This document shows positions 1-64,000 of a stretch of 64,000 nt of DNA, piece after piece. Position 1 is the stretch's first letter, and every line of letters starts with the position of its first letter. Made by a program: the position numbers and the translations under genes. The stretch is taken from NCBI RefSeq assembly GCF_030269665.1, contig NZ_BSTS01000008.1:62001-126000 (forward strand), written 5' to 3'. The notes under the pieces are model-generated. The model had not been told where the DNA came from, ran no database searches, and was given only the letters and a program-made list of their open reading frames with translations. The DNA is from Actinomycetospora sp. NBRC 106375. Its GTDB lineage: Bacteria > Actinomycetota > Actinomycetes > Mycobacteriales > Pseudonocardiaceae.

Positions 1-72
1 GGGCGGGGCCAGCCCGACGGCGGCTGGCCACCGCTGACGATGTTCGTCGCCCGGACCGCCGTCAGCTCCGGG

Positions 73-110
73 TCAGCTCCGTGACGGTCGCGTCGCGCGG
101 AACCACTTCA
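73..110 (-). repeat. ychF-tail copy A (outer end of the array)
   Basis: Minus-strand codons read VKWFRATRPSRS then TGA at 73-75. The genuine ychF end (site E) reads VVEFRFGSPSRS then TGA. The DNA aligns without gaps over about 35 bases: identical GTTCCGC, eight divergent bases, then 17 of 20 bases matching through the stop. The core GCGGAAC (plus strand) is at 97-103. The stop of the monooxygenase (108-110) lies inside this site. Confidence 0.6.
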
Positions 111-1301
111 CGGACGGGTCGGCGTCGCGGGATCCGGCTCCCGGGCGTCGTCGGGCAGCTCCGGGCCGTTGATCGCACGGTCGAGCAGCTCCCGGAACTC
201 CTGGCTCTCGAAGTCCATGCTCGGCGGTCCCGCGTCGGGGAGCCGGCCGGCCGCGTTCATCCGCCCGATCTCCTGGTTGGCCTCGACGAACGGGCGCATC
301 CGCCGCTCGTAGGCCGCGAACGCGGTCTCGGGGTCCCAGTCCGCGGCGGCCAGGTCGCCGGCCAGCAGGTGGGCACCCACGAGGGCGATGCTGGTGCCCT
401 GCCCGGACATCGGCGACGAGCTGCACGCCGCGTCCCCGAGCAGCCCCACCCGCCCGCTCGACCAGCGGTCCATCAGCACCTGGGCGACCTGGTCGAGGTA
501 GAAGTCCGGGCTGTCGTCCACGTGCTCGAGGATGCGGGAGGTCCACCACCCGAAGCCCGCCATCCGTTCCCGCAGCAGGCGCTTCTGGGCCGCGACGTCG
601 CGGATGTCGACCTCGACGTCGGCCGCCGGGAAGGAGAACATCGCCATCCCCTGCGTGGCGTCCTGGATCGGCCGCAGACCGGCCGACCGGCCGGCCTCCT
701 GGTACTCGATCAGCCAGCGGTCCAGCCCGAACTCGTTCGGCACGCTGTAGAAGGCGAGCACGTGCCCGAGGTGGCGGACGAACCGCTCCCGCGGCCCGAA
801 AACCATCTCCCGCAGGGTCGAGTGCAGGCCGTCGGCCCCGATCACCAGGTCGAAGCGCCGCCGGTCACCGCCCGCGAACACCACGTCGACACCGCCGACG
901 TCCTGGGTCAGCTCGGCGATCCGGTCGCCGAAGACGTACTCGACGTCGTCCCGGGTCGCGTCGTAGAGGACACGGGACAGGTCCCCGCGCAGGATCTCGA
1001 TCTCCGCGATGAACCCGTCGCCCTCGTCGTCCTCGGCGCGGTAGGTCTCGAGGACGGTGCCGTCCGCGTCGACGGAGTACGCCCCGACGGTCTGGGTGCA
1101 CGCCGCGCGCACCTCGGCGTCCAGCCCCATGCGGCGGATGACCTCCTTGGCCACCCCGCGGGCGTCGACCGCCTGCCCGCCCGGACGCAGCTCCGGGGCG
1201 CGCTCCACCACGGTCACCTCGGCGCCGCGCCGCCGCAGCCCGTGGGCCAGCGCCGGCCCGGCGATGCTCGCCCCGGCCACCAACACCCGCACACCACTCA
1301 C
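108..1301 (-). CDS. FAD-dependent monooxygenase (PheA/TetX-like)
   Basis: 397 aa from a GTG at 1301. This start puts the N-terminal Rossmann motif (VAGASIAGPALAHG) right at the front and has a purine-rich GGGGGC upstream; a longer frame to 1508 lacks homology. The NADH/FAD-binding signature is followed by GADG at residues 155-158 and the GDAA FAD-ribityl motif at about 289. These are typical of group A aromatic hydroxylases of about 400 aa, which insert one oxygen atom into a substrate using NAD(P)H. The substrate is unknown. Its GTG overlaps the stop of ychF-tail copy B (GTGA), and its stop lies inside copy A, so the gene fills one module of the ychF hotspot and is probably horizontally acquired. 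Confidence 0.85.
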   Translation of the reverse strand: MSGVRVLVAGASIAGPALAHGLRRRGAEVTVVERAPELRPGGQAVDARGVAKEVIRRMGLDAEVRAACTQTVGAYSVDADGTVLETYRAEDDEGDGFIAEIEILRGDLSRVLYDATRDDVEYVFGDRIAELTQDVGGVDVVFAGGDRRRFDLVIGADGLHSTLREMVFGPRERFVRHLGHVLAFYSVPNEFGLDRWLIEYQEAGRSAGLRPIQDATQGMAMFSFPAADVEVDIRDVAAQKRLLRERMAGFGWWTSRILEHVDDSPDFYLDQVAQVLMDRWSSGRVGLLGDAACSSSPMSGQGTSIALVGAHLLAGDLAAADWDPETAFAAYERRMRPFVEANQEIGRMNAAGRLPDAGPPSMDFESQEFRELLDRAINGPELPDDAREPDPATPTRP

Positions 1302-1353
1302 CGCGCCCCCCTGCCGGTCCGGATCACGGCCCGGATCGTAGGGGCGTCGGGCT

Positions 1354-1378
1354 GGACGTCGAAGCGGAACTCCACCGA
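1354..1378 (-). repeat. ychF-tail copy B
   Basis: Minus-strand codons read SVEFRFDV and continue in frame with about 17 more codons to a TGA at 1298-1300 that overlaps the monooxygenase GTG. VEFRF matches the real ychF end exactly; core GCGGAAC is at 1364-1370. It separates the monooxygenase module from the VapBC module. Confidence 0.6.
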
Positions 1379-1407
1379 GTGACGCAGCTGTGCAACCGGT
1401 CCGTCGC

Positions 1408-1779
1408 TCAGGACGACTCGTCGAACACGTCGACGCCACGGTCGGCGGCGGCGGCCAGAAGGCGCTCGTCGCGCGTCCAGAGAGCGGCCCGCGCGAGCCG
1501 GGCGGCACCGAGGAGCTGGACGTCGATGACGCTCAGCCCGCGACCCCACAGCCGGTCCCGGTCGACGAGTGACAGAAGCTCGTCGTGGCGCAGTCGCGGT
1601 GCTCGGATCAGAGCCCTGAGCAACGAGAGCGTCGCATCGCGTCGTGCGATCGAACCCAACGCGATCTCCTCGACGATGCCGTCGTGCGTCGCCACGACAT
1701 CGTCACCGAGCAGCCTTGAGAGGGCGGGTTCGGTCCGGTGCAGATGATCGATCCACACCGACGTGTCGACCAGGATCAC
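1408..1779 (-). CDS. vapC: VapC-type PIN-domain ribonuclease toxin
   Basis: 123 aa. It opens with the PIN signature ILVDTSVWIDH, and acidic residues sit where PIN nucleases need them: Asp5, Glu37/38, Asp86 and Asp104. VapC toxins are Mg-dependent RNases that cut tRNA or rRNA when freed from VapB. The start ATG overlaps the 3' end of the upstream antitoxin (ATGA), as expected of a translationally coupled VapBC pair. The gene is co-directional with ychF and lies in the module between tail copies B and C. Target RNA is not predictable. Confidence 0.9.
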   Translation of the reverse strand: MILVDTSVWIDHLHRTEPALSRLLGDDVVATHDGIVEEIALGSIARRDATLSLLRALIRAPRLRHDELLSLVDRDRLWGRGLSVIDVQLLGAARLARAALWTRDERLLAAAADRGVDVFDESS

Positions 1780-1973
1780 GCGACCTCACCGCGCCGGCGT
1801 GGCGCCGCCGTCGCGTCCGGATCCGTACCTCCGAGTGCAGCGAGCCGACGTGCACTCTCGACGCGCACGAGAGTCTCCAGGCCGGCACGCAGGAGTGCGG
1901 AGCGCTCTGCGATCCCGGTCAGCTCGGTCGCCTGCGCAACGAGATCGTCGTCGATCGTCACCGTGGTGCGCAT
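1776..1973 (-). CDS. vapB: VapB-type antitoxin
   Basis: 65 aa. The N-terminus MRTTVTIDDDLVAQATELTG is a ribbon-helix-helix DNA-binding start (beta strand, then helix), followed by ALLRAGLETLVRVE and a basic, presumably disordered C-terminal tail that would wrap the toxin. This matches the short VapB/DUF2191 type. It is the first gene of a two-gene operon with vapC, overlapping it by four bases. Such antitoxins usually repress their own promoter; upstream sequence 1974-2070 would hold the operator, but I see no clear palindrome. Confidence 0.85.
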   Translation of the reverse strand: MRTTVTIDDDLVAQATELTGIAERSALLRAGLETLVRVESARRLAALGGTDPDATAAPRRRGEVA

Positions 1974-2070
1974 ACACCCTCCGCATCACACGCCGCATCA
2001 TCTGATGCGTTCATGATGCCAGGGCAGGCGGCAGGTCCGACAGTCAGGAGCGACCCGGCATCGGGAAGGG

Positions 2071-2100
2071 TCAGACGTTGAAGCGGAACCACGTCCTGGG
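2071..2100 (-). repeat. ychF-tail copy C with the native FRFNV ending
   Basis: Minus-strand codons read TWFRFNV then TGA (2071-2073). FRFNV-stop is the usual C-terminus of the YchF/OLA1 family, yet it sits 2.3 kb from the ychF body, whose own ending is FRFGSPSRS. Core GCGGAAC is at 2083-2089. This looks like the original ychF end, displaced by later insertions, or a tail delivered by an earlier element. Confidence 0.6.
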
Positions 2101-2105
2101 CGTTT

Positions 2106-2242
2106 CGCCGCCGACGACTCGCTGTTGTAGTGCACGACCACTGCGGCACCATCGGCCGCGACCGTCTCGCAGATCAACCGTCCCAGGTTCCGGGACGCCC
2201 CTCCGAAGACCACGACCTTGCCCGACGGGCTCGCTTCGACAC
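2106..2242 (-). pseudogene. Truncated short-chain dehydrogenase (N-terminal fragment)
   Basis: Minus-strand translation KVVVFGGASRNLGRLICE, then about 20 further residues ending YNSESSAA, is the cofactor-binding first beta-alpha-beta unit of an NAD(P)-dependent SDR (GGASRNLG glycine motif). A good ribosome site (AAGGAGG) precedes GTG at 2242, but that GTG is one base out of frame with the motif, so a small deletion is likely near 2235. Homology ends abruptly at about 2106, where ychF-tail copy C begins; the rest of a normal SDR of about 250 aa is absent. It is a remnant cut at a module boundary. Confidence 0.6.
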
Positions 2243-2540
2243 GACTCCTCCTTCACCGGCGTCCAGTGCGAGACCACGCGCTGGCAGGAGCGGGCGGGGG
2301 AACGGAACAACGATCATGGACTCGCGCCACCAGCACCGCTTGTGCGCGGGACCGGCCTCCACCGATGCTCGGACGACGTCAGCGGTCCGAACGCGTCGAC
2401 CGACCGGGCCGGTCGTGGTGCCGCGAAGCAGCCGGCGACCGACGACGGCGCCGTCCTCGTGACGATCGACCACGCATGGTGACAATAGCGCTTGAGTAAC
2501 GATTGCAACCGTCCTTGTGGCACAGCCCTGGGCGCGCGGA

Positions 2541-2560
2541 CTAACTGATAGTACAAGTAG
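2541..2560. promoter_or_regulatory. Candidate operator upstream of the DUF6790 gene
   Basis: The 20-base stretch starts CTAACTGATAG and ends ACAAGTAG, an AT-rich island with imperfect two-fold symmetry (CTA...TAG ends) in a GC-rich region, 35 bases before the GTG at 2595. Sites of this look are bound by HxlR/MarR-type repressors, but no such regulator gene is in the window. Assignment is speculative. Confidence 0.25.
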
Positions 2561-2594
2561 CCGCGAGCACACATCGCCTGAAAGGACTACTCCG

Positions 2595-3143
2595 GTGACT
2601 TCCATTCTGTTCCTGGTGCTGGGGAACTTCACCGTCACGTTCCTCATCGTCGGCCTCATCGCGAGCGGAATCTCGCTCGCCCGTCGCCCGAGGCCGTTGA
2701 CCGCCCGGCTCGTAATCGAGGACCTGTTCGCCTACTTCCTGTTGTTCTCGGTCGGCATCTCGTTCCTCTACAACTTCGCGTTCCACGTGTTCGCTGGCGA
2801 GTTCGCCGCGACGCTGATCGGCTGGGCGGACAGCCCGTTCCAGGCCGAGGTCGGGTACGCGAGCCTCGGTTTCGGCCTGGTCGGTCTCTGCGCCTTCCGT
2901 GCCTCCCTCGGGGTGCGGGGCGTGGCCGTCCTCGGTCCCTCGTGCTTCCTGCTCGGGGCCGCGGTCGGCCACATCGTAGAGATCGTCGGGAGCAACAACC
3001 TGTCGCCCGGCAACGCGGGCGCGATCCTCTACACAGACATCGGCCTGCCGATCATCGGCGCCGCGCTCTGGCTCGCCCAGCGTCACCTGGAGCGCACCAC
3101 CGCGGCGGCGACCTCGGGCGTCCCGGTCCCGGCCTCGACCTAG
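2595..3143 (+). CDS. DUF6790-like integral membrane protein
   Basis: 182 aa from GTG 2595, chosen because GAAAGGAC lies just upstream and the protein then begins directly with a hydrophobic helix (ILFLVLGNFTVTFLIVGLIA). About five membrane segments follow. The central part has a conserved-looking loop, GWADSPFQAEVGYASLGFG, typical in my memory of DUF6790 proteins, whose function is not known. It is the only plus-strand gene among the four ychF modules and faces away from the truncated SDR gene, which may once have been its divergent partner. Base composition of 2460-2600 is visibly less GC-rich than the neighbourhood, in keeping with acquired DNA. Confidence 0.65.
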   Translation: MTSILFLVLGNFTVTFLIVGLIASGISLARRPRPLTARLVIEDLFAYFLLFSVGISFLYNFAFHVFAGEFAATLIGWADSPFQAEVGYASLGFGLVGLCAFRASLGVRGVAVLGPSCFLLGAAVGHIVEIVGSNNLSPGNAGAILYTDIGLPIIGAALWLAQRHLERTTAAATSGVPVPAST

Positions 3144-3214
3144 ACGGAGCGGGCCACCATCGACACCCGGGGCTCTGGGAGCCTTCGGTCGACGGCTACG
3201 AACGTGGTCGACGG

Positions 3215-3250
3215 CTACGAAGGTGACGGTGATCCAAAGCGGAACTCCAC
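3215..3250 (-). repeat. ychF-tail copy D
   Basis: Minus-strand codons read VEFRFGSPSPS then TAG (3215-3217), differing from the real ychF ending by one residue (R to P) plus the stop codon. Plus-strand match to site E: GGTGATCC, one differing base, then AAGCGGAACTCCAC. Core GCGGAAC is at 3239-3245. It lies 95 bases beyond the end of the HicB-like gene. Confidence 0.65.
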
Positions 3251-3339
3251 CTCTATCGGTTCAACGTCAGCCACGTGATCGACGTGAGTTTCCAGCGATC
3301 GCTCGGCGAACCGTCCCTCTATCGAGCAGCCTAGAGACA

Positions 3340-4014
3340 TCAAGCGGCGACGAGCGCCCCGGTGCGGCGTGCGACCGCCGATGTGCGCTCGGCGCGCTTG
3401 CGCTGAGACTGGCCGGGCATAGCGTCACGCGGCCCGCCGTGGTCGCTGTCGATGACCGCGACCAGGTCCGCGATTGTGGCGTCGGGCCCACCTAGGCCAG
3501 CGTCGTGCAGTGTCCGGGTGCCGGGAGCCTCGACCTCGACGTTCGGCGAGGCGAGCGGCATCCACCACACACCGCCCTCTTGACCGTAGGGCGCGCTCAC
3601 CTGCACGGCGTCCATCCGCCCCAGCTGCTCGCTCACCCACTGAATCCGATCAGTGGGAAGGCAGCAAACGAACACGATGTCGCCCGCACTCGACTCAAGC
3701 GCGGTCCTGCGTGTCGTGGCCAGCACCTCCGGTCGAGCAAGCCCGTCCCGCAGTACGTTCGCGACACGTTCCCTCCGCCCCGCGGCGTGATCCACAGCGG
3801 TCCGGATGAAGATGTCAGGCGCCACCTCGTGCTCGACATGCTCGATCACCGTGGTGTTCGGCCACTCGTTCTGGAGGTGAGCCTCAGCAGCGCGCGCCCA
3901 CTCGTCTCGTGCCACAGGCAGCGACGATCCACCCGCGTAGACGCTGACAGGGCGGGAGTAGGCCTCCCACTGGTCATGTCCGACCTGGCGGAAGATCGCG
4001 TGAACATCGCTCAC
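3340..4014 (-). CDS. Possible HicB-like antitoxin with long C-terminal extension
   Basis: 224 aa. The first 50 residues (VHAIFRQVGHDQWEAYSRPV, then a helix beginning ARDEWARAAEAHL) resemble the degraded RNase H fold of HicB: an AIF...W-A strand pair, then an Ala/Glu-rich helix. The remaining 170 residues are unlike anything I recognise and end in a basic tail. The ATG overlaps the stop of the upstream HicA-like gene by four bases, so the two are co-translated. HicB partners are usually 70-150 aa, so this is long. An alternative is an unrelated protein of unknown function translated with HicA. Confidence 0.5.
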   Translation of the reverse strand: MSDVHAIFRQVGHDQWEAYSRPVSVYAGGSSLPVARDEWARAAEAHLQNEWPNTTVIEHVEHEVAPDIFIRTAVDHAAGRRERVANVLRDGLARPEVLATTRRTALESSAGDIVFVCCLPTDRIQWVSEQLGRMDAVQVSAPYGQEGGVWWMPLASPNVEVEAPGTRTLHDAGLGGPDATIADLVAVIDSDHGGPRDAMPGQSQRKRAERTSAVARRTGALVAA

Positions 4015-4262
4015 GGCAGCTTCCCCTTCCGCGCGACGTGCCGGGCCTGGTCCAAGGTCAACCCGACGTCATCCACCAGGATACGGCGAAAAGTACCGCC
4101 GGTGACCTCCACGCCATCGTGCTTGCTGAAGGTGAATCTCGTCTTGCCGTCTCGACTCACGAACGTGTGGTGCGAGCCCTCGACGTGGATGGCCTCGCCG
4201 CACAGGCGTACGAGGATCGCCCGGAGCCTCTGCGCCTTGATCGTGGGGAACTCGTTGCCCAT
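4011..4262 (-). CDS. HicA-like mRNA interferase toxin
   Basis: 83 aa. The segment VEGSHHTFVSRDGKTRFTFS carries the G-S-H-H motif (residues 29-32) that holds the catalytic histidine of HicA, a double-stranded-RNA-binding-fold toxin of 60-80 aa that cleaves mRNA. N-terminal PTIKAQRLRAILVRLCGE fits its first helix. The C-terminal stretch ILVDDVGLTLDQARHV is atypical. It is the first gene of a two-gene unit with the 224-aa protein and co-directional with ychF, inside the module between tail copies D and E. HicA-first order is the common arrangement for hicAB pairs. Confidence 0.65.
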   Translation of the reverse strand: MGNEFPTIKAQRLRAILVRLCGEAIHVEGSHHTFVSRDGKTRFTFSKHDGVEVTGGTFRRILVDDVGLTLDQARHVARKGKLP

Positions 4263-4341
4263 CTGCCCTCGTCGACTACGACCTTCGCAGGTAGCGCGGC
4301 TGCTGATCCGGTCTGTTGTCTCGTAGTCGTTGGAGTTGTCG

Positions 4342-4380
4342 TCAGCTGCGTGATGGTGATCCGAAGCGGAACTCCACGAC
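4342..4380 (-). repeat. ychF-tail copy E (true end of ychF)
   Basis: Codons VVEFRFGSPSRS then TGA at 4342-4344. This is the copy attached to the intact gene. The altered last six residues relative to the family FNV ending mark the point of exchange inside GTTCCGCTTC. The 35-base match to copy A delimits the whole array. Confidence 0.6.
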
Positions 4381-5427
4381 GTCGCCGTCGTGCATGACGT
4401 AGTCCTTGCCCTCCATGCGGACCTTGCCCGCGGTCTTGGCCGCGTTCATCGACCCGGCCGCGACGAGGTCGTCGTAGGACACGATCTCGGCCTTGATGAA
4501 GCCCTTCTGGAAGTCGGTGTGGATCACGCCGGCGGCCTCGGGCGCCGTGGCGCCGATCCGGATCGTCCAGGCGCGCGACTCCTTGGGGCCCGCCGTGAGG
4601 TAGGTCTGCAGGCCGAGGGTGCGGAACCCGGCGCGGGCCAGGGCGTCGAGACCGGGCTCGGGCTGGCCGATCGACTCGAGCAGCTCCAGCGCCGACTCCG
4701 CGTCGAGCTCGAGGAGCTCCTGCTCGACCTTCGCGTCGAGGAACACCGACTCGGCGGGGGCGACGAGCTCCGCGAGCTCCTTGCGCCGCGCGTCGTCGGT
4801 GAGCACCGGCTCGTCGGCGTTGAAGACGTAGAGGAACGGCTTGACCGTCATGAGGTTCAGCTCGCGTAGGCGCGGCGAGTCCAGGCCCGCCTGGAACAGC
4901 GTCCGGCCCTCGTTCAGCACGGACTGCGCGTGCTGGATCTCGTCGACGGCGGCCTTGGTCTCCTTCTTGACCCGCGCCTCCTTCTCCAGGCGCGGGAGGG
5001 CCTTCTCGATCGTCTGCAGGTCGGCGAGGACGAGCTCGGTCGCGATCGTCTCGATGTCGGCCGCAGGATCGACGCGCCCGTCGACGTGCACGACGTCGTC
5101 GTCGGCGAACACCCGCACGACCTGGCAGATCGCGTCGGCCTCGCGGATGTTGGCCAGGAACTTGTTGCCCAGCCCGGCGCCCTCGCTCGCCCCCGAGACG
5201 ATCCCGGCGATGTCCACGAACGACACCGTCGCCGGCACGATCTTCTCCGACGAGAACATCTCCGCGAGACGGTCGAGGCGGGGATCGCGCAGGGGGACGA
5301 CGCCGACGTTCGGCTCGATCGTGGCGAAGGGGTAGTTCGCGGCGAGGACGTCGTTGCGGGTCAGGGCGTTGAACATCGTCGACTTGCCCACGTTGGGCAG
5401 GCCGACGATGCCGAGGGTCAAGCTCAC
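4342..5427 (-). CDS. ychF: Redox-regulated ATPase/GTPase YchF (Obg family)
   Basis: 361 aa from GTG 5427 (SLTLGIVGLPNVGKST); the longer frame to 5478 adds a non-homologous leader. P-loop GLPNVGKS is at residues 9-16, the switch region and DIAG (G3) follow at about 68, then a coiled-coil insert and a C-terminal TGS domain (TAGPKESRAWTIRIG through HTDFQKGFIKAEI). YchF is an ATP-preferring ribosome-associated NTPase. The protein should end in FRFNV; here it ends FRFGSPSRS, so the last residues have been replaced at a recombination site. It sits head-to-head with ogt, 85 bases between starts. Confidence 0.95.
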   Translation of the reverse strand: MSLTLGIVGLPNVGKSTMFNALTRNDVLAANYPFATIEPNVGVVPLRDPRLDRLAEMFSSEKIVPATVSFVDIAGIVSGASEGAGLGNKFLANIREADAICQVVRVFADDDVVHVDGRVDPAADIETIATELVLADLQTIEKALPRLEKEARVKKETKAAVDEIQHAQSVLNEGRTLFQAGLDSPRLRELNLMTVKPFLYVFNADEPVLTDDARRKELAELVAPAESVFLDAKVEQELLELDAESALELLESIGQPEPGLDALARAGFRTLGLQTYLTAGPKESRAWTIRIGATAPEAAGVIHTDFQKGFIKAEIVSYDDLVAAGSMNAAKTAGKVRMEGKDYVMHDGDVVEFRFGSPSRS

Positions 5428-5512
5428 GGGATCCCAGTCTGCCAGCGAGGGATCCGTGCGGGCTCCGGCGGCGTCCAACCAGGGTGACGACCGTTCTCAC
5501 CCGGAGGTTCCC

Positions 5513-6052
5513 GTGTCAGCTCTCGCCACCGTGCCCACCGTGCTCGGCCCGTTCACCACGCTCGTCGACGACGAGGGCGTCGTCCTCGCGTCCGGCTGGA
5601 CCGACGACGTCGACGCGCTGCTCGCACCGGTCCACGCCGAGCTGCGGCCCACCGACCCCGCCCGCCGCACCGACCTCGGCGACGTCACCCGGGCGGTCGC
5701 CGCCTTCCACGACGGCGACCCCGCGCCGGCGGCCGCGGTGCCGGTGCGCCAGATCAGCGGGCCGGCGACGACCGCGATCTGGGACCGGATGCGTCTCGTG
5801 CCGCCCGGGCAGCCCACGACGTACGGCGAGCTCGCCGAGGCCGCCGGGCACCCGCGCGGCCACCGTCTCGCGGCGCGGGCGTGCGTGCGCAACGCGACGA
5901 CGCTGTTCGTGCCGTGCCACCGCGTGCTGCGCCGCGGCGGCGGGCTCGGCGGCTACCGCTGGGGTCTCGAGATCAAGGACCGGCTCTTGGCGATGGAGGC
6001 CAGCTGGCTGCCCGAGGAGCCGGCCGCCGAGGGATCAGTGTCGGGGGTCTGA
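5513..6052 (+). CDS. ogt: Methylated-DNA-[protein]-cysteine S-methyltransferase
   Basis: 179 aa from GTG 5513, preceded by GGAGG at 6-base spacing. The suicide active site FVPCHRVL places the acceptor cysteine at residue 135, followed by GGGLGGYRWGLEIK, the usual Ogt/Ada C-terminus. The helix-turn-helix region (TTYGELAEAAGHPRGHRLAARACVRN in two pieces) provides the arginine finger and DNA contacts. It removes methyl groups from O6-methylguanine irreversibly. The N-terminal domain is short and degenerate, as in actinobacterial Ogt. The final codons are followed 15 bases later by rmuC, probably co-transcribed. Confidence 0.93.
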   Translation: MSALATVPTVLGPFTTLVDDEGVVLASGWTDDVDALLAPVHAELRPTDPARRTDLGDVTRAVAAFHDGDPAPAAAVPVRQISGPATTAIWDRMRLVPPGQPTTYGELAEAAGHPRGHRLAARACVRNATTLFVPCHRVLRRGGGLGGYRWGLEIKDRLLAMEASWLPEEPAAEGSVSGV

Positions 6053-6067
6053 TCCATCCTGCGGATC

Positions 6068-7240
6068 ATGACGGTGGACGGGGTGCTCGTCGGCCTCCTG
6101 GTGGGGCTGGCGCTGGGCGCGGCGATCGGCACGTGGGTGGCGCTGCGCCTGGCCCGCGCGTGGCGCGACGCGGCGGTGTCCGACGCGGTGCGCCGCGCCG
6201 GGGCCGAGGTGGCGGCCGCCCGCGCCGAGCTCGACGCCGAGCGCCGCGGGGCCGGTGAGCGCGAGCGCGCGCTGAGCCCCGCGGTCCGGGCGGCGTCGAC
6301 GGAGGCGCTCGACCGCGTGCTCGAGCCGGTCGCCGCGACGCTGCAGCGCATGGAGCGGCAGATGGCCGGGGCCGAGCGCGACCGCGAGACGGCGTTCGCC
6401 TCGCTGCGCGAGCAGGTCGGCGCGGTCGCCGCGGGCGCGCAGGGCGTGGCCGGCGAGACGCGGGCGCTCGCAGGCGCGCTGCGGTCCCCGCACGTGCGCG
6501 GGCGCTGGGGCGAGCTGCAGCTCGAGCGGGTGGTCGACCTCGCGGGCATGGTCGAGCACTGCGACTTCACGCGGCAGGCGCACGCCCGCGGCCAGGACGA
6601 CGAGGGCGCCCAGCGGCCCGACCTGGTGGTGCACCTCGCCGGGGGCAAGCAGGTGGTCGTCGACGCGAAGGTCCCGTTCACCGCCTACCTCGAGTCCACC
6701 GAGGCCCGCGACGACGACGCCCGCCGCGAGCGCGTCGGGGCGCACGCCAAGCAGGTGCGTGCGCACGTCGACGCGCTGGGCGCCAAGGCCTACTGGCGCC
6801 GCTTCGACCCGTCGCCGGAGTTCGTCGTCATGTTCGTGCCCGGCGAGGTGTTCCTCTCCGCGGCGCTGGAGGCCGACCCGGCGCTGCTCGAACACGCCTT
6901 CGGCGTCGACGTCGTCATCGCCACCCCGACGACGCTCATGGCGCTGCTACGCACGGTGGCCTACGCCTGGCGGCAGGAGGCCCTGGCGCGCAACGCCGCC
7001 GAGGTGCACGCGCTGGGCCGCGAGCTGCACGGGCGGCTGGCGACCATGTCCGGTCACCTGGCGCGGCTGGGCCGTTCGCTCGACGGCAGCGTGCGGTCGT
7101 TCAACGAGACGGTCAGCTCGCTGGAGTCCCGGGTGCTGGTCAGCGCCCGGCGCTTCGCCGATCTGTCGGTGACGACCGCCGAGCTGGAGGGCCCCGAGCA
7201 GGTCGAGCGCCGCCCGCGCGCGCCCGCGGAGACCGACTGA
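6068..7240 (+). CDS. rmuC: DNA recombination protein RmuC
   Basis: 390 aa. One N-terminal membrane helix (GVLVGLLVGLALGAAIGTWV), a long Ala/Arg/Glu-rich coiled coil to about residue 130, then the RmuC nuclease-like core with LRSPHVRGRWGELQLERVVD, VVVDAKVPFTAYLES and PSPEFVVMFVPGEVFLSAAL. The VDAKVP motif corresponds to the D-E-K type restriction-endonuclease fold. RmuC limits inversions at short repeats in E. coli. It follows ogt and precedes the DUF6542 gene, in the order common to actinobacteria between ychF and ispH. Confidence 0.92.
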   Translation: MTVDGVLVGLLVGLALGAAIGTWVALRLARAWRDAAVSDAVRRAGAEVAAARAELDAERRGAGERERALSPAVRAASTEALDRVLEPVAATLQRMERQMAGAERDRETAFASLREQVGAVAAGAQGVAGETRALAGALRSPHVRGRWGELQLERVVDLAGMVEHCDFTRQAHARGQDDEGAQRPDLVVHLAGGKQVVVDAKVPFTAYLESTEARDDDARRERVGAHAKQVRAHVDALGAKAYWRRFDPSPEFVVMFVPGEVFLSAALEADPALLEHAFGVDVVIATPTTLMALLRTVAYAWRQEALARNAAEVHALGRELHGRLATMSGHLARLGRSLDGSVRSFNETVSSLESRVLVSARRFADLSVTTAELEGPEQVERRPRAPAETD

Positions 7241-7330
7241 GGAGGCCCGCCCGTCGTCCGACCCGGTGGTCCACGTCACGACCTCTCCGGCCGCCCGTGG
7301 CGGGATGACGGTGGGTCACCGAACGCCCGC

Positions 7331-7336
7331 TAGCGT
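7331..7336 (+). promoter_or_regulatory. -10 element TAGCGT, leaderless start of the DUF6542 gene
   Basis: TAGCGT ends 6 bases before GTG 7343. With a transcription start about 7 bases after the -10, the mRNA would begin at or next to the start codon. No Shine-Dalgarno fits otherwise. Confidence 0.5.
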
Positions 7337-7342
7337 TGAGGG

Positions 7343-8284
7343 GTGACCAGTACACGGGACGACACCGCGTCCCCCGGGGCGGTCGGCCCCGGGGAGCGCT
7401 CCGTCGTGCGGTCACTGCGGGGTCTGCGCTGGTGGGGCTCGCTCGCGCTGGCCGCCGTGCTCACCGGCGCCGGGATCGCCGTCGACCTGCTGACCTCGGG
7501 CGAGCTCGGGGTCGTGTTCACGGCCTGTTTCGCCGGCGGGTGCATCCTCGCGACGGCCTGGGCGCGGCGCGACTCGCTGTTCGTCCCGCTCGTGCAGCCG
7601 CCGCTGCTGCTCGCGGTCGGGGTGCCCGTCGTGGTCGCCGCGACCGGGGGGCTCTCCCGCGCGCGGGGCACCGCGTCGGCGCTGCTCGCCATCGGCGGGC
7701 CCCTCGTGAACGCCTTCCCGACCCTGGCGATCACCACCGCGGTCAGCCTCGCGCTCGGTTTCGTCCGCACCCGCCTGGAGCCCTACCGGCGCGCGGACGA
7801 CGACCTCGACCCCGACGCCCGGCCCGCGCGCGATCCCCGGGACCGGGATCCCCGCGACAGGGACCCGCGGGAGCGTCGTCCACGAGAGCCGCGCGACCGC
7901 GACCCGCGGGACCGGGATCCGCGCGACCGGGACCGCGACCCCCGCGACCGCGATCCGCGCGATCGGGACCCGCGCGATCGGGACCCGCGCGATCGGGACC
8001 CGCGGGAGCGTCGTCCACGAGAGCCGCGTGACCGCGACCGCGACCCCCGCGACCGCGACCCCCGCGACCGCGACCCCCGCGACCGCGACCCCCGCGACCG
8101 CGACGCGCGTGACCGGGACCCCCGGGACCGCGACCGACCCAAGCGCGTGCCGGTCGAAGCGCGCCCCGCCCGGGAGCGCGACGCCCGACGCCGCCCGTCA
8201 CGTCCCGACGACCCGGACGACGAGTTCGGCCCCGGCGTCCGCCGCGTCCCGCGCCGCGTCGACGGCCCCGACACCCCGCGCTGA
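7343..8284 (+). CDS. DUF6542 membrane protein with Arg/Asp-rich repeat tail
   Basis: 313 aa. Residues 25-145 hold about four hydrophobic segments (WWGSLALAAVLTGAGIAVDL, LGVVFTACFAGGCILATAW, PPLLLAVGVPVVVAATGGL, VNAFPTLAITTAVSLALGF) and match the DUF6542 domain found beside ispH in actinobacteria. From about residue 150 to 275 the protein is a charged low-complexity tail of repeating RDRDP/RERRP units, then a basic-acidic end. Function is unknown; the tail is presumably cytoplasmic and disordered. The repeat DNA (7831-8110) is built of near-identical 12-18-base units and probably varies in length among strains. Confidence 0.8.
   Translation: MTSTRDDTASPGAVGPGERSVVRSLRGLRWWGSLALAAVLTGAGIAVDLLTSGELGVVFTACFAGGCILATAWARRDSLFVPLVQPPLLLAVGVPVVVAATGGLSRARGTASALLAIGGPLVNAFPTLAITTAVSLALGFVRTRLEPYRRADDDLDPDARPARDPRDRDPRDRDPRERRPREPRDRDPRDRDPRDRDRDPRDRDPRDRDPRDRDPRDRDPRERRPREPRDRDRDPRDRDPRDRDPRDRDPRDRDARDRDPRDRDRPKRVPVEARPARERDARRRPSRPDDPDDEFGPGVRRVPRRVDGPDTPR
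7831..8110 (+). repeat. Tandem GACCGCGACCC-type repeats in coding sequence
   Basis: About 280 bases are assembled from variants of CGCGACCGGGACCC, with one unit (GGGAGCGTCGTCCACGAGAG) appearing twice, near 7868 and 8007. All unit lengths are multiples of three, so copy-number change keeps the reading frame. Confidence 0.8.
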
Positions 8285-8408
8285 CCCGGTTCGTCACCAG
8301 CGGGGCCAAGCCGCGGAGATCACGAGCACATCATCGACTCGTCACGGGTCCGCGGGGTGCATGACGCACTCCTGGTCTCCGGCGTCCAACGGACCGCCCG
8401 GCGCCGAC

Positions 8409-8462
8409 GTGATCAACGGGGACTTCGAGCGCCTAGAAGCAGCGAACAGGACGTTCGCTGCA
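8409..8462 (-). repeat. R1 element copy a (hairpin plus conserved flank)
   Basis: Read on the minus strand, 39 bases after the ispH stop: a 9-bp perfect stem GCAGCGAAC/GTTCGCTGC with a 5-base loop, then a flank ending CCCCGTTGATCAC. The same order recurs at 18046-18099 (after ligB) and 27650-27703 (after the DUF255 gene). It may be a terminator or mRNA 3'-end element. Confidence 0.65.
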
Positions 8463-8500
8463 TCCCAGCCGGCCCCGCGCCGACCCCGGACGACGCCCCG

Positions 8501-9481
8501 CTACCGGACCGCCTGGGGCTTCATGTCCCGCTTGAGCTCGCGGGGCAGCGAGAAGGTGAGCTTCTCGTTCGCCGTGGTGATCTCCTCGACGTCGGCGTAG
8601 CCGCGGTCGGCGAGCCAGTGCAGGACGTCGCCGACGAGGATCTCGGGCACCGACGCGCCGCTGGTGACGCCGACGGAGCGCACGCCGTCCAGCCACGCCT
8701 CGTCGATCTCGCCGGCGTGGTCCACGAGGTGGGAGGCGCTCGCCCCGGACTGCAGCGCGACCTCGACGAGGCGCACGGAGTTCGAGGAGTTGCGCGAGCC
8801 GACGACGAGCACGAGGTCGCACTCGGGCGCCATCTGCTTGACGGCGACCTGGCGGTTCTGGGTCGCGTAGCAGATGTCGTCGGACGGCGGGTCGGACAGC
8901 GCCGGGAAGCGCTCGCGCAGCGCGCGGACGGTCTCGAGGGTCTCGTCGACCGACAACGTCGTCTGGGACAGCCAGATGACCTTCTCGGGGTCGCGCACCG
9001 TGACGTGCTCGACCGCGGACGGCCCGTCGACGAGCTGCACGTGCTCGGGGGCCTCGCCGGCGGTGCCCTCGACCTCCTCGTGGCCCTCGTGCCCGATCAG
9101 GAGGATGTCGTAGTCGTCGCGCGCGAAGCGCTTGGCCTCCTGGTGCACCTTCGTGACCAGCGGGCAGGTCGCGTCGACGGTGCGCAGCTCGCGGGACGCC
9201 GCCTCGGCGTGGACCGCCGGGGACACCCCGTGCGCCGAGAACACGACGGTGGCGCCCTCGGGCACCTGGTCGGTCTCCTCGACGAACACCGCACCGCGCT
9301 CGGCGAGGGTGTTCACGACGTGGCGGTTGTGGACGATCTCCTTGCGGACGTACACCGGTGCGCCGTAGGTCTCGAGCGCCTTCTCGACGGCGACGACCGC
9401 GCGGTCGACGCCGGCGCAGTAGCCACGGGGCTTCGCGAGCAGGACGCGGAGGCCCTGCTCCTCGGAGTGCTCAGTGGACAT
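8501..9481 (-). CDS. ispH: 4-hydroxy-3-methylbut-2-enyl diphosphate reductase
   Basis: 326 aa. The last enzyme of the MEP isoprenoid pathway, reducing HMBPP to IPP and DMAPP with a [4Fe-4S] cluster. The three cluster cysteines are Cys22 ([13 protein letters not shown]), Cys106 ([12 protein letters not shown]) and Cys204 ([11 protein letters not shown]); substrate-binding motifs HGVSP, GHEGHEE and [12 protein letters not shown] are present. Length is normal (310-330). A TAGGCT -10 element ends 6 bases before the ATG, so translation may be leaderless. It converges on the DUF6542 gene with R1 element a between them. Confidence 0.97.
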
Positions 9482-9487
9482 ACGGCC

Positions 9488-9493
9488 AGCCTA
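9488..9493 (-). promoter_or_regulatory. -10 element TAGGCT of ispH
   Basis: TAGGCT on the minus strand ends 6 bases before the ispH ATG at 9481, supporting this start and a leaderless transcript. Confidence 0.5.
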
Positions 9494-9579
9494 CGGGCGA
9501 CGAGCGTCACGGTCCGTCCGCACGCACGCGGCCGTGGCCGTCCGCACACCGGGCGCCCGCGGCTGGCACCCTGTGGCGT

Positions 9580-10158
9580 ATGAGTTCGCTGCCGTTCCCG
9601 GTGCGGGTCGCCGCCGGTCTCGTCGTCACCGCCGTCGAGGAGGCCAAGGATCTGCCGCGCACCGTCGCGGGCCTGCCCATCACCGCGGTGAGCCGCGTGC
9701 TGCAGCTCACGATGCGGGCTCAGCAGGTCGTCACCGAGCTGGCGATCAAGGGCGACGGGGCGCTCGACGGGGGGCGCCCGGTGGAGGAGGCCCCGTCCTG
9801 GGCCCGGTTCGACGACGACCTCCCCGACGAGCTGCCGGCCCCGCGCGCCGCGTGGAGCCGGATCGACATCGACGACACGTCGCTCGAGCACTCCGAGCTG
9901 GCGGACACCCCCAAGCGCACCAACGGCCACGCGCCGGCGCTGGGCGTCGCGGGCGAGGGCGGCGAGACGGCGTCGGTGACCCCGGACGCGCTGCCGGGCT
10001 ACGAGACGATGACGATCGCCCAGCTGCGCGGCAAGCTGCGCTCGCTGTCGGTGGAGCAGGTCGCGGAGCTGCTGGCGTGGGAGCAGGCGCACGGCGACCG
10101 CCCGCCGTTCGTCACGATGCTCTCCAACCGGATCGCGACGCTGAACGCCGAGTCCTGA
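9580..10158 (+). CDS. Lipid droplet-associated protein family (Rv1109c-like)
   Basis: 192 aa. The N-terminus [20 protein letters not shown] and the following hydrophobic/amphipathic stretch ([20 protein letters not shown]) fit the mycobacterial protein encoded between ispH and xseA and annotated as lipid-droplet associated. The C-terminus ([20 protein letters not shown] then [20 protein letters not shown]) is a conserved helical domain. The middle is acidic and probably flexible. It is divergent from ispH, 98 bases between starts, and 16 bases upstream of xseA. The role is assigned by position and memory, not by any visible catalytic motif. Confidence 0.65.
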
Positions 10159-10174
10159 CCACCCGCCTGCCACG

Positions 10175-11452
10175 GTGACCGCACCGCCGCCCACCAGCGC
10201 CGAGGAGCCCTGGCCGGTCCGCACCGTCGCCCGCAAGATCCAGGCCTGGATCGACCGGCTCGGCGCGGTGTGGGTCGAGGGCCAGCTCACGCAGGTGACG
10301 GCGCGGCCGGGGACGGGCACGGCGTTCCTCGTGCTGCGCGATCCGGCCGCGGACGTCTCGCTGAACCTCACCGCGTCGACGGCGATGGTGCGCGGCGCCG
10401 TCCCGCCGCTGACCGAGGGCGCGCGCGTCGTCGTCCACGGCAAGCCGTCCTACTTCTTCGGCCGCGGCACGCTCTCGCTGCGCGTCGACGAGATCCGTCC
10501 CGTCGGCGTGGGCGAGCTGCTCGCCCGCATCGAACGGCTGCGCGCCCTGCTGGCGGCCGAGGGCCTGTTCGATGTCTCGCGCAAGCGGCGCCCGCCGCGC
10601 CTGCCCCGCTGCGTCGGCCTCGTCACCTCCCGCGCGAGCGCCGCCGAGCACGACGTCATCACCGTCGCGACCTCCCGGTGGCCCGCGGTGCGCTTCCGCA
10701 CCGTCAACACACCGACCCAGGGCGCGCAGGCGGTGCCGGAGATCCTCGACGCGCTCACCGCCCTGGACCGCGACCCGGACGTCGACGTGATCGTCCTGGC
10801 GCGGGGCGGCGGGAGCGTCGAGGACCTGCTGCCGTTCTCCGACGAGGCGCTGTGCCGGGGCGTCGCCGCCTGCCGCACCCCGGTCGTGTCGGCGATCGGC
10901 CACGAACCCGACACCCCGCTGGTCGACCACGTCGCCGACGTCCGCGCCGCCACCCCGACCGACGCGGCGAAGCGGATCGTGCCCGACCTCGCCGAGGAGA
11001 CCGCGCACCTCGCCCAGCTGCGCCGCCGCGCCCAGCGCGCCCTGCACGCGTGGGTGGAGCGCGAGGACGCCCGCCTCGCCGCCCTGCGCCGCCGGCCGGT
11101 GCTCGCCGACCCGCTCGGGCCGATCACCGCCCGCGCCGACGCCGTCGCGCGTCTGCGCACCCGCGCCCGCCAGGTGGTCGAGGCCGGGCTCACCGCGCGC
11201 GAGGCCGATCTGCGCCACCGCCGCGCCTCGCTCACCGCCCTCGGCCCGGCCGCGACCCTCGCCCGCGGCTACGCGATCGTGCAGCACGGGGACGCCGTCG
11301 ACGCGCCGGTCGTGCGCTCCGCGACCGCGCCGGCGCCCGGCGACGCCCTGCGCGTGCGGCTGGCCGACGGCGCCGTGCACGCCGTCGTCCGCGCCGATCC
11401 CGGGGACGACCCCGCCGACCCCGAGCACCGTCGGGGGTCCGGGGCAGGATGA
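10175..11452 (+). CDS. xseA: Exodeoxyribonuclease VII large subunit
   Basis: 425 aa from GTG. N-terminal OB-fold ([28 protein letters not shown]) followed by the catalytic domain with [40 protein letters not shown] and [20 protein letters not shown]; these are the family's signature blocks including the nuclease Gly-Gly-Gly-Ser region. The C-terminal coiled coil is Arg/Ala-rich. With XseB it digests single-stranded DNA from both ends to oligonucleotides. The stop overlaps the xseB start (ATGA). Confidence 0.95.
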
Positions 11453-11706
11453 CGGGCATGGCGCAGGACCCTGGTGGCGAGCCCGGCAGCGGCTCCGGCA
11501 GCGACCCCGGCTACGAGGAGGCGCGGGACGAGCTCGAGGCTGTCGTCGCGAAGCTCGAGGCCGGCGGGCTGAGCCTGGAGGACTCCCTCGCCCTCTGGGA
11601 GCGGGGTGAGGCGCTGGCGCGGGTGTGCGAGCGGCACCTCGCCGGGGCGCGCGAGCGGGTCGAGACGGTGCTGCACGAGGCCGGGGACGCCGACGACGGG
11701 CAGTAG
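11449..11706 (+). CDS. xseB: Exodeoxyribonuclease VII small subunit
   Basis: 85 aa from ATG 11449, which overlaps the xseA stop; a second ATG at 11458 is possible. The domain [20 protein letters not shown] then [15 protein letters not shown] is the XseB helical hairpin that binds the XseA coiled coil. A Gly/Ser-rich leader of about 20 residues and a short acidic tail flank it. Normal XseB length is 70-90 aa. Operon with xseA. Confidence 0.95.
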
Positions 11707-11801
11707 TCGGATTCGGGGAGCGCCGACGGCCGGGTGACGGCGGGCGACACCCGGGCGAGAACGACCCTCGGTGCGCACGTGATGGAGCAGACTCGTCGGC
11801 C

Positions 11802-13154
11802 ATGAGCAGCCCGTACACGCCCGGCGGCCCCGGGAGCCCCACAGGCCCGGGCTCCGACGTCGACCGGGCGGTCTCCGGCGCCCACGCCGACTACCACCGC
11901 GAGATCCAGCAGCACTCCGACCCGGACGGTCTCGTCGACGACGTCGTCACCTACCGGATGCTCGCGCCGCACCTCATGCGCACGCTGCTCTTCCTCGTCG
12001 CGCCGACCGTGCTGCTGCTCGTCAAGCTCGTCGTCGACTACCTCGCGTCGATGTCGTCGCCCGACGGCTTCACCGACGTGCTGTCGACGCTGCTCGGGCT
12101 CGTCGTCGTCGTCCTCTACCTCGCGGGGATCGCGTCGTTCTTCGCCCCCGCGAAGGAGCCGATCGCCGAGCACTCCCGGCTGCTGGAGAACCGCGGCGAC
12201 GCGGCCACCGCCGCCGCCGAGTACGTCCGGCGCGCGGCCGAGGCCCGCCAGAGCCCCGCCGAGGTGCGCCCGTCGACGGTGGCCGGCGTGCCGGTGCTGC
12301 TGTTCAGCCAGTACAGCGAGCGCGCCATGCTGCTCGTGCAGCCCTACGGCCGCGACCTCTACGTCGGCTGGACGATGTGGCGCTCGCGGTCGACCGCGAC
12401 GCTGCTCGCGCACTTCCTGCGCGACACGTTCGGCCGGTTCGCCCCGGCGCCGCGCTTCTCCGCCGAGCTGCGCGCCGCGGCGACCCGGGCGCTGCGCGAG
12501 AGCGTGCACTCGCTGGCCCGCGAAGGCGTCGCGGCCGCGCTGAACGCGGACGACGCCGTCGCCCCGGAGACGCAGCACCCGGCGTACGACCCCCGCCGCG
12601 ACGGCCGGTACGACGGCCGGTACGACGGCCGGTACGACGGCCGGCAAGACATGCGGTCCGGCCCGAGGCCGGCCGCCTCCGGGCCCTCGACCGCGGGCTG
12701 GGGTCCCGAGGCGCCGGAGACGCCCCGGCCGACGTACTCCCCGCCGCGGCGCCCCGACCCCGGCCCGGCCTGGTGGGCACCGGGCGACGAGCACGACGGC
12801 CGGTACGACGGCGAGAGCGGTCGCGAGGCCCATCGCGGGACCGATCGAGAGGCCGATCGCGAGGCCGGCCGCGGCGACCCGCACCCGCCGGGAGCACTGC
12901 CGGCGTCGACCGCCGGCCACCAGGGCTGGACCGCCGGCCACCAGGGCTGGACCGACGGCTGGCGCAGCGCCGCCCGCGGCGACGAGCCGGAGGAGGAGCG
13001 GGACGAGCGCGACGACGAGCGCGTCGCGGTACGGCGCGGCGGGGAGCGCGACACCGCCGACGGCACGCGCGGCGCCACCCGGCGGGATCCCGACGACCAC
13101 CCACCGGTCGAGGCCGACGAGGGCTGGGGACCGCCGCCGCGCGACCGGTGGTGA
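11802..13154 (+). CDS. Two-TM membrane protein with Tyr-Asp-Gly-Arg repeat tail
   Basis: 450 aa. Two transmembrane helices at about residues 64-85 and 93-118 (TLLFLVAPTVLLLVKLVVDY; TLLGLVVVVLYLAGIASFFA) are followed by a soluble domain containing VPVLLFSQYSERAMLLVQPY and GRDLYVGWTMWRSRST, which looks like a conserved actinobacterial domain of unknown function. From about residue 260 the protein is low complexity: four DGRY(Q) units from 12-base repeats at 12599-12646, and a duplicated TAGHQGWT unit at 12910-12952. No signal peptide. It is probably a membrane-anchored scaffold; no enzyme motif is visible. Confidence 0.7.
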   Translation: MSSPYTPGGPGSPTGPGSDVDRAVSGAHADYHREIQQHSDPDGLVDDVVTYRMLAPHLMRTLLFLVAPTVLLLVKLVVDYLASMSSPDGFTDVLSTLLGLVVVVLYLAGIASFFAPAKEPIAEHSRLLENRGDAATAAAEYVRRAAEARQSPAEVRPSTVAGVPVLLFSQYSERAMLLVQPYGRDLYVGWTMWRSRSTATLLAHFLRDTFGRFAPAPRFSAELRAAATRALRESVHSLAREGVAAALNADDAVAPETQHPAYDPRRDGRYDGRYDGRYDGRQDMRSGPRPAASGPSTAGWGPEAPETPRPTYSPPRRPDPGPAWWAPGDEHDGRYDGESGREAHRGTDREADREAGRGDPHPPGALPASTAGHQGWTAGHQGWTDGWRSAARGDEPEEERDERDDERVAVRRGGERDTADGTRGATRRDPDDHPPVEADEGWGPPPRDRW

Positions 13155-13358
13155 GCCGACCGGCGGATCCGCCGCCGTCGAGCGGCCGACACCGGGAACG
13201 GTGCGGCACCGATCCACCGGTGTGAGACGTCGTGCGCGACGGGCCCGCGGCCTGCCGGTTCTGCGAGGATGACGGGCCCGACGGGCCGGGTAGCCCGCGC
13301 CGAATCCAGCAGGCCGGCCTCGCCCGACCCGATCCGATCGCCCACGGAGGTGCACCCG

Positions 13359-14432
13359 GTGAGCTCGCAGGAAACCGTCCGGTCCCCCGAGCGGCCCGAC
13401 CGCAACCTCGCCCTCGAGCTCGTCCGGGTCACGGAGGCCGCCGCGATGGCGGCCGGACGCTTCGTCGGCCGTGGTGACAAGAACGGCGGCGACGGCGCCG
13501 CGGTCGACGCGATGCGCAAGCTCATCGGCTCGGTGTCGATGCGGGGCACGGTCGTCATCGGGGAGGGCGAGAAGGACGAGGCCCCGATGCTGTTCAACGG
13601 CGAGGAGGTCGGCAACGGCGACGGGCCGGAGGTCGACGTCGCCGTCGACCCCGTGGACGGCACGACGCTGATGGCCAAGGGCATGCCGAACGCCCTCGCC
13701 GTGCTCGCCGTCGCCGAGCGGGGCGCGATGTTCGACCCGTCCGCCGTGTTCTACATGTCCAAGCTCGCCGTCGGCCCCGACTGCGCCGACGTCGTCGACA
13801 TCGACGCCCCCGTGCGCGACAACCTGCGCGCGGTCGCCCGGGCCAAGGGCGTCAACGTCGCCGACGTCTCGGTGGTCGTTCTCGACCGACCGCGCCACGA
13901 CCAGCTGGTGCAGGACATCCGCGACGCCGGCGCCCGCATCCGCTTCATCTCCGACGGCGACGTCGCCGGCGCCATCGCCGCGGCCCGCCCGGGCAGCGGG
14001 GTCGACATCCTGCTGGGCATCGGCGGGACGCCCGAGGGCATCATCACCGCGGCCGCGCTCGCCTGCATGGGCGGCGAGCTGCAGGCCAAGCTCTGGCCCA
14101 AGGACGACGCCGAGCGGGAGAAGGCGCTCGCCGCGGGCCACGACCTCGACCGCGTGCTGCGCACCGGCGACCTCGTGCGCGGGGAGAACATCTTCTTCTG
14201 CGCGACCGGCGTCACGAACGGTGACCTGCTCCAGGGCGTCCACTACCGCGCCGGCGGGGCGTCCACGCAGTCGCTGGTCATGCGCTCGAAGTCCGGGACC
14301 GTCCGGATGATCGACGCGTGGCACCGGCTCCACAAGCTGCGCGAGTACTCCAACGTCGACTTCGGCGCCGGCGACGAGGACGCCCTCGACGACGTCGCGC
14401 CGACCTGGGGACAGGCGCACTCGTCGCTCTGA
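13359..14432 (+). CDS. glpX: Fructose-1,6-bisphosphatase class II
   Basis: 357 aa from GTG 13359 with CGGAGG eight bases upstream; the frame to 13269 adds an unconserved leader. Metal and substrate motifs are clear: [34 protein letters not shown] and [15 protein letters not shown]. It hydrolyses fructose 1,6-bisphosphate in gluconeogenesis; in mycobacteria GlpX is the principal FBPase. Adjacent to the L,D-transpeptidase and fumC on the same strand, an arrangement close to M. tuberculosis glpX-fum. Confidence 0.95.
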
Positions 14433-14527
14433 CGCGGCGCGTCGCACGGTCGGACTAGCACGCCACTGGGATGATCCCGCGTCACTCGGGGTAATCCGAT
14501 GTGACCAGATCTTCCTCGGAGGCTCTC

Positions 14528-15070
14528 GTGTCGTTCCACGCGCGACGGTCCACCCCGGTGGCGGCCGTACTCGCCGTCCTGGCCTGTCTCCTCGGCGCCC
14601 TCGTCGTGGGCGCAGGGAGCGCGGCCGCCGCACCGGGCGACCCGGAGCCGTCCGGGCCGCCCGCATCCCGACCGGTGACCGACGCGCCCGCGCTCGGGCT
14701 GCTGCCGCTCACCACGGCCGGGACACCCTGCGACGCGGACGTGGACGCGTGCGTCGACCTCTCCGAGCAGCGCGCGTGGCTCACCGACGGCGCCGGGAAC
14801 GTCACCTACGGGCCGGTCGGAGCGCTGGGCGGCACCCGCAAGTACCCGACGCCGACCGGCACGTTCTCGGTGGACTACAAGGACGCCGACCACGTCAGCA
14901 ACCTCTACGACGCGGAGATGCCGAACTCGGTGTTCTTCGCGCCGGCCGTGGCGTTCCACCGCGGGAGCCTCTCGGAGCGCTCGCACGGGTGCATCCACCT
15001 CGGGCGCTCGGCCTCGCAGAAGTTCTTCAGCGAGCTCTCGTCGGGCGACACCGTGCAGGTGGTCCCCTGA
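14528..15070 (+). CDS. Secreted L,D-transpeptidase (YkuD domain)
   Basis: 180 aa from GTG 14528 (GGAGG five bases upstream; GTG 14501 lacks a site). A Sec signal peptide of about 35 residues ends [10 protein letters not shown]. The YkuD catalytic motif RSHGCIHL gives His153 and nucleophile Cys155, preceded by VAFHRGS. This is a small L,D-transpeptidase domain without the Ig-like domains of mycobacterial LdtB. It likely forms 3-3 peptidoglycan cross-links or attaches proteins to meso-DAP, outside the membrane. A pair of cysteines (residues 68 and 75) could form a disulfide. Confidence 0.85.
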
Positions 15071-15092
15071 GTCCGGTGAAAGACTGCCGGGC

Positions 15093-16532
15093 ATGACCGA
15101 GGAGCAGGAGACGCAGCGAAGCGGAGCTCGACCCGTCGAAGGGGAGTACCGGACCGAGCACGACACGATGGGTGAGGTCCGGGTGCCGGCCGCGGCGCTG
15201 TGGGCCGCGCAGACCCAGCGGGCCGTGGAGAACTTCCCGATCTCCGGCCGTCCCATCGAGCCCGCCCAGATCCGGGCCCTCGGGCTGGTCAAGGGTGCCT
15301 GCGCGCGGGTCAACAAGGACCTCGGGGTGCTCGACGGCGCGGTCGCCGACGCGGTCGCCGAGGCCGCCGACGCCGTGGCCTCGGGCGCGCACGACGGCGA
15401 GTTCCCGATCGACGTGTTCCAGACCGGGTCGGGCACCAGCTCGAACATGAACGCCAACGAGGTCATCGCGACGCTGGCGTCGCGTGCGTCGGGGCAGAAG
15501 ATCCACCCGAACGACCACGTCAACGCCTCGCAGAGCTCGAACGACGTGTTCCCGACGACGATCCACGTCGCCGCCGCCGAGGCGATCGTGCGCGACACGA
15601 TCCCCGCGCTCGACCACCTCGGGGCCGTGCTCAACCGCAAGGCCCAGGACTGGCGGCACGTCGTGAAGTCCGGCCGCACGCACCTCATGGACGCCGTGCC
15701 GATCACCCTCGGCCAGGAGGCCGGCGGCTGGGCGAGCCAGACCAGCCACGGCACCGAGCGCCTGCGCGCCGCGCTCCCCCGCCTCGCCGAGCTGCCGATC
15801 GGCGGCACGGCCGTGGGCACCGGGATCAACACGCCGGAGGGCTTCGGCGGCAAGGTTGTCGAGCAGCTGCGCCAGGCCACCGGCATCCCCGAGCTCTCCG
15901 AGGCGCGCAACCACATCGAGGCCCAGGGCGCCCGCGACGGGCTCGTCGAGGCCTCGGGCGCACTGCGCACGGTCGCCGTCAGCCTCTACAAGATCGCCAA
16001 CGACGTCCGCTGGCTGTCCTCGGGCCCGTCGACCGGCCTCGCCGAGATCCGCATCCCGGACCTCCAGCCCGGCTCGTCGATCATGCCGGGCAAGGTCAAC
16101 CCGGTGATCTGCGAGGCGACGATGATGGTCGCCGCCCAGGTCATGGGCAACGACGCGACCGTCGCCTTCTCCGGCAGCCAGGGCAACCTCGAGCTCAACG
16201 TCATGATGCCGGTGATGGGCTACAACGTCCTCGAGTCGTGCCGCCTGCTCGCCGCCGCCGCGCGCCTGCTCGCCGACCGCGTCCTCGAGAACACCGAGCC
16301 CGACGAGGAGGCGTGCCGCCGCTACGCCGAGTCGTCGTCGGCGATCGTCACGCCGCTCAACCGCCTCATCGGCTACGAGGAGGCCGCGAAGATCGCCAAG
16401 CAGGCGATGAAGGAGCGCAGGACGATCCGCGAGGTCATCGAGGCCGAGGGCTACGTCCGGGACGGTCGGCTCACCCAGGAGCAGCTCGACACCGCGCTGG
16501 ACGTGCTGGCGATGACGCGGGTCGACCAGTAG
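15093..16532 (+). CDS. fumC: Class II fumarate hydratase
   Basis: 479 aa. Typical class II signatures: [62 protein letters not shown] and the superfamily loop [20 protein letters not shown]. It converts fumarate to L-malate in the TCA cycle and needs no iron-sulfur cluster. Its TAG stop shares a base with the GTG of the downstream ligase gene, so they are translationally coupled. Confidence 0.96.
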
Positions 16533-18040
16533 TGACCTTGCTGGGTGCGGTCGTCGCCGCCTCCGGCGAGGTGGCGGCGACCCGCTCGCGCAAGGCCAAG
16601 ACCACGGCGCTCGCGACGCTGCTGGCCCGTCTCGACCCCGACGAGGTTCGCCCGGCGACGGCGTGGCTCGCCGGCGAGATGCTCCAGGGACGGACGGGCA
16701 TCGGCTGGCGGACGCTGCAGGGGGTGTCGCCGGAACCGGCGGAGACCTCGACGCTGACGGTCGGCGACGTCGACGCGGCGCTCGACCGGCTCGCCGCCCT
16801 GGCCGGGTCCGGCACCGGGGTCGGGGCGCGGCGGGCCGAGGAGCTGGGGGCGCTGTTCGGCGCGGCGACCGAGGACGAGGGCCGTTTCCTGGTGCGCCTG
16901 CTGGGTGGCGAGCTCCGGCAGGGCGCGCTCGAGGGGATCATGATCGAGGCGGTGGCCACGGCTGCCTCGGTGCCCGCCGACGCCGTGCGCCGGGCGTTCA
17001 TGCTCTCCGGCCGGCTGCCGACCACCGCGCACACCGCCCTGACCGGCGGCGATCTGGGGGCGATCGGGCTCGAGGTCATGCGCCCGGTCCGCCCGATGCT
17101 CGCCTCCCCCGGCGACTCGCTGGACGCGGCCCTGGCCGAGCTCGGGGCGCCAGACGGCGAACCGGGCGTCGTCGTGGAGCACAAGCTCGACGGCGCCCGC
17201 GTCCAGGTGCACCGCCGCGGCGGGGAGGTCCGCGTCTGGTCCCGGACGCTGCACGAGATCACCGACGCGGTGCCGGAGATCGTGGCGCTGACCCGGACGC
17301 TGCCCGTCGCGACCGTCGTCCTCGACGGCGAGACCCTGGCCGTCGCCGAGGACGGGCGGCCCCGGCCGTTCCAGGAGTCGATGAAGGGGCTGGGCAGCGG
17401 GGCGATGCAACCCTGGTTCTTCGACTGCCTGCATCGCGACGGCACCGACCTCGTCGACGAGCCGCTGTCGGTGCGCCGCGAGGTCCTGGCCGAGGTCGTC
17501 GGCGACCGCCTCATCCCCGGCGTCGTGCGCCCGACCGTCGCCCAGGCCGAGGCCGCCGTCGCCGACGCGCTGGCCGCCGGGCAGGAGGGGTCGATGGTCA
17601 AGGCCCTCGACTCGACCTACACGGCGGGTCGGCGCGGGCGCTCGTGGCAGAAGGTCAAGCCGTCGCACACGCTCGACCTCGTCGTCCTGGCGTGCGAGTG
17701 GGGCTCGGGCCGGCGCCGGGGGTGGCTGTCGAACATCCACCTCGGCGCGCGCGGGGCCGACGGGGACTTCGTGATGATCGGCAAGACCTTCAAGGGCATG
17801 ACCGACGCGACGCTGACCTGGCAGACCGAGACGTTCCCGCGGTACGAGACCCACCGCGACGCCCACACGGTGTACCTGCGCCCCGAGATCGTCGTGGAGA
17901 TCGAGCTCGACGGCGTCCAGACCTCCACCCGCTACCCCGGCGGCGTCGCCCTGCGCTTCGCCCGCGTCGTGCGCTACCGCGACGACAAGCCGGCGTCGGA
18001 GGCCGACACGATCGACGCGGTCCGGGACCTGCGGCTCTGA
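16532..18040 (+). CDS. ligB: ATP-dependent DNA ligase (LigB type)
   Basis: 502 aa from GTG 16532. N-terminal DNA-binding domain to about residue 185, then the nucleotidyltransferase core: motif I EHKLDGARVQVH with the adenylated Lys218, motif Ia SRTLHEIT, motif III VVLDGETLAV, motif IV EGSMVKALDS, motif V WQKVKPSHTLDLVVLA, and a C-terminal OB fold ending VVEIELDGVQTSTRYPGGVA. Length and motifs match mycobacterial LigB (about 507 aa), an accessory nick-sealing ligase separate from NAD-dependent LigA. Overlaps the fumC stop by one base. Confidence 0.93.
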   Translation: MTLLGAVVAASGEVAATRSRKAKTTALATLLARLDPDEVRPATAWLAGEMLQGRTGIGWRTLQGVSPEPAETSTLTVGDVDAALDRLAALAGSGTGVGARRAEELGALFGAATEDEGRFLVRLLGGELRQGALEGIMIEAVATAASVPADAVRRAFMLSGRLPTTAHTALTGGDLGAIGLEVMRPVRPMLASPGDSLDAALAELGAPDGEPGVVVEHKLDGARVQVHRRGGEVRVWSRTLHEITDAVPEIVALTRTLPVATVVLDGETLAVAEDGRPRPFQESMKGLGSGAMQPWFFDCLHRDGTDLVDEPLSVRREVLAEVVGDRLIPGVVRPTVAQAEAAVADALAAGQEGSMVKALDSTYTAGRRGRSWQKVKPSHTLDLVVLACEWGSGRRRGWLSNIHLGARGADGDFVMIGKTFKGMTDATLTWQTETFPRYETHRDAHTVYLRPEIVVEIELDGVQTSTRYPGGVALRFARVVRYRDDKPASEADTIDAVRDLRL

Positions 18041-18045
18041 GATGT

Positions 18046-18099
18046 TGCAGCGAACGTGGCGTTCGCTGCTTCTACGCGCCGGAAATCCCCGTTGATCAC
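18046..18099 (+). repeat. R1 element copy b after ligB
   Basis: Six bases after the ligB stop: stem GCAGCGAAC (18047-18055), loop GTGGC, stem GTTCGCTGC (18061-18069), then TTCTACGCG and a flank ending CCCCGTTGATCAC. Same orientation relative to the preceding gene as copies a and c. It sits between convergent ligB and the DUF3817 gene. Confidence 0.7.
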
Positions 18100-18112
18100 T
18101 CGGGGGTGGGCG

Positions 18113-18436
18113 TCAGCCGAGGTCGCCCCGCCGGACCGCGCGGCGCTCGAACCACAGCGTCATCGCCGGCGGGATGCTCGCGGCGAGGGCGAGCAGCGTC
18201 GTCCCCGCACCCCACCGGAACGCCCGGGCCGTCACGAGCGTGATCACCACGTAGGCGACGAACAGCGCTCCGTGGATCGGCCCGAACACGCGCACCCCGA
18301 TGTCGTCGAACACGACGAGGTACTTGAACACCGTCCCGATCAGCAGCCCGATCCACGAGCAGGCCTCGGCGATGGCGACGGTGCGGAAGGCGCGGGCGAG
18401 AGCGGTCGCGCGGGACGTGGGGAGAACCGTGGCCAC
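18113..18436 (-). CDS. DUF3817 integral membrane protein
   Basis: 107 aa with three predicted helices (AEACSWIGLLIGTVFKYLVV, VFGPIHGALFVAYVVITLVT, GTTLLALAASIPPAMTLWFE). The pattern FRTVAIAEACSW...G..KY...GIRVFGPIHGALF is characteristic of DUF3817, a family often linked to YdzA-like membrane proteins of unknown function. GTG start. Its 3' end faces ligB with R1 element b between. Upstream of it lies the winged-helix gene on the same strand, 89 bases away. Confidence 0.85.
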   Translation of the reverse strand: MATVLPTSRATALARAFRTVAIAEACSWIGLLIGTVFKYLVVFDDIGVRVFGPIHGALFVAYVVITLVTARAFRWGAGTTLLALAASIPPAMTLWFERRAVRRGDLG

Positions 18437-18525
18437 ACGATCACTCTGCCGGTGTCCCCGCGGCGCGGCGCGGGGACGCGGCGAGGGTCACGCGCGAGGC
18501 CGACGCATCACCGGCGCCGGGCGCG

Positions 18526-19620
18526 TCACCGAGGTGACGCCGCGACGCGGACCCGGTGACCCGCACCGTCGGACAGGAACGCCGCGAGCGCGCGACCCTC
18601 CTCCGCCACGGCGGTCCGCTCGGCACGGGTGACGCGGCGCAGCGGGGTCACGGTGACGACGTCGTCGGCGACCGTCCAGCTCGCCGCGACCCGCCCGTCG
18701 ACCAGCACGAACCGGGTCCCGGAGACCGAGAGCCCGCGGTGGGCGTCGTCGATGAACCGGGAGCGGTCGTCGTAGCCCAGCACGAGGTTGTCGAAGGCGG
18801 GCAGGAAGCGGACCGGCGCGGGGGTGTCGGGATCGGGTCGCGGGGCGTCGGGCAGGTCGAGGAGCTCGCGGCCGCGCTCGTCGCGGAACGCCACGAGCCG
18901 GTCCCGAACGGCCGCGACGGCGGCCGGGAGGCCCGCGAGACCGGACCACGCGCGCAGGTCCGCCGACGCCGCCGGGCCGTACGCCGCGAGGTAGCGCAGG
19001 ACGAGGGCCTGCCCGACGCGATCACCGGAGCCGTCGGGCGGGTCGACCTCGCGGCCCAGCCAGGTCGCCATCGCGACGCTGCTCGCCGGGCCCGCCCGGC
19101 GCCACAGCCCGCGCGGCGGGACCTGGGCGAGTGGGACGAGGCAGGTCACCGCCTCCCCCAGCACGTGCGGCGGCACGTCGGGCCAGCGCCCCGTGAGCAC
19201 CCGGCCGGCCGCGGGCAGGGTGCTCGGTTCGGCGACGAGGACCTCGCGCCCGGCGGCGGCCAGTTCGCCGAGGTCCACGTCGGCCAGCTCGGCCCGGTAC
19301 ACCCCGAGCAGGCGCTGGAGCAGCATCGCGTCGTGGCGCGACCGCCACGCCAGCGCGTCGTCGGCGGTGACGAGGTGGACGGTGCGGCGCATGAGGTGGG
19401 TCCGCACGACACGACGGGCGGCGAGCAGGTCGGAGAAGGCGCCCGGGTCGAACCCGGCGAGCCGCGACCACAGCCCGGTGTAGGGCTCCTGCGGCTCCTG
19501 GGCCTGCAGGCCCCCGAGGTGCGCGACGGCGTCCAGGGCGCCGACGTCCGCGCGCGTGAGCAGGAACTGCCGTGCGAGCGCGGCCCGGTTCAGCGCGCGG
19601 CGGTCCAGGACGGTCGTCAC
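18526..19620 (-). CDS. Winged-helix DNA-binding protein (HTH_42/AlkZ-like)
   Basis: 364 aa. The order of blocks fits the HTH_42 superfamily: LDAVAHLGGLQAQEPQEPY, then HLMRRTVHLVTADDALAW, and the C-terminal FLPAFDNLVLGYDDRSRFI followed by FVLVDGRVAASWTV. The QAQ triplet at about residue 37 sits where the AlkZ glycosylases that unhook interstrand crosslinks have their catalytic QxQ motif, so a base-excision role is possible; many homologues in actinobacteria are uncharacterised. No lesion specificity can be read from the sequence. Upstream region 19621-19695 is shared with divergent guaB1. Confidence 0.8.
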   Translation of the reverse strand: MTTVLDRRALNRAALARQFLLTRADVGALDAVAHLGGLQAQEPQEPYTGLWSRLAGFDPGAFSDLLAARRVVRTHLMRRTVHLVTADDALAWRSRHDAMLLQRLLGVYRAELADVDLGELAAAGREVLVAEPSTLPAAGRVLTGRWPDVPPHVLGEAVTCLVPLAQVPPRGLWRRAGPASSVAMATWLGREVDPPDGSGDRVGQALVLRYLAAYGPAASADLRAWSGLAGLPAAVAAVRDRLVAFRDERGRELLDLPDAPRPDPDTPAPVRFLPAFDNLVLGYDDRSRFIDDAHRGLSVSGTRFVLVDGRVAASWTVADDVVTVTPLRRVTRAERTAVAEEGRALAAFLSDGAGHRVRVAASPR

Positions 19621-19681
19621 GGCGGCCAGCCTCGCAGCGGTGCCGGACGGTCGGTGTCCGCCTCACCGTGGGGCGCTCGCG

Positions 19682-19687
19682 TAACCT
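19682..19687 (+). promoter_or_regulatory. -10 element TAACCT of guaB1
   Basis: TAACCT ends 8 bases before GTG 19696, consistent with a leaderless or near-leaderless transcript. Confidence 0.45.
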
Positions 19688-19692
19688 CGTGA

Positions 19693-21138
<1,446 letters not shown>

Positions 21139-21152
21139 GGGTCACGGCCCCT

Positions 21153-21194
21153 CGTGAGCAGTTGGCGCCCCGATAGGGGCGCCAACTGCTCACG
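21153..21194. terminator. Perfect 19-bp hairpin between guaB1 and phoH
   Basis: Arms 21153-21171 and 21176-21194 (CGTGAGCAGTTGGCGCCCC and its exact complement) with loop GATA. It lies between convergent genes and has no T-tract on either side, so it would be a bidirectional, U-tract-less terminator or mRNA 3'-end stabiliser. Confidence 0.75.
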
Positions 21195-21206
21195 TGACAG
21201 GGGGGC

Positions 21207-22553
21207 CTAGAGCCGCTCGCCCTCCAGCATCTCGGTGACCAGCGCGGCGATGGGCGAGCGCTCCGAGCGGGTCAGGGTGACGTGCGCGAAGAGCGGGTGG
21301 CCCTTCAGCTTCTCGATCACGGCGGCGACGCCGTCGTGGCGCCCCACCCGCAGGTTGTCGCGCTGGGCCACGTCGTGGGTGAGCACGACGCGCGAGTTGG
21401 TGCCCAGGCGGGAGAGCACCGTGAGCAGCACGTTGCGCTCCAGCGACTGGGCCTCGTCGACGATGACGAACGCGTCGTGCAGCGAGCGGCCGCGGATGTG
21501 GGTCAGCGGCAGGACCTCGAGCATCCCGCGCTCGATGACCTCCTCGACCACGTTGGACGAGACGAGCGCGCCGAGGGTGTCGAACACCGCCTGGGCCCAG
21601 GGCGCCATCTTCTCGTTCTCGCCGCCGGGCAGGTACCCGAGATCCTGCCCGCCGACGGCGTAGACGGGCCGGAAGACGACGACCTTGCGGTGCTGCTGGC
21701 GCTCGAGGACCGCCTCGAGCCCGGCGCAGAGCGCGAGCGCCGACTTGCCGGTGCCGGCCCGGCCGCCGAGGGAGACGATGCCGACGTCCGGGTCGGTGAG
21801 CAGGTCGATGGCGATCCGCTGCTCGGCGGACCGGCCGTGCAGCCCGAACACGTCGCGGTCGCCACGGACGAGGCGCACCTGCTTGTCCGGCGTGACCCGC
21901 CCGAGCGCCGAGGAGCCACCGCCGAGCAGGCGCAGGCCGGTGTGGCAGGGCAGCTCGCGGGCGGCCTCGACGTCGGCCAGGCCGTCGGCGAAGAGCGAGG
22001 ACACCTCGTCGGGCGTCGCGGCGACCTCCTCGGTGCCCGTCCAGCCCGTCGTCGTGACGTCCTGGCCGTGGTACTCGTCGGCGGGCAGACCCACCGAGGC
22101 CGCCTTGACGCGCAGCGGCATGTCCTTGGTGACGAGGGTGACGAGGTGGCCCTCCGCCGCGAGGTTGAGCGCGCACGCGAGGATGCGGCTGTCGTTCTCG
22201 GCGGTGCGGAAGCCGGCCGGGAGCACCGAGGGGTCGGAGTGGTTGAGCTCGACCCGCAGCGTGCCGCCCTCGCCGGTCATGGGCAGCGGCTGGTCCAGGC
22301 GGCCGTGGCGGATGCGGAGGTCGTCGAGCAGCCGCAGGGCCTCACGCGCGAACCACCCCAGCTCGGAGTGGTGACGCTTGCCCTCGAGCTCGGAGATGAC
22401 GACGAGCGGGAGGACCACCTCGTGCTCGGCGAACCGCGTGGGCGCCCACGGGTCCGAGAGGAGGACGGAGGTGTCGAGGACGTAACAGCGGGCCCCCTCC
22501 GGGGTGCTGACGGGGCTCACGGAAGCGGGACGCTCGGCTGGTGCTGCGCTCAC
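21207..22553 (-). CDS. phoH2: PhoH2: PIN-domain RNase fused to PhoH NTPase
   Basis: 448 aa from GTG 22553 (GAGGGAG upstream). The N-terminal PIN domain begins [12 protein letters not shown] (Asp27) with [13 protein letters not shown] and [11 protein letters not shown] downstream. The C-terminal PhoH domain has Walker A GRAGTGKS at residues 264-271 and Walker [13 protein letters not shown]. Mycobacterial PhoH2 unwinds and cleaves RNA in an ATP-dependent way. In some genomes a small antitoxin gene precedes it; no convincing one is seen in 22554-22916. Converges on guaB1 across a strong hairpin. Confidence 0.93.
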
Positions 22554-22916
22554 GACTACTCCCTCGAGCGGCCACGGCACCCGCGACCACTGTGTTCCTC
22601 GTCGGAACGGGTCGGCTAGTCGGGCGGCTCGACGGCGCGGTGGCGCGGCCCGGGGGCCGTCCTGCGCCATCGCGGGGCAGAACCGGGTGCCGGCCCTCCC
22701 CCGGGACCGGACCAGGGCGGTCGCGTCGCGCCGGCCGCGGTGCGGGGTACCGTGGCGGCACCTGCTCCGCGAGCGGTGGACGTCCCCGTCCCGCTCCGAT
22801 CTGCCACTACCGGCCTCCCCGGACGCCCCGCATCCGGTGCGGGTCCGTCGGCGCGGACGCTACCGCCGGTAGCCGGTCGTTGTCGCGCGCCGAACGTGAC
22901 GAGTTGGTGACGTGCG
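22554..22916. other. Intergenic, upstream of phoH2
   Basis: 363 bases between the phoH2 start and the stop of the DUF885 gene, both on the minus strand. Several open frames exist but none has a plausible ribosome site, codon pattern or recognisable product. It presumably holds the phoH2 promoter; I see no strong -10/-35 pair, hairpin or repeat. Confidence 0.5.
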
Positions 22917-24290
22917 TCATCGATTTCCGGGCGACGTGCGGTTCTCCAGGACCGTTCGGCGCAGCCACGGCGCCCACCCGGGCCGACGCCGACCGTTCCC
23001 GGCCCCCGTGGACGGCTTGTCCGGAGGGCCGTCCGCCCCGTGGTCGCCCCGGAGCTCCGCGGGAGTGGGCGGGTCGTCGAGCACGCGGGTGAGACGCGCC
23101 GTGACCACGTCGCGGCCCGGCGGCCGCCCCGACCGCTCCGGACGCATCAGCCACGGACGCAGGAGACGCTCGCCCTCGACGTAGGTCGTGGTGTGCGTGC
23201 GCCAGCGGGGGTGCGCCACGAACTCCAGCATCCGGCGGGCCCGGGCCTCGTCGACGAGCAGCCAGCGCCGGAGGTGCGCGATCACCTCGTCGTCGCCGCG
23301 CCCCTCGGCGTGCAGCATCAGCGCCGCGTCCTGCCGCACCGGGGCCAGGCGCGCCATGACCGCCTCGACGGCCTCGCCGAGGTCCGCCCGCTCCGGGTCG
23401 GTGGGCACACCCGCGGCGGCGAGCACGCCGGCGTTCCACCGGCCCCAGCCCGGGCCGACCACCACCTCGAGGCCGAGCTCGGCGGCGCCCTCCGCCACGA
23501 GGCTCTGCGGGGTCCGGGCCAGGAAGACCTCGCGCTCGGGCCGGGGATCCGGGGCGGCCGCGGTCCGGCAGTGCTCGGTGTGGTGCCCCGGGTAGGCCTC
23601 GTGGGCCACGAGCAGCGGCAGGTGCGTGACGCGGTGCGGGATGCCGCCGTTCACCGAGACCGCCGAGCGCAGACGTGGTGGCGGCCCGAGCCACCGGCTG
23701 AACCCGCTCCACGGCGCGGCGTCGACGACCTCGAGGGCCACGTCCTCGCCCTCCGGCAGCCCCACCGTCGCGGCGGTGCGGGCACGCAGGGCCGCGACGG
23801 CCGCGGCCAGGGCCGCCGGCAGGTGCTGCGGGGCCAGGCGGTCACGGTCGCGGAACGCCGCGAGCCGCTCGGGCAGGGCTCCGCGGCCCTCCAGCAGGGA
23901 CGCCAGGTCGCGGTGGGCCTCCCGGTAGCGGTCCTCGTCGCCGCGGGTGACGCGCACGCCGAAGCACCGCTCCACCTCCGCCGCGAAGTCCATCGGGTGG
24001 TCGCCCGCGCGCTCGGCCAGCACACGGCACGCGCGCAGCTGGGCGTCGAGGAAGGACGTGCGGGCGCGGCCCAGTCCGGCGTCGGGCAGGGCCGCGCGCA
24101 GACGGTCGGCCTCGCGGGCCAGGTCGTCGGCGCGGGGTGCGGGCTCCGCGGCCACGCGGGCGGCCTCGTCGGGGTCGCCGAGGTGGGCGTCGAGCACGCC
24201 GGGCAGCACGCGGTCGAGCCGCAGGGCGAGGCGCACGTAGGCCCGCGGGAGGCCCTCGGGGCCCGGACCGGCCCCCGGCTCCGCAAGCAC
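22917..24290 (-). CDS. DUF885 family protein, putative metallopeptidase
   Basis: 457 aa from GTG 24290. Residues 229-240 (AHEAYPGHHTEH) form the family's zinc-type motif, H-E-x4-H, with an upstream IPHRVTHLPLLV strand. The ERADLGEAVEAVMARLAPVR and RWLLVDEARARRMLEFV regions fit the all-helical DUF885 fold. Relatives are soluble carboxypeptidase-like enzymes of unsettled substrate. There is no signal peptide. The last 40 residues are Pro/Arg-rich and unconserved. A TAGCCT -10 ends 6 bases before the start. Confidence 0.8.
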   Translation of the reverse strand: MLAEPGAGPGPEGLPRAYVRLALRLDRVLPGVLDAHLGDPDEAARVAAEPAPRADDLAREADRLRAALPDAGLGRARTSFLDAQLRACRVLAERAGDHPMDFAAEVERCFGVRVTRGDEDRYREAHRDLASLLEGRGALPERLAAFRDRDRLAPQHLPAALAAAVAALRARTAATVGLPEGEDVALEVVDAAPWSGFSRWLGPPPRLRSAVSVNGGIPHRVTHLPLLVAHEAYPGHHTEHCRTAAAPDPRPEREVFLARTPQSLVAEGAAELGLEVVVGPGWGRWNAGVLAAAGVPTDPERADLGEAVEAVMARLAPVRQDAALMLHAEGRGDDEVIAHLRRWLLVDEARARRMLEFVAHPRWRTHTTTYVEGERLLRPWLMRPERSGRPPGRDVVTARLTRVLDDPPTPAELRGDHGADGPPDKPSTGAGNGRRRPGWAPWLRRTVLENRTSPGNR

Positions 24291-24621
24291 CGGCCGAGGC
24301 TACGCCGCGTGGCCGTTCGGGGCCTCGTCCGACCGCGACCCGCTCTTGATACGACGGCCGGGTGTCGAGGTCCGCGACGCACGGACACTGAATGCTCCTC
24401 CGGCCGTGGAAAACGGGTGCTAGGCGATGACCGGATCACCCGGATATCCCACTCAAGTCGCGCTCGGAATTGTCAATCACTCGATGGGGGTTCGCGGCTG
24501 GAAATGCCCCTCGGCCGACGGCTAGCTTTTATCCCGTCAGCCGCACCGTCCGTGGGGCTGGAGCCATTCGAGAGGGACCCCGAATTCCTCTCGATGACCA
24601 CGAACGAACTGGAGCATCTGA
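24291..24621. other. Divergent promoter region (DUF885 / secreted repeat protein)
   Basis: 331 bases without a gene. Minus strand: TAGCCT at 24297-24302, 6 bases from the DUF885 start. Plus strand: an AT-richer patch with TTGTCA at 24470 and TAGCTT at 24523-24528 that could serve the gene at 24622 with a leader of roughly 87 bases. Spacing between these two is too long for one sigma-70 promoter, so only the -10 is proposed. GGAG at 24611 is its ribosome site. Confidence 0.4.
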
Positions 24622-25080
24622 ATGCTGAAGAAGGCGGGAATGGTCGTGCTGGGCGCGACGGCGGGCATGCTCTCCCTCGCTCCGCTGGCGAACGCCGGCG
24701 AGGCTCCCTCGCACGGCGACAACGGCGACCACGGCCACCACTGGCAGCACGACGGCCACGGCCACGACGGCCACGGCGGCCGCGGCGACTGCGACAAGTT
24801 CGCGGGCTCCGCAGGCGACCGGCTCGTCAGCCTCGACAACGTGGCGTCCAACGCCACGATCTCCCATGTCAACGTCCTCGCCGAGGACAACTCGCGGAGC
24901 GGCGACTGCGATGGCGACGGCGGCCGCGACGGGCGCCACGGCCACCGCGGCGACCGCGACGGCGACGGGGACCGCAAGGTCGCCTTCTCCGCGGGCGACC
25001 GGCTCATCAGCGCGGACAACCTGCTGGCGAACGCCGACCTGTCGCACGTCAACGTCCTGAGCACCGACAACTCGCGATGA
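24622..25080 (+). CDS. Small secreted His/Asp-rich protein with two internal repeats
   Basis: 152 aa. Signal peptide MLKKAGMVVLGATAGMLSLA ending LANAGEA (cleavage after about residue 26). The mature protein alternates two charged, His/Asp/Gly-rich linkers (about residues 27-57 and 92-118) with two copies of a 30-residue unit: SAGDRLVSLDNVASNATIS then HVNVLAEDNSR, and SAGDRLISADNLLANADLS then HVNVLSTDNSR. The second copy ends the protein. The linkers could bind metal; the repeats, rich in Asn/Asp/Ser/Val, suggest self-assembly as in chaplin/rodlin-like surface proteins, but I see no homology to them. Function unknown. Confidence 0.75.
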   Translation: MLKKAGMVVLGATAGMLSLAPLANAGEAPSHGDNGDHGHHWQHDGHGHDGHGGRGDCDKFAGSAGDRLVSLDNVASNATISHVNVLAEDNSRSGDCDGDGGRDGRHGHRGDRDGDGDRKVAFSAGDRLISADNLLANADLSHVNVLSTDNSR

Positions 25081-25154
25081 CCTGATGCCCGCGCCCGGCG
25101 ACCGTGCTTATCGGGGGATGGCACGGCCTCGGGCGGGGCCCACAGGGTGAGTCG

Positions 25155-25187
25155 ACGGCCCCGGGAGCAACGCGCTCCCGGGGCCGT
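25155..25187. terminator. 14-bp hairpin between convergent genes
   Basis: Arms ACGGCCCCGGGAGC (25155-25168) and its exact complement (25174-25187), loop AACGC. Followed on the plus strand by CACCTGTTTC, a weak T-run. It would terminate the secreted-protein transcript and, in reverse, uppS. Confidence 0.75.
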
Positions 25188-25212
25188 CACCTGTTTCACC
25201 CGGTCGGCCGAT

Positions 25213-25992
25213 TCAGCCGCCCCAGCGACGGTTCCGACGGGAGTAGTCACGCAGGGCGCGCAGGAAATCGATCCGGCGGAACTGGGGCCACATCGCCTCG
25301 GTGAAATAGAACTCCGAGTACACCGACTGCCACATGAGGAATCCCGAGAGCCGCTGCTCCCCCGACGTCCGGATCACGAGGTCGGGGTCGGGCTGACCGG
25401 AGGTGTAGAGGTGCTCGGCGATGTGGTCGACGTCGAGGACCTCCGCGAGCTCCTCGATCGACGTGCCGGCCTCCGCGTGCCGCAGCAGCAGCTTGCGCAC
25501 GGCGTCCGCGATCTCCTGGCGGCCGCCGTAGCCGATCGCCACGTTGACCTGCATCCCGTCGCGCCCCGCGGTGCTGCCCGCGGCGGCCTCGATGCGCCCC
25601 GCGAGCGCCGGGGGCAGGGCGTCCGGGTTGCCGACGATCCGCAGGCGCCACCGCCGGTCCGGCGCGGCGAGCTCCTCGACCGCCGAAGTGATGATCTCCA
25701 GCAGCTGGTCGAGCTCGGCCGCGGGACGGTCGAGGTTGTCGGTGGAGAGCAGGAACAGGGTCACGATCTCGACCCCGGCCTCCTGGCTCCAGTCGAGCAG
25801 GTCGACGATCTTGGCCGCGCCGGCGCGGTGCCCGTCGCTGGGGTCGGCCAGGCCGGCCTCCCGGGCCCAGCGGCGGTTGCCGTCGAGGATGACCCCGATG
25901 TGGCGGGGCGGGTCGACGGTCGCCCCCCGCCGACGCAACCGGCGCTCGTAGAGCGAGTAGACCACTCGCCGCAGATCGTCCCGGAGCTTCAC
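25213..25992 (-). CDS. uppS: Isoprenyl transferase (Z-prenyl diphosphate synthase)
   Basis: 259 aa from GTG. The catalytic block IGVILDGNRRWA (with the essential Asp), then LFLLSTDNLDRP and the C-terminal DLVIRTSGEQRLSGFLMWQ and YSEFYFTEAMWPQF are the cis-prenyltransferase motifs. By position (next to hemolysin III) it corresponds to mycobacterial Rv1086, which makes short Z,E-farnesyl diphosphate for decaprenyl phosphate synthesis; the product length cannot be read from sequence alone. TAGCGT (26001-26006, minus) ends 8 bases before the GTG. Confidence 0.92.
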   Translation of the reverse strand: MKLRDDLRRVVYSLYERRLRRRGATVDPPRHIGVILDGNRRWAREAGLADPSDGHRAGAAKIVDLLDWSQEAGVEIVTLFLLSTDNLDRPAAELDQLLEIITSAVEELAAPDRRWRLRIVGNPDALPPALAGRIEAAAGSTAGRDGMQVNVAIGYGGRQEIADAVRKLLLRHAEAGTSIEELAEVLDVDHIAEHLYTSGQPDPDLVIRTSGEQRLSGFLMWQSVYSEFYFTEAMWPQFRRIDFLRALRDYSRRNRRWGG

Positions 25993-26111
25993 GGCGGACC
26001 ACGCTAGCCGGTGACGTGACGCACGCGGACCCCCGTGACGGGCCGGTGACGCCTGCGCGACGTCGGTGGGAACGTGGGCGAAGGGACGCCGGTCCGCCCG
26101 GGGACCACCCC

Positions 26112-26117
26112 TACCCT
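26112..26117 (+). promoter_or_regulatory. -10 element TACCCT of the hemolysin III gene
   Basis: TACCCT ends 6 bases before GTG 26124, selecting that start over an upstream ATG at 26016 and predicting a leaderless mRNA. Confidence 0.5.
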
Positions 26118-26123
26118 GGAACC

Positions 26124-26801
26124 GTGACCCTCATCGATCCCCTCGCCGAGCCGGCTCCGGTCAAGCCGCGGATGCGGGGCTGGTTGCACCTGTGGTCGTT
26201 CGTGGTCGCCGTGGCGGCCGGGATCGTCCTGGTGTCGCTGGCCGGGTCGACCGTGTCGGCGCAGGCCGCGGTCGCGGTCGCCGTCTACTCGCTGACCGTC
26301 TGCGGCGTGTTCGGCGTCAGCGCGCTGTACCACCGCCGCACCTGGGTCAGCCCGCGCTCCCGCGGCGTGATGAAGCGCCTCGACCACGCGATGATCTTCG
26401 TGTTCATCGCGGGCACCTACACACCGTTCGCCGTGCTGGCGATGCCCGAGGCCACCGGCACGCTCGTGCTCTGGATCGTCTGGCTCGGCGCCCTCGGCGG
26501 GGTGGTGCTCAAGGTGGCCTGGCCGCACGCCCCGCGCTGGGTCGGCGTGCCGTTCTACCTGGCCCTCGGGTGGGTCGCGGTGTTCGTCATCCCCGACCTG
26601 CTCCACCACGGGGGCGTCGCCGCCCTGGTGCTGCTCCTCGTCGGCGGCGCGTTCTACAGCCTCGGGGCCGGCTTCTACGCCCTGCGCCGCCCCATCGGCT
26701 GGCCGCGGACGTTCGGGTACCACGAGTTCTTCCACGCCGCGACGGTCGTGGCCGCCGCGTGCCACCACGTCGCCATCTGGCTGATCCTCTACAGCGGCTG
26801 A
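26124..26801 (+). CDS. Hemolysin III family (YqfA/PAQR-type) membrane protein
   Basis: 225 aa from GTG 26124. Seven hydrophobic helices; the family's conserved metal-site residues are present: SALYHRRTW in helix 2, KRLDHAMIFVFIAGTYTP, and the C-terminal YHEFFHAATVVAAACHHVAI with its histidines. This is the progestin/adipoQ receptor fold, proposed to be a zinc-dependent hydrolase. The hemolysin name is historical. Divergent from uppS, matching the mycobacterial order. A strong hairpin (26818-26862) follows. Confidence 0.9.
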   Translation: MTLIDPLAEPAPVKPRMRGWLHLWSFVVAVAAGIVLVSLAGSTVSAQAAVAVAVYSLTVCGVFGVSALYHRRTWVSPRSRGVMKRLDHAMIFVFIAGTYTPFAVLAMPEATGTLVLWIVWLGALGGVVLKVAWPHAPRWVGVPFYLALGWVAVFVIPDLLHHGGVAALVLLLVGGAFYSLGAGFYALRRPIGWPRTFGYHEFFHAATVVAAACHHVAIWLILYSG

Positions 26802-26817
26802 CGTCCCTGGGACGCAG

Positions 26818-26862
26818 TGAGGGGCGCCCTCGCTGCGTCCTGGGCAGCGAGGGCGCCCCTCA
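26818..26862. terminator. Perfect 19-bp hairpin after the hemolysin III gene
   Basis: Arms 26818-26836 and 26844-26862 (TGAGGGGCGCCCTCGCTGC and its complement), loop GTCCTGG. Flanked by CTGGGACGCAG, so it is related in sequence to the R2 repeats near 38.3 and 39.5 kb. Sits between convergent genes; no T-tract. Confidence 0.75.
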
Positions 26863-26872
26863 TTCCGGAACC

Positions 26873-27556
26873 TCAGCCCTGCGGCGGAATCGGGTCGCCG
26901 CCACCGCCGTCGCCGGGGTCCGGGCGGTCGTCGACGCCGCCCGCGTCCCCGTCGTCGTCGAGCACCGGGCCGCGGGTGCGCAGCTCGTCGACCGCGCTCA
27001 TCGCGCCGCGCAGGTCCTCGAGCCAGCTGCCGGCGTGCTCCCCGACCAGGGCGACCGCCCAGGCCAGCGCGTCCGACCGCGAGCGCGCGACGCCCGCGTC
27101 GACCAGCGTGTCGAGCACCAGGCGCTCGGGCTGGCGCAGCCGCGTCATCACCGGCACCGAGAGCGTCGTGAACAGCTCCTCGACGTCGCCGATCCGCGCG
27201 CCCCAGGCCACCTTGCGCCCGTAGCGGTGCTCGGCCTGCCGGGCGACCTCCATGCGCTCGCCGCGGGTCTCCTCGCGGAAGCGCTCGATGCGCCCGCGCG
27301 CCGCCGCGGCGCGTGCCGCCTCGTCGGCGTCCGCGTCGAGCGTCGGCGCCGTGAGCTCGCCGACGACCAGGATCTCCTCCCGGTCGGTCGTCACCGTCGG
27401 CGTGCCGACGAACCACCCGTCGGGCAGTCGTCCGGCGAGCCAGGCCCCGAGGTCGTCGGTGCCGGGCAGGTCCGTCGGCACCCGGCCGCCGCCACGCCGT
27501 CCCGGTCCGCCGCCCCGTCCGGGCCGCCCCCGGTGTCCACCGCGTCCCACCATCAT
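26873..27556 (-). CDS. Conserved hypothetical, possible RHH-type domain
   Basis: 227 aa. N-terminus is an Arg/Gly-rich low-complexity leader of about 27 residues (GRGGHRGRPGRGGG). The core contains RKVAWGARIGDVEELFTTLS, VPVMTRLRQPERLVLDTLVD and AGVARSRSDALAWAVALVGE; the last resembles the helix pair of ribbon-helix-helix proteins (R-S-R-S-x-A-L). The C-terminus is acidic. I recognise the pattern as a conserved actinobacterial protein without a known role. Three ACAGCA half-sites lie just upstream of its start, which would suit autoregulation. Confidence 0.65.
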   Translation of the reverse strand: MMVGRGGHRGRPGRGGGPGRRGGGRVPTDLPGTDDLGAWLAGRLPDGWFVGTPTVTTDREEILVVGELTAPTLDADADEAARAAAARGRIERFREETRGERMEVARQAEHRYGRKVAWGARIGDVEELFTTLSVPVMTRLRQPERLVLDTLVDAGVARSRSDALAWAVALVGEHAGSWLEDLRGAMSAVDELRTRGPVLDDDGDAGGVDDRPDPGDGGGGDPIPPQG

Positions 27557-27570
27557 GACGTCTCCCTCCG

Positions 27571-27596
27571 TGCTGTGCTTACAGCATTACACAGCA
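27571..27596. promoter_or_regulatory. Operator-like triple half-site TGCTGT / ACAGCA / ACAGCA
   Basis: TGCTGT at 27571, ACAGCA at 27581 and ACAGCA at 27591, spaced exactly 10 bases apart (one helical turn), with a perfect palindrome TGCTGTGCTTACAGCA. It begins 15 bases upstream of the ATG at 27556 and is AT-richer than its surroundings. This fits a repressor site over the promoter of the 227-aa protein. Confidence 0.5.
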
Positions 27597-27649
27597 ACAG
27601 TTGCATCGTTGTTCGCCGACGGCGAAGGGCCACGGCACCGCCAGACGTG

Positions 27650-27703
27650 GTGATCAACGGGGACTTCGGTCGCGTAGAAGCAGCGAGATACCCGTTCGCT
27701 GCA
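27650..27703 (-). repeat. R1 element copy c after the DUF255 gene
   Basis: Twelve bases after the stop (minus strand): stem GCAGCGA (27696-27702 read in reverse) with its partner at 27680-27686, loop of 9, then CTTCTACGCGACCGAAGTCC and the flank ending TTGATCAC. The stem is 7 bp here against 9 bp in copies a and b. Confidence 0.65.
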
Positions 27704-27714
27704 GGGCGGGGGAT

Positions 27715-29751
27715 CTAGCGCGCCAGGGCCGCCGCGAGGTCGTCGGCGGCGGTGCGGGGGCGGTCGCAGACGAAGCCCCGGCAGACGTAGGCCGCGGGGG
27801 CGCCGTCGACGAGGGGGCGGTCGGCGAGCAGCGGCACGCCGTCGGCGTCGGGCTCGCCCGCCACGACGACGGAGCCGCCGGGGGCGTGGCGCCGGGCGGT
27901 CTCGGCGAGGCGGTCGCGCCCGGCGCGGCCGTCGGTGTCGTCGGCCGCGACGACGGCGACCTGCAGGGGCCCGTGGGCGGCGGCCTCGGCGACGCCGAGC
28001 CACCCGCCGGCGAAGCGGGCGTGGCGGGCGAGCAGGCCGCCGACCTCGGTGATCGCGGTCTCGGCGAGCTCCCGGTAGCGGGCGGAGGCCTCCGGCTCCA
28101 CGAGCAGCGACGCCGTGAGCAGGGCACCCGCGAGCAGCGAGGACCCGCACGGCGAGGCGCCGTCGGTGACCTCGCGCGGGCGCGTGACCAGGGACTCGGC
28201 GTCGTCGGCGGTGTCCCAGAAGCGTCCCGTGAAGGCGCCGTCGTCGCCGGTCTCGGCGAAGTGGTCGAGGGTGACGTCGAGCAGCGCGCGCGCCTCGGTG
28301 AGCCAGCGGGCCTCGCCGGTGGCCTGGTGCAGGGCGAGGAACGCCTCGACGAGCGCGGCGTGGTCCTCGAGCACGGCCGGCGCGGAGCCGACCTCGCCGT
28401 CGCGCGAGGTCCGGCGCAGGCGCCCGTCCACGACGTGCAGGCGCAGCAGCAGGGCGGCGGCGCGGCGGGCGGCGGCGAGCCACTCGGCGCGCCCGAGGGC
28501 CGCCGAGGCCTCGACGAGCGCGGTGATGGTCAGCCCGTTCCAGGCGGCCACGACCTTGTCGTCGCGCTCGGGCTGGGGACGGCGGGCGCGGGCGGCGAGG
28601 AGTGCCTTGCGCACGGCCTGCCAGCGGCCGGGGTCGTCGGGGTCGGCCGCCATCTGCAGCGTCGACCGGCCGTGCTCGAACGTGCCGGCCTCGGTGACCC
28701 CGAGCAGCGCGGCGGCCCAGGCGCCGTCGTCGGCGCCGAGGACCTCGGCGAGCTCGGCCGGGCTCCACACGTACGTCGAGCCCTCCTCGCCGGCCGCGTC
28801 GGCGTCGAGGGCGGACGCGAAGCCGCCGTCGGCCGTGCGCAGGTCGCGCAGCAGGAACGCGGCGGTCATGTCGGTGACGCGCGCCGCGGCGTCGGACGAG
28901 GTCAGCCGGGCGAGGTGGGCGTACGCCCGCAGGAGCTGGGCGTTGTCGTAGAGCATCTTCTCGAAGTGCGGCACGGTCCACCGCTCGTCGACCGAGTAGC
29001 GCGCGAACCCGCCCGCGAGCTGGTCGAACAGCCCGCCCCGGGCCATCGCCTCGGCGGTGATCTCGGTCATCGCGAGGGCGTCGGAGCTGCCGGTGCGCTC
29101 GTGGTGGCGCAGCAGGAACTCGAGGACGGCCGACGGCGGGAACTTCGGGGCCCCGCCGAAGCCGCCGCGCTGCTCGTCGAAGTCCTCGGTCAGCGCGGCC
29201 ACCGCCCCCGCGAGGGTGTCCTCGTCGACGCCCGCGGCGGGCAGGGAGCGCGACACGGAGGCGAGCCGCCCGGTGATGGACCGGGCGGCGTCGCGCACCC
29301 GCTCGCCGTCCTCGGTCCAGGCCTTCACCACCGCGCCGACCAGCTGGGTGAACGACGGCATCCCGCCGTAGGGGCGCGCCGGGTAGTACGTCCCGCAGTG
29401 GAACGGGTCGCCGTCGGCGGTGAGGAAGCAGGTCATCGGCCAGCCGCCCTGGCCGGTCATGGCCTGGGTCGCCTCCATGTAGACCGCGTCGACGTCCGGG
29501 CGCTCCTCGCGGTCGACCTTGATCGCGACGAAGTGCTCGTTGACGTAGGCGGCCACCTCGGCGTCGGAGAACGACTCGTGCGCCATGACGTGGCACCAGT
29601 GACAGGCCGCGTAGCCGACCGAGAGCAGCACCGGCACCTCGCGCCGCCGCGCCTCGTCGAACGCCCCGGTCGACCAGGGCTGCCAGTCGATCGGGTTGTC
29701 CGCGTGCTGGCGCAGGTAGGGGCTGGTGGAGCCGGCGAGCCGGTTGGCCAT
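27715..29751 (-). CDS. DUF255 thioredoxin-domain protein (YyaL/SSP411 family)
   Basis: 678 aa. N-terminal thioredoxin-like domain, ANRLAGSTSPYLRQHADNPI, with the redox motif YAACHWCHVMAHESF (Cys50, Cys53) and VDREERPDVDAVYM. The remainder is the (alpha/alpha)6 six-hairpin barrel typical of glycosidase-like folds: EKMLYDNAQLLRAYAHLAR, GGFASALDADAAGEEGSTYV and AWNGLTITALVEASAALG. Length is normal (650-690). Cytoplasmic, function unclear; suggested links are to redox or carbohydrate metabolism. Equivalent to Rv1084, lying next to mca as in mycobacteria. Confidence 0.9.
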   Translation of the reverse strand: MANRLAGSTSPYLRQHADNPIDWQPWSTGAFDEARRREVPVLLSVGYAACHWCHVMAHESFSDAEVAAYVNEHFVAIKVDREERPDVDAVYMEATQAMTGQGGWPMTCFLTADGDPFHCGTYYPARPYGGMPSFTQLVGAVVKAWTEDGERVRDAARSITGRLASVSRSLPAAGVDEDTLAGAVAALTEDFDEQRGGFGGAPKFPPSAVLEFLLRHHERTGSSDALAMTEITAEAMARGGLFDQLAGGFARYSVDERWTVPHFEKMLYDNAQLLRAYAHLARLTSSDAAARVTDMTAAFLLRDLRTADGGFASALDADAAGEEGSTYVWSPAELAEVLGADDGAWAAALLGVTEAGTFEHGRSTLQMAADPDDPGRWQAVRKALLAARARRPQPERDDKVVAAWNGLTITALVEASAALGRAEWLAAARRAAALLLRLHVVDGRLRRTSRDGEVGSAPAVLEDHAALVEAFLALHQATGEARWLTEARALLDVTLDHFAETGDDGAFTGRFWDTADDAESLVTRPREVTDGASPCGSSLLAGALLTASLLVEPEASARYRELAETAITEVGGLLARHARFAGGWLGVAEAAAHGPLQVAVVAADDTDGRAGRDRLAETARRHAPGGSVVVAGEPDADGVPLLADRPLVDGAPAAYVCRGFVCDRPRTAADDLAAALAR

Positions 29752-29777
29752 GGACGGATGGTCGCAGCCGGGCCGGG

Positions 29778-30113
29778 TCAGGGCGAGCCGGTGCCCGGCG
29801 GCCCCTCCGTGCGCTCACCGTCGGCCCGACCGCTGGTGGCGGACGGCGCTGCTCCGTCCGCGTCACCGGACCGGGCGCCGTCGCCCTCGTCCTCCTGCTC
29901 CGGCGGGTCGAACGACGCCGGCACCTTGCGCAGCTGCTTGTTCATCGACCGGATCAGCAGCGCCGTCGCGATGCCCAGCAGGATGATGACGACGAGCGCC
30001 ATCGGCGAGGTCTTGCCGAACTCCTCGCCGCGCTCGGAGCCCGGGGCGCCGCCCGGTGGCGGCACGGGCGCCGACGCCGGGAGCAGCGCCCACCAGGTCG
30101 CGAGGCGTGTCAT
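29778..30113 (-). CDS. Small single-helix membrane protein (Rv1083-like)
   Basis: 111 aa. One strong helix at about residues 38-57 ([20 protein letters not shown]) followed by a basic stretch [12 protein letters not shown] and an acidic, Gly/Ser-rich tail. The first 36 residues are Pro/Gly-rich. The start overlaps the mca stop (four bases), giving the operon mca, this gene, DUF255. The position is the same as the small hypothetical gene between mca and Rv1084 in M. tuberculosis. No known function. Confidence 0.7.
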
Positions 30114-31021
30114 GCCTCGACACGCTCCCGCACGCCGGCGAAGAGGTCATCCCCCGGGCGCTCGTTGGTCTCCTCGGTGTCGACCAGGGAGCGGGCCAGC
30201 TCGTAGTCCTCCGTCGGCCACACGCGCTGCTGCATCGCCATCGGCATCTGGAACCAGCGCCCGTTCGGGTCGATCTGCGTCGCGTGCGCGCGCAGGGCGT
30301 CGTCGCGGACCGAGAAGTACTCCGCGCACTCGACGCGGGTGGTGACGCGCTTGCCCGGGTCGGGCCGCGAGTCGTCCCAGCGGTCGAGCCACTCGGCCCA
30401 CGGCGACTCCATGCCGGCCTCGAGCAGCGCCTCGTGGAAGGCCTGGATGCGGGCCTTGGAGAAGCCGTGGCCGTAGTAGACCTTGAGCGGCTGCCACGGC
30501 TCGCCGGCCAGCGGGAAGCGGTCCGGGTCGCCCGCCGCGTCGAACGCCGCCATCGACACCTCGTGGGTGCGGATGTGGTCGGGATGGGGGTAGCCGCCGT
30601 TCTCGTCGTAGGTGACCAGCACGTGCGGGCGGAACTCGCGGATCACCCGCACCAACGCCTCGGTGGGCACCTCCAGCGGCTCGAGGGCGAAGCAGCCCTC
30701 GGGCAGCGGGGGCTTCGGGTCGCCCTCGGGCAGCCCGGAGTCGACGAACCCGAGCCAGCGGTGCTGCACGCCCAGGATCGCCGCGGCCTTCGCCATCTCG
30801 GCGCGGCGGGTGCCCGGCATGTCCGCGTGGACCTCGGGGGTGTCCATCGCCGGGTTGAGGATGCTGCCGGCCTCGCCGCCGGTGCACGTCACGACCATGA
30901 CCTCGACGCCGTCGGCGACGTAGCGCGCGCACGTCGCCGCGCCCTTGCTCGACTCGTCGTCCGGGTGGGCGTGCACGGTCATCAGCCGCAGCGGCTGATC
31001 GGAGGAGGGGAGTGCGCTCAT
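30110..31021 (-). CDS. mca: Mycothiol S-conjugate amidase
   Basis: 303 aa from ATG 31021; an in-frame GTG at 31063 would add 14 residues. Zinc motif [19 protein letters not shown] (His19, Asp21, Asp22) and the second ligand block [19 protein letters not shown] are those of the MshB/Mca family; [14 protein letters not shown] and [15 protein letters not shown] distinguish Mca. It cleaves mycothiol-toxin adducts to a mercapturate and GlcN-inositol in actinobacterial detoxification. Strong evidence that this organism makes mycothiol. Confidence 0.95.
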
Positions 31022-31305
31022 CGTCTGTCCGGAGCCGTCCTCGTGCGTCGTACTGGTGGCCACCGAGGTCCAACACCCCGGTCGCCCTCCATCATCCCGG
31101 GCACCCCCGACACCGCCCGGTGCGACCCGTCACCGGGCCCTGCCGGCGGCTCCGCACCGCCGTCGGCGTAGCGTCCGCCGGGCACGCCCCGGGTGCCCCG
31201 GATCGAGGTCGCCGACAGAGAAATCGCAGGTCGTCAAGGCCCTTCACGGCCGCCCCATCCTCGTCGCGGCACGCTCGAACGGGTTTCACACGGGCCTGGG
31301 CGTGT

Positions 31306-31311
31306 TACCGT
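31306..31311 (+). promoter_or_regulatory. Candidate -10 TACCGT of greA
   Basis: TACCGT with a weak TTTCAC/GTTTCA -35 region 16-17 bases upstream. A start about 7 bases downstream would place the transcript 5' end right at the terminator hairpin beginning 31318. Confidence 0.35.
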
Positions 31312-31317
31312 AGGTCG

Positions 31318-31348
31318 ACACGGCCCGCATGCCGCGGGCCGTGTTTTT
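31318..31348 (+). terminator. Intrinsic terminator in the greA leader
   Basis: Stem ACACGGCCCGC / GCGGGCCGTGT (31318-31328, 31334-31344), loop ATGCC, followed by five Ts (31344-31348). It is the only hairpin in the window with a true T-tract. Since the upstream gene runs the other way, it can only act on transcripts heading into greA, so it looks like an attenuator. Confidence 0.7.
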
Positions 31349-31468
31349 CCGTCTGTGGCCCCCGGGCCGCGACGTCGGGCACACCGGCTCGACGTCATCA
31401 GGCCCGTCGAGGAGAGCAGGCCGCCGACCCGCGCAGCGCGGGCCCGGACCTTCGAGGAGTTGATCACC

Positions 31469-31963
31469 GTGACCGAGACGCAGACGCAGGTGACCTGGCT
31501 GACCCAGGACGCCCACGACCGGCTCAAGGCCGAGCTCGACGAGCTCGTCGCCCAGCGTCCCGTGATCGCCCAGAAGATCAACGCAGCCCGCGAGGAGGGC
31601 GACCTCAAGGAGAACGGCGGCTACCACGCGGCCCGCGAGGAGCAGGGCGTCATGGAGGCGCGCATCCGCCACCTCCAGGAGCTGCTGCACACCGCCAAGG
31701 TCGGCGAGACGCCCACCGAGAGCGGCACCGCCGTCCCGGGCACGGTGCTCACCGTGCGCTTCGAGGGCGACGACGACACCGAGACGTTCCTGCTCGGCTC
31801 GCGCGAGGAGGGCGCCCACGGCGACCTCGAGGTCTACTCGCCCAACTCCCCGCTGGGCTCGGCCCTGCTCGGCGCCAAGGCCGGCGACACCGTGAGCTAC
31901 GACCTGCCCGACGGCGGGTCGATGGAGGTCACGCTCGTGTCGGCGGAGCCGTACTCCCCCTGA
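31469..31963 (+). CDS. greA: Transcription elongation factor GreA
   Basis: 164 aa from GTG 31469, GAGGAG 9 bases upstream. The N-terminal antiparallel coiled coil has the tip acidic residues in [20 protein letters not shown] (the D-L-K-E-N catalytic tip), then a C-terminal FKBP-like domain ([37 protein letters not shown]). GreA stimulates the backtracked RNA polymerase to cut its transcript. Its stop is separated by one base from the convergent ilvA stop. Confidence 0.96.
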
Positions 31964-31964
31964 G

Positions 31965-33173
31965 TCACTCGGCGGCCACGTCGTAGCCCGCCCCGGCGAG
32001 GTCGGCGAGGATCGCCGCCCGGTGGTCGTGGCCCCGCGCCTCGAGCGTGAGGGCCACGTCCACGGTCCCGGGCGCCATGTCGGACGCCACCAGCCGGCGG
32101 TGCTCGACGTCCACGACGTTGCCGCCCGCCCGGCCCACCCGCCGCAGCACGTCGGCGAGGTAGCCGGGGCGGTCCGTGAGCCGCACGCGCAGCTTGGCGT
32201 AGCGGCCCGCGGCGACGAGGCCGCGGCGGACGAGGTCGACGAGCATGACCGGGTCGACGTTGCCGCCGGACAGGACCGCGACGACGGGCGCGGGCCACCG
32301 GCCCGGGTTCTCGGCCACGGCAGCGACCGCGGCCGCGCCCGCGGGCTCGACGAGCAGCTTCTCGCGCTCGAGGCAGCGCAGGACACCGCGCGCCAGCGCC
32401 TCCTCGGAAACGGTGACGACCTCGTCCACCAGCGCCGACACGTGGGCGAAGGTCACCGCGCCCGGCCGGGAGACGGCGATGCCGTCGGCGATGGTGGCCC
32501 CGCTGACCCCGAGCGGCTCCCCCGCGGCCAGGGACGGCGGCCAGGCGGCGAGGCCCGCGGCCTGGGCCCCCACCACCCGCACGCCGGCGGGCACGCACGC
32601 CGCGGCGATGCCGGAGAGCAGCCCGCCGCCCCCCGTGCACACCACCACGGTGGCGACGTCCGGCACCTGCTCGAGGATCTCCAGCCCCACCGTGCCCTGC
32701 CCGGCGACGACGTCGGGGTGGTCGAACGGGTGGATGAGCACCGCCCCGGTCTCCCGCGCGTACGCGTCGGCCGCGGTGAACGTCTCGTCGAGCGAGTCCA
32801 CGAGCTCCACCTGCGCCCCGTACTCGCGCGTCGCCTCGATCTTCGGCAGCGGCGCGCCCGCGGGCATGAAGACGGTCGCCCGCGTGCCGAGCAGCTGCGC
32901 GGCCAGCGCGACCCCCTGGGCGTGGTTGCCGGCGCTCGCCGCGACGACGCCCGCGGCACGCTCGTCGGGCGCGAGGCGCTCGATGCGCCGGTAGGCGCCC
33001 CGAATCTTGAAGCTGCCGGTCCGCTGCAGGTTCTCGCATTTGAGCCGGACGGGGCCGGCGGCCTCCGCCTCGAGCACCCGTGACGGGACAACCGGCGTCT
33101 CGCGTGCCACCCCCGCGAGCGCGCGGCGGGCCTCCTCGACGTCGGCGCGGCTCACCAGCTCCACGTCGCGCAT
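31965..33173 (-). CDS. ilvA: Threonine ammonia-lyase
   Basis: 402 aa from ATG 33173. PLP fold type II with ENLQRTGSFKIRGA (Schiff-base Lys56), SAGNHAQGVALAA, the glycine loop VVCTGGGGLLSGIA, and a C-terminal ACT-like domain (LRVRLTDRPGYLADVLRRVG). Deaminates threonine to 2-oxobutanoate, the first step to isoleucine. A single ACT-like domain and the 400-aa length fit the shorter class, as in TdcB-like/Corynebacterium enzymes; allosteric behaviour is uncertain. Converges on greA with no room for a terminator. Confidence 0.93.
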   Translation of the reverse strand: MRDVELVSRADVEEARRALAGVARETPVVPSRVLEAEAAGPVRLKCENLQRTGSFKIRGAYRRIERLAPDERAAGVVAASAGNHAQGVALAAQLLGTRATVFMPAGAPLPKIEATREYGAQVELVDSLDETFTAADAYARETGAVLIHPFDHPDVVAGQGTVGLEILEQVPDVATVVVCTGGGGLLSGIAAACVPAGVRVVGAQAAGLAAWPPSLAAGEPLGVSGATIADGIAVSRPGAVTFAHVSALVDEVVTVSEEALARGVLRCLEREKLLVEPAGAAAVAAVAENPGRWPAPVVAVLSGGNVDPVMLVDLVRRGLVAAGRYAKLRVRLTDRPGYLADVLRRVGRAGGNVVDVEHRRLVASDMAPGTVDVALTLEARGHDHRAAILADLAGAGYDVAAE

Positions 33174-33415
33174 CCTGCCCCGGCCGCGGAGCGGGACCCG
33201 TCGACGGGGCGCGGTGACGGGCACGTGCCGCTCGGCGCACCGCACACCGCACGCCTGCCCTGTCGCCCCGGCGACCGTCCCGACCGGTCGTCGCCCGCGT
33301 CGCGACGCCGGTCGCCCGATCGTGCTGCTCCCGCACGACCGCCCCGCGCGTCGGTAGCCTCGTGGTATCGGCGTGAGGAAACGGCGCCGACCCGATGCGA
33401 GGGGGTGGGACTCCG

Positions 33416-33676
33416 GTGGGCACGACGGACACCCGGGACACCACGAGCCCCGACACGCGCCGGTCCTGGATCGCCCGCGTGCTCCCCCTCGTCCTCGCCG
33501 CGCTGCTCGCCGTCGCCGCGGTGGGCACGGTCGGCGCGGCCGGCTGCGACGAGCCGGGCACCTACGTGGACACGCCCGACGGCATCGCGCTGGTCGGCGG
33601 CTGCTTCTCGCCCGGCAAGATCGACCCGATGATGGGCGACCCCGCCGACGGCGACCCGGCCGCGCGCCGCGGGTAG
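33416..33676 (+). CDS. Small membrane-anchored hypothetical protein
   Basis: 86 aa from GTG 33416, chosen for the GAGGGGG ribosome site 9 bases upstream; ATG 33395 is in frame but has no site. One hydrophobic helix (WIARVLPLVLAALLAVAAVG) then a short extracytoplasmic-looking part with two cysteines (AGCDEPGTYVDTPDGIALVG, then GCFSPGK). The tail is Asp/Pro-rich. I do not recognise it. It may be exported and disulfide-bonded. Lies between divergent ilvA and the PPOX gene. Confidence 0.55.
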   Translation: MGTTDTRDTTSPDTRRSWIARVLPLVLAALLAVAAVGTVGAAGCDEPGTYVDTPDGIALVGGCFSPGKIDPMMGDPADGDPAARRG

Positions 33677-33703
33677 CGGCCGGCGCGGGTCCACGGTGGA
33701 GGC

Positions 33704-34138
33704 GTGACCTCCCCCGCGTTCGACCCCGCCACCCTGCTCGCCGAGAGCCGCCTCGGGGTCCTCGCCACCCTCAAGGCGAGCGGCCTGCCCCAGCTCTCCC
33801 CCGTCATGCCGTTCTACGACCCCGCCGCCGGGACCCTGTCGGTGTCGATGACCGAGGGCCGCGCCAAGACCGCCAACCTGCGCCGCGACCCGCGCGCGGC
33901 GGTGGAGGTCACCGCCGCCGACGGCCGGGCGTGGGCCACCGCCGAGGGCCCGGTGACGCTCACCGGGCCGGGTACCGACCCGCAGGGCCCCGAGGTGCAG
34001 GTTCTCGTGGACTACTACCGCCACGCCGCCGGGGAGCACCGCGACTGGGACGACTACCGGGCGACGATGGTCGCCGACCGCCGCGTGCTCATGGTCATGA
34101 CCGTGGAGCGGATCTACGGCGAGAGCATCCGTTCCTAG
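33704..34138 (+). CDS. PPOX-class F420-dependent oxidoreductase
   Basis: 144 aa from GTG (GGTGGAGGC before). Split beta-barrel flavin/deazaflavin fold: ESRLGVLATLKASGLPQLSP, VMPFYDPAAGTLSVSMTEGR and AKTANLRRDPRAAVEVTAAD are the family blocks; the Lys in GRAKTANL contacts the cofactor phosphate. Such actinobacterial proteins use F420H2 to reduce quinones, biliverdin or fatty acids; the substrate is unknown. A short hairpin (34173-34193) separates it from convergent metB. Confidence 0.88.
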   Translation: MTSPAFDPATLLAESRLGVLATLKASGLPQLSPVMPFYDPAAGTLSVSMTEGRAKTANLRRDPRAAVEVTAADGRAWATAEGPVTLTGPGTDPQGPEVQVLVDYYRHAAGEHRDWDDYRATMVADRRVLMVMTVERIYGESIRS

Positions 34139-34172
34139 GCTCCGGCGTGTCGCGGCGCCGAGGCTGTGGCGA

Positions 34173-34193
34173 TCCTGGCGCGAGACGCCAGGA
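34173..34193. terminator. Short hairpin between PPOX gene and metB
   Basis: TCCTGGCG (34173-34180), loop CGAGA, CGCCAGGA (34186-34193), followed by AA on the plus strand. Eight-bp perfect stem between convergent genes. Confidence 0.55.
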
Positions 34194-34210
34194 AAGCCGC
34201 ATCGCTCGAA

Positions 34211-35356
34211 CTACCCCAGCGAGGCGAGCGCCTGCCGGAGGTCGTCGACGAGGTCGTCGGCGTCCTCGAGGCCGACGGAGAGGCGCACGAGGTCGGCGGG
34301 CACCTCGAGCAGCGAGCCGGCCGCCGACGCGTGGGTCATGGCGCCGGGGTGCTCGATGAGGGACTCGACCCCGCCGAGCGACTCCGCGAGCGTGAACACG
34401 CGGGTCGCGGCGCAGAGGTCGCGCGCGGCCTGCTCGCCGCCGGCGACGCGCACGGAGACCATGCCGCCGAACCGGCGCATCTGCTTGGCGGCCACCTCGT
34501 GGCCCGGGTGGTCGGCACGCCCCGGGTAGAGCACCGACGTGATCGCCGGGTGCGCGGCGAGGACGTCGGCGACGCGCTCGGCGTTGTCGCTGTGCCGCTC
34601 CATGCGCACGGCGAGGGTCTTGAGCCCGCGCTGGGTGAGGAAGCAGTCGAAGGGGCCGGGCACGGCGCCCATGCCGTTCTGCATCTTGCCGAGCGTCTCG
34701 TGCAGCTCGTCGTCGTCGGTGACCAGCGCGCCGCCGACGACGTCGGAGTGCCCGCCCAGGTACTTCGTCGTGGAGTGCACGACGGCGTGCGCGCCCAGGC
34801 CGATCGGGGTCTGGAGGTAGGGCGAGGCGAAGGTGTTGTCGACGACCAGCATCAGGTCGTGCTCGCGGGCCAGCGTCGCGAGCCCCGCGATGTCGGCGAT
34901 ACCGAGCAGCGGGTTGGTCGGCGTCTCGCACCACAGGACCTTGGTGTTCGGCCGGATCGCGGCGCGCACGGCGTCGAGGTCGGCGGTGTCGACCGCGGTG
35001 TACTCGACGCCCCAGTCGCAGTAGACCGTCGAGATCAGCCGGTAGGTGCCGCCGTAGGCGTCCATCGGGATGAGCACGTGGTCGCCCGGGCGCAGCACGC
35101 CGCGCAGCAGCGCGTCCTCGGCGGCCATGCCCGAGGCGAAGGCGCGAGCGTGCCGCGCGCCCTCCAGGGAGGCCAGCGTCGTCTCGAGCGCCGTGCGGGT
35201 GGGGTTGCCGGTGCGCGCGTACTCGTAGCCCGAGCGCAGGCCGCCGACGCCGTCCTGCGCGAACGTCGACGTCGCGTGGATCGGCACGACCACCGAGCCC
35301 GTGGTCGGGTCGGGCTCCTGCCCGTCGTGCAGGGCGCGGGTGGAGAAACCGTTCAC
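34211..35356 (-). CDS. metB: Cystathionine gamma-synthase/lyase
   Basis: 381 aa from GTG 35356, picked because TAGGGT ends 7 bases upstream; ATG 35374 is the alternative. PLP-binding Cys/Met metabolism fold: SVVVPIHATSTFAQDG, YEYARTGNPTRTALE, VDNTFASPYLQTP and the Schiff-base lysine in VVHSTTKYLGGHSDVVGG. C-terminal SLGGVESLIEHPGAMTHAS is typical. It joins O-acylhomoserine and cysteine (or works in reverse). Directly downstream of cbs, 25 bases away, forming a transsulfuration pair as in mycobacteria. Confidence 0.92.
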   Translation of the reverse strand: MNGFSTRALHDGQEPDPTTGSVVVPIHATSTFAQDGVGGLRSGYEYARTGNPTRTALETTLASLEGARHARAFASGMAAEDALLRGVLRPGDHVLIPMDAYGGTYRLISTVYCDWGVEYTAVDTADLDAVRAAIRPNTKVLWCETPTNPLLGIADIAGLATLAREHDLMLVVDNTFASPYLQTPIGLGAHAVVHSTTKYLGGHSDVVGGALVTDDDELHETLGKMQNGMGAVPGPFDCFLTQRGLKTLAVRMERHSDNAERVADVLAAHPAITSVLYPGRADHPGHEVAAKQMRRFGGMVSVRVAGGEQAARDLCAATRVFTLAESLGGVESLIEHPGAMTHASAAGSLLEVPADLVRLSVGLEDADDLVDDLRQALASLG

Positions 35357-35363
35357 CCCGTCC

Positions 35364-35369
35364 ACCCTA
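35364..35369 (-). promoter_or_regulatory. -10 element TAGGGT of metB
   Basis: TAGGGT (minus strand) ends 7 bases before GTG 35356. An internal promoter between cbs and metB is implied, with a leaderless transcript. Confidence 0.4.
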
Positions 35370-35381
35370 GGCATGCCGGCA

Positions 35382-36785
35382 TCACGCGGGTCCACCGACG
35401 TCGTACCGGCTGCCGGTGGCGAGGAACGCGAGGATGTCGGCGCGGGTGACGATGCCGGCGGGCCGGCCGTCCACGACCACGAGCGCCCCGTCGCCGCCCC
35501 GCAGCGCCTCGACGGCCTTCGAGATGGGCTCCGCGCTGCCGAGGCTCGGGAGCGGCTTCGACAGGTGCCGCTCGACGGGGTCGGTGAGCGAGGCCTGCGC
35601 GTTGAACACCTTGTCGAGCAGGTCGCGCACGGTCACCGCGCCGCGGACCTCGGCGGCCATCACCGGGGGCTCGGCGCGGACGATCGGCATCTGCGAGACC
35701 CCGAACTCGCGCATGATCGACACGGCGTCCGCCACGGTCTCGCTGGGGTGCCCGTGCACGAGGTCGGGGATCGACCCGTCCTTGCGGCGCAGCACGTCGC
35801 CGACGGTCCACTCGCCGGTGTCCATGGCGAGGAACCCGTAGGACGACATCCACTGGTCGTTGAACACCGTCGACAGGTAGCCGCGGCCGCCGTCGGGGAG
35901 CAGCACCACGATGACGTCGTCGGGCCCGGCGGTCGCGGCGACCTTCGCCGCCGCGCACACCGCCATGCCGCAGGACCCGCCGACCAGCAGCGCCTCCTCG
36001 CGGGCCAGGCGCCGGGTCATGTGGAACGAGTCGCCGTCGGGCACCGCGACGATCTCGTCGCAGATGTCCCGGTCGTAGGTGGCGGGCCAGAAGTCCTCGC
36101 CGACGCCCTCGACGAGGTAGGGACGCCCGTCGCCCCCGGAGTACACCGAGCCCACGGGGTCCGCCCCGACGACCCGGACGCGGCCGCCGGACACGTCCTT
36201 GAGGTGGTGACCGGTGCCGGAGATCGTGCCCCCCGTCCCGACGCCTGCGACGAAGTGGGTGATGCGCCCCTCGGTCTGCTCCCAGATCTCCGGGCCGGTC
36301 GTGGCGACGTGCGACGCCGGGTTCGCCGGGTTGGCGTACTGGTTGGGCTTCCAGCCGCCCTCGGTCTCGCGGGCCAGCCGGTCGGACACCGAGTAGTACG
36401 ACTCCGGGCTCTCCGGCTCGACGGCCGCGGGGCAGACGACGACCTCGGCGCCGTAGGCCCGCAGCGCGTCCTGCTTGGCGACGCTGACCTTGTCCGGGCA
36501 GACGAAGATGCAGTGGTAGCCGCGCTGCTGGGCGATGATCGCGAGCCCGATGCCGGTATTGCCCGACGTGGGCTCGATGATCGTGCCGCCCGGCTTGAGC
36601 TCGCCGGACGCCTCCGCGGCGTCGATCATCTTCTCGGCGATGCGGTCCTTCACGCTGCCGCCCGGGTTGAAGTACTCGACCTTGGCGAGCACGAGCGGGG
36701 CGTCCGGCCCTGTCGGCACGACCCGGTTGAGACGGACCAGCGGTGTGTGCCCGATGAGGTCGGCGACGTGCTCGACGTAGCGCAT
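35382..36785 (-). CDS. cbs: Cystathionine beta-synthase
   Basis: 467 aa from ATG 36785 (ATG 36794 possible). The catalytic PLP domain has YFNPGGSVKDRIAEKMI (Lys46), IIEPTSGNTGIGLAI and VAGVGTGGTISGTGHHLKDV. The C-terminal third carries a CBS-domain pair (ETVADAVSIMREFGVSQMPI and EPISKAVEALRGGDGALVVV). No heme-binding N-terminus, as in bacterial enzymes. Condenses serine and homocysteine to cystathionine. Followed by metB. Confidence 0.94.
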   Translation of the reverse strand: MRYVEHVADLIGHTPLVRLNRVVPTGPDAPLVLAKVEYFNPGGSVKDRIAEKMIDAAEASGELKPGGTIIEPTSGNTGIGLAIIAQQRGYHCIFVCPDKVSVAKQDALRAYGAEVVVCPAAVEPESPESYYSVSDRLARETEGGWKPNQYANPANPASHVATTGPEIWEQTEGRITHFVAGVGTGGTISGTGHHLKDVSGGRVRVVGADPVGSVYSGGDGRPYLVEGVGEDFWPATYDRDICDEIVAVPDGDSFHMTRRLAREEALLVGGSCGMAVCAAAKVAATAGPDDVIVVLLPDGGRGYLSTVFNDQWMSSYGFLAMDTGEWTVGDVLRRKDGSIPDLVHGHPSETVADAVSIMREFGVSQMPIVRAEPPVMAAEVRGAVTVRDLLDKVFNAQASLTDPVERHLSKPLPSLGSAEPISKAVEALRGGDGALVVVDGRPAGIVTRADILAFLATGSRYDVGGPA

Positions 36786-36952
36786 GCCGCCCATCTTCCG
36801 GATTCCGGGAGTCGCACGCCGCTCGCCCCCACCGACGTGCGCGGTCTCACGCGATCAGGCGTGTCGTGGCTGCGTGTCGCGGCCGGGCGTGTCGTGCCGG
36901 CGGTGGCCCACCGCTGCCATCCAGAGTCTGTAGCGCCACACGCTCGCGGTCG

Positions 36953-36958
36953 TAGGGT
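36953..36958 (+). promoter_or_regulatory. -10 element TAGGGT of the thiolase gene
   Basis: TAGGGT ends 7 bases before ATG 36966, again the spacing of a leaderless start. Confidence 0.45.
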
Positions 36959-36965
36959 CGGCGCC

Positions 36966-38210
36966 ATGGTCGACCCTGCCCGCGAGGCCGTCATCGTTTC
37001 CGCCGTCCGCTCGCCCATCGGCCGCGCCAGGAAGGGCTCGCTGGCCGCGATGCGGCCCGACGACCTCACCGCCCAGGTGGTGCGGGCCGCGCTGGACGCC
37101 GTGCCGGCCCTCGACCCCGCCGAGGTCGAGGACCTCCTGCTCGGCTGCGGGCTGCCCGGCGGGGAGCAGGGCTTCAACCTCGCCCGGATCGTCGCCGTCG
37201 AGCTCGGCATGGACACGCTGCCGGGCGCGACGATCACGCGCTACTGCTCCTCGTCGCTGCAGACCGCCCGGATGGCCGCGCACGCGATCCGCGCCGGCGA
37301 GGGCGACGTCTTCCTCGCCGCCGGCGTCGAGACCGTCTCGCGGTTCGAGAAGGGCAACTCCGACTCGCTGCCCGACACCCACAACCCGTACTTCGCCGAG
37401 GCCGAGCAGCGCACGGCCGACGTCGCGGCGTCCGGCGCGTCGGAGTGGCACGACCCGCGCGCGGACGGCCTGGTGCCCGACGCCTACATCGCCATGGGGC
37501 AGACCGCGGAGAACGTCGCGCTGGCCGAGGGCGTCACGCGCGAGGAGATGGACCGCTTCGCGTACCGCTCGCAGCAGAACGCCGCCCGCGCCGAGGAGAC
37601 CGGCTTCTGGGCCCGCGAGATCACCCCGGTGACGCTGCCCGACGGCTCGGTGATGGAGCGCGACGACAGCCCGCGCCCGAGCACGACCTACGAGGCGCTC
37701 GCCGACCTCAAGCCCGTGTTCCGCCCCGACGGGCGCATCACCGCGGGCAACGCCTGCCCGCTCAACGACGGCGCCGCGGCGCTCGTGGTGATGTCCGCCG
37801 AGCGGGCCGAGGCGCTCGGCATCACCCCGCTCGCGCGGATCGTGTCCACGGGCGTCAGCGCGCTGTCGCCGGAGATCATGGGCCTCGGGCCCATCGAGGC
37901 CTCCGCGCGTGCCCTGGCCCGGGCGGGCCTCTCGCTCGCCGACATCGACCTCGTGGAGATCAACGAGGCGTTCGCCGCCCAGGTCATCCCCTCGGCCCGC
38001 CGGCTCGGGATGAGCGACGACGAGATGGAGGCGAAGCTCAACGTGCACGGCGGCTCGATCGCCGTCGGCCACCCCTTCGGCATGACGGGCGCCCGCATCG
38101 CGACGACCCTGATCAACGGGCTGCGCACCCGCGACGCCACCCTCGGCCTCGAGACCATGTGCGTCGGCGGCGGGCAGGGCATGGCAATGGTGCTCGAGCG
38201 CCTGAACTGA
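36966..38210 (+). CDS. Acetyl-CoA C-acyltransferase (thiolase)
   Basis: 414 aa. Nucleophile Cys94 in TITRYCSSSLQTARMAAHAI, catalytic His in HGGSIAVGHPFGMTGARIAT and second Cys in LETMCVGGGQGMAMV: a complete type II/FadA thiolase active site. Equivalent by position to mycobacterial FadA3 (Rv1074c). It either cleaves 3-ketoacyl-CoA in beta-oxidation or forms acetoacetyl-CoA; chain-length preference cannot be read. Divergent from cbs. Confidence 0.93.
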   Translation: MVDPAREAVIVSAVRSPIGRARKGSLAAMRPDDLTAQVVRAALDAVPALDPAEVEDLLLGCGLPGGEQGFNLARIVAVELGMDTLPGATITRYCSSSLQTARMAAHAIRAGEGDVFLAAGVETVSRFEKGNSDSLPDTHNPYFAEAEQRTADVAASGASEWHDPRADGLVPDAYIAMGQTAENVALAEGVTREEMDRFAYRSQQNAARAEETGFWAREITPVTLPDGSVMERDDSPRPSTTYEALADLKPVFRPDGRITAGNACPLNDGAAALVVMSAERAEALGITPLARIVSTGVSALSPEIMGLGPIEASARALARAGLSLADIDLVEINEAFAAQVIPSARRLGMSDDEMEAKLNVHGGSIAVGHPFGMTGARIATTLINGLRTRDATLGLETMCVGGGQGMAMVLERLN

Positions 38211-38250
38211 CCCGGGTACCGCGCCGTGGGCGGGTGGCAGCTCGGGTGGT

Positions 38251-38388
38251 GGGAGCGAGGGTCACCTTCGCTGCCTGGGACGCAGCGAGGGACGCCCTCG
38301 CTATCCGGGCGACGCCTCCGCGTGCGAGCGGGTGGAGGAGCGAGGGTCACCTTCGCTGCGTGGGACGCAGCGAGGGACGCCCTCGCTC
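38251..38388. repeat. R2 hairpin repeats a and b (tandem)
   Basis: Two copies (38251-38302 and 38336-38388) of a 50-base unit: GAGCGAGGGTCACCTTCGCT, GC, a TGGGACGC spacer, then AGCGAGGGACGCCCTCGCT. Each folds into an imperfect hairpin. They fill the gap between the thiolase stop and the AbiEi-like gene. Confidence 0.75.
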
Positions 38389-38441
38389 CCACGCGGCGAC
38401 CCCCACGGAACCGGGCGGACCGCGCCGTCGTCGAAACCCGC

Positions 38442-39401
38442 ATGAGCCGTCGTCGCGCGATCGACTGGGTCGCCGTCCACCAAGCAGCACTCCACGATCA
38501 GATCCGTCACGCCGATCTCGTCGGCATGGGCGTCCTGTCGAGCACCATCACGCGGCGGGTGCAGGCGGGAACCTGGGACCGGAGCGCGTACGGAGTCATC
38601 TCGCTGACCGGTCCTCCGAAGACGGCCGATCAGCGATCTGCCGCAGCCCTCCTGTACGGAGGTGACGGAGCGGTGCTGTCCGGGAGCGCGGCTGCGCGCC
38701 TGCACGGCCTCGAGCGGGTCCCGGACGATCGAGGGGCCCTCCTGGTGCTCGTCGACCACGGACATCACCGGGTGTCACGCGCTCCGATCACTGTCGAGCG
38801 CACCCACCGTCTCCCCGAGCCCGTCGTCGTCAACGGCCTCCGGATCGCCCCGGTGGCCCGGGCCGTCATCGACGCGGCCCGCCGATTCCGTGACCTCGAC
38901 CAGATTCGGGCGCTGCTGGCGGAAGCCGTTCAACGCGGCTTGGTGTCGGTCCGCGCCCTGCGCCGCGAGCTGGAGGATGGTTCCCGGCGCGGCACGGCCA
39001 AGGTCCGCACGGTGCTCGTCGAGCTCGAGGACGGCGTCCGGTCGGCGCCGGAGGCATGGGCGCGATCGATCGCCGCGACGATCCCCGAGTTCAGTTCGAT
39101 CGTCTGGAACCCGCGCCTCGTCCTCGACGACGGGACCTGGCTGGCCGACCCCGACGGCTGGCTCGACGAGGTCGGGCTCGCCTGGGAGATCCACTCCTTC
39201 AAGCACCACGGGGCTCCCGAGGCGTTCGACGCGACCTTGCACCGCGAGGCCCGGATGACCGGACACGCGGTCCACGTCGTGGCGCACACACCTCGACAGC
39301 TCCGCGACGACCGTGCGCAGGTCCGCGCCGATCTCCTCGCCGCCTACGCCGTGGCCAGCGCGCGCCCGCGACCGGCCGTCACAGCGCGGAGCCCCTGGTG
39401 A
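38442..39401 (+). CDS. AbiEi-like/type IV TA antitoxin-related protein, orphan
   Basis: 319 aa from ATG 38442. N-terminal winged-helix part (QIRHADLVGMGVLSSTITRR, AGTWDRSAYGVISLTG) matches the AbiEi-type start; a middle block GGDGAVLSGSAAARLHGLER is the usual second element. The C-terminal half (SAPEAWARSIAATIPEFSSI, DEVGLAWEIHSFKHHGAPEA) resembles the DUF559/Vsr-like nuclease-fold tail common in such actinobacterial proteins. No AbiEii nucleotidyltransferase toxin gene is adjacent. Flanked on both sides by R2 hairpin repeats, suggesting an inserted cassette. Confidence 0.65.
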   Translation: MSRRRAIDWVAVHQAALHDQIRHADLVGMGVLSSTITRRVQAGTWDRSAYGVISLTGPPKTADQRSAAALLYGGDGAVLSGSAAARLHGLERVPDDRGALLVLVDHGHHRVSRAPITVERTHRLPEPVVVNGLRIAPVARAVIDAARRFRDLDQIRALLAEAVQRGLVSVRALRRELEDGSRRGTAKVRTVLVELEDGVRSAPEAWARSIAATIPEFSSIVWNPRLVLDDGTWLADPDGWLDEVGLAWEIHSFKHHGAPEAFDATLHREARMTGHAVHVVAHTPRQLRDDRAQVRADLLAAYAVASARPRPAVTARSPW

Positions 39402-39415
39402 CCGAGGCATGCCCG

Positions 39416-39544
39416 GGGAGCGAAGGAGTCCCTGGATGCCTCGCACGCAGCCAGGGCGTCCCTCGCTCCACCCGGTCGCCGCGGGGCCCGAGGAGCGAAG
39501 GCGTCCCTAGATGCGTCGCACGCAGCCAGGGCGTCCCTCGCTCC
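39416..39544. repeat. R2-related hairpin repeats c and d
   Basis: Two copies (39416-39469, 39492-39544) of GGAGCGAAGG, GTCCCT, then CGCACGCAGCCAGGGCGTCC, CTCGCTCC. They mirror copies a and b on the other side of the AbiEi-like gene but with a diverged centre. Confidence 0.7.
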
Positions 39545-39670
39545 ACACCGCCGCCGCACCTCGCCACCGCACCTCGCCACCGCACCTCGCCACCGCACCC
39601 CGCGCCGCCCGCCCCGGCTGCACCCGGCCCCGCTGCGCCGCCCGCCCCGGGGGCCGCCGACCCCGGACAC

Positions 39671-39710
39671 ACGACGGCCCCTCCCGGAACCTGCCGGGAG
39701 GGGCCGTCGT
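39671..39710. terminator. 17-bp hairpin at the end of the Bax-inhibitor gene
   Basis: Perfect arms 39671-39687 and 39694-39710 (ACGACGGCCCCTCCCGG and its complement), loop AACCTG, ten bases from the stop of the convergent minus-strand gene. Confidence 0.75.
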
Positions 39711-39719
39711 CCGCGGTGC

Positions 39720-40538
39720 CTACTGTCTGAAGTAGCTCAGCAGCTGCAGGATCTCGATGTAGAGCCAGACCAGCGTGGTCATGAAGCCGAAGGCGAGGTA
39801 CCACGCGAAGCGCGCGGGGACGCCGGCCTTGACCGCCTGGTCGGCCTGGTCGAAGTCGAGCAGCAGCATGAAGGCGCCGATGCCGATGCAGACCAGGCTG
39901 AAGATGATCGCGAGCGGGCCGCCGGAGCGCAGGCCCAGGCCGCCGTCGACGAAGAAGCCGATCAGCAGGTTCGCGATCATGAGCACGAGCACGCCGATGG
40001 CGGCGCCGATGACCATCTTGGTCAGGCGCGGCGTCACGCGGATCGCGCCGGTCTTGTAGACGACCAGCATGCCGATGAAGACGCCGAGCACGCCGAGGAT
40101 GGCCTGGAAGCCGATGCCCGCGTACTGGCTGCTCGAGGCCTCGAGCACGCCGGTCAACGACCCCAGCGCGACGCCCTCGGCCAGCGAGTAGCCCAGCACC
40201 AGGAACTTGTTGGTGCTCTGCTTGAAGATGATGACCAGGGCGAGCACCAGCCCGACGACGAGGCCGCCGAGGATGCCGATGCCGCCGAGGCCGACCACGG
40301 CGCTGCCGATGCCGACCGCGATGGCCAGGACGGCGTTGAGCGCGGTCTTCTGGACCACGTCGTCGACGGTGAGCGGACGGTCCTCGGCCGCCGCCGTCGG
40401 CATGGGGCTGCCGCCCCCGCCGAACATGCCGCCCGCGCCGGCCATGCCCGCCGGGGCCTGGCCTGCCGGGCCGAACCGCGCGTACCCACCCGGTGAGGTG
40501 GGCAGGTTGCGGAACGCCGGGTTGCTGCTGGTGCGCAC
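39720..40538 (-). CDS. Bax inhibitor-1/YccA family membrane protein
   Basis: 272 aa from GTG 40538, with GAGGAGGACGAGAG in front. A Gly/Met/Pro-rich cytoplasmic N-terminus of about 60 residues precedes seven hydrophobic helices (TALNAVLAIAVGIGSAVVGL, LVVGLVLALVIIFKQSTNKF, YAGIGFQAILGVLGVFIGML and so on). Conserved family features include the KTG in VVYKTGAIRVTPRLTKMV and the Asp pair in LLLDFDQADQAV, proposed to form the pH-sensing latch of this calcium-leak channel family. Role in bacteria is not settled. Confidence 0.88.
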   Translation of the reverse strand: MRTSSNPAFRNLPTSPGGYARFGPAGQAPAGMAGAGGMFGGGGSPMPTAAAEDRPLTVDDVVQKTALNAVLAIAVGIGSAVVGLGGIGILGGLVVGLVLALVIIFKQSTNKFLVLGYSLAEGVALGSLTGVLEASSSQYAGIGFQAILGVLGVFIGMLVVYKTGAIRVTPRLTKMVIGAAIGVLVLMIANLLIGFFVDGGLGLRSGGPLAIIFSLVCIGIGAFMLLLDFDQADQAVKAGVPARFAWYLAFGFMTTLVWLYIEILQLLSYFRQ

Positions 40539-40851
40539 CTCTCGTCCTCCTCCTACGCGGAGCCGGCACCGATGGCGGGATGTCATCGTGCGGGTCGGCC
40601 GCGGACTGTCGTCCACCCGGTCCAACGACCGGACCGGCGGTTCGGTTCCCGCCCGGGTAAAAGGAACTTTACCGGATGGTGGGGAACTCCGTGGGGACGG
40701 AGCGTGTCCAGTTCGCCCCGTGGAGGACCTCCGTGGGGAAGTCTATCCGCCCGTTCGGAGGCACTGGGCCGGGTCGGTGGTGTCATCCCGCGACGACGGG
40801 GCATGCTGCTCGGGCACACCCCACGACCCACGCGAGGAGGGGGACTCGAGC
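40539..40851. other. Divergent intergenic region with spaced direct repeats
   Basis: 313 bases between the Bax-inhibitor gene and the small antitoxin-like gene. An AT-rich core (GGGTAAAAGGAACTTTACC, 40657-40675) with a short dyad GGTAAA/TTTACC could be a promoter or operator. CTCCGTGGGGA occurs at 40687 and again at 40729, 42 bases (four helical turns) apart. No coding sequence is convincing. Confidence 0.45.
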
Positions 40852-41085
40852 ATGGTGGACTTCGGCAAGATGGTGGACAAGGCCAAGGACTGGGCCGGCG
40901 AGAACCCGGAGAAGGCCGACGGCTTCGTCGACAAGGGCGCCGACTTCGTCAACAGCAAGTTCGAGGGCCACGAGGACCAGATCGGCCAGGGCGCCGACAA
41001 GGCCAAGGACTTCCTGCACGGCGACCAGCAGGCGGAGGGTCAGGCCCCGCCGCCGCCCCCGCCCGGCGAGGAGCCCCGGCCCTAG
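40852..41085 (+). CDS. MT0933-like antitoxin protein
   Basis: 77 aa with a strong GAGGAGGGGG site before ATG 40852. The pattern MVDFGKMVDKAKDWAGENPE, then KADGFVDKGADFV and DQIGQGADKAKDFL, is the repeated amphipathic-helix signature of the Rv0909/MT0933 antitoxin family (usually about 60 aa). The C-terminal QAPPPPPPGEEP tail is extra. No toxin gene (SRPBCC/polyketide-cyclase-like in mycobacteria) is next to it; solitary copies are frequent, so a general stress-type role is equally possible. Confidence 0.8.
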   Translation: MVDFGKMVDKAKDWAGENPEKADGFVDKGADFVNSKFEGHEDQIGQGADKAKDFLHGDQQAEGQAPPPPPPGEEPRP

Positions 41086-41103
41086 ACGCCGGCCCCACGA
41101 ACC

Positions 41104-41139
41104 ACGGCCCGGTCCGTCACCGCTGACGGGCCGGGCCGT
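41104..41139. terminator. Hairpin after the MT0933-like gene
   Basis: ACGGCCCGGTCCGTCA (41104-41119), loop CCGC, TGACGGGCCGGGCCGT (41124-41139): 16 bp with one G-T wobble, between convergent genes. Confidence 0.7.
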
Positions 41140-41181
41140 CGTGTGTCGACAGCAAGGAGTCCGGAGCCGGGACCCGAGCCG

Positions 41182-43440
41182 TCAGCCGGGCGCCTGGTGG
41201 TCCAGGCGGATCGCGAGCAGGACGGCGTCGTCGCGCAGGCTGTCGACACCGAGGACGCCGAGCAGCCGGTCGCACAGCTCCTCGACGGGCATGTCGAGCG
41301 GCTGCGCGGCGAGGGTGTCGACGATGAGCTGGGTGCGCTCGTCGGGGTCCATCCCCGGGGCCTCGATGAGCCCGTCGGTGTGCAGCACCAGCAGGTCGCC
41401 GGGCCCGCACCGCACGCTGGTCTCCTGGCGGGTGATCGCCCGCGTCGCGCCGATGAGGGGCGAGAGGTTGCCGGTGAGCAGCTCCACGGCGCCGTCGGCG
41501 CGGCGCAGCAGGGGCGGCGGGTGCCCGGCGTTGGAGTAGCGCAGGGTCCAGCCGGTGTCGTCCGGGGCGTCGCCGCGCTCGAGACGGGCGTAGACGGCCG
41601 TCGCCATCGCGGCCATGTCCAGCCCCTGCACGACGTCGTCGCAGCGGTCGACGACGTCGGCGGGGCCGAGGCCCTCCCAGGCGTAGGAGCGCAGCACCCC
41701 GCGCAGCTCGCCCATCGCGGCGGCCGCGCGCAGGTCGTGGCCGACGACGTCGCCGACGGCGAGCCCGACGGCGCCGTCGGGCAGCGTGAGCATGTCGTAC
41801 CAGTCGCCGCCGACCTGGGCGCCGTCGGTGGCGGCGAGGTAGCGCGACGCGATGGTCATGCCCGCCATCGTCGGCACGGCGGGCAGGAGGCTGCGCTGCA
41901 GCGTCTCGGCCGCGCCGTGCTCGCGCGCGTAGAGGCGGGCGTTGTCGACCGCGAGGCCGGCCCGGGCGGCGAGATCGGCGGCGAGGTAGAGGTCCCGCTG
42001 GGAGTAGCGCCGTCCGTAGGGCAGTTCGGTGCCCAGCGTCAGCGCGCCGAGCACCTGGCCGCGGGCGCGCAGCGGCACGACGATGGCCGAGCGCGGCCGC
42101 AGTGCCTCGTAACGGCGCAGGAGATCGGGGTTCTCGGCGATGCCCGCGGGCCGCACGGGGAGCTCGGGCAGCAGGGAGGGCGCCCCGGTGGTGAGGGCCT
42201 GGCCGATGGGGTCACGGCCGTCCTCGGTCGGGCTGACCCACCGCCCCAGCTCGCGGACCTCGGACGACTTGGACTCGTCGCGGTGGTTGACCGCCGCACG
42301 GCGCACCGAGGTGTTGTCGTCGACCTCGTCCAGCAGGTCGACACAGCAGAAGTCCGCCATCGCGGGGACGACGATGCGGGCGAGCGCGTCGGCGACGCCG
42401 GTGGTGTCGAGGCTCGCCGACATCGCCGAGGTCGACTCGGTCAGCAAGCGCAGCTGCTCGCGGGTCTCCTCGGCGGCGGCGAGCGCGGCGCGCCGCTCGT
42501 TCTCGACCATCACCCGCTCGGTGACGTCGGCCTGGACGCCGACGAAGTTGACGACCCGCCCCTGGCCGTCGACGACCGGGGTGATCGACACCTGGTTCCA
42601 GAAGGCGGTGCCGTCGCGGCGGTAGTTGAGCAGCACCTCGGTGATGGGCCGCTCCTCGGCCAGCGCCGTGCGGATGCGCGAGATCGAGGCGGGGTCGGTG
42701 TTCGGGCCCTGCAGAAAGCGGCAGTTGCGTCCCAGCACCTCGTCGAGCTCGTAGCCGGTGAGCGCGGTGAACGCCGGGTTGACCCAGACCAGGGGGTTCT
42801 GGTCGCGCGCCGGGTCGGAGATCGTGAACGAGAGCTCGGTGGCGACGACGGCACGGTCGCGCACCATCTCCAGGTGCCGCTGGGCGCCGGCGCCCGAGAG
42901 CTGCAGGAACACGACGAGGGCGAGCCGCCGCTCGTCGGAGTTGACCGCCTCGGACAGCGGGAAGCCGGTGACCCAGAGCAGCCGGCCCTCGGCCTCCTCG
43001 CGCTCCTCCTCGGACGCCTCGGAGCCTTTGCGGGCCGCGTCGGCGACGGCGACGGGCTCGCCGGAGACCGGGATGCCCTGGGCGACGCGCGACAGGGGTG
43101 ACGCCGTGTCGCGCATGGGCCGCCCCGACAGGTCGGTCAGGCCGGCCGCCTCGCTCCAGGCGTCGATCTCGACGGGCAGCGTGGCCCGGCCCCCGGTGAG
43201 CCCCGCGGCCGAGTCGTTGGCGTAGGTGACGAGCCCCTCGCCGAGGTCGATGAGCGCGACGGCCGCGGGGGCGGTGTGCAGGACCTGCGGGAGGTCGGTC
43301 CGGCTCCCGCCGGCGTCCACCACGGAGTCACGGACGCGCTGGGCCTCGGCGACGTAGTCGGCGCCGTTGGTGGTCTCGGTGCCGAGACCGGGGACCTCCG
43401 TCGCCACCTCGCCGTGATCGCCGTTCGTCCTGCCCGTCAC
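41182..43440 (-). CDS. LOV-GAF-SpoIIE protein: blue-light-type sensor PP2C phosphatase
   Basis: 752 aa from GTG 43440. Domains in order: an N-terminal PAS-like segment (about 50-180); a LOV domain (about 195-310) with GRNCRFLQGPNTD, whose Cys240 would form the flavin adduct, plus the flavin-contacting NYRRDGTAFWNQVSITPV and FVGVQADVTERV; a GAF domain (about 335-500); and a C-terminal SpoIIE/PP2C phosphatase (about 530-750) with GGDWYDMLTL, VGDVVGHDLRAAAAM and HTDGLIEAPG. Such phosphatases act on anti-sigma antagonists, so it likely links light to an alternative sigma factor. No partner gene is adjacent. TAGGCT ends 7 bases before the start. Confidence 0.9.
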   Translation of the reverse strand: MTGRTNGDHGEVATEVPGLGTETTNGADYVAEAQRVRDSVVDAGGSRTDLPQVLHTAPAAVALIDLGEGLVTYANDSAAGLTGGRATLPVEIDAWSEAAGLTDLSGRPMRDTASPLSRVAQGIPVSGEPVAVADAARKGSEASEEEREEAEGRLLWVTGFPLSEAVNSDERRLALVVFLQLSGAGAQRHLEMVRDRAVVATELSFTISDPARDQNPLVWVNPAFTALTGYELDEVLGRNCRFLQGPNTDPASISRIRTALAEERPITEVLLNYRRDGTAFWNQVSITPVVDGQGRVVNFVGVQADVTERVMVENERRAALAAAEETREQLRLLTESTSAMSASLDTTGVADALARIVVPAMADFCCVDLLDEVDDNTSVRRAAVNHRDESKSSEVRELGRWVSPTEDGRDPIGQALTTGAPSLLPELPVRPAGIAENPDLLRRYEALRPRSAIVVPLRARGQVLGALTLGTELPYGRRYSQRDLYLAADLAARAGLAVDNARLYAREHGAAETLQRSLLPAVPTMAGMTIASRYLAATDGAQVGGDWYDMLTLPDGAVGLAVGDVVGHDLRAAAAMGELRGVLRSYAWEGLGPADVVDRCDDVVQGLDMAAMATAVYARLERGDAPDDTGWTLRYSNAGHPPPLLRRADGAVELLTGNLSPLIGATRAITRQETSVRCGPGDLLVLHTDGLIEAPGMDPDERTQLIVDTLAAQPLDMPVEELCDRLLGVLGVDSLRDDAVLLAIRLDHQAPG

Positions 43441-43447
43441 CCCACGG

Positions 43448-43453
43448 AGCCTA
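43448..43453 (-). promoter_or_regulatory. -10 element TAGGCT of the LOV phosphatase gene
   Basis: TAGGCT on the minus strand ends 7 bases before GTG 43440; this and the loss of conservation upstream decide the start. Confidence 0.45.
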
Positions 43454-43576
43454 TCGGCCCCACCCCGGCCACGACGTGGGTGTGACCCCCACGAGGTCGA
43501 CCGGGTGACGCCGGGCCCGGCCGAGTGCACCACACGGTGTCCACACCACGAACGAGGAGGACACGGGACGAGCGGC

Positions 43577-44491
43577 TCACACCAGGAAGACCTCACGGGG
43601 ACCCGGCGCCGAGCCGTCCGGCAGCTCCCGGTCGCGTCCGGGACGGCCGCCGAACGCCGCGCTGGCGGCGAGCTTGCGGGCCTGCACGGTCTCGGAGAGC
43701 GCGAGCTGGCGGGCGCGCCGCCACGGCACCTCGTCGGACTCCGGGCCGGCCCAGCTCCACGCCTGGTCCAGCCACCGCACGAGACGGACGCGGTAGGCGG
43801 CGCAGACCGTCTCGGCGGCGCGCCCGGCGGCCTCGTGGTCGTCGTCGCCGTCGCCCGACCAGGGCGCGAGCACGCAGAGCCCGTGCGGGTCCTCGACGAA
43901 GCCGACGATCTCGCTGAGCGCGCCCAGCACGTCGGCCTCGCACCCCGCGAGCCCGCCGTCGGGGAGCCCGAGACGGTGCCGGCGGACCTCGGCCACCCCG
44001 AGCGCCTCGTAGGCGGCGGTGAGCTCGGCCTCCTCGACGTCGACGCCGGACACGCCGGACACGTCGGCGGCGTCGTCGTCGTCCGGGCCGACCGCCCGGT
44101 CGAGACGTGCCAGCACCGAGGCGAGCGTGTCGGGGTCCGTGAGGTCGTCGGGGCGCACGACCAGGTCGGTGAGCGCCGGCTCCGGCCCGCGGGGGACGGC
44201 GAGCCCCTCCGGCGGGGTGCAGGTGCGGCCGGGGCCGTCGGTGAGCGCGAGGACGTCCACCGAGGCGTGGCGCGCCGCGAGGCGGCGCAGCAGCCCGCCG
44301 GCCGCGCGGATCTCGTCGCGCGGGTGCGGCGCGACGACCACCAGCCGCCGGCAGGCCCGCAGCGTCAACGGCCGCAGTCCCTCGAGCTCCCGCCACGGCG
44401 GTCGGGCCCCTGAGGGCTCCCCGGAGAAGCCTCCGGACGACTCTCGGGCGGGCACCGGGATGCGACCCGTCAGGTCCCCGGGATCAGCCAC
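43577..44491 (-). CDS. PIG-L family deacetylase-like protein with altered active site
   Basis: 304 aa from GTG 44491 (GGGAGG with good spacing; GTG 44500 is too close to it). The PIG-L/LmbE Rossmann start RRLVVVAPHPRDEIRAAGGL is clear, but the usual A-H-P-D-D-E reads P-H-P-R-D-E, so the first Asp, the general base in MshB, is Arg. The C-terminal ligand region survives as DGDDDHEAAGRAAETV. It may be inactive or use another mechanism. Related enzymes deacetylate GlcNAc-inositol or hydrolyse mycothiol conjugates. Separated from the LOV gene by 136 bases. Confidence 0.7.
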   Translation of the reverse strand: MADPGDLTGRIPVPARESSGGFSGEPSGARPPWRELEGLRPLTLRACRRLVVVAPHPRDEIRAAGGLLRRLAARHASVDVLALTDGPGRTCTPPEGLAVPRGPEPALTDLVVRPDDLTDPDTLASVLARLDRAVGPDDDDAADVSGVSGVDVEEAELTAAYEALGVAEVRRHRLGLPDGGLAGCEADVLGALSEIVGFVEDPHGLCVLAPWSGDGDDDHEAAGRAAETVCAAYRVRLVRWLDQAWSWAGPESDEVPWRRARQLALSETVQARKLAASAAFGGRPGRDRELPDGSAPGPREVFLV

Positions 44492-44732
44492 GTCGCTCAC
44501 CTCCCGACGGGGAGTGTGACTGATCTTCTGGCCCGTTCGGAGCAGCTTTCGGGCGCGAACGTCGAGCGGTCCGATCGGGGCGCCCGAGCGGTCACCCTTC
44601 GCTGCCGTCCCGGCCGACCGGACCGCTCTTCGCACGATGGCTGCGACGGGCGGGTGACGCGGAGTCGACGCAGCGGCGTGCCGGAGGTGACGGAGGGGCC
44701 AACGGGGTGACGAGCGGGTGACGAGCGGCGCG

Positions 44733-44806
44733 TGCCCCCGGTGGGGTTCGAACCCACACTGCGGCGATTTTAAGTCGCCTGCCTCTGCCGATTGGGCTAC
44801 AGGGGC
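44733..44806 (-). tRNA. tRNA with UAA anticodon (Leu by codon), class I shape
   Basis: 74-nt cloverleaf on the minus strand: acceptor GCCCCTG/CGGGGGC (one G-T), D-arm GCC...GGC with GG in the loop, anticodon stem GGCGA/TCGCC perfect with loop CTTAAAA (anticodon UAA, reading UUA), a 5-nt variable loop, T-arm GTGGG TTCGAAC CCCAC perfect, discriminator A; CCA not encoded. Bacterial tRNA-Leu normally has a long variable arm (about 85 nt in all), which this lacks. So the anticodon says Leu but the body is class I. Confidence 0.85.
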
Positions 44807-44839
44807 GGACCTCGTGGTCGTGACCGGCGCGGCCGCAGC

Positions 44840-45631
44840 CTAGTCGGAGTGCCGGACCGGAGGGGCCGGGTCCAGCCCCGCCGCCCGGGCCGCGTCGGCG
44901 AGGACCGCCTCGAGCATCGCCGGGGTGAGGCGTCCGGTGAAGGTGTTCTGCTGGCTGACGTGGTAGCAGCCGAAGAGCTCGAGCGGCGCCGCCGCCGCGG
45001 CGTCCGCGGGCTCCAGCGTCACGTGCACCGCGTGCCCGAAGGCCGGCCGCGGCCGCGGGACCACCCAACCGGGGTGCCCACCGGCGGGGTCGGCCGTGGC
45101 GAGGACGGGCAGCAGCGCCTGCCAGCCGAACCCGCCGAGCACGACCACCGCGCGCAGCGTGCCGCGCAGCAGCGCGAGCTCGCGGGCGAGCCAGGGCCGG
45201 CAGCGGTCGCGCTCGGCGGGTGTCGGCTTGTTCTCCGGCGGGGCGCAGCGCACGGGCGCGGTGATGCGGGTGCCGGCGAGCTCCAGGCCGTCGTCGGCCG
45301 CGACGGCCGTCGGCTGCGACGCGAGCCCGACCGCGTGCAGGGCGGCGTAGAGCACGTCGCCGCTGCGGTCGCCGGTGAACATGCGCCCCGTGCGGTTGGC
45401 GCCGTGGGCGGCCGGGGCCAGGCCGACGATCAGCAGGCGCGCGTCGGTGGCGCCGAAGCCCGGGACCGGGCGGCCCCAGTAGGTCTCGTCGCGGAACGCG
45501 GCGCGCCGGGTGGCCGCGACCTCCTCCCGCCACGCCACCAGCCGGGGACAGGCCCGGCACTCCGACACCGCGGCGTCGAGGGCGGGGAGGTCGGGGACGA
45601 GGGCGGGGTCCGTGTCAGCCCCGCCAGGCAC
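44840..45631 (-). CDS. Uracil-DNA glycosylase, family 5 (UdgB)
   Basis: 263 aa from GTG. Iron-sulfur cysteines start in [20 protein letters not shown]. Motif 1 [20 protein letters not shown] lacks the catalytic Asp/Asn of family 1, as UdgB does, and motif 2 is [16 protein letters not shown]. Removes uracil, hypoxanthine and related bases from DNA; the motif [10 protein letters not shown] is diagnostic. Overlaps the upstream membrane protein gene by 17 bases, so it ends a ppx operon. Next downstream is the tRNA gene. Confidence 0.93.
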
Positions 45632-46262
45632 CCCACGCCTCCCGCGCGGCGAGCACGGCCACGACGGCCGAGACGGCCGGCGCGGCGACCGACGGCCCCG
45701 GCGGGCCGCCGAACAGGTGGGTGAGGTCGACCGCGACGGCCGCGAGCAGCACCGCGTCGAGCGCGACGACGAGGGTCGCGGGGGCGGCCCCGCGGGCTCG
45801 CGGGTCGCGGTCGACGCCCTCGGCGCGCGCGAGCCGGGCGTCGGCGGCGACCAGCAGCGGCAGCGCCACGGCGCCGAGGAGCCCGAGGACCGCGCCGACC
45901 AGCGTCTCGCCCGGCAGCGGCCGCGCCAGCGCGTCGGTGATCGCGTCGACCGTGCTGTAGACCGCGAGCACGACGAACGACATCGTCATCGCCCGCACGG
46001 CCCGGCGCTCGCGGCGGGCGGGGTCGCCCGCGAACTGCCAGCGCACGGGCAGCGCCGCCCCGAGCGAGACCGCGAGGTGGGCGGCGAGCGCGGCGACGCC
46101 GGGCAGGCTCGGCCCGTTGCCGGCCCACCAGGCGGTGACCGCGATCGCGACCGAGTGCAGCACGGTGACCGCGACGAGCGCGCGGACCCGGCGCGCGAGC
46201 ACCAGCGCGGCGAGCGGCAGGACGCCGGCCCCGGCCGCGGTGGTGGTGCGCGCCGTCGTCAC
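45615..46262 (-). CDS. Multi-pass membrane protein of unknown function
   Basis: 215 aa from GTG 46262, whose GTGA overlaps the ppx stop. About six hydrophobic segments, for example [60 protein letters not shown] and [20 protein letters not shown]. Between them lies an Arg-rich loop ([15 protein letters not shown]). I see no transporter or enzyme signature. Its placement between ppx and udgB is the only clue; a conserved actinobacterial membrane protein is likely. Confidence 0.7.
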
Positions 46263-47233
46263 CACCGCGCCGCCAGGTCGCGGGCGATGCCGTCGAGGAT
46301 GTCGTGCTCGGAGACCACCAGCTCGGTGACGTCGGTGCGCTCGGCGAGCTCGTCGGCGAGGACGCGCATCACCAGCGAGCCGCCCCCGATGACGTCGACA
46401 CGGCCGGGGTGCATGGGGCCGAGCGCGGCCCGCTGCTCGCGCGGCATCGACTCGAGCCGGTGCGCGGTGGCGCGGACGTCGTCGAGACCCAGGCGCGAGA
46501 GGTGGATGCGCTCGGCGTCGTAGGTGCGCAGGTCCAGCGCGATGGCCGCGAGCGTGGTGGCGGTGCCGGCGACCGCGACCCACGTCTGGACGTCGCCGAC
46601 GGCCACGTCGGCGAACGCCGGCGCGAGCGTGGCGCGGGTGAACTCCTCGGCCTCGGCGGTCTCCTCCGCGGTCGGCGGGTCGTCGTGCAGGAACTTCTCG
46701 GTCAGGCGCACGCAGCCCACGTCGGTCGACCGGGCGCCGATGACCTCCGCACGCACCGCGTCCCACGTCCCGGTCACCAGCTCGGTCGACCCGCCGCCGA
46801 CGTCGGCGACGACGAACGGTCCCTCGTCGGGGTCGAGGTCGGCGACGGCGCCCGCGAAGGACAGCCGCGCCTCCTCGTCGCCCGTGATGACCTCGGCGTC
46901 GACGCCGACGACCTCGCGGACCGCGCCGAAGAACTCCTCGCGGTTCGCCGCGTCGCGCGTGGCCGAGGTCGCGCACACCCGCACGGTGTCGGGGCCGACG
47001 GCCACACCGTGGCGGCGCAGCATCTCGGCGTAGGCGCCCAGGGCCTCGCGGGTGCGCGCGAGGGACTCGGGCGCGAGCCGCCCGGTCGCGTCGACCCCCT
47101 GGCCCAGGCGGTTGATCCGCATCTCGCGGTGCACGTCGCGCAGCCAGGCCGACCCGTCCTCACGCACGGTCACGTCGGCCACCAGCAGGCGGATCGAGTT
47201 GGTCCCGCAGTCGACGGCCGCGACCCGTGGCAT
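46259..47233 (-). CDS. ppx: Exopolyphosphatase / guanosine pentaphosphate phosphohydrolase
   Basis: 324 aa from ATG 47233 (GAGGGGGCG before). ASKHA-fold phosphate loops: VAAVDCGTNSIRLLVADV and FVVADVGGGSTELVTG; the catalytic Glu lies in the INRLGQGVDATGRLAPESLA region. Short form without the C-terminal HD domain, as in mycobacterial Ppx2. It degrades polyphosphate and/or pppGpp. First gene of an operon with the membrane protein and udgB; downstream of eno-ftsB-DUF501 on the same strand. Confidence 0.92.
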   Translation of the reverse strand: MPRVAAVDCGTNSIRLLVADVTVREDGSAWLRDVHREMRINRLGQGVDATGRLAPESLARTREALGAYAEMLRRHGVAVGPDTVRVCATSATRDAANREEFFGAVREVVGVDAEVITGDEEARLSFAGAVADLDPDEGPFVVADVGGGSTELVTGTWDAVRAEVIGARSTDVGCVRLTEKFLHDDPPTAEETAEAEEFTRATLAPAFADVAVGDVQTWVAVAGTATTLAAIALDLRTYDAERIHLSRLGLDDVRATAHRLESMPREQRAALGPMHPGRVDVIGGGSLVMRVLADELAERTDVTELVVSEHDILDGIARDLAARW

Positions 47234-47686
47234 GGACGCCCCCTCACACCAGCTGGCTCCCCCGGACGACGGGGCTCGCCCTCGCACGCTACTGACGTCG
47301 TGATCCGCACGCCCGGAGCGGGTTCACCCCGGGGACGGCGACCGGCCCGGCGTCGGGCGGCCCCGGCGGGTGGGGCCGCCCGACGGCCGGTCGCGGGCGG
47401 GCCCGGCGTGCGCCCGCGGCCTCGGGGACCGCGGGGCACGGCGGCGGGTGGCCGCCCTCGTGCAGCGGGCCGTCCGCACCACTGCACTCTGCCGATCGGG
47501 GGAACCGGCTGGGACCCATCCTGCGGTGCCGCCGGACGCCGATCAAACCGGGAGCGGGGTCGTGACCGGGGCGTGGCACAGCTCCACCGGTCCGTGGCGC
47601 GCGGGCCACGGTGCGTGCGGGCGGCGGCACGGTGCCCGGTGGTCACGTCCCCCGGTGGGGCACCGCGGGATCAGCAGGTCGAGCCG
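47234..47686. other. Intergenic between DUF501 gene and ppx
   Basis: 453 bases. It contains the hairpin at 47351-47385, where the DUF501 transcript probably ends, and presumably the ppx promoter. Open frames across it have no ribosome site and low-complexity Pro/Arg translations. No repeat or RNA gene recognised. Confidence 0.5.
47351..47385 (-). terminator. 14-bp hairpin downstream of the eno-ftsB-DUF501 operon
   Basis: CGTCGGGCGGCCCC (47351-47364), loop GGCGGGT, GGGGCCGCCCGACG (47372-47385), extendable outward with mismatches by GACCGG/CCGGTC. No T-tract. Confidence 0.6.
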
Positions 47687-48217
47687 TCAGCCCGTCGAGC
47701 CACCCGGGACCTCGACGCACGGGCCCGCGTGCCACCACGGCCCGCGCCACCGCTGCTCGAGGCGCTCGAGGGTCTCGTCGCCGGCGGGGTTCACGCCCGG
47801 GCCCCGGGCCAGGGTGTGCGCCACGTGCACGTGGAGGCACTTCACGCGCTCGGGCATCCCGCCGGCGCTCGTCTCGGTCCCGAGGGGCGCGATGGCGTCG
47901 CGCTCCGCGAGGTAGTCGGCGTGGGCCCGCGCGTAACCGGCGGCGAAGTCCGGGTCGGCGTCGAGCCGCTCGGTCTGCTCGCGCATCAGCCCGTCGGCCT
48001 CGAGCGTCCCGACCCGCGAGGTCAGGCGCGGGCACGTCGCGTAGTAGAGGGTCGGGAACGGCGTGCCGTCCTCGAGGCGCGGCGCGGTCTCGACGACGTC
48101 GGGCAGCCCGCACGGGCAGCGGTGCGCGACCCGGCGCAGCCCCCGGGGCCGGCGCCCGAGCTGCGCGGCGACCGCCGCGACGTCGTCGGGATCCGGCCGG
48201 GGGTCCGGACCGGTCAC
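47687..48217 (-). CDS. DUF501 domain protein
   Basis: 176 aa from GTG. The conserved blocks RRVAHRCPCGLPDVVETAPR, TPFPTLYYATCPRLTSRVGT and MPERVKCLHVHVAHTLARG define DUF501, with cysteine and histidine residues that may bind metal. Always found between ftsB and ppx in actinobacteria; function unknown. Its start overlaps the ftsB stop. Confidence 0.93.
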   Translation of the reverse strand: MTGPDPRPDPDDVAAVAAQLGRRPRGLRRVAHRCPCGLPDVVETAPRLEDGTPFPTLYYATCPRLTSRVGTLEADGLMREQTERLDADPDFAAGYARAHADYLAERDAIAPLGTETSAGGMPERVKCLHVHVAHTLARGPGVNPAGDETLERLEQRWRGPWWHAGPCVEVPGGSTG

Positions 48218-48924
48218 GGCGCCGTCCCGAGGGTCGTCCGCGCCACGCGGGAGTACCAGGGCAGCTCGGCCTCGGCGGGCGGGAGGCCCGCGCCCGCCTC
48301 GCCGTCGCGGGCGTCGCGGGGCGCGGTGGCGTCGCCGGGCAGCTCCACCCGGTAGGGCACCTCGCCCGGCCGGGCGTACCCGAGGCGCTCGCGGGCCAGC
48401 GCCTCGATGTGCGCGGGGTCGCGCAGGGCCGCGCGGTCGTCGGTGAGGCGGCGGACGTCACCGCCCAACCGCTGCTGCTCGGCGGCGACGGCGGCCAGCT
48501 CGTGGCGCTGGGTCACGTAGTTGCGCAGCGGCACGGCGACGGTCAGCGCGAGCGCACAGACGACGACGGCGAGCACGGCGGCCCGCCGCGCGGTGGACAG
48601 CCCCAGCGCCCCGCCGGTGGCCTGGGCGGCCCGGCGGGCGCGCGCGGCCGCGGCGGCCGGGCCCGACGGCACGATCGGGCCGCGGCGGCGCACGACGCGC
48701 TGCGGGTCGCGGCGCGGGCCCTGGCGGGCGCGGGTGCGGCCGCGCGGGGACGGCGCGGAACCCTTGCTGCTCGTGCCGCTCTTCGAGCCCTTCGACCCGC
48801 CGGCGGTGCTCCCCCGGCGACCGCGACCCCGCGACGTGCCCGACGACCCGGACCGCCCGGCCGACCCGCTGCCGGTCGGACGGTCGGCGGGACCGTCGGC
48901 GGGGGTGCGGTCTCCGGCGGGCAC
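48214..48924 (-). CDS. ftsB: Septum formation initiator FtsB/DivIC
   Basis: 236 aa from GTG 48924. A long basic Ser/Gly/Arg-rich cytoplasmic region (about 110 residues), one transmembrane helix (RRAAVLAVVVCALALTVAVP) and an extracytoplasmic coiled coil YVTQRHELAAVAAEQQRLGG, then ERLGYARPGEVPYRVELPG, the FtsB/DivIC hallmark. Forms the FtsQBL divisome complex. Twice the length of the E. coli protein because of the N-terminal extension, as in other actinobacteria. Starts just 5 bases after eno ends. Confidence 0.93.
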   Translation of the reverse strand: MPAGDRTPADGPADRPTGSGSAGRSGSSGTSRGRGRRGSTAGGSKGSKSGTSSKGSAPSPRGRTRARQGPRRDPQRVVRRRGPIVPSGPAAAAARARRAAQATGGALGLSTARRAAVLAVVVCALALTVAVPLRNYVTQRHELAAVAAEQQRLGGDVRRLTDDRAALRDPAHIEALARERLGYARPGEVPYRVELPGDATAPRDARDGEAGAGLPPAEAELPWYSRVARTTLGTAP

Positions 48925-48929
48925 GCTGC

Positions 48930-50414
<1,485 letters not shown>

Positions 50415-50415
50415 C

Positions 50416-50421
50416 TACGGT
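50416..50421 (+). promoter_or_regulatory. -10 element TACGGT of the TPR gene
   Basis: TACGGT ends 7 bases before ATG 50429, another leaderless-type start. Confidence 0.4.
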
Positions 50422-50428
50422 GGCAACG

Positions 50429-50851
50429 ATGTCCGCCGCACAGCCCGATCCCGACCAGGACAGAGCGGTCTCCGCGGTGGACGAGTTCCGCCGCGCCGAG
50501 GAACTCCTGGAGCGGCGCCGCCCTCTCGACGCGCTCAAGGCCCTCGCGCCGCTGCTCGAGACCGAGCACGCCGCGGCCTCGGTGCACCTGCTCGCCGCCC
50601 GCGCCTACCTCGCGTCCGCGCAGTTCCAGCGGGCCGAGGCGGGGTTCCTGCGCGTCATCGAGCTCGACCCGGCCGACCACTACGCCCGCTTCGCCCTCGG
50701 GCGCACCCTCCAGCGCCAGAGCCGCCTCGCCGAGGCCCGGACCCAGCTGCGCATGGCGGCCGCGATGGACCCGCGCCCGGAGTACCAGGAGGCGCTGGGC
50801 GAGGTCAGCGCCTCGATCGCCGTGCGCGGCATCGGCCACCCCCCGGCCTGA
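50429..50851 (+). CDS. Tetratricopeptide-repeat protein
   Basis: 140 aa. Three TPR-like helical pairs: EFRRAEELLERRRPLDALKA, ASVHLLAARAYLASAQFQRA EAGF and HYARFALGRTLQRQSRLAEA, with the canonical W/L-G-Y-A-F spacing. No signal peptide or catalytic motif; presumably a cytoplasmic protein-binding adaptor. Divergent from eno, 212 bases apart, suggesting separate control. Confidence 0.8.
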   Translation: MSAAQPDPDQDRAVSAVDEFRRAEELLERRRPLDALKALAPLLETEHAAASVHLLAARAYLASAQFQRAEAGFLRVIELDPADHYARFALGRTLQRQSRLAEARTQLRMAAAMDPRPEYQEALGEVSASIAVRGIGHPPA

Positions 50852-51015
50852 CCGGCCCCCGCGCCGCCCTGCGCCGTCCGGGGGATCCACCGAATTCTCG
50901 GGGTGCCACCCGGTCGCCGGGTGCCGCGCGGCGGGCGCAGTCTCCGACACGAGACTGCCCGCGAGCCGCCCGGATCCTCCCGGCCGCCGCCGCGGGAGCA
51001 ACGGGGGGCTGCAGG

Positions 51016-51888
51016 GTGACCACAGCAGGGCCGCACGACGACCACGCCGGCACACGGCGCACCGCCCCGCACGAGGCCGGCCCGCCGATCCCCGCCCCCC
51101 GCGCGGCACCGTGGGTCGAGAATGCGCCCGGCACGAGCGGCGGGACGGGCTGGCCCGATCCCCCGACCCACCCGTTCCGGTCGCCGTCCCCACCGCCGTA
51201 CCCCCCGCCGTACCCATCGCCGTACCCATCGCCGCAGGCGCCGCCCTACTCGGCGCCCCCTCCGCCGCCGTATCCCCCGCCCCCCGCGTCCGTGCCGCCG
51301 GCGGCGCCGCCGCCGGGACGCCGTCCCGGGCGCCGGAGGCTCGCGGCGCCGTTGCTGGCGCTGGCGATCGTGGCCGCGGTCGTCGTCGGCGGCGTCGCGC
51401 TGGCGAACACCGGCCGGACGAGCACGGCCGCACCGCTGCCGGCCCCGGTGCCCACGGCCGCCCCGACGACCACCGCGCCGCCCCTCCCGGGGCCGAGCGG
51501 TCCTCGCCCCGCCACGGGTGACGTGATCGTCGATCAGGGGTCGTCGGGGCGCGGCTCGCTCACCGCCGAGAACGGCGGCGCCCAGGACGCGTACGTCACG
51601 GTCGTCGACGGGCAGCGGGTCATCCGTGGCGTGTACGTCCGCGCCGGAGGTACCGCCACGGTCGACGACGTCCCCGACGGCACCTACGCGCTGTACTTCG
51701 CCACCGGCTCCGGCTGGAACGCCGACATCCGGGGCTTCACGGCGGACCGGCGGGCGAGCCGGTTCGACCAGACGTTGACGTTCACGACGACCCGGCAGCA
51801 GTACACGACCTGGACCGTCTCGCTCACCCCCGTGCCCGGGGGCAACGCGCAGAGCAGCGACGTGCCGCCCGACTCGCTGCCCCGGTGA
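51016..51888 (+). CDS. Pro-rich membrane-anchored protein with extracytoplasmic domain
   Basis: 290 aa from GTG 51016. The cytoplasmic N-terminus is a Pro/Tyr/Ser-rich low-complexity region (repeated PPPYP and PYPSP units, about residues 55-100), followed by a basic stretch, one transmembrane helix (AAPLLALAIVAAVVVGGVAL) and an external domain of about 140 residues: GDVIVDQGSSGRGSLTAENG, YVTVVDGQRVIRGVYVRAGG, DVPDGTYALYFATGSGWNAD. That domain reads as a small all-beta fold, common in actinobacterial surface proteins. Function unknown. Confidence 0.7.
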   Translation: MTTAGPHDDHAGTRRTAPHEAGPPIPAPRAAPWVENAPGTSGGTGWPDPPTHPFRSPSPPPYPPPYPSPYPSPQAPPYSAPPPPPYPPPPASVPPAAPPPGRRPGRRRLAAPLLALAIVAAVVVGGVALANTGRTSTAAPLPAPVPTAAPTTTAPPLPGPSGPRPATGDVIVDQGSSGRGSLTAENGGAQDAYVTVVDGQRVIRGVYVRAGGTATVDDVPDGTYALYFATGSGWNADIRGFTADRRASRFDQTLTFTTTRQQYTTWTVSLTPVPGGNAQSSDVPPDSLPR

Positions 51889-51907
51889 GGGCCCGGGTGA
51901 AGGACGG

Positions 51908-52828
51908 TCAGCCCTGGCTGGCCTGCGCGTACGACTGCGCGGCGGCGTACACGCGGCGGCCGTAGTCGTCGGAGTTGTTGTACGACAGCACCGCCGAGCG
52001 CCAGCCCGGGCCGGTGGCGAGGTCGCGGCCGCCGGCGCAGAGGTAGCGGCCCGTGGCGAGGGCGGCGTCGTCGATGTTGTTGGGGTCGGCCACGCCGTCG
52101 CCGTTGCCGTCGGAGCGCCACTTCGCCCAGGTCGACGGGATGAACTGTAGGGGGCCGACGGCGCGGTCGAGGGTGGCGTCGCCGTCGAGGACTCCGCGGT
52201 CGGTGTCGGCGATGGTCCGGTTGCCGCTGGTGCCGTCGAGCGGGACGCCGATGATCGCCGGCGTGATCTTGCCGTCCGCGGCGATCGACGCGCCGCGGTA
52301 GCGCCCGTGGTTGGACTCGATGCGCGCGAGGCCCGCGATGGTGACCCAGGAGAGGTTGCAGTCGGGCTGCTCGCGCTTGACGGCGAGGTCGGCGACGCCG
52401 TAGGCCTGCAGCGCCCTGGCGGGCACGTCGACCCGGCTCGCGATGCCGTCCGCCCAGCTCCCGAGCGAGGTCTGGTCGCCCCCGCCCGAGGACTCCGGCG
52501 CGCCACCGGGCAGGCCCAGCGACGGCGGGGCGAGCGCGTCGGGCTGCGCGACGGTGCCCAGCTGGACGGGGGCGGGCTCGACCTCGAGCGCCGGGATCTC
52601 CTCGGCGCCCGCGTCCTGCCGCCCGAACTCACCCTGCCGGCTCACCAGCACGACCGTCCCCACGACGGCCACGAGCAGCACGACCACCAGCCCCAGACGC
52701 CCGACGAGCGCCCACCGGCGCCGCGGCGGCGGGGTGGTCCCGCCGTCGGTCCCGCTGCGCACCGTCGACCGGCGCGGTCCCGCCACACGGTCACGGGAGC
52801 CCGGCGTGGGATCGGTGGGAGCGCTCAT
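51908..52828 (-). CDS. Membrane-anchored lytic murein transglycosylase
   Basis: 306 aa. Cytoplasmic basic N-terminus, one helix (LGLVVVLLVAVVGTVVLVSR), a linker, then an SLT-type lysozyme fold: ALQAYGVADLAVKREQPDCN, catalytic Glu in IAGLARIESNHGRYRG and RAVGPLQFIPSTWAKWRSDG followed by DPNNIDDAALATGRYLC. Corresponds by position (between eno and mazG) to mycobacterial LpqU but lacks a lipobox. Cleaves peptidoglycan glycan strands. Confidence 0.9.
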   Translation of the reverse strand: MSAPTDPTPGSRDRVAGPRRSTVRSGTDGGTTPPPRRRWALVGRLGLVVVLLVAVVGTVVLVSRQGEFGRQDAGAEEIPALEVEPAPVQLGTVAQPDALAPPSLGLPGGAPESSGGGDQTSLGSWADGIASRVDVPARALQAYGVADLAVKREQPDCNLSWVTIAGLARIESNHGRYRGASIAADGKITPAIIGVPLDGTSGNRTIADTDRGVLDGDATLDRAVGPLQFIPSTWAKWRSDGNGDGVADPNNIDDAALATGRYLCAGGRDLATGPGWRSAVLSYNNSDDYGRRVYAAAQSYAQASQG

Positions 52829-52872
52829 CGTGCGGCAGATTACGCATGCCGATCCCGCCTCCGAGGTGCGGG

Positions 52873-54126
52873 TCAGGCCTCCACGAGCCGCCGTCCCCAG
52901 TAGTCGGCGGGATCGCCCTCCGCCACGCCCGGCGGGCACGCGAAGAGGGCCGACGACGTGTGCCGGATGTACTCGTTCAGCGCGTCGCGGTTGCCGAGCG
53001 AGCTCTGGATCCGCACGAACTGCTCCGGCGCGCGCATGTAGGCGATGAAGAACAGGCCGGCGTCGAGCAGGCCGGTCGCCGGGTCGACGTTGTCGGTGTA
53101 GTTGTAGCCGCGCCGCAGCAGCCCGGCCCCGCCGTTGTTCTCCGGCGCCGCCAGCCGGATGTGGGCGTCGAGCGGGATCGCGGGCTGCCCGCTCGCGAGG
53201 GTCTTCGCGAAGTCCGGCGGGGTGAACTCGGTGCCGCCCGACAGCGGGGCACCGTCGACCTTGGAGCGCCCGAACACGTCCTCCTGGTCGAACAGCGGGT
53301 CGCGGTCCCAGGTCTCGAGGATCATGCGGATGCGCCGGGTCACGAGGTAGCTCCCGCCGGCCATCCACGACGCCGGCCCGGGCACGTCGGCGGGGTCGAC
53401 CCACACCGACCGGCCCATGGCCGCCGCGTCCTCGACCTTGATGTTGCGGGTGCCGTCCTTGAAGCCCATGAGGTTGCGGGCGGTGACCTGCGAGGTCGAG
53501 GTCGAGGACGTCCGCCCGAACCCGAGCTGGGTCCAGCGCGTGACGACGGTGCCGCGACCGAGGCGCGCGAGGTTGCGGATGACGTGGAACGCGACCTGCG
53601 GGTCCTCCGAGCACGCCTGGACGCCGATGTCGCCGCCGGAGCGGGCCGGGTCGAGGATCTCGTTGGGCAGCGCGGGCAGCGTGGTGAAGGCGGCCGGGCG
53701 ACGGTCGGCCAGCCCGAAGCGGGCGTCGAAGAGCGACGGGCCGAAGCCCAGGGTCACGGTCAGGTTCCCGGGCGCGAGGTCCATCGCCTCGCCGGTGTCG
53801 GCCGGCGGCGAGTTCTGGTCGTCGCTGCGGCCCGGCACCGGCTGCCCGCGCGTCATCGCCTCGGCGGCCGCGCTCCAGGTCGTCAGCAGCGCCACCAGGT
53901 CGGCCCGCGTCATGCCGGGCTCGAGGTCGAACGCGGCGAACGCCAGCCGGTCCTGCGACGGGGTCTCGATCCCGGCCTGGTACCGCCCGCGGAACGGGAC
54001 CGTCGCCGGGGGCGGCGGAGCGTCGGGGGCACAGGCCGCGAGCGCGCCCCCGGACACGGCCACGGCCGCACCGGCCCCCGCGAGGAGGCCGGCGCGGCCG
54101 AGGAGCGCGCGTCGGTTGAGCGTCAT
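52873..54126 (-). CDS. efeB: Deferrochelatase/DyP-type peroxidase EfeB
   Basis: 417 aa. Tat signal with twin arginine: TLNRRALLGRAGLLAGAGAA ending LAACAPDA, so it is exported folded with heme. DyP hallmarks are the GFKDGTRN distal motif (GxxDG), the proximal-His region FVIRNLARLGRG..., and the C-terminal NEYIRHTSSALFACPPG. It takes iron from heme without breaking the porphyrin ring and feeds EfeUO. Overlaps efeO by four bases. Confidence 0.95.
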   Translation of the reverse strand: MTLNRRALLGRAGLLAGAGAAVAVSGGALAACAPDAPPPPATVPFRGRYQAGIETPSQDRLAFAAFDLEPGMTRADLVALLTTWSAAAEAMTRGQPVPGRSDDQNSPPADTGEAMDLAPGNLTVTLGFGPSLFDARFGLADRRPAAFTTLPALPNEILDPARSGGDIGVQACSEDPQVAFHVIRNLARLGRGTVVTRWTQLGFGRTSSTSTSQVTARNLMGFKDGTRNIKVEDAAAMGRSVWVDPADVPGPASWMAGGSYLVTRRIRMILETWDRDPLFDQEDVFGRSKVDGAPLSGGTEFTPPDFAKTLASGQPAIPLDAHIRLAAPENNGGAGLLRRGYNYTDNVDPATGLLDAGLFFIAYMRAPEQFVRIQSSLGNRDALNEYIRHTSSALFACPPGVAEGDPADYWGRRLVEA

Positions 54127-55268
54127 GCCACCTTTCCGGACACCTGCGAGAGGGGCTCGGCCAGCGCGTTCACCCGGTCGGCGAGCACGCGGCGCTGCTC
54201 CTCGGTCACGGTGTCGTAGGAGACGTAGGCCGGGACGCCGGGTGCGGCCTCGCCACGCTGGTAGGGCTGCAGGGCGTCGGTGATGCCGGTGAAGCGGGCC
54301 TGGAGCTGCTGGGCCAGCGCGGGGTCACGCTGCTGCAGGGCGGGGCGGAGCAGCTCGAAGCACTCCTGGGCGCCGGCGATGTTGGCGTCGAAGTCCGAGA
54401 GGTCGGTGTGGGAGAACGCGTCCTCCTCGCCGGTGATCTTCGACGTGGACACCTCGGTGAGCAGCTCGCTGCCGCCGTTGGCGATCTGCGCGGGCTGGTA
54501 CTCCGCGGTGCCGACCAGCTGCTGGAGGCGGGCGATGTCCTGGTCGAGACGGTCCGCGTACGGCGCCATGCCCGCGGTCGTGTTCGCGGTCCACAGCGAC
54601 TTCTCGATGCGGTGGAACCCGGTCCAGTCGGTGCCGGGCTCGACGTCCGGCTCGCGCAGATCGATGGCCGGGTCGAGGTCGCCGAAGCTCTCCGCGACCG
54701 GCTCGATCGTCTCGTAGTGGTAGCGCGCCGGGGCGAACAGCTGCTGGGCGCGGGCCACGTCGCCGGACCGGACGGCGTCGGTGAACTGCTTCGTCGCCGG
54801 CACCAGCAGGCCGACCTGCTCGATGACGTACTGCCGGTACCCGGCGGTCGCCGTGGTCAGCGAGGGGTCCGTGGGCGCCGGCGCCTGCCCGCCCTCACCG
54901 GTGACGGTGAACGTCGCGGTGTCCTGCGCGGCGCCCGGGCAGTAGACGGTGTAAGTGCCCGGGTCGAGGCGCAGCGAGAAGTCCTGCGAGAGGCCGGGGG
55001 TGACGTTCTCCTTCTCCCCGAGGATCCGGTTGTCCTGCTGGATCTCGCCCTCGGTGACCGCGTTGCTGCCGGTGTTGGTGACGGTGAACGTCACCGGGCC
55101 TGCCGGCACCTGGGCGGGCTGGGGAGCGCAGCCCTGGTCGGACAGGGCCAGCGTCACCTTCTGCTCGGGCGGGCCCTCCTGGCCCCCGCCCGACGAGCAG
55201 GCGGCGACGATGCCGGTGGTGAGGAGGAGGGCACCCACGCAGAGCACGGGCCGGGCGAGACGGGACAC
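54123..55268 (-). CDS. efeO: Iron uptake system component EfeO
   Basis: 381 aa. Signal peptide and lipobox-like TGIVAACSSGG (Cys at about 25). N-terminal cupredoxin-like domain (about 35-130: LALSDQGCAPQPAQVPAGPV, FSLRLDPGTYTVYCPGAAQD) with Cys/His/Met-type ligands, then the M75 imelysin-like domain with RYHYETIEPVAESFGDLD (the HxxE motif). Binds periplasmic-side ferrous or ferric iron for EfeU. Full two-domain form. Confidence 0.95.
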   Translation of the reverse strand: MSRLARPVLCVGALLLTTGIVAACSSGGGQEGPPEQKVTLALSDQGCAPQPAQVPAGPVTFTVTNTGSNAVTEGEIQQDNRILGEKENVTPGLSQDFSLRLDPGTYTVYCPGAAQDTATFTVTGEGGQAPAPTDPSLTTATAGYRQYVIEQVGLLVPATKQFTDAVRSGDVARAQQLFAPARYHYETIEPVAESFGDLDPAIDLREPDVEPGTDWTGFHRIEKSLWTANTTAGMAPYADRLDQDIARLQQLVGTAEYQPAQIANGGSELLTEVSTSKITGEEDAFSHTDLSDFDANIAGAQECFELLRPALQQRDPALAQQLQARFTGITDALQPYQRGEAAPGVPAYVSYDTVTEEQRRVLADRVNALAEPLSQVSGKVA

Positions 55269-55334
55269 GACGGTTCCTCGCTGGGGTCGGGGATCGACAG
55301 AGTTGGGTGGACGGCGGGGATCGAGGGGATAGCG

Positions 55335-56174
55335 TCAGGTGGACGCCGTCGCCGCGGCCGGGGTCACGGCGCGGCGGCGCTGGGGCCAGAGCACGTAGAC
55401 GAGCATCGGGACCAGGTAGACGAGCCAGACCACGAACTCGATGACGGTGGGCCGCGGCTGGATCCCGAGGACGCCGGTGACGAGCGAGGAGATCGGGGTG
55501 CCGGGCTGGACGACCGCGGACAGGTCCGCGATCTGCTCCTGACCGAAGTTGATCCACGTCGCCTCGTGGGCGGTGTGGACCGCGCTGGCCAGCAGCCCCG
55601 CGGCGACGAGCACGAGGAACACCGCGGTGATCGTGAAGAACCGGGCGAGGTCGAGGCGCACCGAGCCGCGGTAGATGCCGTAGCCGACGGCCACCGCGAT
55701 GAGGATGCCCAGCAGGGCACCGGCACCGGCGGCGACGGGCGAGGTCGACGACGAGAAGGCCGCGAGCAGGAACACCGTGGTCTCGAAGCCCTCGCGCAGC
55801 ACCGCGAGGAACGCCATGGCCACCAGGGCCCACGTCGAGCCGCGGGCCAGTGCCGACTCGGCGGCCGCCTCGAGCTCGCGCCGCATGCCGCGGGCGTGCC
55901 GCCGCATCCAGATGATCATGTAGGTGATCATCGCGACGGCGATCACCCCGATGATGCTCTCCATGCCTTCCTGCTCCTGCTGGGGCAGGTCGGCGGCCAC
56001 CACCTGGAGGATGACGGCGACGGCGAGACAGATGAGCACGGCCAGGGCGACGCCGAGCCACATCGGGCGCAGCGCGCGGTCCTCGCCCCGCTGGCGGAGG
56101 AACCCCGCGACGATGCCGACGATCAGGGCCGCCTCGAGACCCTCGCGCAGCCCGATGACGAACGTCGCCAGCAC
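55335..56174 (-). CDS. efeU: Ferrous iron permease EfeU (FTR1 family)
   Basis: 279 aa from GTG 56174 (GGGAGGGAG upstream). Seven helices with two REGLE-type iron-binding motifs: LREGLEAALIVGI at residues 9-21 and LREGFETTVFLLAAF in the fourth helix. First gene of efeU-efeO-efeB. In other bacteria the system is induced by low iron and low pH. A DtxR/IdeR-like box lies 56 bases upstream. Confidence 0.95.
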   Translation of the reverse strand: MLATFVIGLREGLEAALIVGIVAGFLRQRGEDRALRPMWLGVALAVLICLAVAVILQVVAADLPQQEQEGMESIIGVIAVAMITYMIIWMRRHARGMRRELEAAAESALARGSTWALVAMAFLAVLREGFETTVFLLAAFSSSTSPVAAGAGALLGILIAVAVGYGIYRGSVRLDLARFFTITAVFLVLVAAGLLASAVHTAHEATWINFGQEQIADLSAVVQPGTPISSLVTGVLGIQPRPTVIEFVVWLVYLVPMLVYVLWPQRRRAVTPAAATAST

Positions 56175-56229
56175 CGTCGACTCCCTCCCGCGAACCCGCG
56201 GGACGACCCCGCCGCAACGCCCAGGAGTC

Positions 56230-56248
56230 TTAGGTTTGCCTTGCCTGG
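56230..56248 (-). promoter_or_regulatory. Candidate IdeR/DtxR iron box upstream of efeU
   Basis: TTAGGTTTGCCTTGCCTGG matches the 19-base consensus TTAGGTTAGGCTAACCTAA at 13 positions, including the first seven. It lies 56 bases upstream of the efeU start, a good place for an iron-dependent repressor. Confidence 0.5.
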
Positions 56249-56349
56249 CGTCAAGATGGAGGTGGCACTCTGCGCGAGCATTCTCCGTCACTGACCAGCA
56301 AGAAACGGTCCTATCGGATCAATCGGACGGAGCTGAGGCTGCCCAACAC

Positions 56350-57255
56350 TCACGACCAGTGAGCGCGCCAGGCCTCCGGCCGGTCCGGTCCCAGGGTCTC
56401 CCCCGCCGCCCGCGCCGCGGCCTCCGCGCCGCGGACGTGCTCGGACAGCTCCGTGGCCGCCGCCCGCAACGCACCCTCCGGGTCGTCGCCGGCACGGACC
56501 GCGTCGACGACCAGCGCGGCCAGGTCCCCGGCGATCCCGTCGCCGGCCGGGGCCAGCAGCTCGGGCGGCACCCCGGCCCGCAGCGCGCGGGACACGTACT
56601 TGCCGAGCAGCGCCGCGCCGGGCTGGGCGGCCGCGACGCCGTCGAGAGCGGACTCCCGGCGCTTCTCGACCGCCTTGAGCTCCTCCCAGCGGACCTGCTG
56701 CTCATCGGCTCCGGTGATCGTCTCCCCGTCGCCGAAGACGTGCGGGTGGCGGCTCACGAGCTTGGCCACCAGCTCACCCGCGACGACGTCGACCCCGAAC
56801 GGGTCGGCCGGGTCCTCCTGGGCGATCCGGGCGTGGAAGAGCACCTGGAGCAGGACGTCGCCGAGCTCCTCCCGCACCGCGTCCCGGTCGCCGGCGGCCA
56901 CCGCGTCGTAGAGCTCGTAGGTCTCCTCGACGAGGTAGCGCAGCAGCGACTCCGGCGTCTGGGCGGCGTCCCACGGGCACCCGCCCGGCGAGCGCAGCCG
57001 GTCCATGACGCGCACCGCCTCGAGCAGCTCGGTCCCGGGCGGCGCCCCGGCGTGCCCGGGCACCAGCTCGACGACCGTGCCGCCGGCGGTCGGCGCCTCG
57101 GGGCCCACGGCCCCCAGGTCGCGCGCGAATGCGGCCGCGACGGCCTCGGGGAGGTCCGGGTGCAGGCGGACCTGGTCGGCCGCGGCGACGGTGCGCGCGG
57201 CCGCGGCGGACAGGACCGCGCCGAGGCGCGGATCGACGGTGACGCGCTCGGTCAC
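56350..57255 (-). CDS. mazG: Nucleoside triphosphate pyrophosphohydrolase MazG
   Basis: 301 aa from GTG 57255, which overlaps the SurA-like stop. The catalytic block RLRSPGGCPWDAAQTPESLL, then LVEETYELYDAVAAGD and REELGDVLLQVLFHARIA, has the E-E-x-x-E and E-x-x-D Mg-binding residues. The N-terminal 90 residues are a degenerate extension present in actinobacterial MazG. Removes aberrant NTPs such as oxidised dNTPs. Operon: surA-like, mazG. Confidence 0.93.
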   Translation of the reverse strand: MTERVTVDPRLGAVLSAAAARTVAAADQVRLHPDLPEAVAAAFARDLGAVGPEAPTAGGTVVELVPGHAGAPPGTELLEAVRVMDRLRSPGGCPWDAAQTPESLLRYLVEETYELYDAVAAGDRDAVREELGDVLLQVLFHARIAQEDPADPFGVDVVAGELVAKLVSRHPHVFGDGETITGADEQQVRWEELKAVEKRRESALDGVAAAQPGAALLGKYVSRALRAGVPPELLAPAGDGIAGDLAALVVDAVRAGDDPEGALRAAATELSEHVRGAEAAARAAGETLGPDRPEAWRAHWS

Positions 57256-58256
57256 GGGGTCTGGCTGCGGACCGGGGTGATGACCCCCGCGGCGGCCGGG
57301 TTCTCGACGACGTCGAGCTGGGTCGGGTCCCACGCGCCGTAGCGGGGGCTGACCGTCACCCCGAGCTCCAGCGCGAGCGGCTGGAGCTGGCGCAGCCCGA
57401 ACCCGAACATGGTGTTCTCGTCGACCACGGCCGCCGCCGTCACGCCCGGCCCCGGCGGCGGGGCATCGAGGTCCCGCCTGCTGACGTGGATGACGGTCCA
57501 CGGACCCTGCGCCGGGTCCTGGCCGCTCGCCTGCGAACCCCCGCCCGGCGTGATCGACACGGTGCCCGCGGGGAGCCCGAACAGCACCGACGACGCCGAC
57601 GACTGCAGGCCCGCGCCCTGGTCCTGGCCCGGGCGCACCGTCAGCCCGCTCGCACCCCGCCCGCCGGACGCGGCGGCGAACAGGCGGGGCGCCTGCGACG
57701 GGTCGGCGGCGACCTGCCGGGCGAGCGCCTCGGCCGACGCGCGGTCCGGCAGCGCCGTGAAGTCGATGGTCACCTGGAGCCGGTCGAACACCCGCCGGCC
57801 GATCTCGCCGGCGGCGATCTGGTCGCCGACGAGCTGGCGGATCGTCGCCGGGTCGAAGCCGCTGCCCGCGGCCGCGGCCTCCGCCCCGCCGGCCCGCGCC
57901 AGCGCGGCGTCCACCTGCTGGGGCGTCACCGTGATGCCGTCGCGGCGCGACTGCTCGGCGATCAGCTCGTGGAGGACCCGCACCGTCACCAGCCGCCGCG
58001 ACTCCTGCGCGAGCAGCTGCGGCGGGATCGGCGCCCCGGGGGCGACGCCCTGCGCGGCGCCCTGCTGGTCCACCGCGATCCGGAGGTCGGGCACGGCGGT
58101 CCGCAGCCCGGACTGGATCTGGTCGACGGTGATCACCTGGTCGCCGACGATCGCCGCCGCCCCGACCTGGCTCGGGCCCGTGCCGCACCCGGCGAGCGCT
58201 CCGAGACCCAGGAGACCCACCACGACCGACGCGACCAGCGGCAACAGGCGACCCAC
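57252..58256 (-). CDS. Lipoprotein with SurA N-terminal-like chaperone domain
   Basis: 334 aa from GTG. Signal peptide with lipobox LLGLGALAGCGTGPSQV (Cys at about 24). The helical SurA_N domain begins AAIVGDQVITVDQIQSGLRT; GRRVFDRLQVTIDFTALPDR and VIHVSRRDLDAPPPGPGVTA follow, but no complete parvulin rotamase core is seen. It is likely an extracytoplasmic folding helper attached to the membrane. Head of the mazG operon. Confidence 0.85.
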   Translation of the reverse strand: MGRLLPLVASVVVGLLGLGALAGCGTGPSQVGAAAIVGDQVITVDQIQSGLRTAVPDLRIAVDQQGAAQGVAPGAPIPPQLLAQESRRLVTVRVLHELIAEQSRRDGITVTPQQVDAALARAGGAEAAAAGSGFDPATIRQLVGDQIAAGEIGRRVFDRLQVTIDFTALPDRASAEALARQVAADPSQAPRLFAAASGGRGASGLTVRPGQDQGAGLQSSASSVLFGLPAGTVSITPGGGSQASGQDPAQGPWTVIHVSRRDLDAPPPGPGVTAAAVVDENTMFGFGLRQLQPLALELGVTVSPRYGAWDPTQLDVVENPAAAGVITPVRSQTP

Positions 58257-58324
58257 GGCGTCACCTTCTCACCCGCCCGGCCCACCCCCGCAGGCCGCCC
58301 TGGCCGACGCACCAGCGGCGCGAT

Positions 58325-58384
58325 GATCAGGAGTGCATCACGCACCTCCACGGCGCGGCGGAGGTGCGCAGCGCGCTCCTGATC
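58325..58384 (-). terminator. Two-step hairpin between mfd and the SurA-like gene
   Basis: Outer arms GATCAGGAGTGC (58325-58336) and GCGCTCCTGATC (58373-58384, one G-T pair) enclose an inner 9-bp stem CGCACCTCC/GGAGGTGCG (58341-58349, 58360-58368) with symmetric 4-base bulges. It follows the mfd stop by 12 bases. Confidence 0.7.
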
Positions 58385-58396
58385 TCCGGTGCGACC

Positions 58397-61300
58397 TCAG
58401 CCCGCCGCCACCGGCGCCGGGAAGAGCTGGCCGAACAGCTGCTCGCACCACGCCAGGAGGGCGAGGTCGCGCAGGGGTGGGGCGCCCATGCGCACCGGAC
58501 CCTTGCCGTCCGCCCCCTCGACGGGCCGAGGAAGCGACAGGGTGCGCGAGGCCGCCTTGTACTGCGCCCGCGGGTGCAGGCGCTTGACGCGCATCTGCGC
58601 CGACTCGGGCAGCTCGACGGGCGCGAGGCGGATCTGGTTGCCCTGCCCCGCGACCTCGGTGATGCCGTGCCGCCGGCACGCCTGGCGGAACGCCGCGACC
58701 GCCAGCAGGTTGGTGACCGGCGTCGGCGGCTCGCCGTAGCGGTCGACCAGCTCCTCGCGCACCGCGTCGAGCGCGTCGGCGTCCGCCGCCTCGGCGATCT
58801 TGCGGTAGACGTCGAGGCGCAGGCGCTCGGTGTCGACGTAGTCGTGGGGCACGTGGGCGTCGATCGGGAGGTCGACGCGCACCTCGGCGAGCGGCTCCTC
58901 GCCGCCGTCGATGTCGGTGTGCGCCTTGAACGCCTCGACGGCCTCGCCGACGAGGCGTATGTAGAGGTCGAAGCCGACGCCCGCGATGTGGCCGGACTGC
59001 TCGGCGCCGAGGATGTTGCCGGCGCCGCGGATCTCGAGGTCCTTCATCGCCACGGCCGTGCCCGCCCCGAGCTCGGAGTGCTGGGCGACGGTGGCGAGGC
59101 GGTCGTGGGCGGTCTCGGTGAGCGGCTGGTCGGCCGGGTAGAGGAAGTACGCGTACCCCCGCTCGCGGCCACGCCCGACACGCCCGCGCAGCTGGTGGAG
59201 CTGGGAGAGCCCGAGGGTGTCGGCGCGCTCGACGACCAGGGTGTTGGCGTTGGAGATGTCCAGGCCGTTCTCGACGATCGTCGTGCACACCAGGACGTCG
59301 TGCTCGCGCTCCCAGAACTCGTTGACCGTGCGCTCGAGGCGCTCCTCGGCCATCTGCCCGTGGGCGGTGGCGATGCGCGCTTCGGGCACGAGCCTGCGCA
59401 GCTTCGCGGCCGCGTCGTCGATCGACTGCACGCGGTTGTGGATGTAGAAGACCTGGCCGTCGCGCAGCAGCTCGCGCCGGACGGCGGCGGCGACCTGCTT
59501 CTCGTCGTACGCGCCGACGTAGGTCAGCGTCGGGTGCCGCTCCTCGGGCGGGGTGAGGATCGTCGACATCTCGCGGATGCCGGCCAGGCTCATCTCCAGA
59601 GTGCGCGGGATGGGCGTCGCGGACATCGACAGGACGTCGACGTGCGCCCGCAGCCCCGTGATGTGCTCCTTGGCCTCGACGCCGAAGCGCTGCTCCTCGT
59701 CGATGACCACGAGGCCGAGGTCCTTCCAGGCCACGCCGGTCTGGAGCAGGCGGTGGGTGCCGACGACGACGTCGACGCTGCCGTCGGCGAGCCCGCGGAC
59801 CGTCGCGTCGGCCTCCTTGCCCGGGGTGAAGCGCGAGAGCCCCTTCACCGTGATCGGGAAGTTGCGCATCCGGTCGGTGAACGTCTGCAGGTGCTGCTGG
59901 GCCAGCAGCGTGGTGGGCACGAGCACCGCGACCTGCTTGCCGTCCTGCACGGCCTTGAACGCCGCCCGCACCGCGATCTCGGTCTTGCCGTAGCCGACGT
60001 CGCCGGAGATCACGCGGTCCATCGGGACCGCCTTCTCCATGTCGGCCTTGACCTCGTCGATCGCCGACGCCTGGTCCGGCGTCTCGGTGAAGGGGAACGC
60101 GTCCTCCATCTCCCGCTGCCACGGGGTGTCCTGGGCGAACGCGTGCCCGGGCGCGGCCTGCCGCGCGGCGTAGAGCTGCACCAGCGACGCGGCGATGTCG
60201 CGGACCGCCTTGCGCGCCTTCGACTTGGTCTTCGACCAGTCCGACCCGCCCAGCTTGTTCAGCGTCGGCAGCTCGCCGCCGACGTAGCGGCTGACCTGGT
60301 CGAGCTGGTCGGTCGGGACGAACAGCCGGTCGGAGGCCTGCCCGCGCTTCGACGACGCGTATTCGAGCACCAGGTACTCGCGCGTGGTGCGGGCCGGGCC
60401 GGTGCCCGTGGTCCGCTGGGTCATCTCGACGAACTTGCCGATGCCGTGCTGCGCGTGGACCACGAAGTCGCCCGGCTGCAGCGTCAGCGGGTCGACCGCG
60501 TTGCGGCGCTTGACCGGGGCGCGCTTGACGGTGCCCTCGGTGCCCGGGCGGGTGCCGGTGAGGTCGGCCTCGGTGACGATCACCAGGGACGTCGAGCCCG
60601 CGGTGACGCCGTCGGCGAGCGAGCCGCGCGTGATGGTGACGACGCCCGGCTCCGGCGCCGCGAGCAGCCCCTCGTCGGCGAGCCGGACCGGGACCTCGTG
60701 CTCGCCCAGCTGCTCGGCGGCGCGCTGCGCGGTGCCCGCGGCCGGCACGACGAGGACGCCGACGCCGCCGGCTGCGGCGAGCGCCCGCAGGTCGGCGGCC
60801 GCGCGGGCCACGTCGCCGCGGTAGGACTCGACCGCCGTGAACCCGGGACGGATCACCCGCGCGCCGTCGCGGGTGTGCGCGTCGTCCTCCACGTCCGGGT
60901 CGGTCGCGAGGCTCGAGAGCGTCCACCAGGGGCGGCCGGCCTTGGCCGCGACGGCGCGCACGTCGCCGAGGTCGCGGTACGCCGAGGCGCCGAGGTCGAT
61001 GGGGGCGCGCCCGTCGGTGCCGTCGGCGGCGGCGAGCCAGGAGGCCTCGAGGAACTCCTGGCCGGTGCGCACCAGGTCCGCGGCGCGGGTGAGCACGCGC
61101 TCGGGGTGGCAGATCAGGACGTGGCCGCCGGCGGGCAGGAGCTCGGGCAGCAGCTCGAGCTCGGCGCCCTCGCCCTCGCCGTCCAGCAGAGCCGGGATCA
61201 GCGACTCCATGCCCTCGGTGGGCACGCCCTCGGAGACCCGGGTGAGCAGCTCGCCGAGCGCCTTGTCGCCGGTGTGCTCCGCGGCGAGCTCCGCCGCGCG

Positions 61301-62155
61301 GGCGCGCACCCGCCGGGTGAGCAGCAGCTCGCGGCACGGCGGGGCGACGACCTCGGCGGGCCGGGCGTCGGGCCCGTCGCCGGGCAGCGAGCGCTGGTCG
61401 GCGACGGAGAAACAGCGCAGCTCGGAGACCTCGTCGCCCCAGAACTCGACGCGCACCGGGGCGGCGGCCGTGGGCGGGAAGAGGTCGACGATGCCGCCGC
61501 GCACGGCGAACTCGCCCCGCTTCTCGACCATCTCCACGCGCGCGTACGCGAGGTCGACCAGCCGCTCGGTGAGCGCCTCGAGCTCGTACTCGGTGCCCTC
61601 GACCAGGCGGACCGGCTCGAGGTCGCCCAGGCCGGGCACGACGGGCTGGATGAGGCTCCGCGTGGCCGTGACGACGACGCGCAGCGGGGTGTCCGGGGTG
61701 TCGTCGGCCTCGGGGTGGGCCAGCCGGCGCAGGACGGCGACGCGCCGCCCGACGGTGTCCGCGCGCGGGGAGAGCCGCTCGTGGGGCAGCGTCTCCCAGC
61801 TCGGCAGGTACGCGACGGCGTCGCCGGCGAGCAGCTCGCCGATGGCGGTCGCGAGCTCCTCGGCCTCCCGCTCGGTGGCGGTGACGACGAGGACCGGGGC
61901 ACCCGCGCCGCCGGCCTCGTCGGCGGGGTCGCCGGGCTCGGCCGCGAGCGCCGCGGCGAGGAACGGCCGCAGGCCCGTGGGGCCCTCGACCGCGGCGTCG
62001 CGGCCGGCGGCCGTGACCACCTCGCGCAGCCCCGGATCGGCGAGCACCGACGGGAGGAGGTCGCCGAGAGGAGCGGCGGACGGGGCGGAGTGCGGCACGA
62101 CAGCAGGCGCGGCGGGCGACAACGCGGAGGGACCCTTCGACGGACCGTCGGGCAC
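58397..62155 (-). CDS. mfd: Transcription-repair coupling factor Mfd
   Basis: 1252 aa from GTG 62155; the start is uncertain. N-terminal UvrB-like module ([40 protein letters not shown]), the RNA-polymerase-interacting CarD-like domain from residue 561 ([17 protein letters not shown]), then the RecG-like translocase with Walker A GDVGYGKT at 718-725, [36 protein letters not shown] and [19 protein letters not shown]. It removes stalled RNA polymerase and recruits UvrA. Length agrees with mycobacterial Mfd (1234 aa). TATCCT at 62189-62194 (minus) is a good -10. Confidence 0.96.
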
Positions 62156-62520
62156 GCCGAGAGGAGCGGGCGCACCGGGGATGAGTCCAGGATACGTGCG
62201 CACCCCGACAGCGGACGCCGGGCACCGGGATGACGCGGGCCACCGGCGGCCAGCGGGAGCCGGGCGCGGGGGGTGGAGGCGCCGGCGCCCCGCCACCGGC
62301 GACCTCCGGCCCCGCGGCGTCCGTGCGTGCCCCCCGGAATCGCACGGGCGCCCCGGCGCCGTGGGAAAAAGTACCGTGCGGTTCGTTCGTGGACAACGTC
62401 ACGGTCGGTTCACGCCGTGGCCCGTCGCCGGCGCACCGAGGGCTCGGCGGCGATCACGGCCGGTGACCTGCGACGGGTCCCCACCGGGACCGGATGCGGC
62501 ACCCGGCATCATCGTCCCCC
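62156..62520. other. Divergent region between mfd and the sugar dehydrogenase
   Basis: 365 bases. Minus: TATCCT -10 at 62189-62194 for mfd. Plus: an AT-richer stretch GGAAAAAGTACCGTGCGGTT at 62366-62385 that could be a promoter for the gene at 62521. No coding sequence recognised. Confidence 0.45.
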
Positions 62521-63813
62521 GTGACCCCGAGCCGACCGTGCCGGCAGCCCCGACAGCGCCCGGCACGCGCCCTCCTGGCCCTCGCGGCGCTGTTGACGCT
62601 GGCCCTCACCGCGTGCGGTGAGCGCACCGAGGGGACCTCCGCCTCCCCGAGCACCGGCGCCGGCGCCGGCGGCAGCCCCCGCGCCGCCACCCCCGCCCCC
62701 ACGACCACCGCCCCGACCGGCACCGGACTGCGTGTCGAGACGGTCGCCGCGGGCTTCGACCACCCGTGGGACATCGCGTTCATCGGCGGCGACCGCTTCC
62801 TCGTGACCCAGCGCGACGGCACGTTGTCGCTGGTCACCGGACTCGGGCCGGGGGCGCGGGTCGCCCCCGTCGCGGCCGATCTCGGCGACGTCTACGCGCG
62901 CGGCGAGGGCGGCCTGCTGGGCATCGCCGCCGCGCCGGACGTCGCGACGTCCGGGACGTTCGTGACCTGCCAGGACCACCAGGAGGGCGGTCGGCCGGTC
63001 GACATCCGCCTGGTGACCTGGCGCCTGTCGCCCGACGGCGCGCGCGCCGACCGCGTGCGCGACCCGCTCGTGGGCGGCCTCCCGATCAACCCCTCGGGAC
63101 GCCACTCGGGCTGCCGGCCCACCTACGACCAGGACGGGATGCTGCTCGTCGGCACCGGCGACACCGCGCGGGCCACGATCGCCCAGGACCGCGGTTCGCT
63201 CGGCGGCAAGGTCCTGCGGATCGACCCGGCCACGGGCGGGCCCGCCCCGGGCAACCCCTTCGCCGCGTCGGGCAGCGCCGCGGAGCGGCTCATCGTCGGC
63301 TACGGCCACCGCAACGTGCAGGGCGTGGCCGTCCAGCCGGGGACGGGGCGCGCGTGGAGCGCCGAGCACGGTCCCGACGTCGACGACGAGATCAACGTCG
63401 TCGTGCCGGGCCGCAATTACGGGTGGGACCCCGCCCAGGGCGGCGAGAACCCCGGCGGCTACGACGAGTCGGTGCCCATGACCGACCTCGACCGCTACCC
63501 GGACGCGGTCCCGGCCGCCTGGAGCTCCGGCGACCCGACCGAGGCGATCAGTGGCCTGACCTTTCTCGACGGACCCGCCTGGGGCGACATGGCCGGGATG
63601 CTCGCCGTGAGCGCGCTCAAGGGCGAGAAGCTCTACCTCATGCGTCCCGGCACCGGCGCGGACGAGGACCGCATCGTCGAGGTCCGCGTCCCGCCCGAGC
63701 TCGACGGCGCGTTCGGGCGCCTGCGCGGCGCGCGTCTCGGGCCCGACGGCGCCCTGTACCTGACCAGCGACACCGGGTCCGACGACGTCATCCTGCGCGT
63801 GACGCGGGCGTGA
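62521..63813 (+). CDS. PQQ-dependent sugar dehydrogenase-like lipoprotein
   Basis: 430 aa from GTG 62521; ATG 62494 is the alternative. Signal peptide with lipobox LLTLALTACGE. The six-bladed beta-propeller of the soluble aldose/glucose dehydrogenase (GSDH/HHIP-like) family: VAAGFDHPWDIAFIGGDRFL, GEGGLLGIAAAPDVATSGTF, GSLGGKVLRIDPATGGPAPG, AWSAEHGPDVDDEINVVVPG and RNYGWDPAQGGENPGGYDES. Oxidises sugars with PQQ at the cell surface; the organism's PQQ source is unknown. Its stop overlaps the next gene's GTG. Confidence 0.88.
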   Translation: MTPSRPCRQPRQRPARALLALAALLTLALTACGERTEGTSASPSTGAGAGGSPRAATPAPTTTAPTGTGLRVETVAAGFDHPWDIAFIGGDRFLVTQRDGTLSLVTGLGPGARVAPVAADLGDVYARGEGGLLGIAAAPDVATSGTFVTCQDHQEGGRPVDIRLVTWRLSPDGARADRVRDPLVGGLPINPSGRHSGCRPTYDQDGMLLVGTGDTARATIAQDRGSLGGKVLRIDPATGGPAPGNPFAASGSAAERLIVGYGHRNVQGVAVQPGTGRAWSAEHGPDVDDEINVVVPGRNYGWDPAQGGENPGGYDESVPMTDLDRYPDAVPAAWSSGDPTEAISGLTFLDGPAWGDMAGMLAVSALKGEKLYLMRPGTGADEDRIVEVRVPPELDGAFGRLRGARLGPDGALYLTSDTGSDDVILRVTRA

Positions 63814-64000
63814 CCGACCGGTCCGGCCCCGAGCGGCCCCCGCACGGCGGCGGCCGCCCGGGTCCCCCGCGGGGGCCCGCCGGACCGCCGCCCGGATCAC
63901 CGCCGGCCGGATCACCGCCGCCCGGGTCACGGCAGGGACCGTCGCGGCGACCGCCGTACGGACCCACGCCGGGACCGGGGCACGGGTCCGGTCGCCCTGG
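63810..64000 (+). CDS. Pro/Gly-rich protein, partial at window edge
   Basis: GTG 63810 overlaps the sugar dehydrogenase stop (GTGA); the frame stays open to the end of the window (63 codons). The translation is almost entirely Pro, Gly, Arg and Ser (PPGSPPAGSPPPGSRQG), the usual cytoplasmic lead-in to actinobacterial membrane proteins such as the 51016 gene. The functional part lies beyond the window, so no product is proposed. Confidence 0.5.
   Translation, partial: MTDRSGPERPPHGGGRPGPPRGPAGPPPGSPPAGSPPPGSRQGPSRRPPYGPTPGPGHGSGRP

Follow-up and report, generated by a model that had tools for sequence, protein, structure and literature searches.

Staphylococcal cassette chromosomes (SCC) are among the closest described counterparts of the locus reported here. 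The large serine recombinases CcrA, CcrB and CcrC integrate SCC elements at the 3' end of rlmH, a conserved protein-coding gene, and both tandem composite elements and recombinase-less relatives occur at that same site. CIMEs (cis-mobilizable elements), which derive from ICEs with tyrosine integrases and accrete at fda in Streptococcus, likewise consist of recombinase-less units between att sites, stacked beside the site of an autonomous element. Integron cassette arrays are rows of small gene units, mostly in one orientation, whose attC sites carry GTTRRRY/RYYYAAC cores. In the Streptomyces satellite phage Mulchroom (OQ784832), a ychF tail lies about 90 nt from a gene for a tyrosine integrase, which makes the end of ychF its probable attB as well; the main text of PMC10690885 does not use the terms attP, attB or ychF. 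Among the open-licence literature matches listed, the titles and abstract openings describe no ychF attachment site, and the matches for ychF together with attB and integrase, or with serine integrase, all concern S. pneumoniae.

We analyzed a 64,000-nt window from Actinomycetospora sp. NBRC 106375 in which copies of the end of ychF recur downstream of the gene. We propose that a clade of large serine integrases (LSRs) uses the final codons of ychF as its attB and that repeated integration built the row of tails and modules, a reading to which we assign a probability of about 0.81. The features of this part of the window, in the direction of ychF transcription, are:

4342..5478, minus strand: ychF, the host gene of the attachment site (PF06071, E 6.9e-38; ORF with a TTG start)
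4350..4401, minus strand: site E, putative attL, ychF left half plus element right half-site GGATCACCATC; crossover GT at 4376-4377
4011..4262, minus strand: HicA-like toxin, module E-D (PF07927, E 1.3e-6)
3340..4014, minus strand: 224-aa ORF overlapping hicA, module E-D; no family found
3225..3268, minus strand: site D, probably an attP-like junction where two tandem elements meet; GT at 3249-3250
2595..3143, plus strand: DUF6790 protein, module D-C (PF20589, E 3e-54; ORF 2517-3143)
2105..2213, minus strand: short SDR remnant ending beside site C, module D-C (adh_short, E 0.016, below cut-off)
2037..2100, minus strand: site C, decayed tail, then a ychF end typical of the genus with about 53 nt of 3' flank (by sequence comparison)
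1776..1973, minus strand: VapB antitoxin, module C-B (PF09957, E 1.9e-11)
1408..1779, minus strand: VapC toxin with a PIN domain, module C-B (PF01850, E 5.7e-5)
1338..1400, minus strand: site B, attR-like, with left half GGTTGCACAGCTGCGTCACTC, a ychF-type right half and a shortened native flank; GT at 1374-1375
108..1325, minus strand: FAD monooxygenase, probably not a module (PF01494, E 4.9e-21; ORF 108-1508)
73..110, minus strand: site A, a possible tail, not counted as an attachment site (judged by its match to E and its right half-site score)

The repeated ychF tails described in the original prediction are borne out at sites B, D and E. The exact 14-mer AAGCGGAACTCCAC has three copies in the 6.79-Mb genome, at 1362-1375, 3237-3250 and 4364-4377 of the window, and D and E are 93% identical across 28 nt; seven of 17 other genomes of the genus have the 14-mer once each, at the end of ychF, and it is absent from the remaining ten. 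The window YchF ends in VVEFRFGSPSRS and a stop, where 15 of 17 genus loci have VVEFRFNV and a stop instead. The ychF end of one relative, G011, is the same as that of site E. Exact matches to the pattern GAGTTCCGSTTYGGATCACCRTCAC among 390 family genomes searched are limited to the window genome, G000 (two), and G011, with four others at 2-3 mismatches. Site D combines a left half, ACGTTGAACC, that lies about 6 nt closer to the crossover than the consensus with the right half GGATCACCGTC; the left half resembles one beside the LSR gene of G427, but scored in register it does no better than chance (p 0.44). The left half of site B matches the LSR-adjacent site of G705 at 15 of 24 positions (empirical p 0.0008).

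The two other sites are less regular. The match of site C to E, taken alone, is 16/35 and not above chance; 5 nt are missing at the crossover, by our reading of the alignment, and the sequence that follows, beginning TTCAACGTCTGACCCTTCCCGATGCCGGGTCG, is similar for about 53 nt to the end of the native ychF of G013 and its 3' flank. This comparison indicates that the site C tail is real but decayed. The best 35-nt ungapped match of site A to E is 23/35, which is reached by 0.4% of 1,500 control 65-nt stretches and is too common for a scan covering 4.4 kb; its right half-site score has an empirical p of 0.06. We treat site A as a possible tail and do not count it as an attachment site. The FAD oxygenase between B and A lies directly after ychF in G013 and G005 and near ychF in G002 and G006, and the B-A stretch is therefore probably old flank rather than a module. 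The predicted five tails and four modules thus become four tails and three modules, plus an ordinary oxygenase neighbor.

Most of the cargo first listed for the region, the oxygenase, VapBC, the DUF6790 protein and HicA, is confirmed by Pfam; the SDR shrinks to a short, weak fragment, and the ORF that overlaps HicA matched nothing in Pfam at E 0.1 or in NCBIfam at 0.01. As expected from the original reading, no recombinase was found among the nine ORFs scanned in this stretch. Module E-D is the clearest recombinase-less unit between att sites, while D-C and C-B each have one decayed side. The four top-scoring relatives of the C-B VapC in 397 genomes all lie just downstream of ychF or of a ychF tail. 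In Mycobacterium tuberculosis, vapBC32 is a neighbor of ychF.

Displaced tails are not confined to this genome. In 22 of the 90 loci surveyed, ychF is followed downstream by a second tail (seven of 80 named loci were left out of this first survey since their ychF end was not located). At a profile score of at least 14, there are 34 matches in the 3' flanks of the 90 loci versus one on the reverse strand and one in the 5' flanks, and a second copy matching at least 17 of 19 positions accompanies 9 of 90 ychF ends versus 7 of 1,800 ychF-internal 19-mers. None of 72 loci from more distant families has a second tail; the 80 loci of that survey were chosen among the matches listed, all seven selected because a second match lay nearby had tails, and one, L159, was dropped, a displaced tail being seen there later. 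Within the genus, 13 of 17 loci have a single ychF end (profile score 14). This agrees with the clean ends predicted for relatives, but only in part, as in G015 and G017 the genes that directly follow ychF are VapB/VapC genes and no second tail is present.

To describe the site we assembled 32 second tails: the 34 profile matches minus G001, three at 23 nt and the L091 tail at 5677, which holds a longer, deleted ychF stretch, plus L071 3403, L157 and L158; the long or tandem tails of L152-L156 were left out. In these tails, which were picked by a profile spanning -4 to +14, identity to the locus's own ychF rises from 0.53 at -4 to 1.00 at -3, the start of a GT dinucleotide (G in 32/32, T in 30/32). 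The shared core is thus short, with the crossover at one dinucleotide, GT at -3 and -2, as in LSR sites. The left and right halves are reverse-complementary about an axis at -2.5, within the GT; this was the best of 32 axes in all four set combinations. The test was run with 19 of the 32 tails and then repeated with all 32, the halves being pooled across loci because few loci show both. The arms about the GT are CGGAAC/GTTCCG and GACGTTG/CAACGTC.

A left-half profile built from 30 of the tails (all bacterial; L090 and L140 left out) matches the tails beside three viral-contig LSR genes with empirical p of 6.7e-4, 5e-5 and <1e-5. Ordinary ychF upstream sequence also scores high on this profile (median 8.2), and the profile is therefore not independent of ychF. 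In leave-one-out scoring, p is <0.01 for only 12 of 30 left halves and <0.05 for 16 of 30, and those of G011 and L100 are unlike LSR sites (p 0.46 and 0.25). Taken as sequence patterns, the sites appear to behave as the two halves of an LSR attachment site centered on GT.

The original prediction had suggested looking for a recombinase associated with ychF tails, and such genes do exist: the interval from ychF to a displaced tail contains LSR genes in other actinobacteria. In a profile search of 387 genomes, the top five LSRs scored 544-630 bits and the next 371. The tail lies about 25-50 nt from the LSR start in four of these five loci (in G653 the distance is 4 kb), versus no tail inside the 1.5-kb flanks of the other 25 LSR loci fetched (Fisher p 1.8e-4). 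The five genomes and G411, whose LSR is more divergent (218 bits in a partial match, 41% identity) and lies 1.7 kb from the tail, have a single ychF, the LSR and the displaced tail in line, with 6.7-17.0 kb from ychF end to tail. All six LSR-bearing loci have modified ychF ends, with a rewritten C-terminus of the E/D type, and all six match a right half-site profile built from other loci (11 rows, with L140, L312 and L100 left out; empirical p 0.005 to <2e-5). Modified ends are found in 10 of 169 survey loci; most ychF ends of array loci are the native FNV and stop, so that the right half-site is not visible in most of them.

The three viral LSRs contain PF00239 (Resolvase) and PF07508 (Recombinase) domains, and 15 records of named phages contain LSR relatives with 34-44% identity. 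No member of this LSR clade turned up in the window genome, either at E<=1e-20 to one LSR (with 30 of 30 candidates scored) or at 1e-60 to the profile (with 4 of 43 candidates scored). In tblastn searches of the 3' flanks of 169 loci with three LSRs and one tyrosine integrase, recombinases appeared only in L152 and L153, plus weak matches. Viral-contig scans with a Gordonia integrase and with one LSR yielded no new relative. When a 55-nt LSR-adjacent site was compared with phages and plasmids, the match was Mulchroom; the other four phage and seven plasmid records were weak or ychF itself.

How might such a row arise? In the proposed mechanism, an LSR would exchange strands at the GT within the valine codon of V-E-F-R-F. 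Integration would join the ychF left half to the right half-site of the element, giving YchF new last codons (here GSPSRS), and the old ychF end, with the element's left half-site ahead of it, would be pushed downstream as a tail. Repeated integration would yield a row of tails with modules between them. In the window, E would then be attL, D the junction of two tandem elements, and B and the decayed C displaced ends. Sequence comparison shows the tails, the half-sites, the dyad center and, in other genomes, LSR genes at the same place; the order of events in the window, and the agency of an LSR of this clade that has since been lost or acted in trans, are what we infer from them.

The modules themselves are small, many of them 0.5-1.7 kb. 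Toxin-antitoxin or abortive-infection genes are present in 12 of the 23 annotated modules, a set in which larger intervals (such as L066, L071, L085 66-4488 and L091 1033-5677) are only partly covered. It is slightly better than an even bet that the LSR-less modules are true cassettes mobilized in trans. Alternatively, they may be remnants: full LSR islands that lost the integrase and most other genes by deletion and kept the toxin-antitoxin pair, whose loss is toxic. We consider this a serious contender, though somewhat below even odds. LSR-bearing stretches of 6.7-17 kb do exist at the site, many tails are decayed or missing, the SDR of the window is a fragment, and toxin-antitoxin genes resist loss. 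Against this, modules recur as units of similar size. The second module of L100 (tails at 732 and 1210) aligns over 770-1194 with 25-449 of L113 (tail at 465), where it comes first, at 78% DNA identity; both copies end 16 nt before the tail and start 38 and 25 nt after the previous one. Mycolicibacter L091 has a HigA module in third place and Dietzia L130 has it in first, with 79.6% DNA identity versus 77.9% for ychF, although the shared part is only the first 612 nt.

Three other explanations differ in the machinery they invoke. Homologous or illegitimate recombination at the conserved ychF could have imported neighbors and left partial ychF copies. At site C, about 53 nt of native flank do precede VapBC, the L091 tail at 5677 is the longer, deleted stretch noted above, and the FAD oxygenase is shared with Nocardia lijiangensis with 88% identical DNA (G006), versus 77% for ychF. 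Modules without a second tail also exist: VapBC or VapB/VapC-like genes directly follow ychF in G017, G015, L094 and L110. Modules are also shared with L089, L111, L213 and L218, where no tail accompanies them (at a profile score of 8 for L089, L094, L110 and L111, and of 11 for L213 and L218). These cases lower our confidence in the LSR explanation, and tail decay could account for them. Random end points, however, would account neither for the single fixed left boundary nor for the dyad axis or the LSR genes next to the tails, and we regard this route as very improbable. Tyrosine integrases specific for the ychF end are only marginally better candidates. A 569-aa enzyme occurs in a 9.7-kb Gordonia stretch whose tail is of the short kind, and a 250-aa family is found in L152, L153 and Mulchroom. 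The sites of the 250-aa family, though, repeat a longer ychF stretch, unlike most small-module tails; its relatives occur in 7 of 31 array genomes at E<=1e-5 and are strong only in the two source genomes, and those of the 569-aa enzyme in one of 28 at E<=1e-10, the source itself. Neither has a relative in G000 at the thresholds used. (The Gordonia enzyme belongs to a different family from the tblastn query that found L152 and L153.) Because the dyad center fits a serine integrase and the neighboring genes point to LSRs, we set a tyrosine integrase aside as builder of the short-tail sites. Integron-type cassettes, finally, would fit small modules in a row, 18 of 23 of them in the ychF direction (a tally in which some modules were named by eye), but the arms about the GT contain no attC-type cores and instead form a dyad of the LSR type, which leaves this explanation with hardly any weight.

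The LSR reading keeps the originally predicted course in which small accessory modules were added step by step at the 3' end of a protein gene; in place of an integron-like outcome at a new kind of site, it puts the halves of an LSR attachment site. By analogy, the machinery appears to be of a known kind, like that of SCC at rlmH; what is new is ychF as the site and the tiny LSR-less modules stacked there. Like SCC, the array combines probable LSR integration at a conserved protein-gene 3' end with tandem elements and recombinase-less relatives. It differs in its host gene, its actinobacterial hosts and the size of many of its modules, and the LSRs are distant: that of G151 (L312, 8474-9841) scores 57, 37 and 35 bits against the CcrB, CcrC and CcrA models (cut-offs 900, 900 and 700), and its best NCBIfam match is XisF, at 91 bits versus a cut-off of 375. 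CIMEs are larger and come from tyrosine-integrase ICEs, whereas trans-mobilization in the ychF array is a proposal, with matching LSR elements seen in other genomes only; Mulchroom differs in its tyrosine integrase and longer shared ychF stretch.

More tentatively, and with the odds a little against it, the ychF end may play in actinobacteria the part of rlmH, as the site of a cassette chromosome driven by LSRs: visiting LSR islands would move tiny toxin-antitoxin cassettes, equipped only with att half-sites, in trans and stack them in rows. Native-like right halves would regenerate attB and permit unlimited accretion, and other integrations would rewrite the last residues of a conserved GTPase. 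The LSR reading would explain the recurring toxin-antitoxin rows beside ychF in several actinobacterial genera, and it offers a directly testable mechanism, a minimal site and LSRs with a predictable genomic target. It would also mean that an integrase repeatedly rewrites the C-terminus of a conserved GTPase. Should the tiny modules prove to be mobile, they would count as serine-integrase cassettes of very small size and would give toxin-antitoxin genes a means of spreading.

The genome of Actinomycetospora sp. NBRC 106375 (G000) is GC-rich, and the best-ranked named relative of its ychF belongs to a Pseudonocardia MAG (81%). Two features of the window are:

4342-5478, minus strand, ychF, whose own end is repeated 3' of the gene
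7343-8284, ORF ending in an extended low-complexity stretch made of Arg/Asp/Pro repeats (RDRDPRDRDP...)

The whole genome contains just three exact copies of the 14-mer AAGCGGAACTCCAC, all of them in the window, at sites B, D, and E; in the 17 other genus genomes it is present as a single copy at the ychF end (seven genomes) or is missing (ten). At site C the core is damaged, followed by a genus-typical ychF end and flank over ~53 nt, and site A is indistinguishable from chance once the scanned length is allowed for. Of the five ychF tails originally predicted, B, D, and E share the 14-mer, C stands as a decayed copy, and A is doubtful. The YchF C-terminus reads VVEFRFNV* at 15 of the 17 genus loci; VVEFRFGSPSRS* ends the gene only in G000 and its relative G011.

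We ran a 19-nt profile of the ychF end over the 3' flanks of 90 loci (17 from the genus and 73 of the 80 named loci). At a score of at least 14 there were 34 matches in the ychF direction, compared to one on the reverse strand and one in the 5' flanks. By our own count of the listing, 22 of the 90 loci carry an extra tail, omitting three matches 23 nt from the ychF site. The original prediction had proposed counting tails in close relatives, and this gave an extra tail at four of the 17 genus loci (G000, G001, G003, G011); a further 18 lie among the 73 named loci, in Nocardia, Mycobacterium and relatives, Dietzia, Corynebacterium, Gordonia, Prauserella, and two MAGs. Some form rows:

Prauserella aidingensis (L085), tails at 66, 4488, 5286, and 7732
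Mycolicibacter longobardus (L091), tails at 1033, 5677, and 7029

Nine of 90 ychF ends have a second copy that agrees at 17/19 or more, versus 7 of 1,800 random ychF-internal 19-mers taken as a control; at 16/19 the figures are 15 of 90 and 48 of 1,800. Among 79 loci of more distant families, tails were confined to seven picked for a nearby second match; there were none in the 72 chosen without one. Two genomes have short tandem repeats, 67-69 nt in length, with a ychF tail in each: L154 at 69 and 138 nt past ychF, and L156 at 67 nt.

Recombinases of the serine and tyrosine kinds, for which the original prediction had proposed a search, both lie beside ychF tails in other genomes. A search of viral contigs for the exact tail found six: two hold ychF itself, one carries a tyrosine integrase of the family of locus L153, and in the other three a large serine recombinase (LSR), confirmed by its Resolvase and Recombinase domains, starts 47-57 nt from the tail. 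An LSR profile run over 387 genomes, with four candidates per genome scored for the rows listed, gave five top matches at 544-630 bits, the next scoring 371. A tail lies ~25-50 nt from the LSR start at four of these five loci and in the flanks of none of 25 other fetched loci (Fisher p 1.8e-4). In the five genomes and in G411, whose LSR is more divergent, a single ychF, the LSR, and a displaced tail stand in line, the stretches between having been read in part; ychF end and tail are 6.7, 8.3, 11.0, 14.0, 15.1, and 17.0 kb apart, and one genome, G427, has an additional tail beyond the displaced one. The YchF C-terminus is rewritten in all six (e.g. EFRHGATSSLTKKA, EFRFGST..., EFRSGLTSKSKG), and at the DNA level these ends fit the right half-site GGATCAACGTC (empirical p from 0.005 down to <2e-5). 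Modified ychF ends were found at 10 of 169 surveyed loci, G000 and G011 included.

The tails also mark a probable crossover point. Numbering from the G of GAG in V-E-F-R-F as 0, the identity of 32 second tails to their own genome's ychF rises from 0.53 at -4 to 1.00 at -3, with G at -3 in 32/32 and T at -2 in 30/32, and the tails have a common motif upstream of this core. On a left-half profile of 30 bacterial tails, the three viral LSR-side tails score at empirical p 6.7e-4, 5e-5, and <1e-5. The test is not decisive by itself, since sequence upstream of ordinary ychF ends also reaches high values (median 8.2), which a shared half-site would do too. The left and right halves of one serine-integrase site must be reverse-complementary about the crossover. 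In a dyad test over 32 axes, -2.5 comes out on top, which is precisely the GT, for each of the four combinations of left halves (32 tails or nine LSR-adjacent) and right halves (ten from the survey or six from LSR genomes). By eye, two pairs of arms stand out: GACGTTG (-27..-21) with CAACGTC (+16..+22), and CGGAAC (-12..-7) with GTTCCG (+2..+7).

Read with these half-sites, site E is a predicted attL, joining the ychF left half to an element right half. The left half of site D, ACGTTGAACC, is of a type seen next to the LSR of G427, though out of register; with the right half GGATCACCGTC, it is what a junction of two elements would be expected to show. The left half of B, GGTTGCACAGCTGCGTCACTC, matches the site of the LSR in G705 at 15/24 positions (empirical p 0.0008), and its right half is of the old ychF type with a shortened native flank. 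Site C appears to be a decayed, displaced ychF end, and the oxygenase past B commonly adjoins ychF. Together these readings suggest that three modules were added rather than the four first proposed, the oxygenase stretch probably being no module. The modules were also said to lack a recombinase, and we found none among the nine ORFs scanned there; an LSR of the ychF-site clade was not found in G000 at the thresholds used.

Family searches identified the following cargo.

Genes between ychF tails
Window: HicA, VapBC
L122: VapBC
L103: RHH antitoxin and PIN toxin
L100: PhdYefM
L104: ParE-type toxin
L130: zeta-like kinase
L128: SDR
L077: DUF1801
L091: AbiTii and HigA-like HTH protein
L085: PIN and MarR/HEPN genes
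L158: PIN
G011: M23 peptidase
G003: aldo/keto reductase

In a tally of 23 annotated modules, some named by eye and the rest by family search, toxin-antitoxin or abortive-infection genes are present in 12, and 18 are oriented like ychF. Modules often measure 0.5-1.7 kb; several intervals exceed that size, reaching as much as 4-9 kb, and are annotated only in part.

Some modules recur. VapC proteins like that of the window (E<=1e-20) occur in 18 of 397 genomes, G000 included. The four best relatives (52-58% identity) are encoded immediately 3' of ychF or a ychF tail, with ychF in the fetched stretch for three, and in two a tail follows 31-40 nt beyond VapC, as it does at 38 nt in the window; the other 13 have no tail within ~1.5 kb, one of them (in G605) lying 3.3 kb beyond ychF. 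In L100 the second module corresponds to L113's first, and each stops 16 nt short of a tail. A HigA module common to Mycolicibacter L091 and Dietzia L130 is 79.6% identical in DNA over 612 nt (ychF 77.9%), and a PhdYefM module common to L104 and L111 is 85.4% identical (ychF 84.0%). Most other shared modules are less similar than ychF, so these comparisons support horizontal movement for a few pairs only. Separately, the FAD oxygenase (window 108-1325; L071 ~257-1486) is 82-88% identical in DNA between the genus and Nocardia lijiangensis, where it adjoins ychF, inverted; the pairs with G006 and G005 stand at 88% (ychF 77%) and 85% (ychF 79%). This looks like a transfer at the same place beside ychF.

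Several observations fit LSR-driven accretion poorly. VapB/VapC genes lie directly 3' of ychF without a second tail in G017, G015, L094, and L110, and L089, L111, L213, and L218 share modules and likewise have no second tail. Most array loci keep the native FNV* end, so the right half-site is not visible there; either the right half supplied by the element imitates ychF, regenerating attB, or homologous recombination repaired the gene.

Tyrosine integrases use the ychF end independently of LSRs, making it a shared target. In the Streptomyces satellite phage Mulchroom (OQ784832.1), a ~40-nt ychF tail lies ~90 nt from the tyrosine integrase gene, and its attB is therefore probably the ychF 3' end; the main text of the Mulchroom paper (PMC10690885) mentions neither attP, attB, nor ychF. 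In Gordonia spumicola (L090:18970-20679), a 569-aa tyrosine recombinase adjoins a displaced tail 9.7 kb from ychF, with no relative in 27 other genomes (E<=1e-10) or in phages (1e-15). At L109, L142, L170, L174, L177, L182, L183, L192, L195, and L202-L205, sequences with weak similarity to tyrosine recombinases (26-36% to the L153 enzyme) run convergently with ychF, ~150-1100 nt after it; these may represent a ychF integrase that has decayed or been domesticated.

Every feature of an LSR attachment site that could be tested was found, except an LSR in the G000 locus, and none of the literature matches listed describes this ychF site. The integron-like outcome first suggested is not supported by the type of the ychF sites. 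The ychF array probably works like SCC at rlmH, from which it differs in recombinase and host gene, and like CIME accretion.
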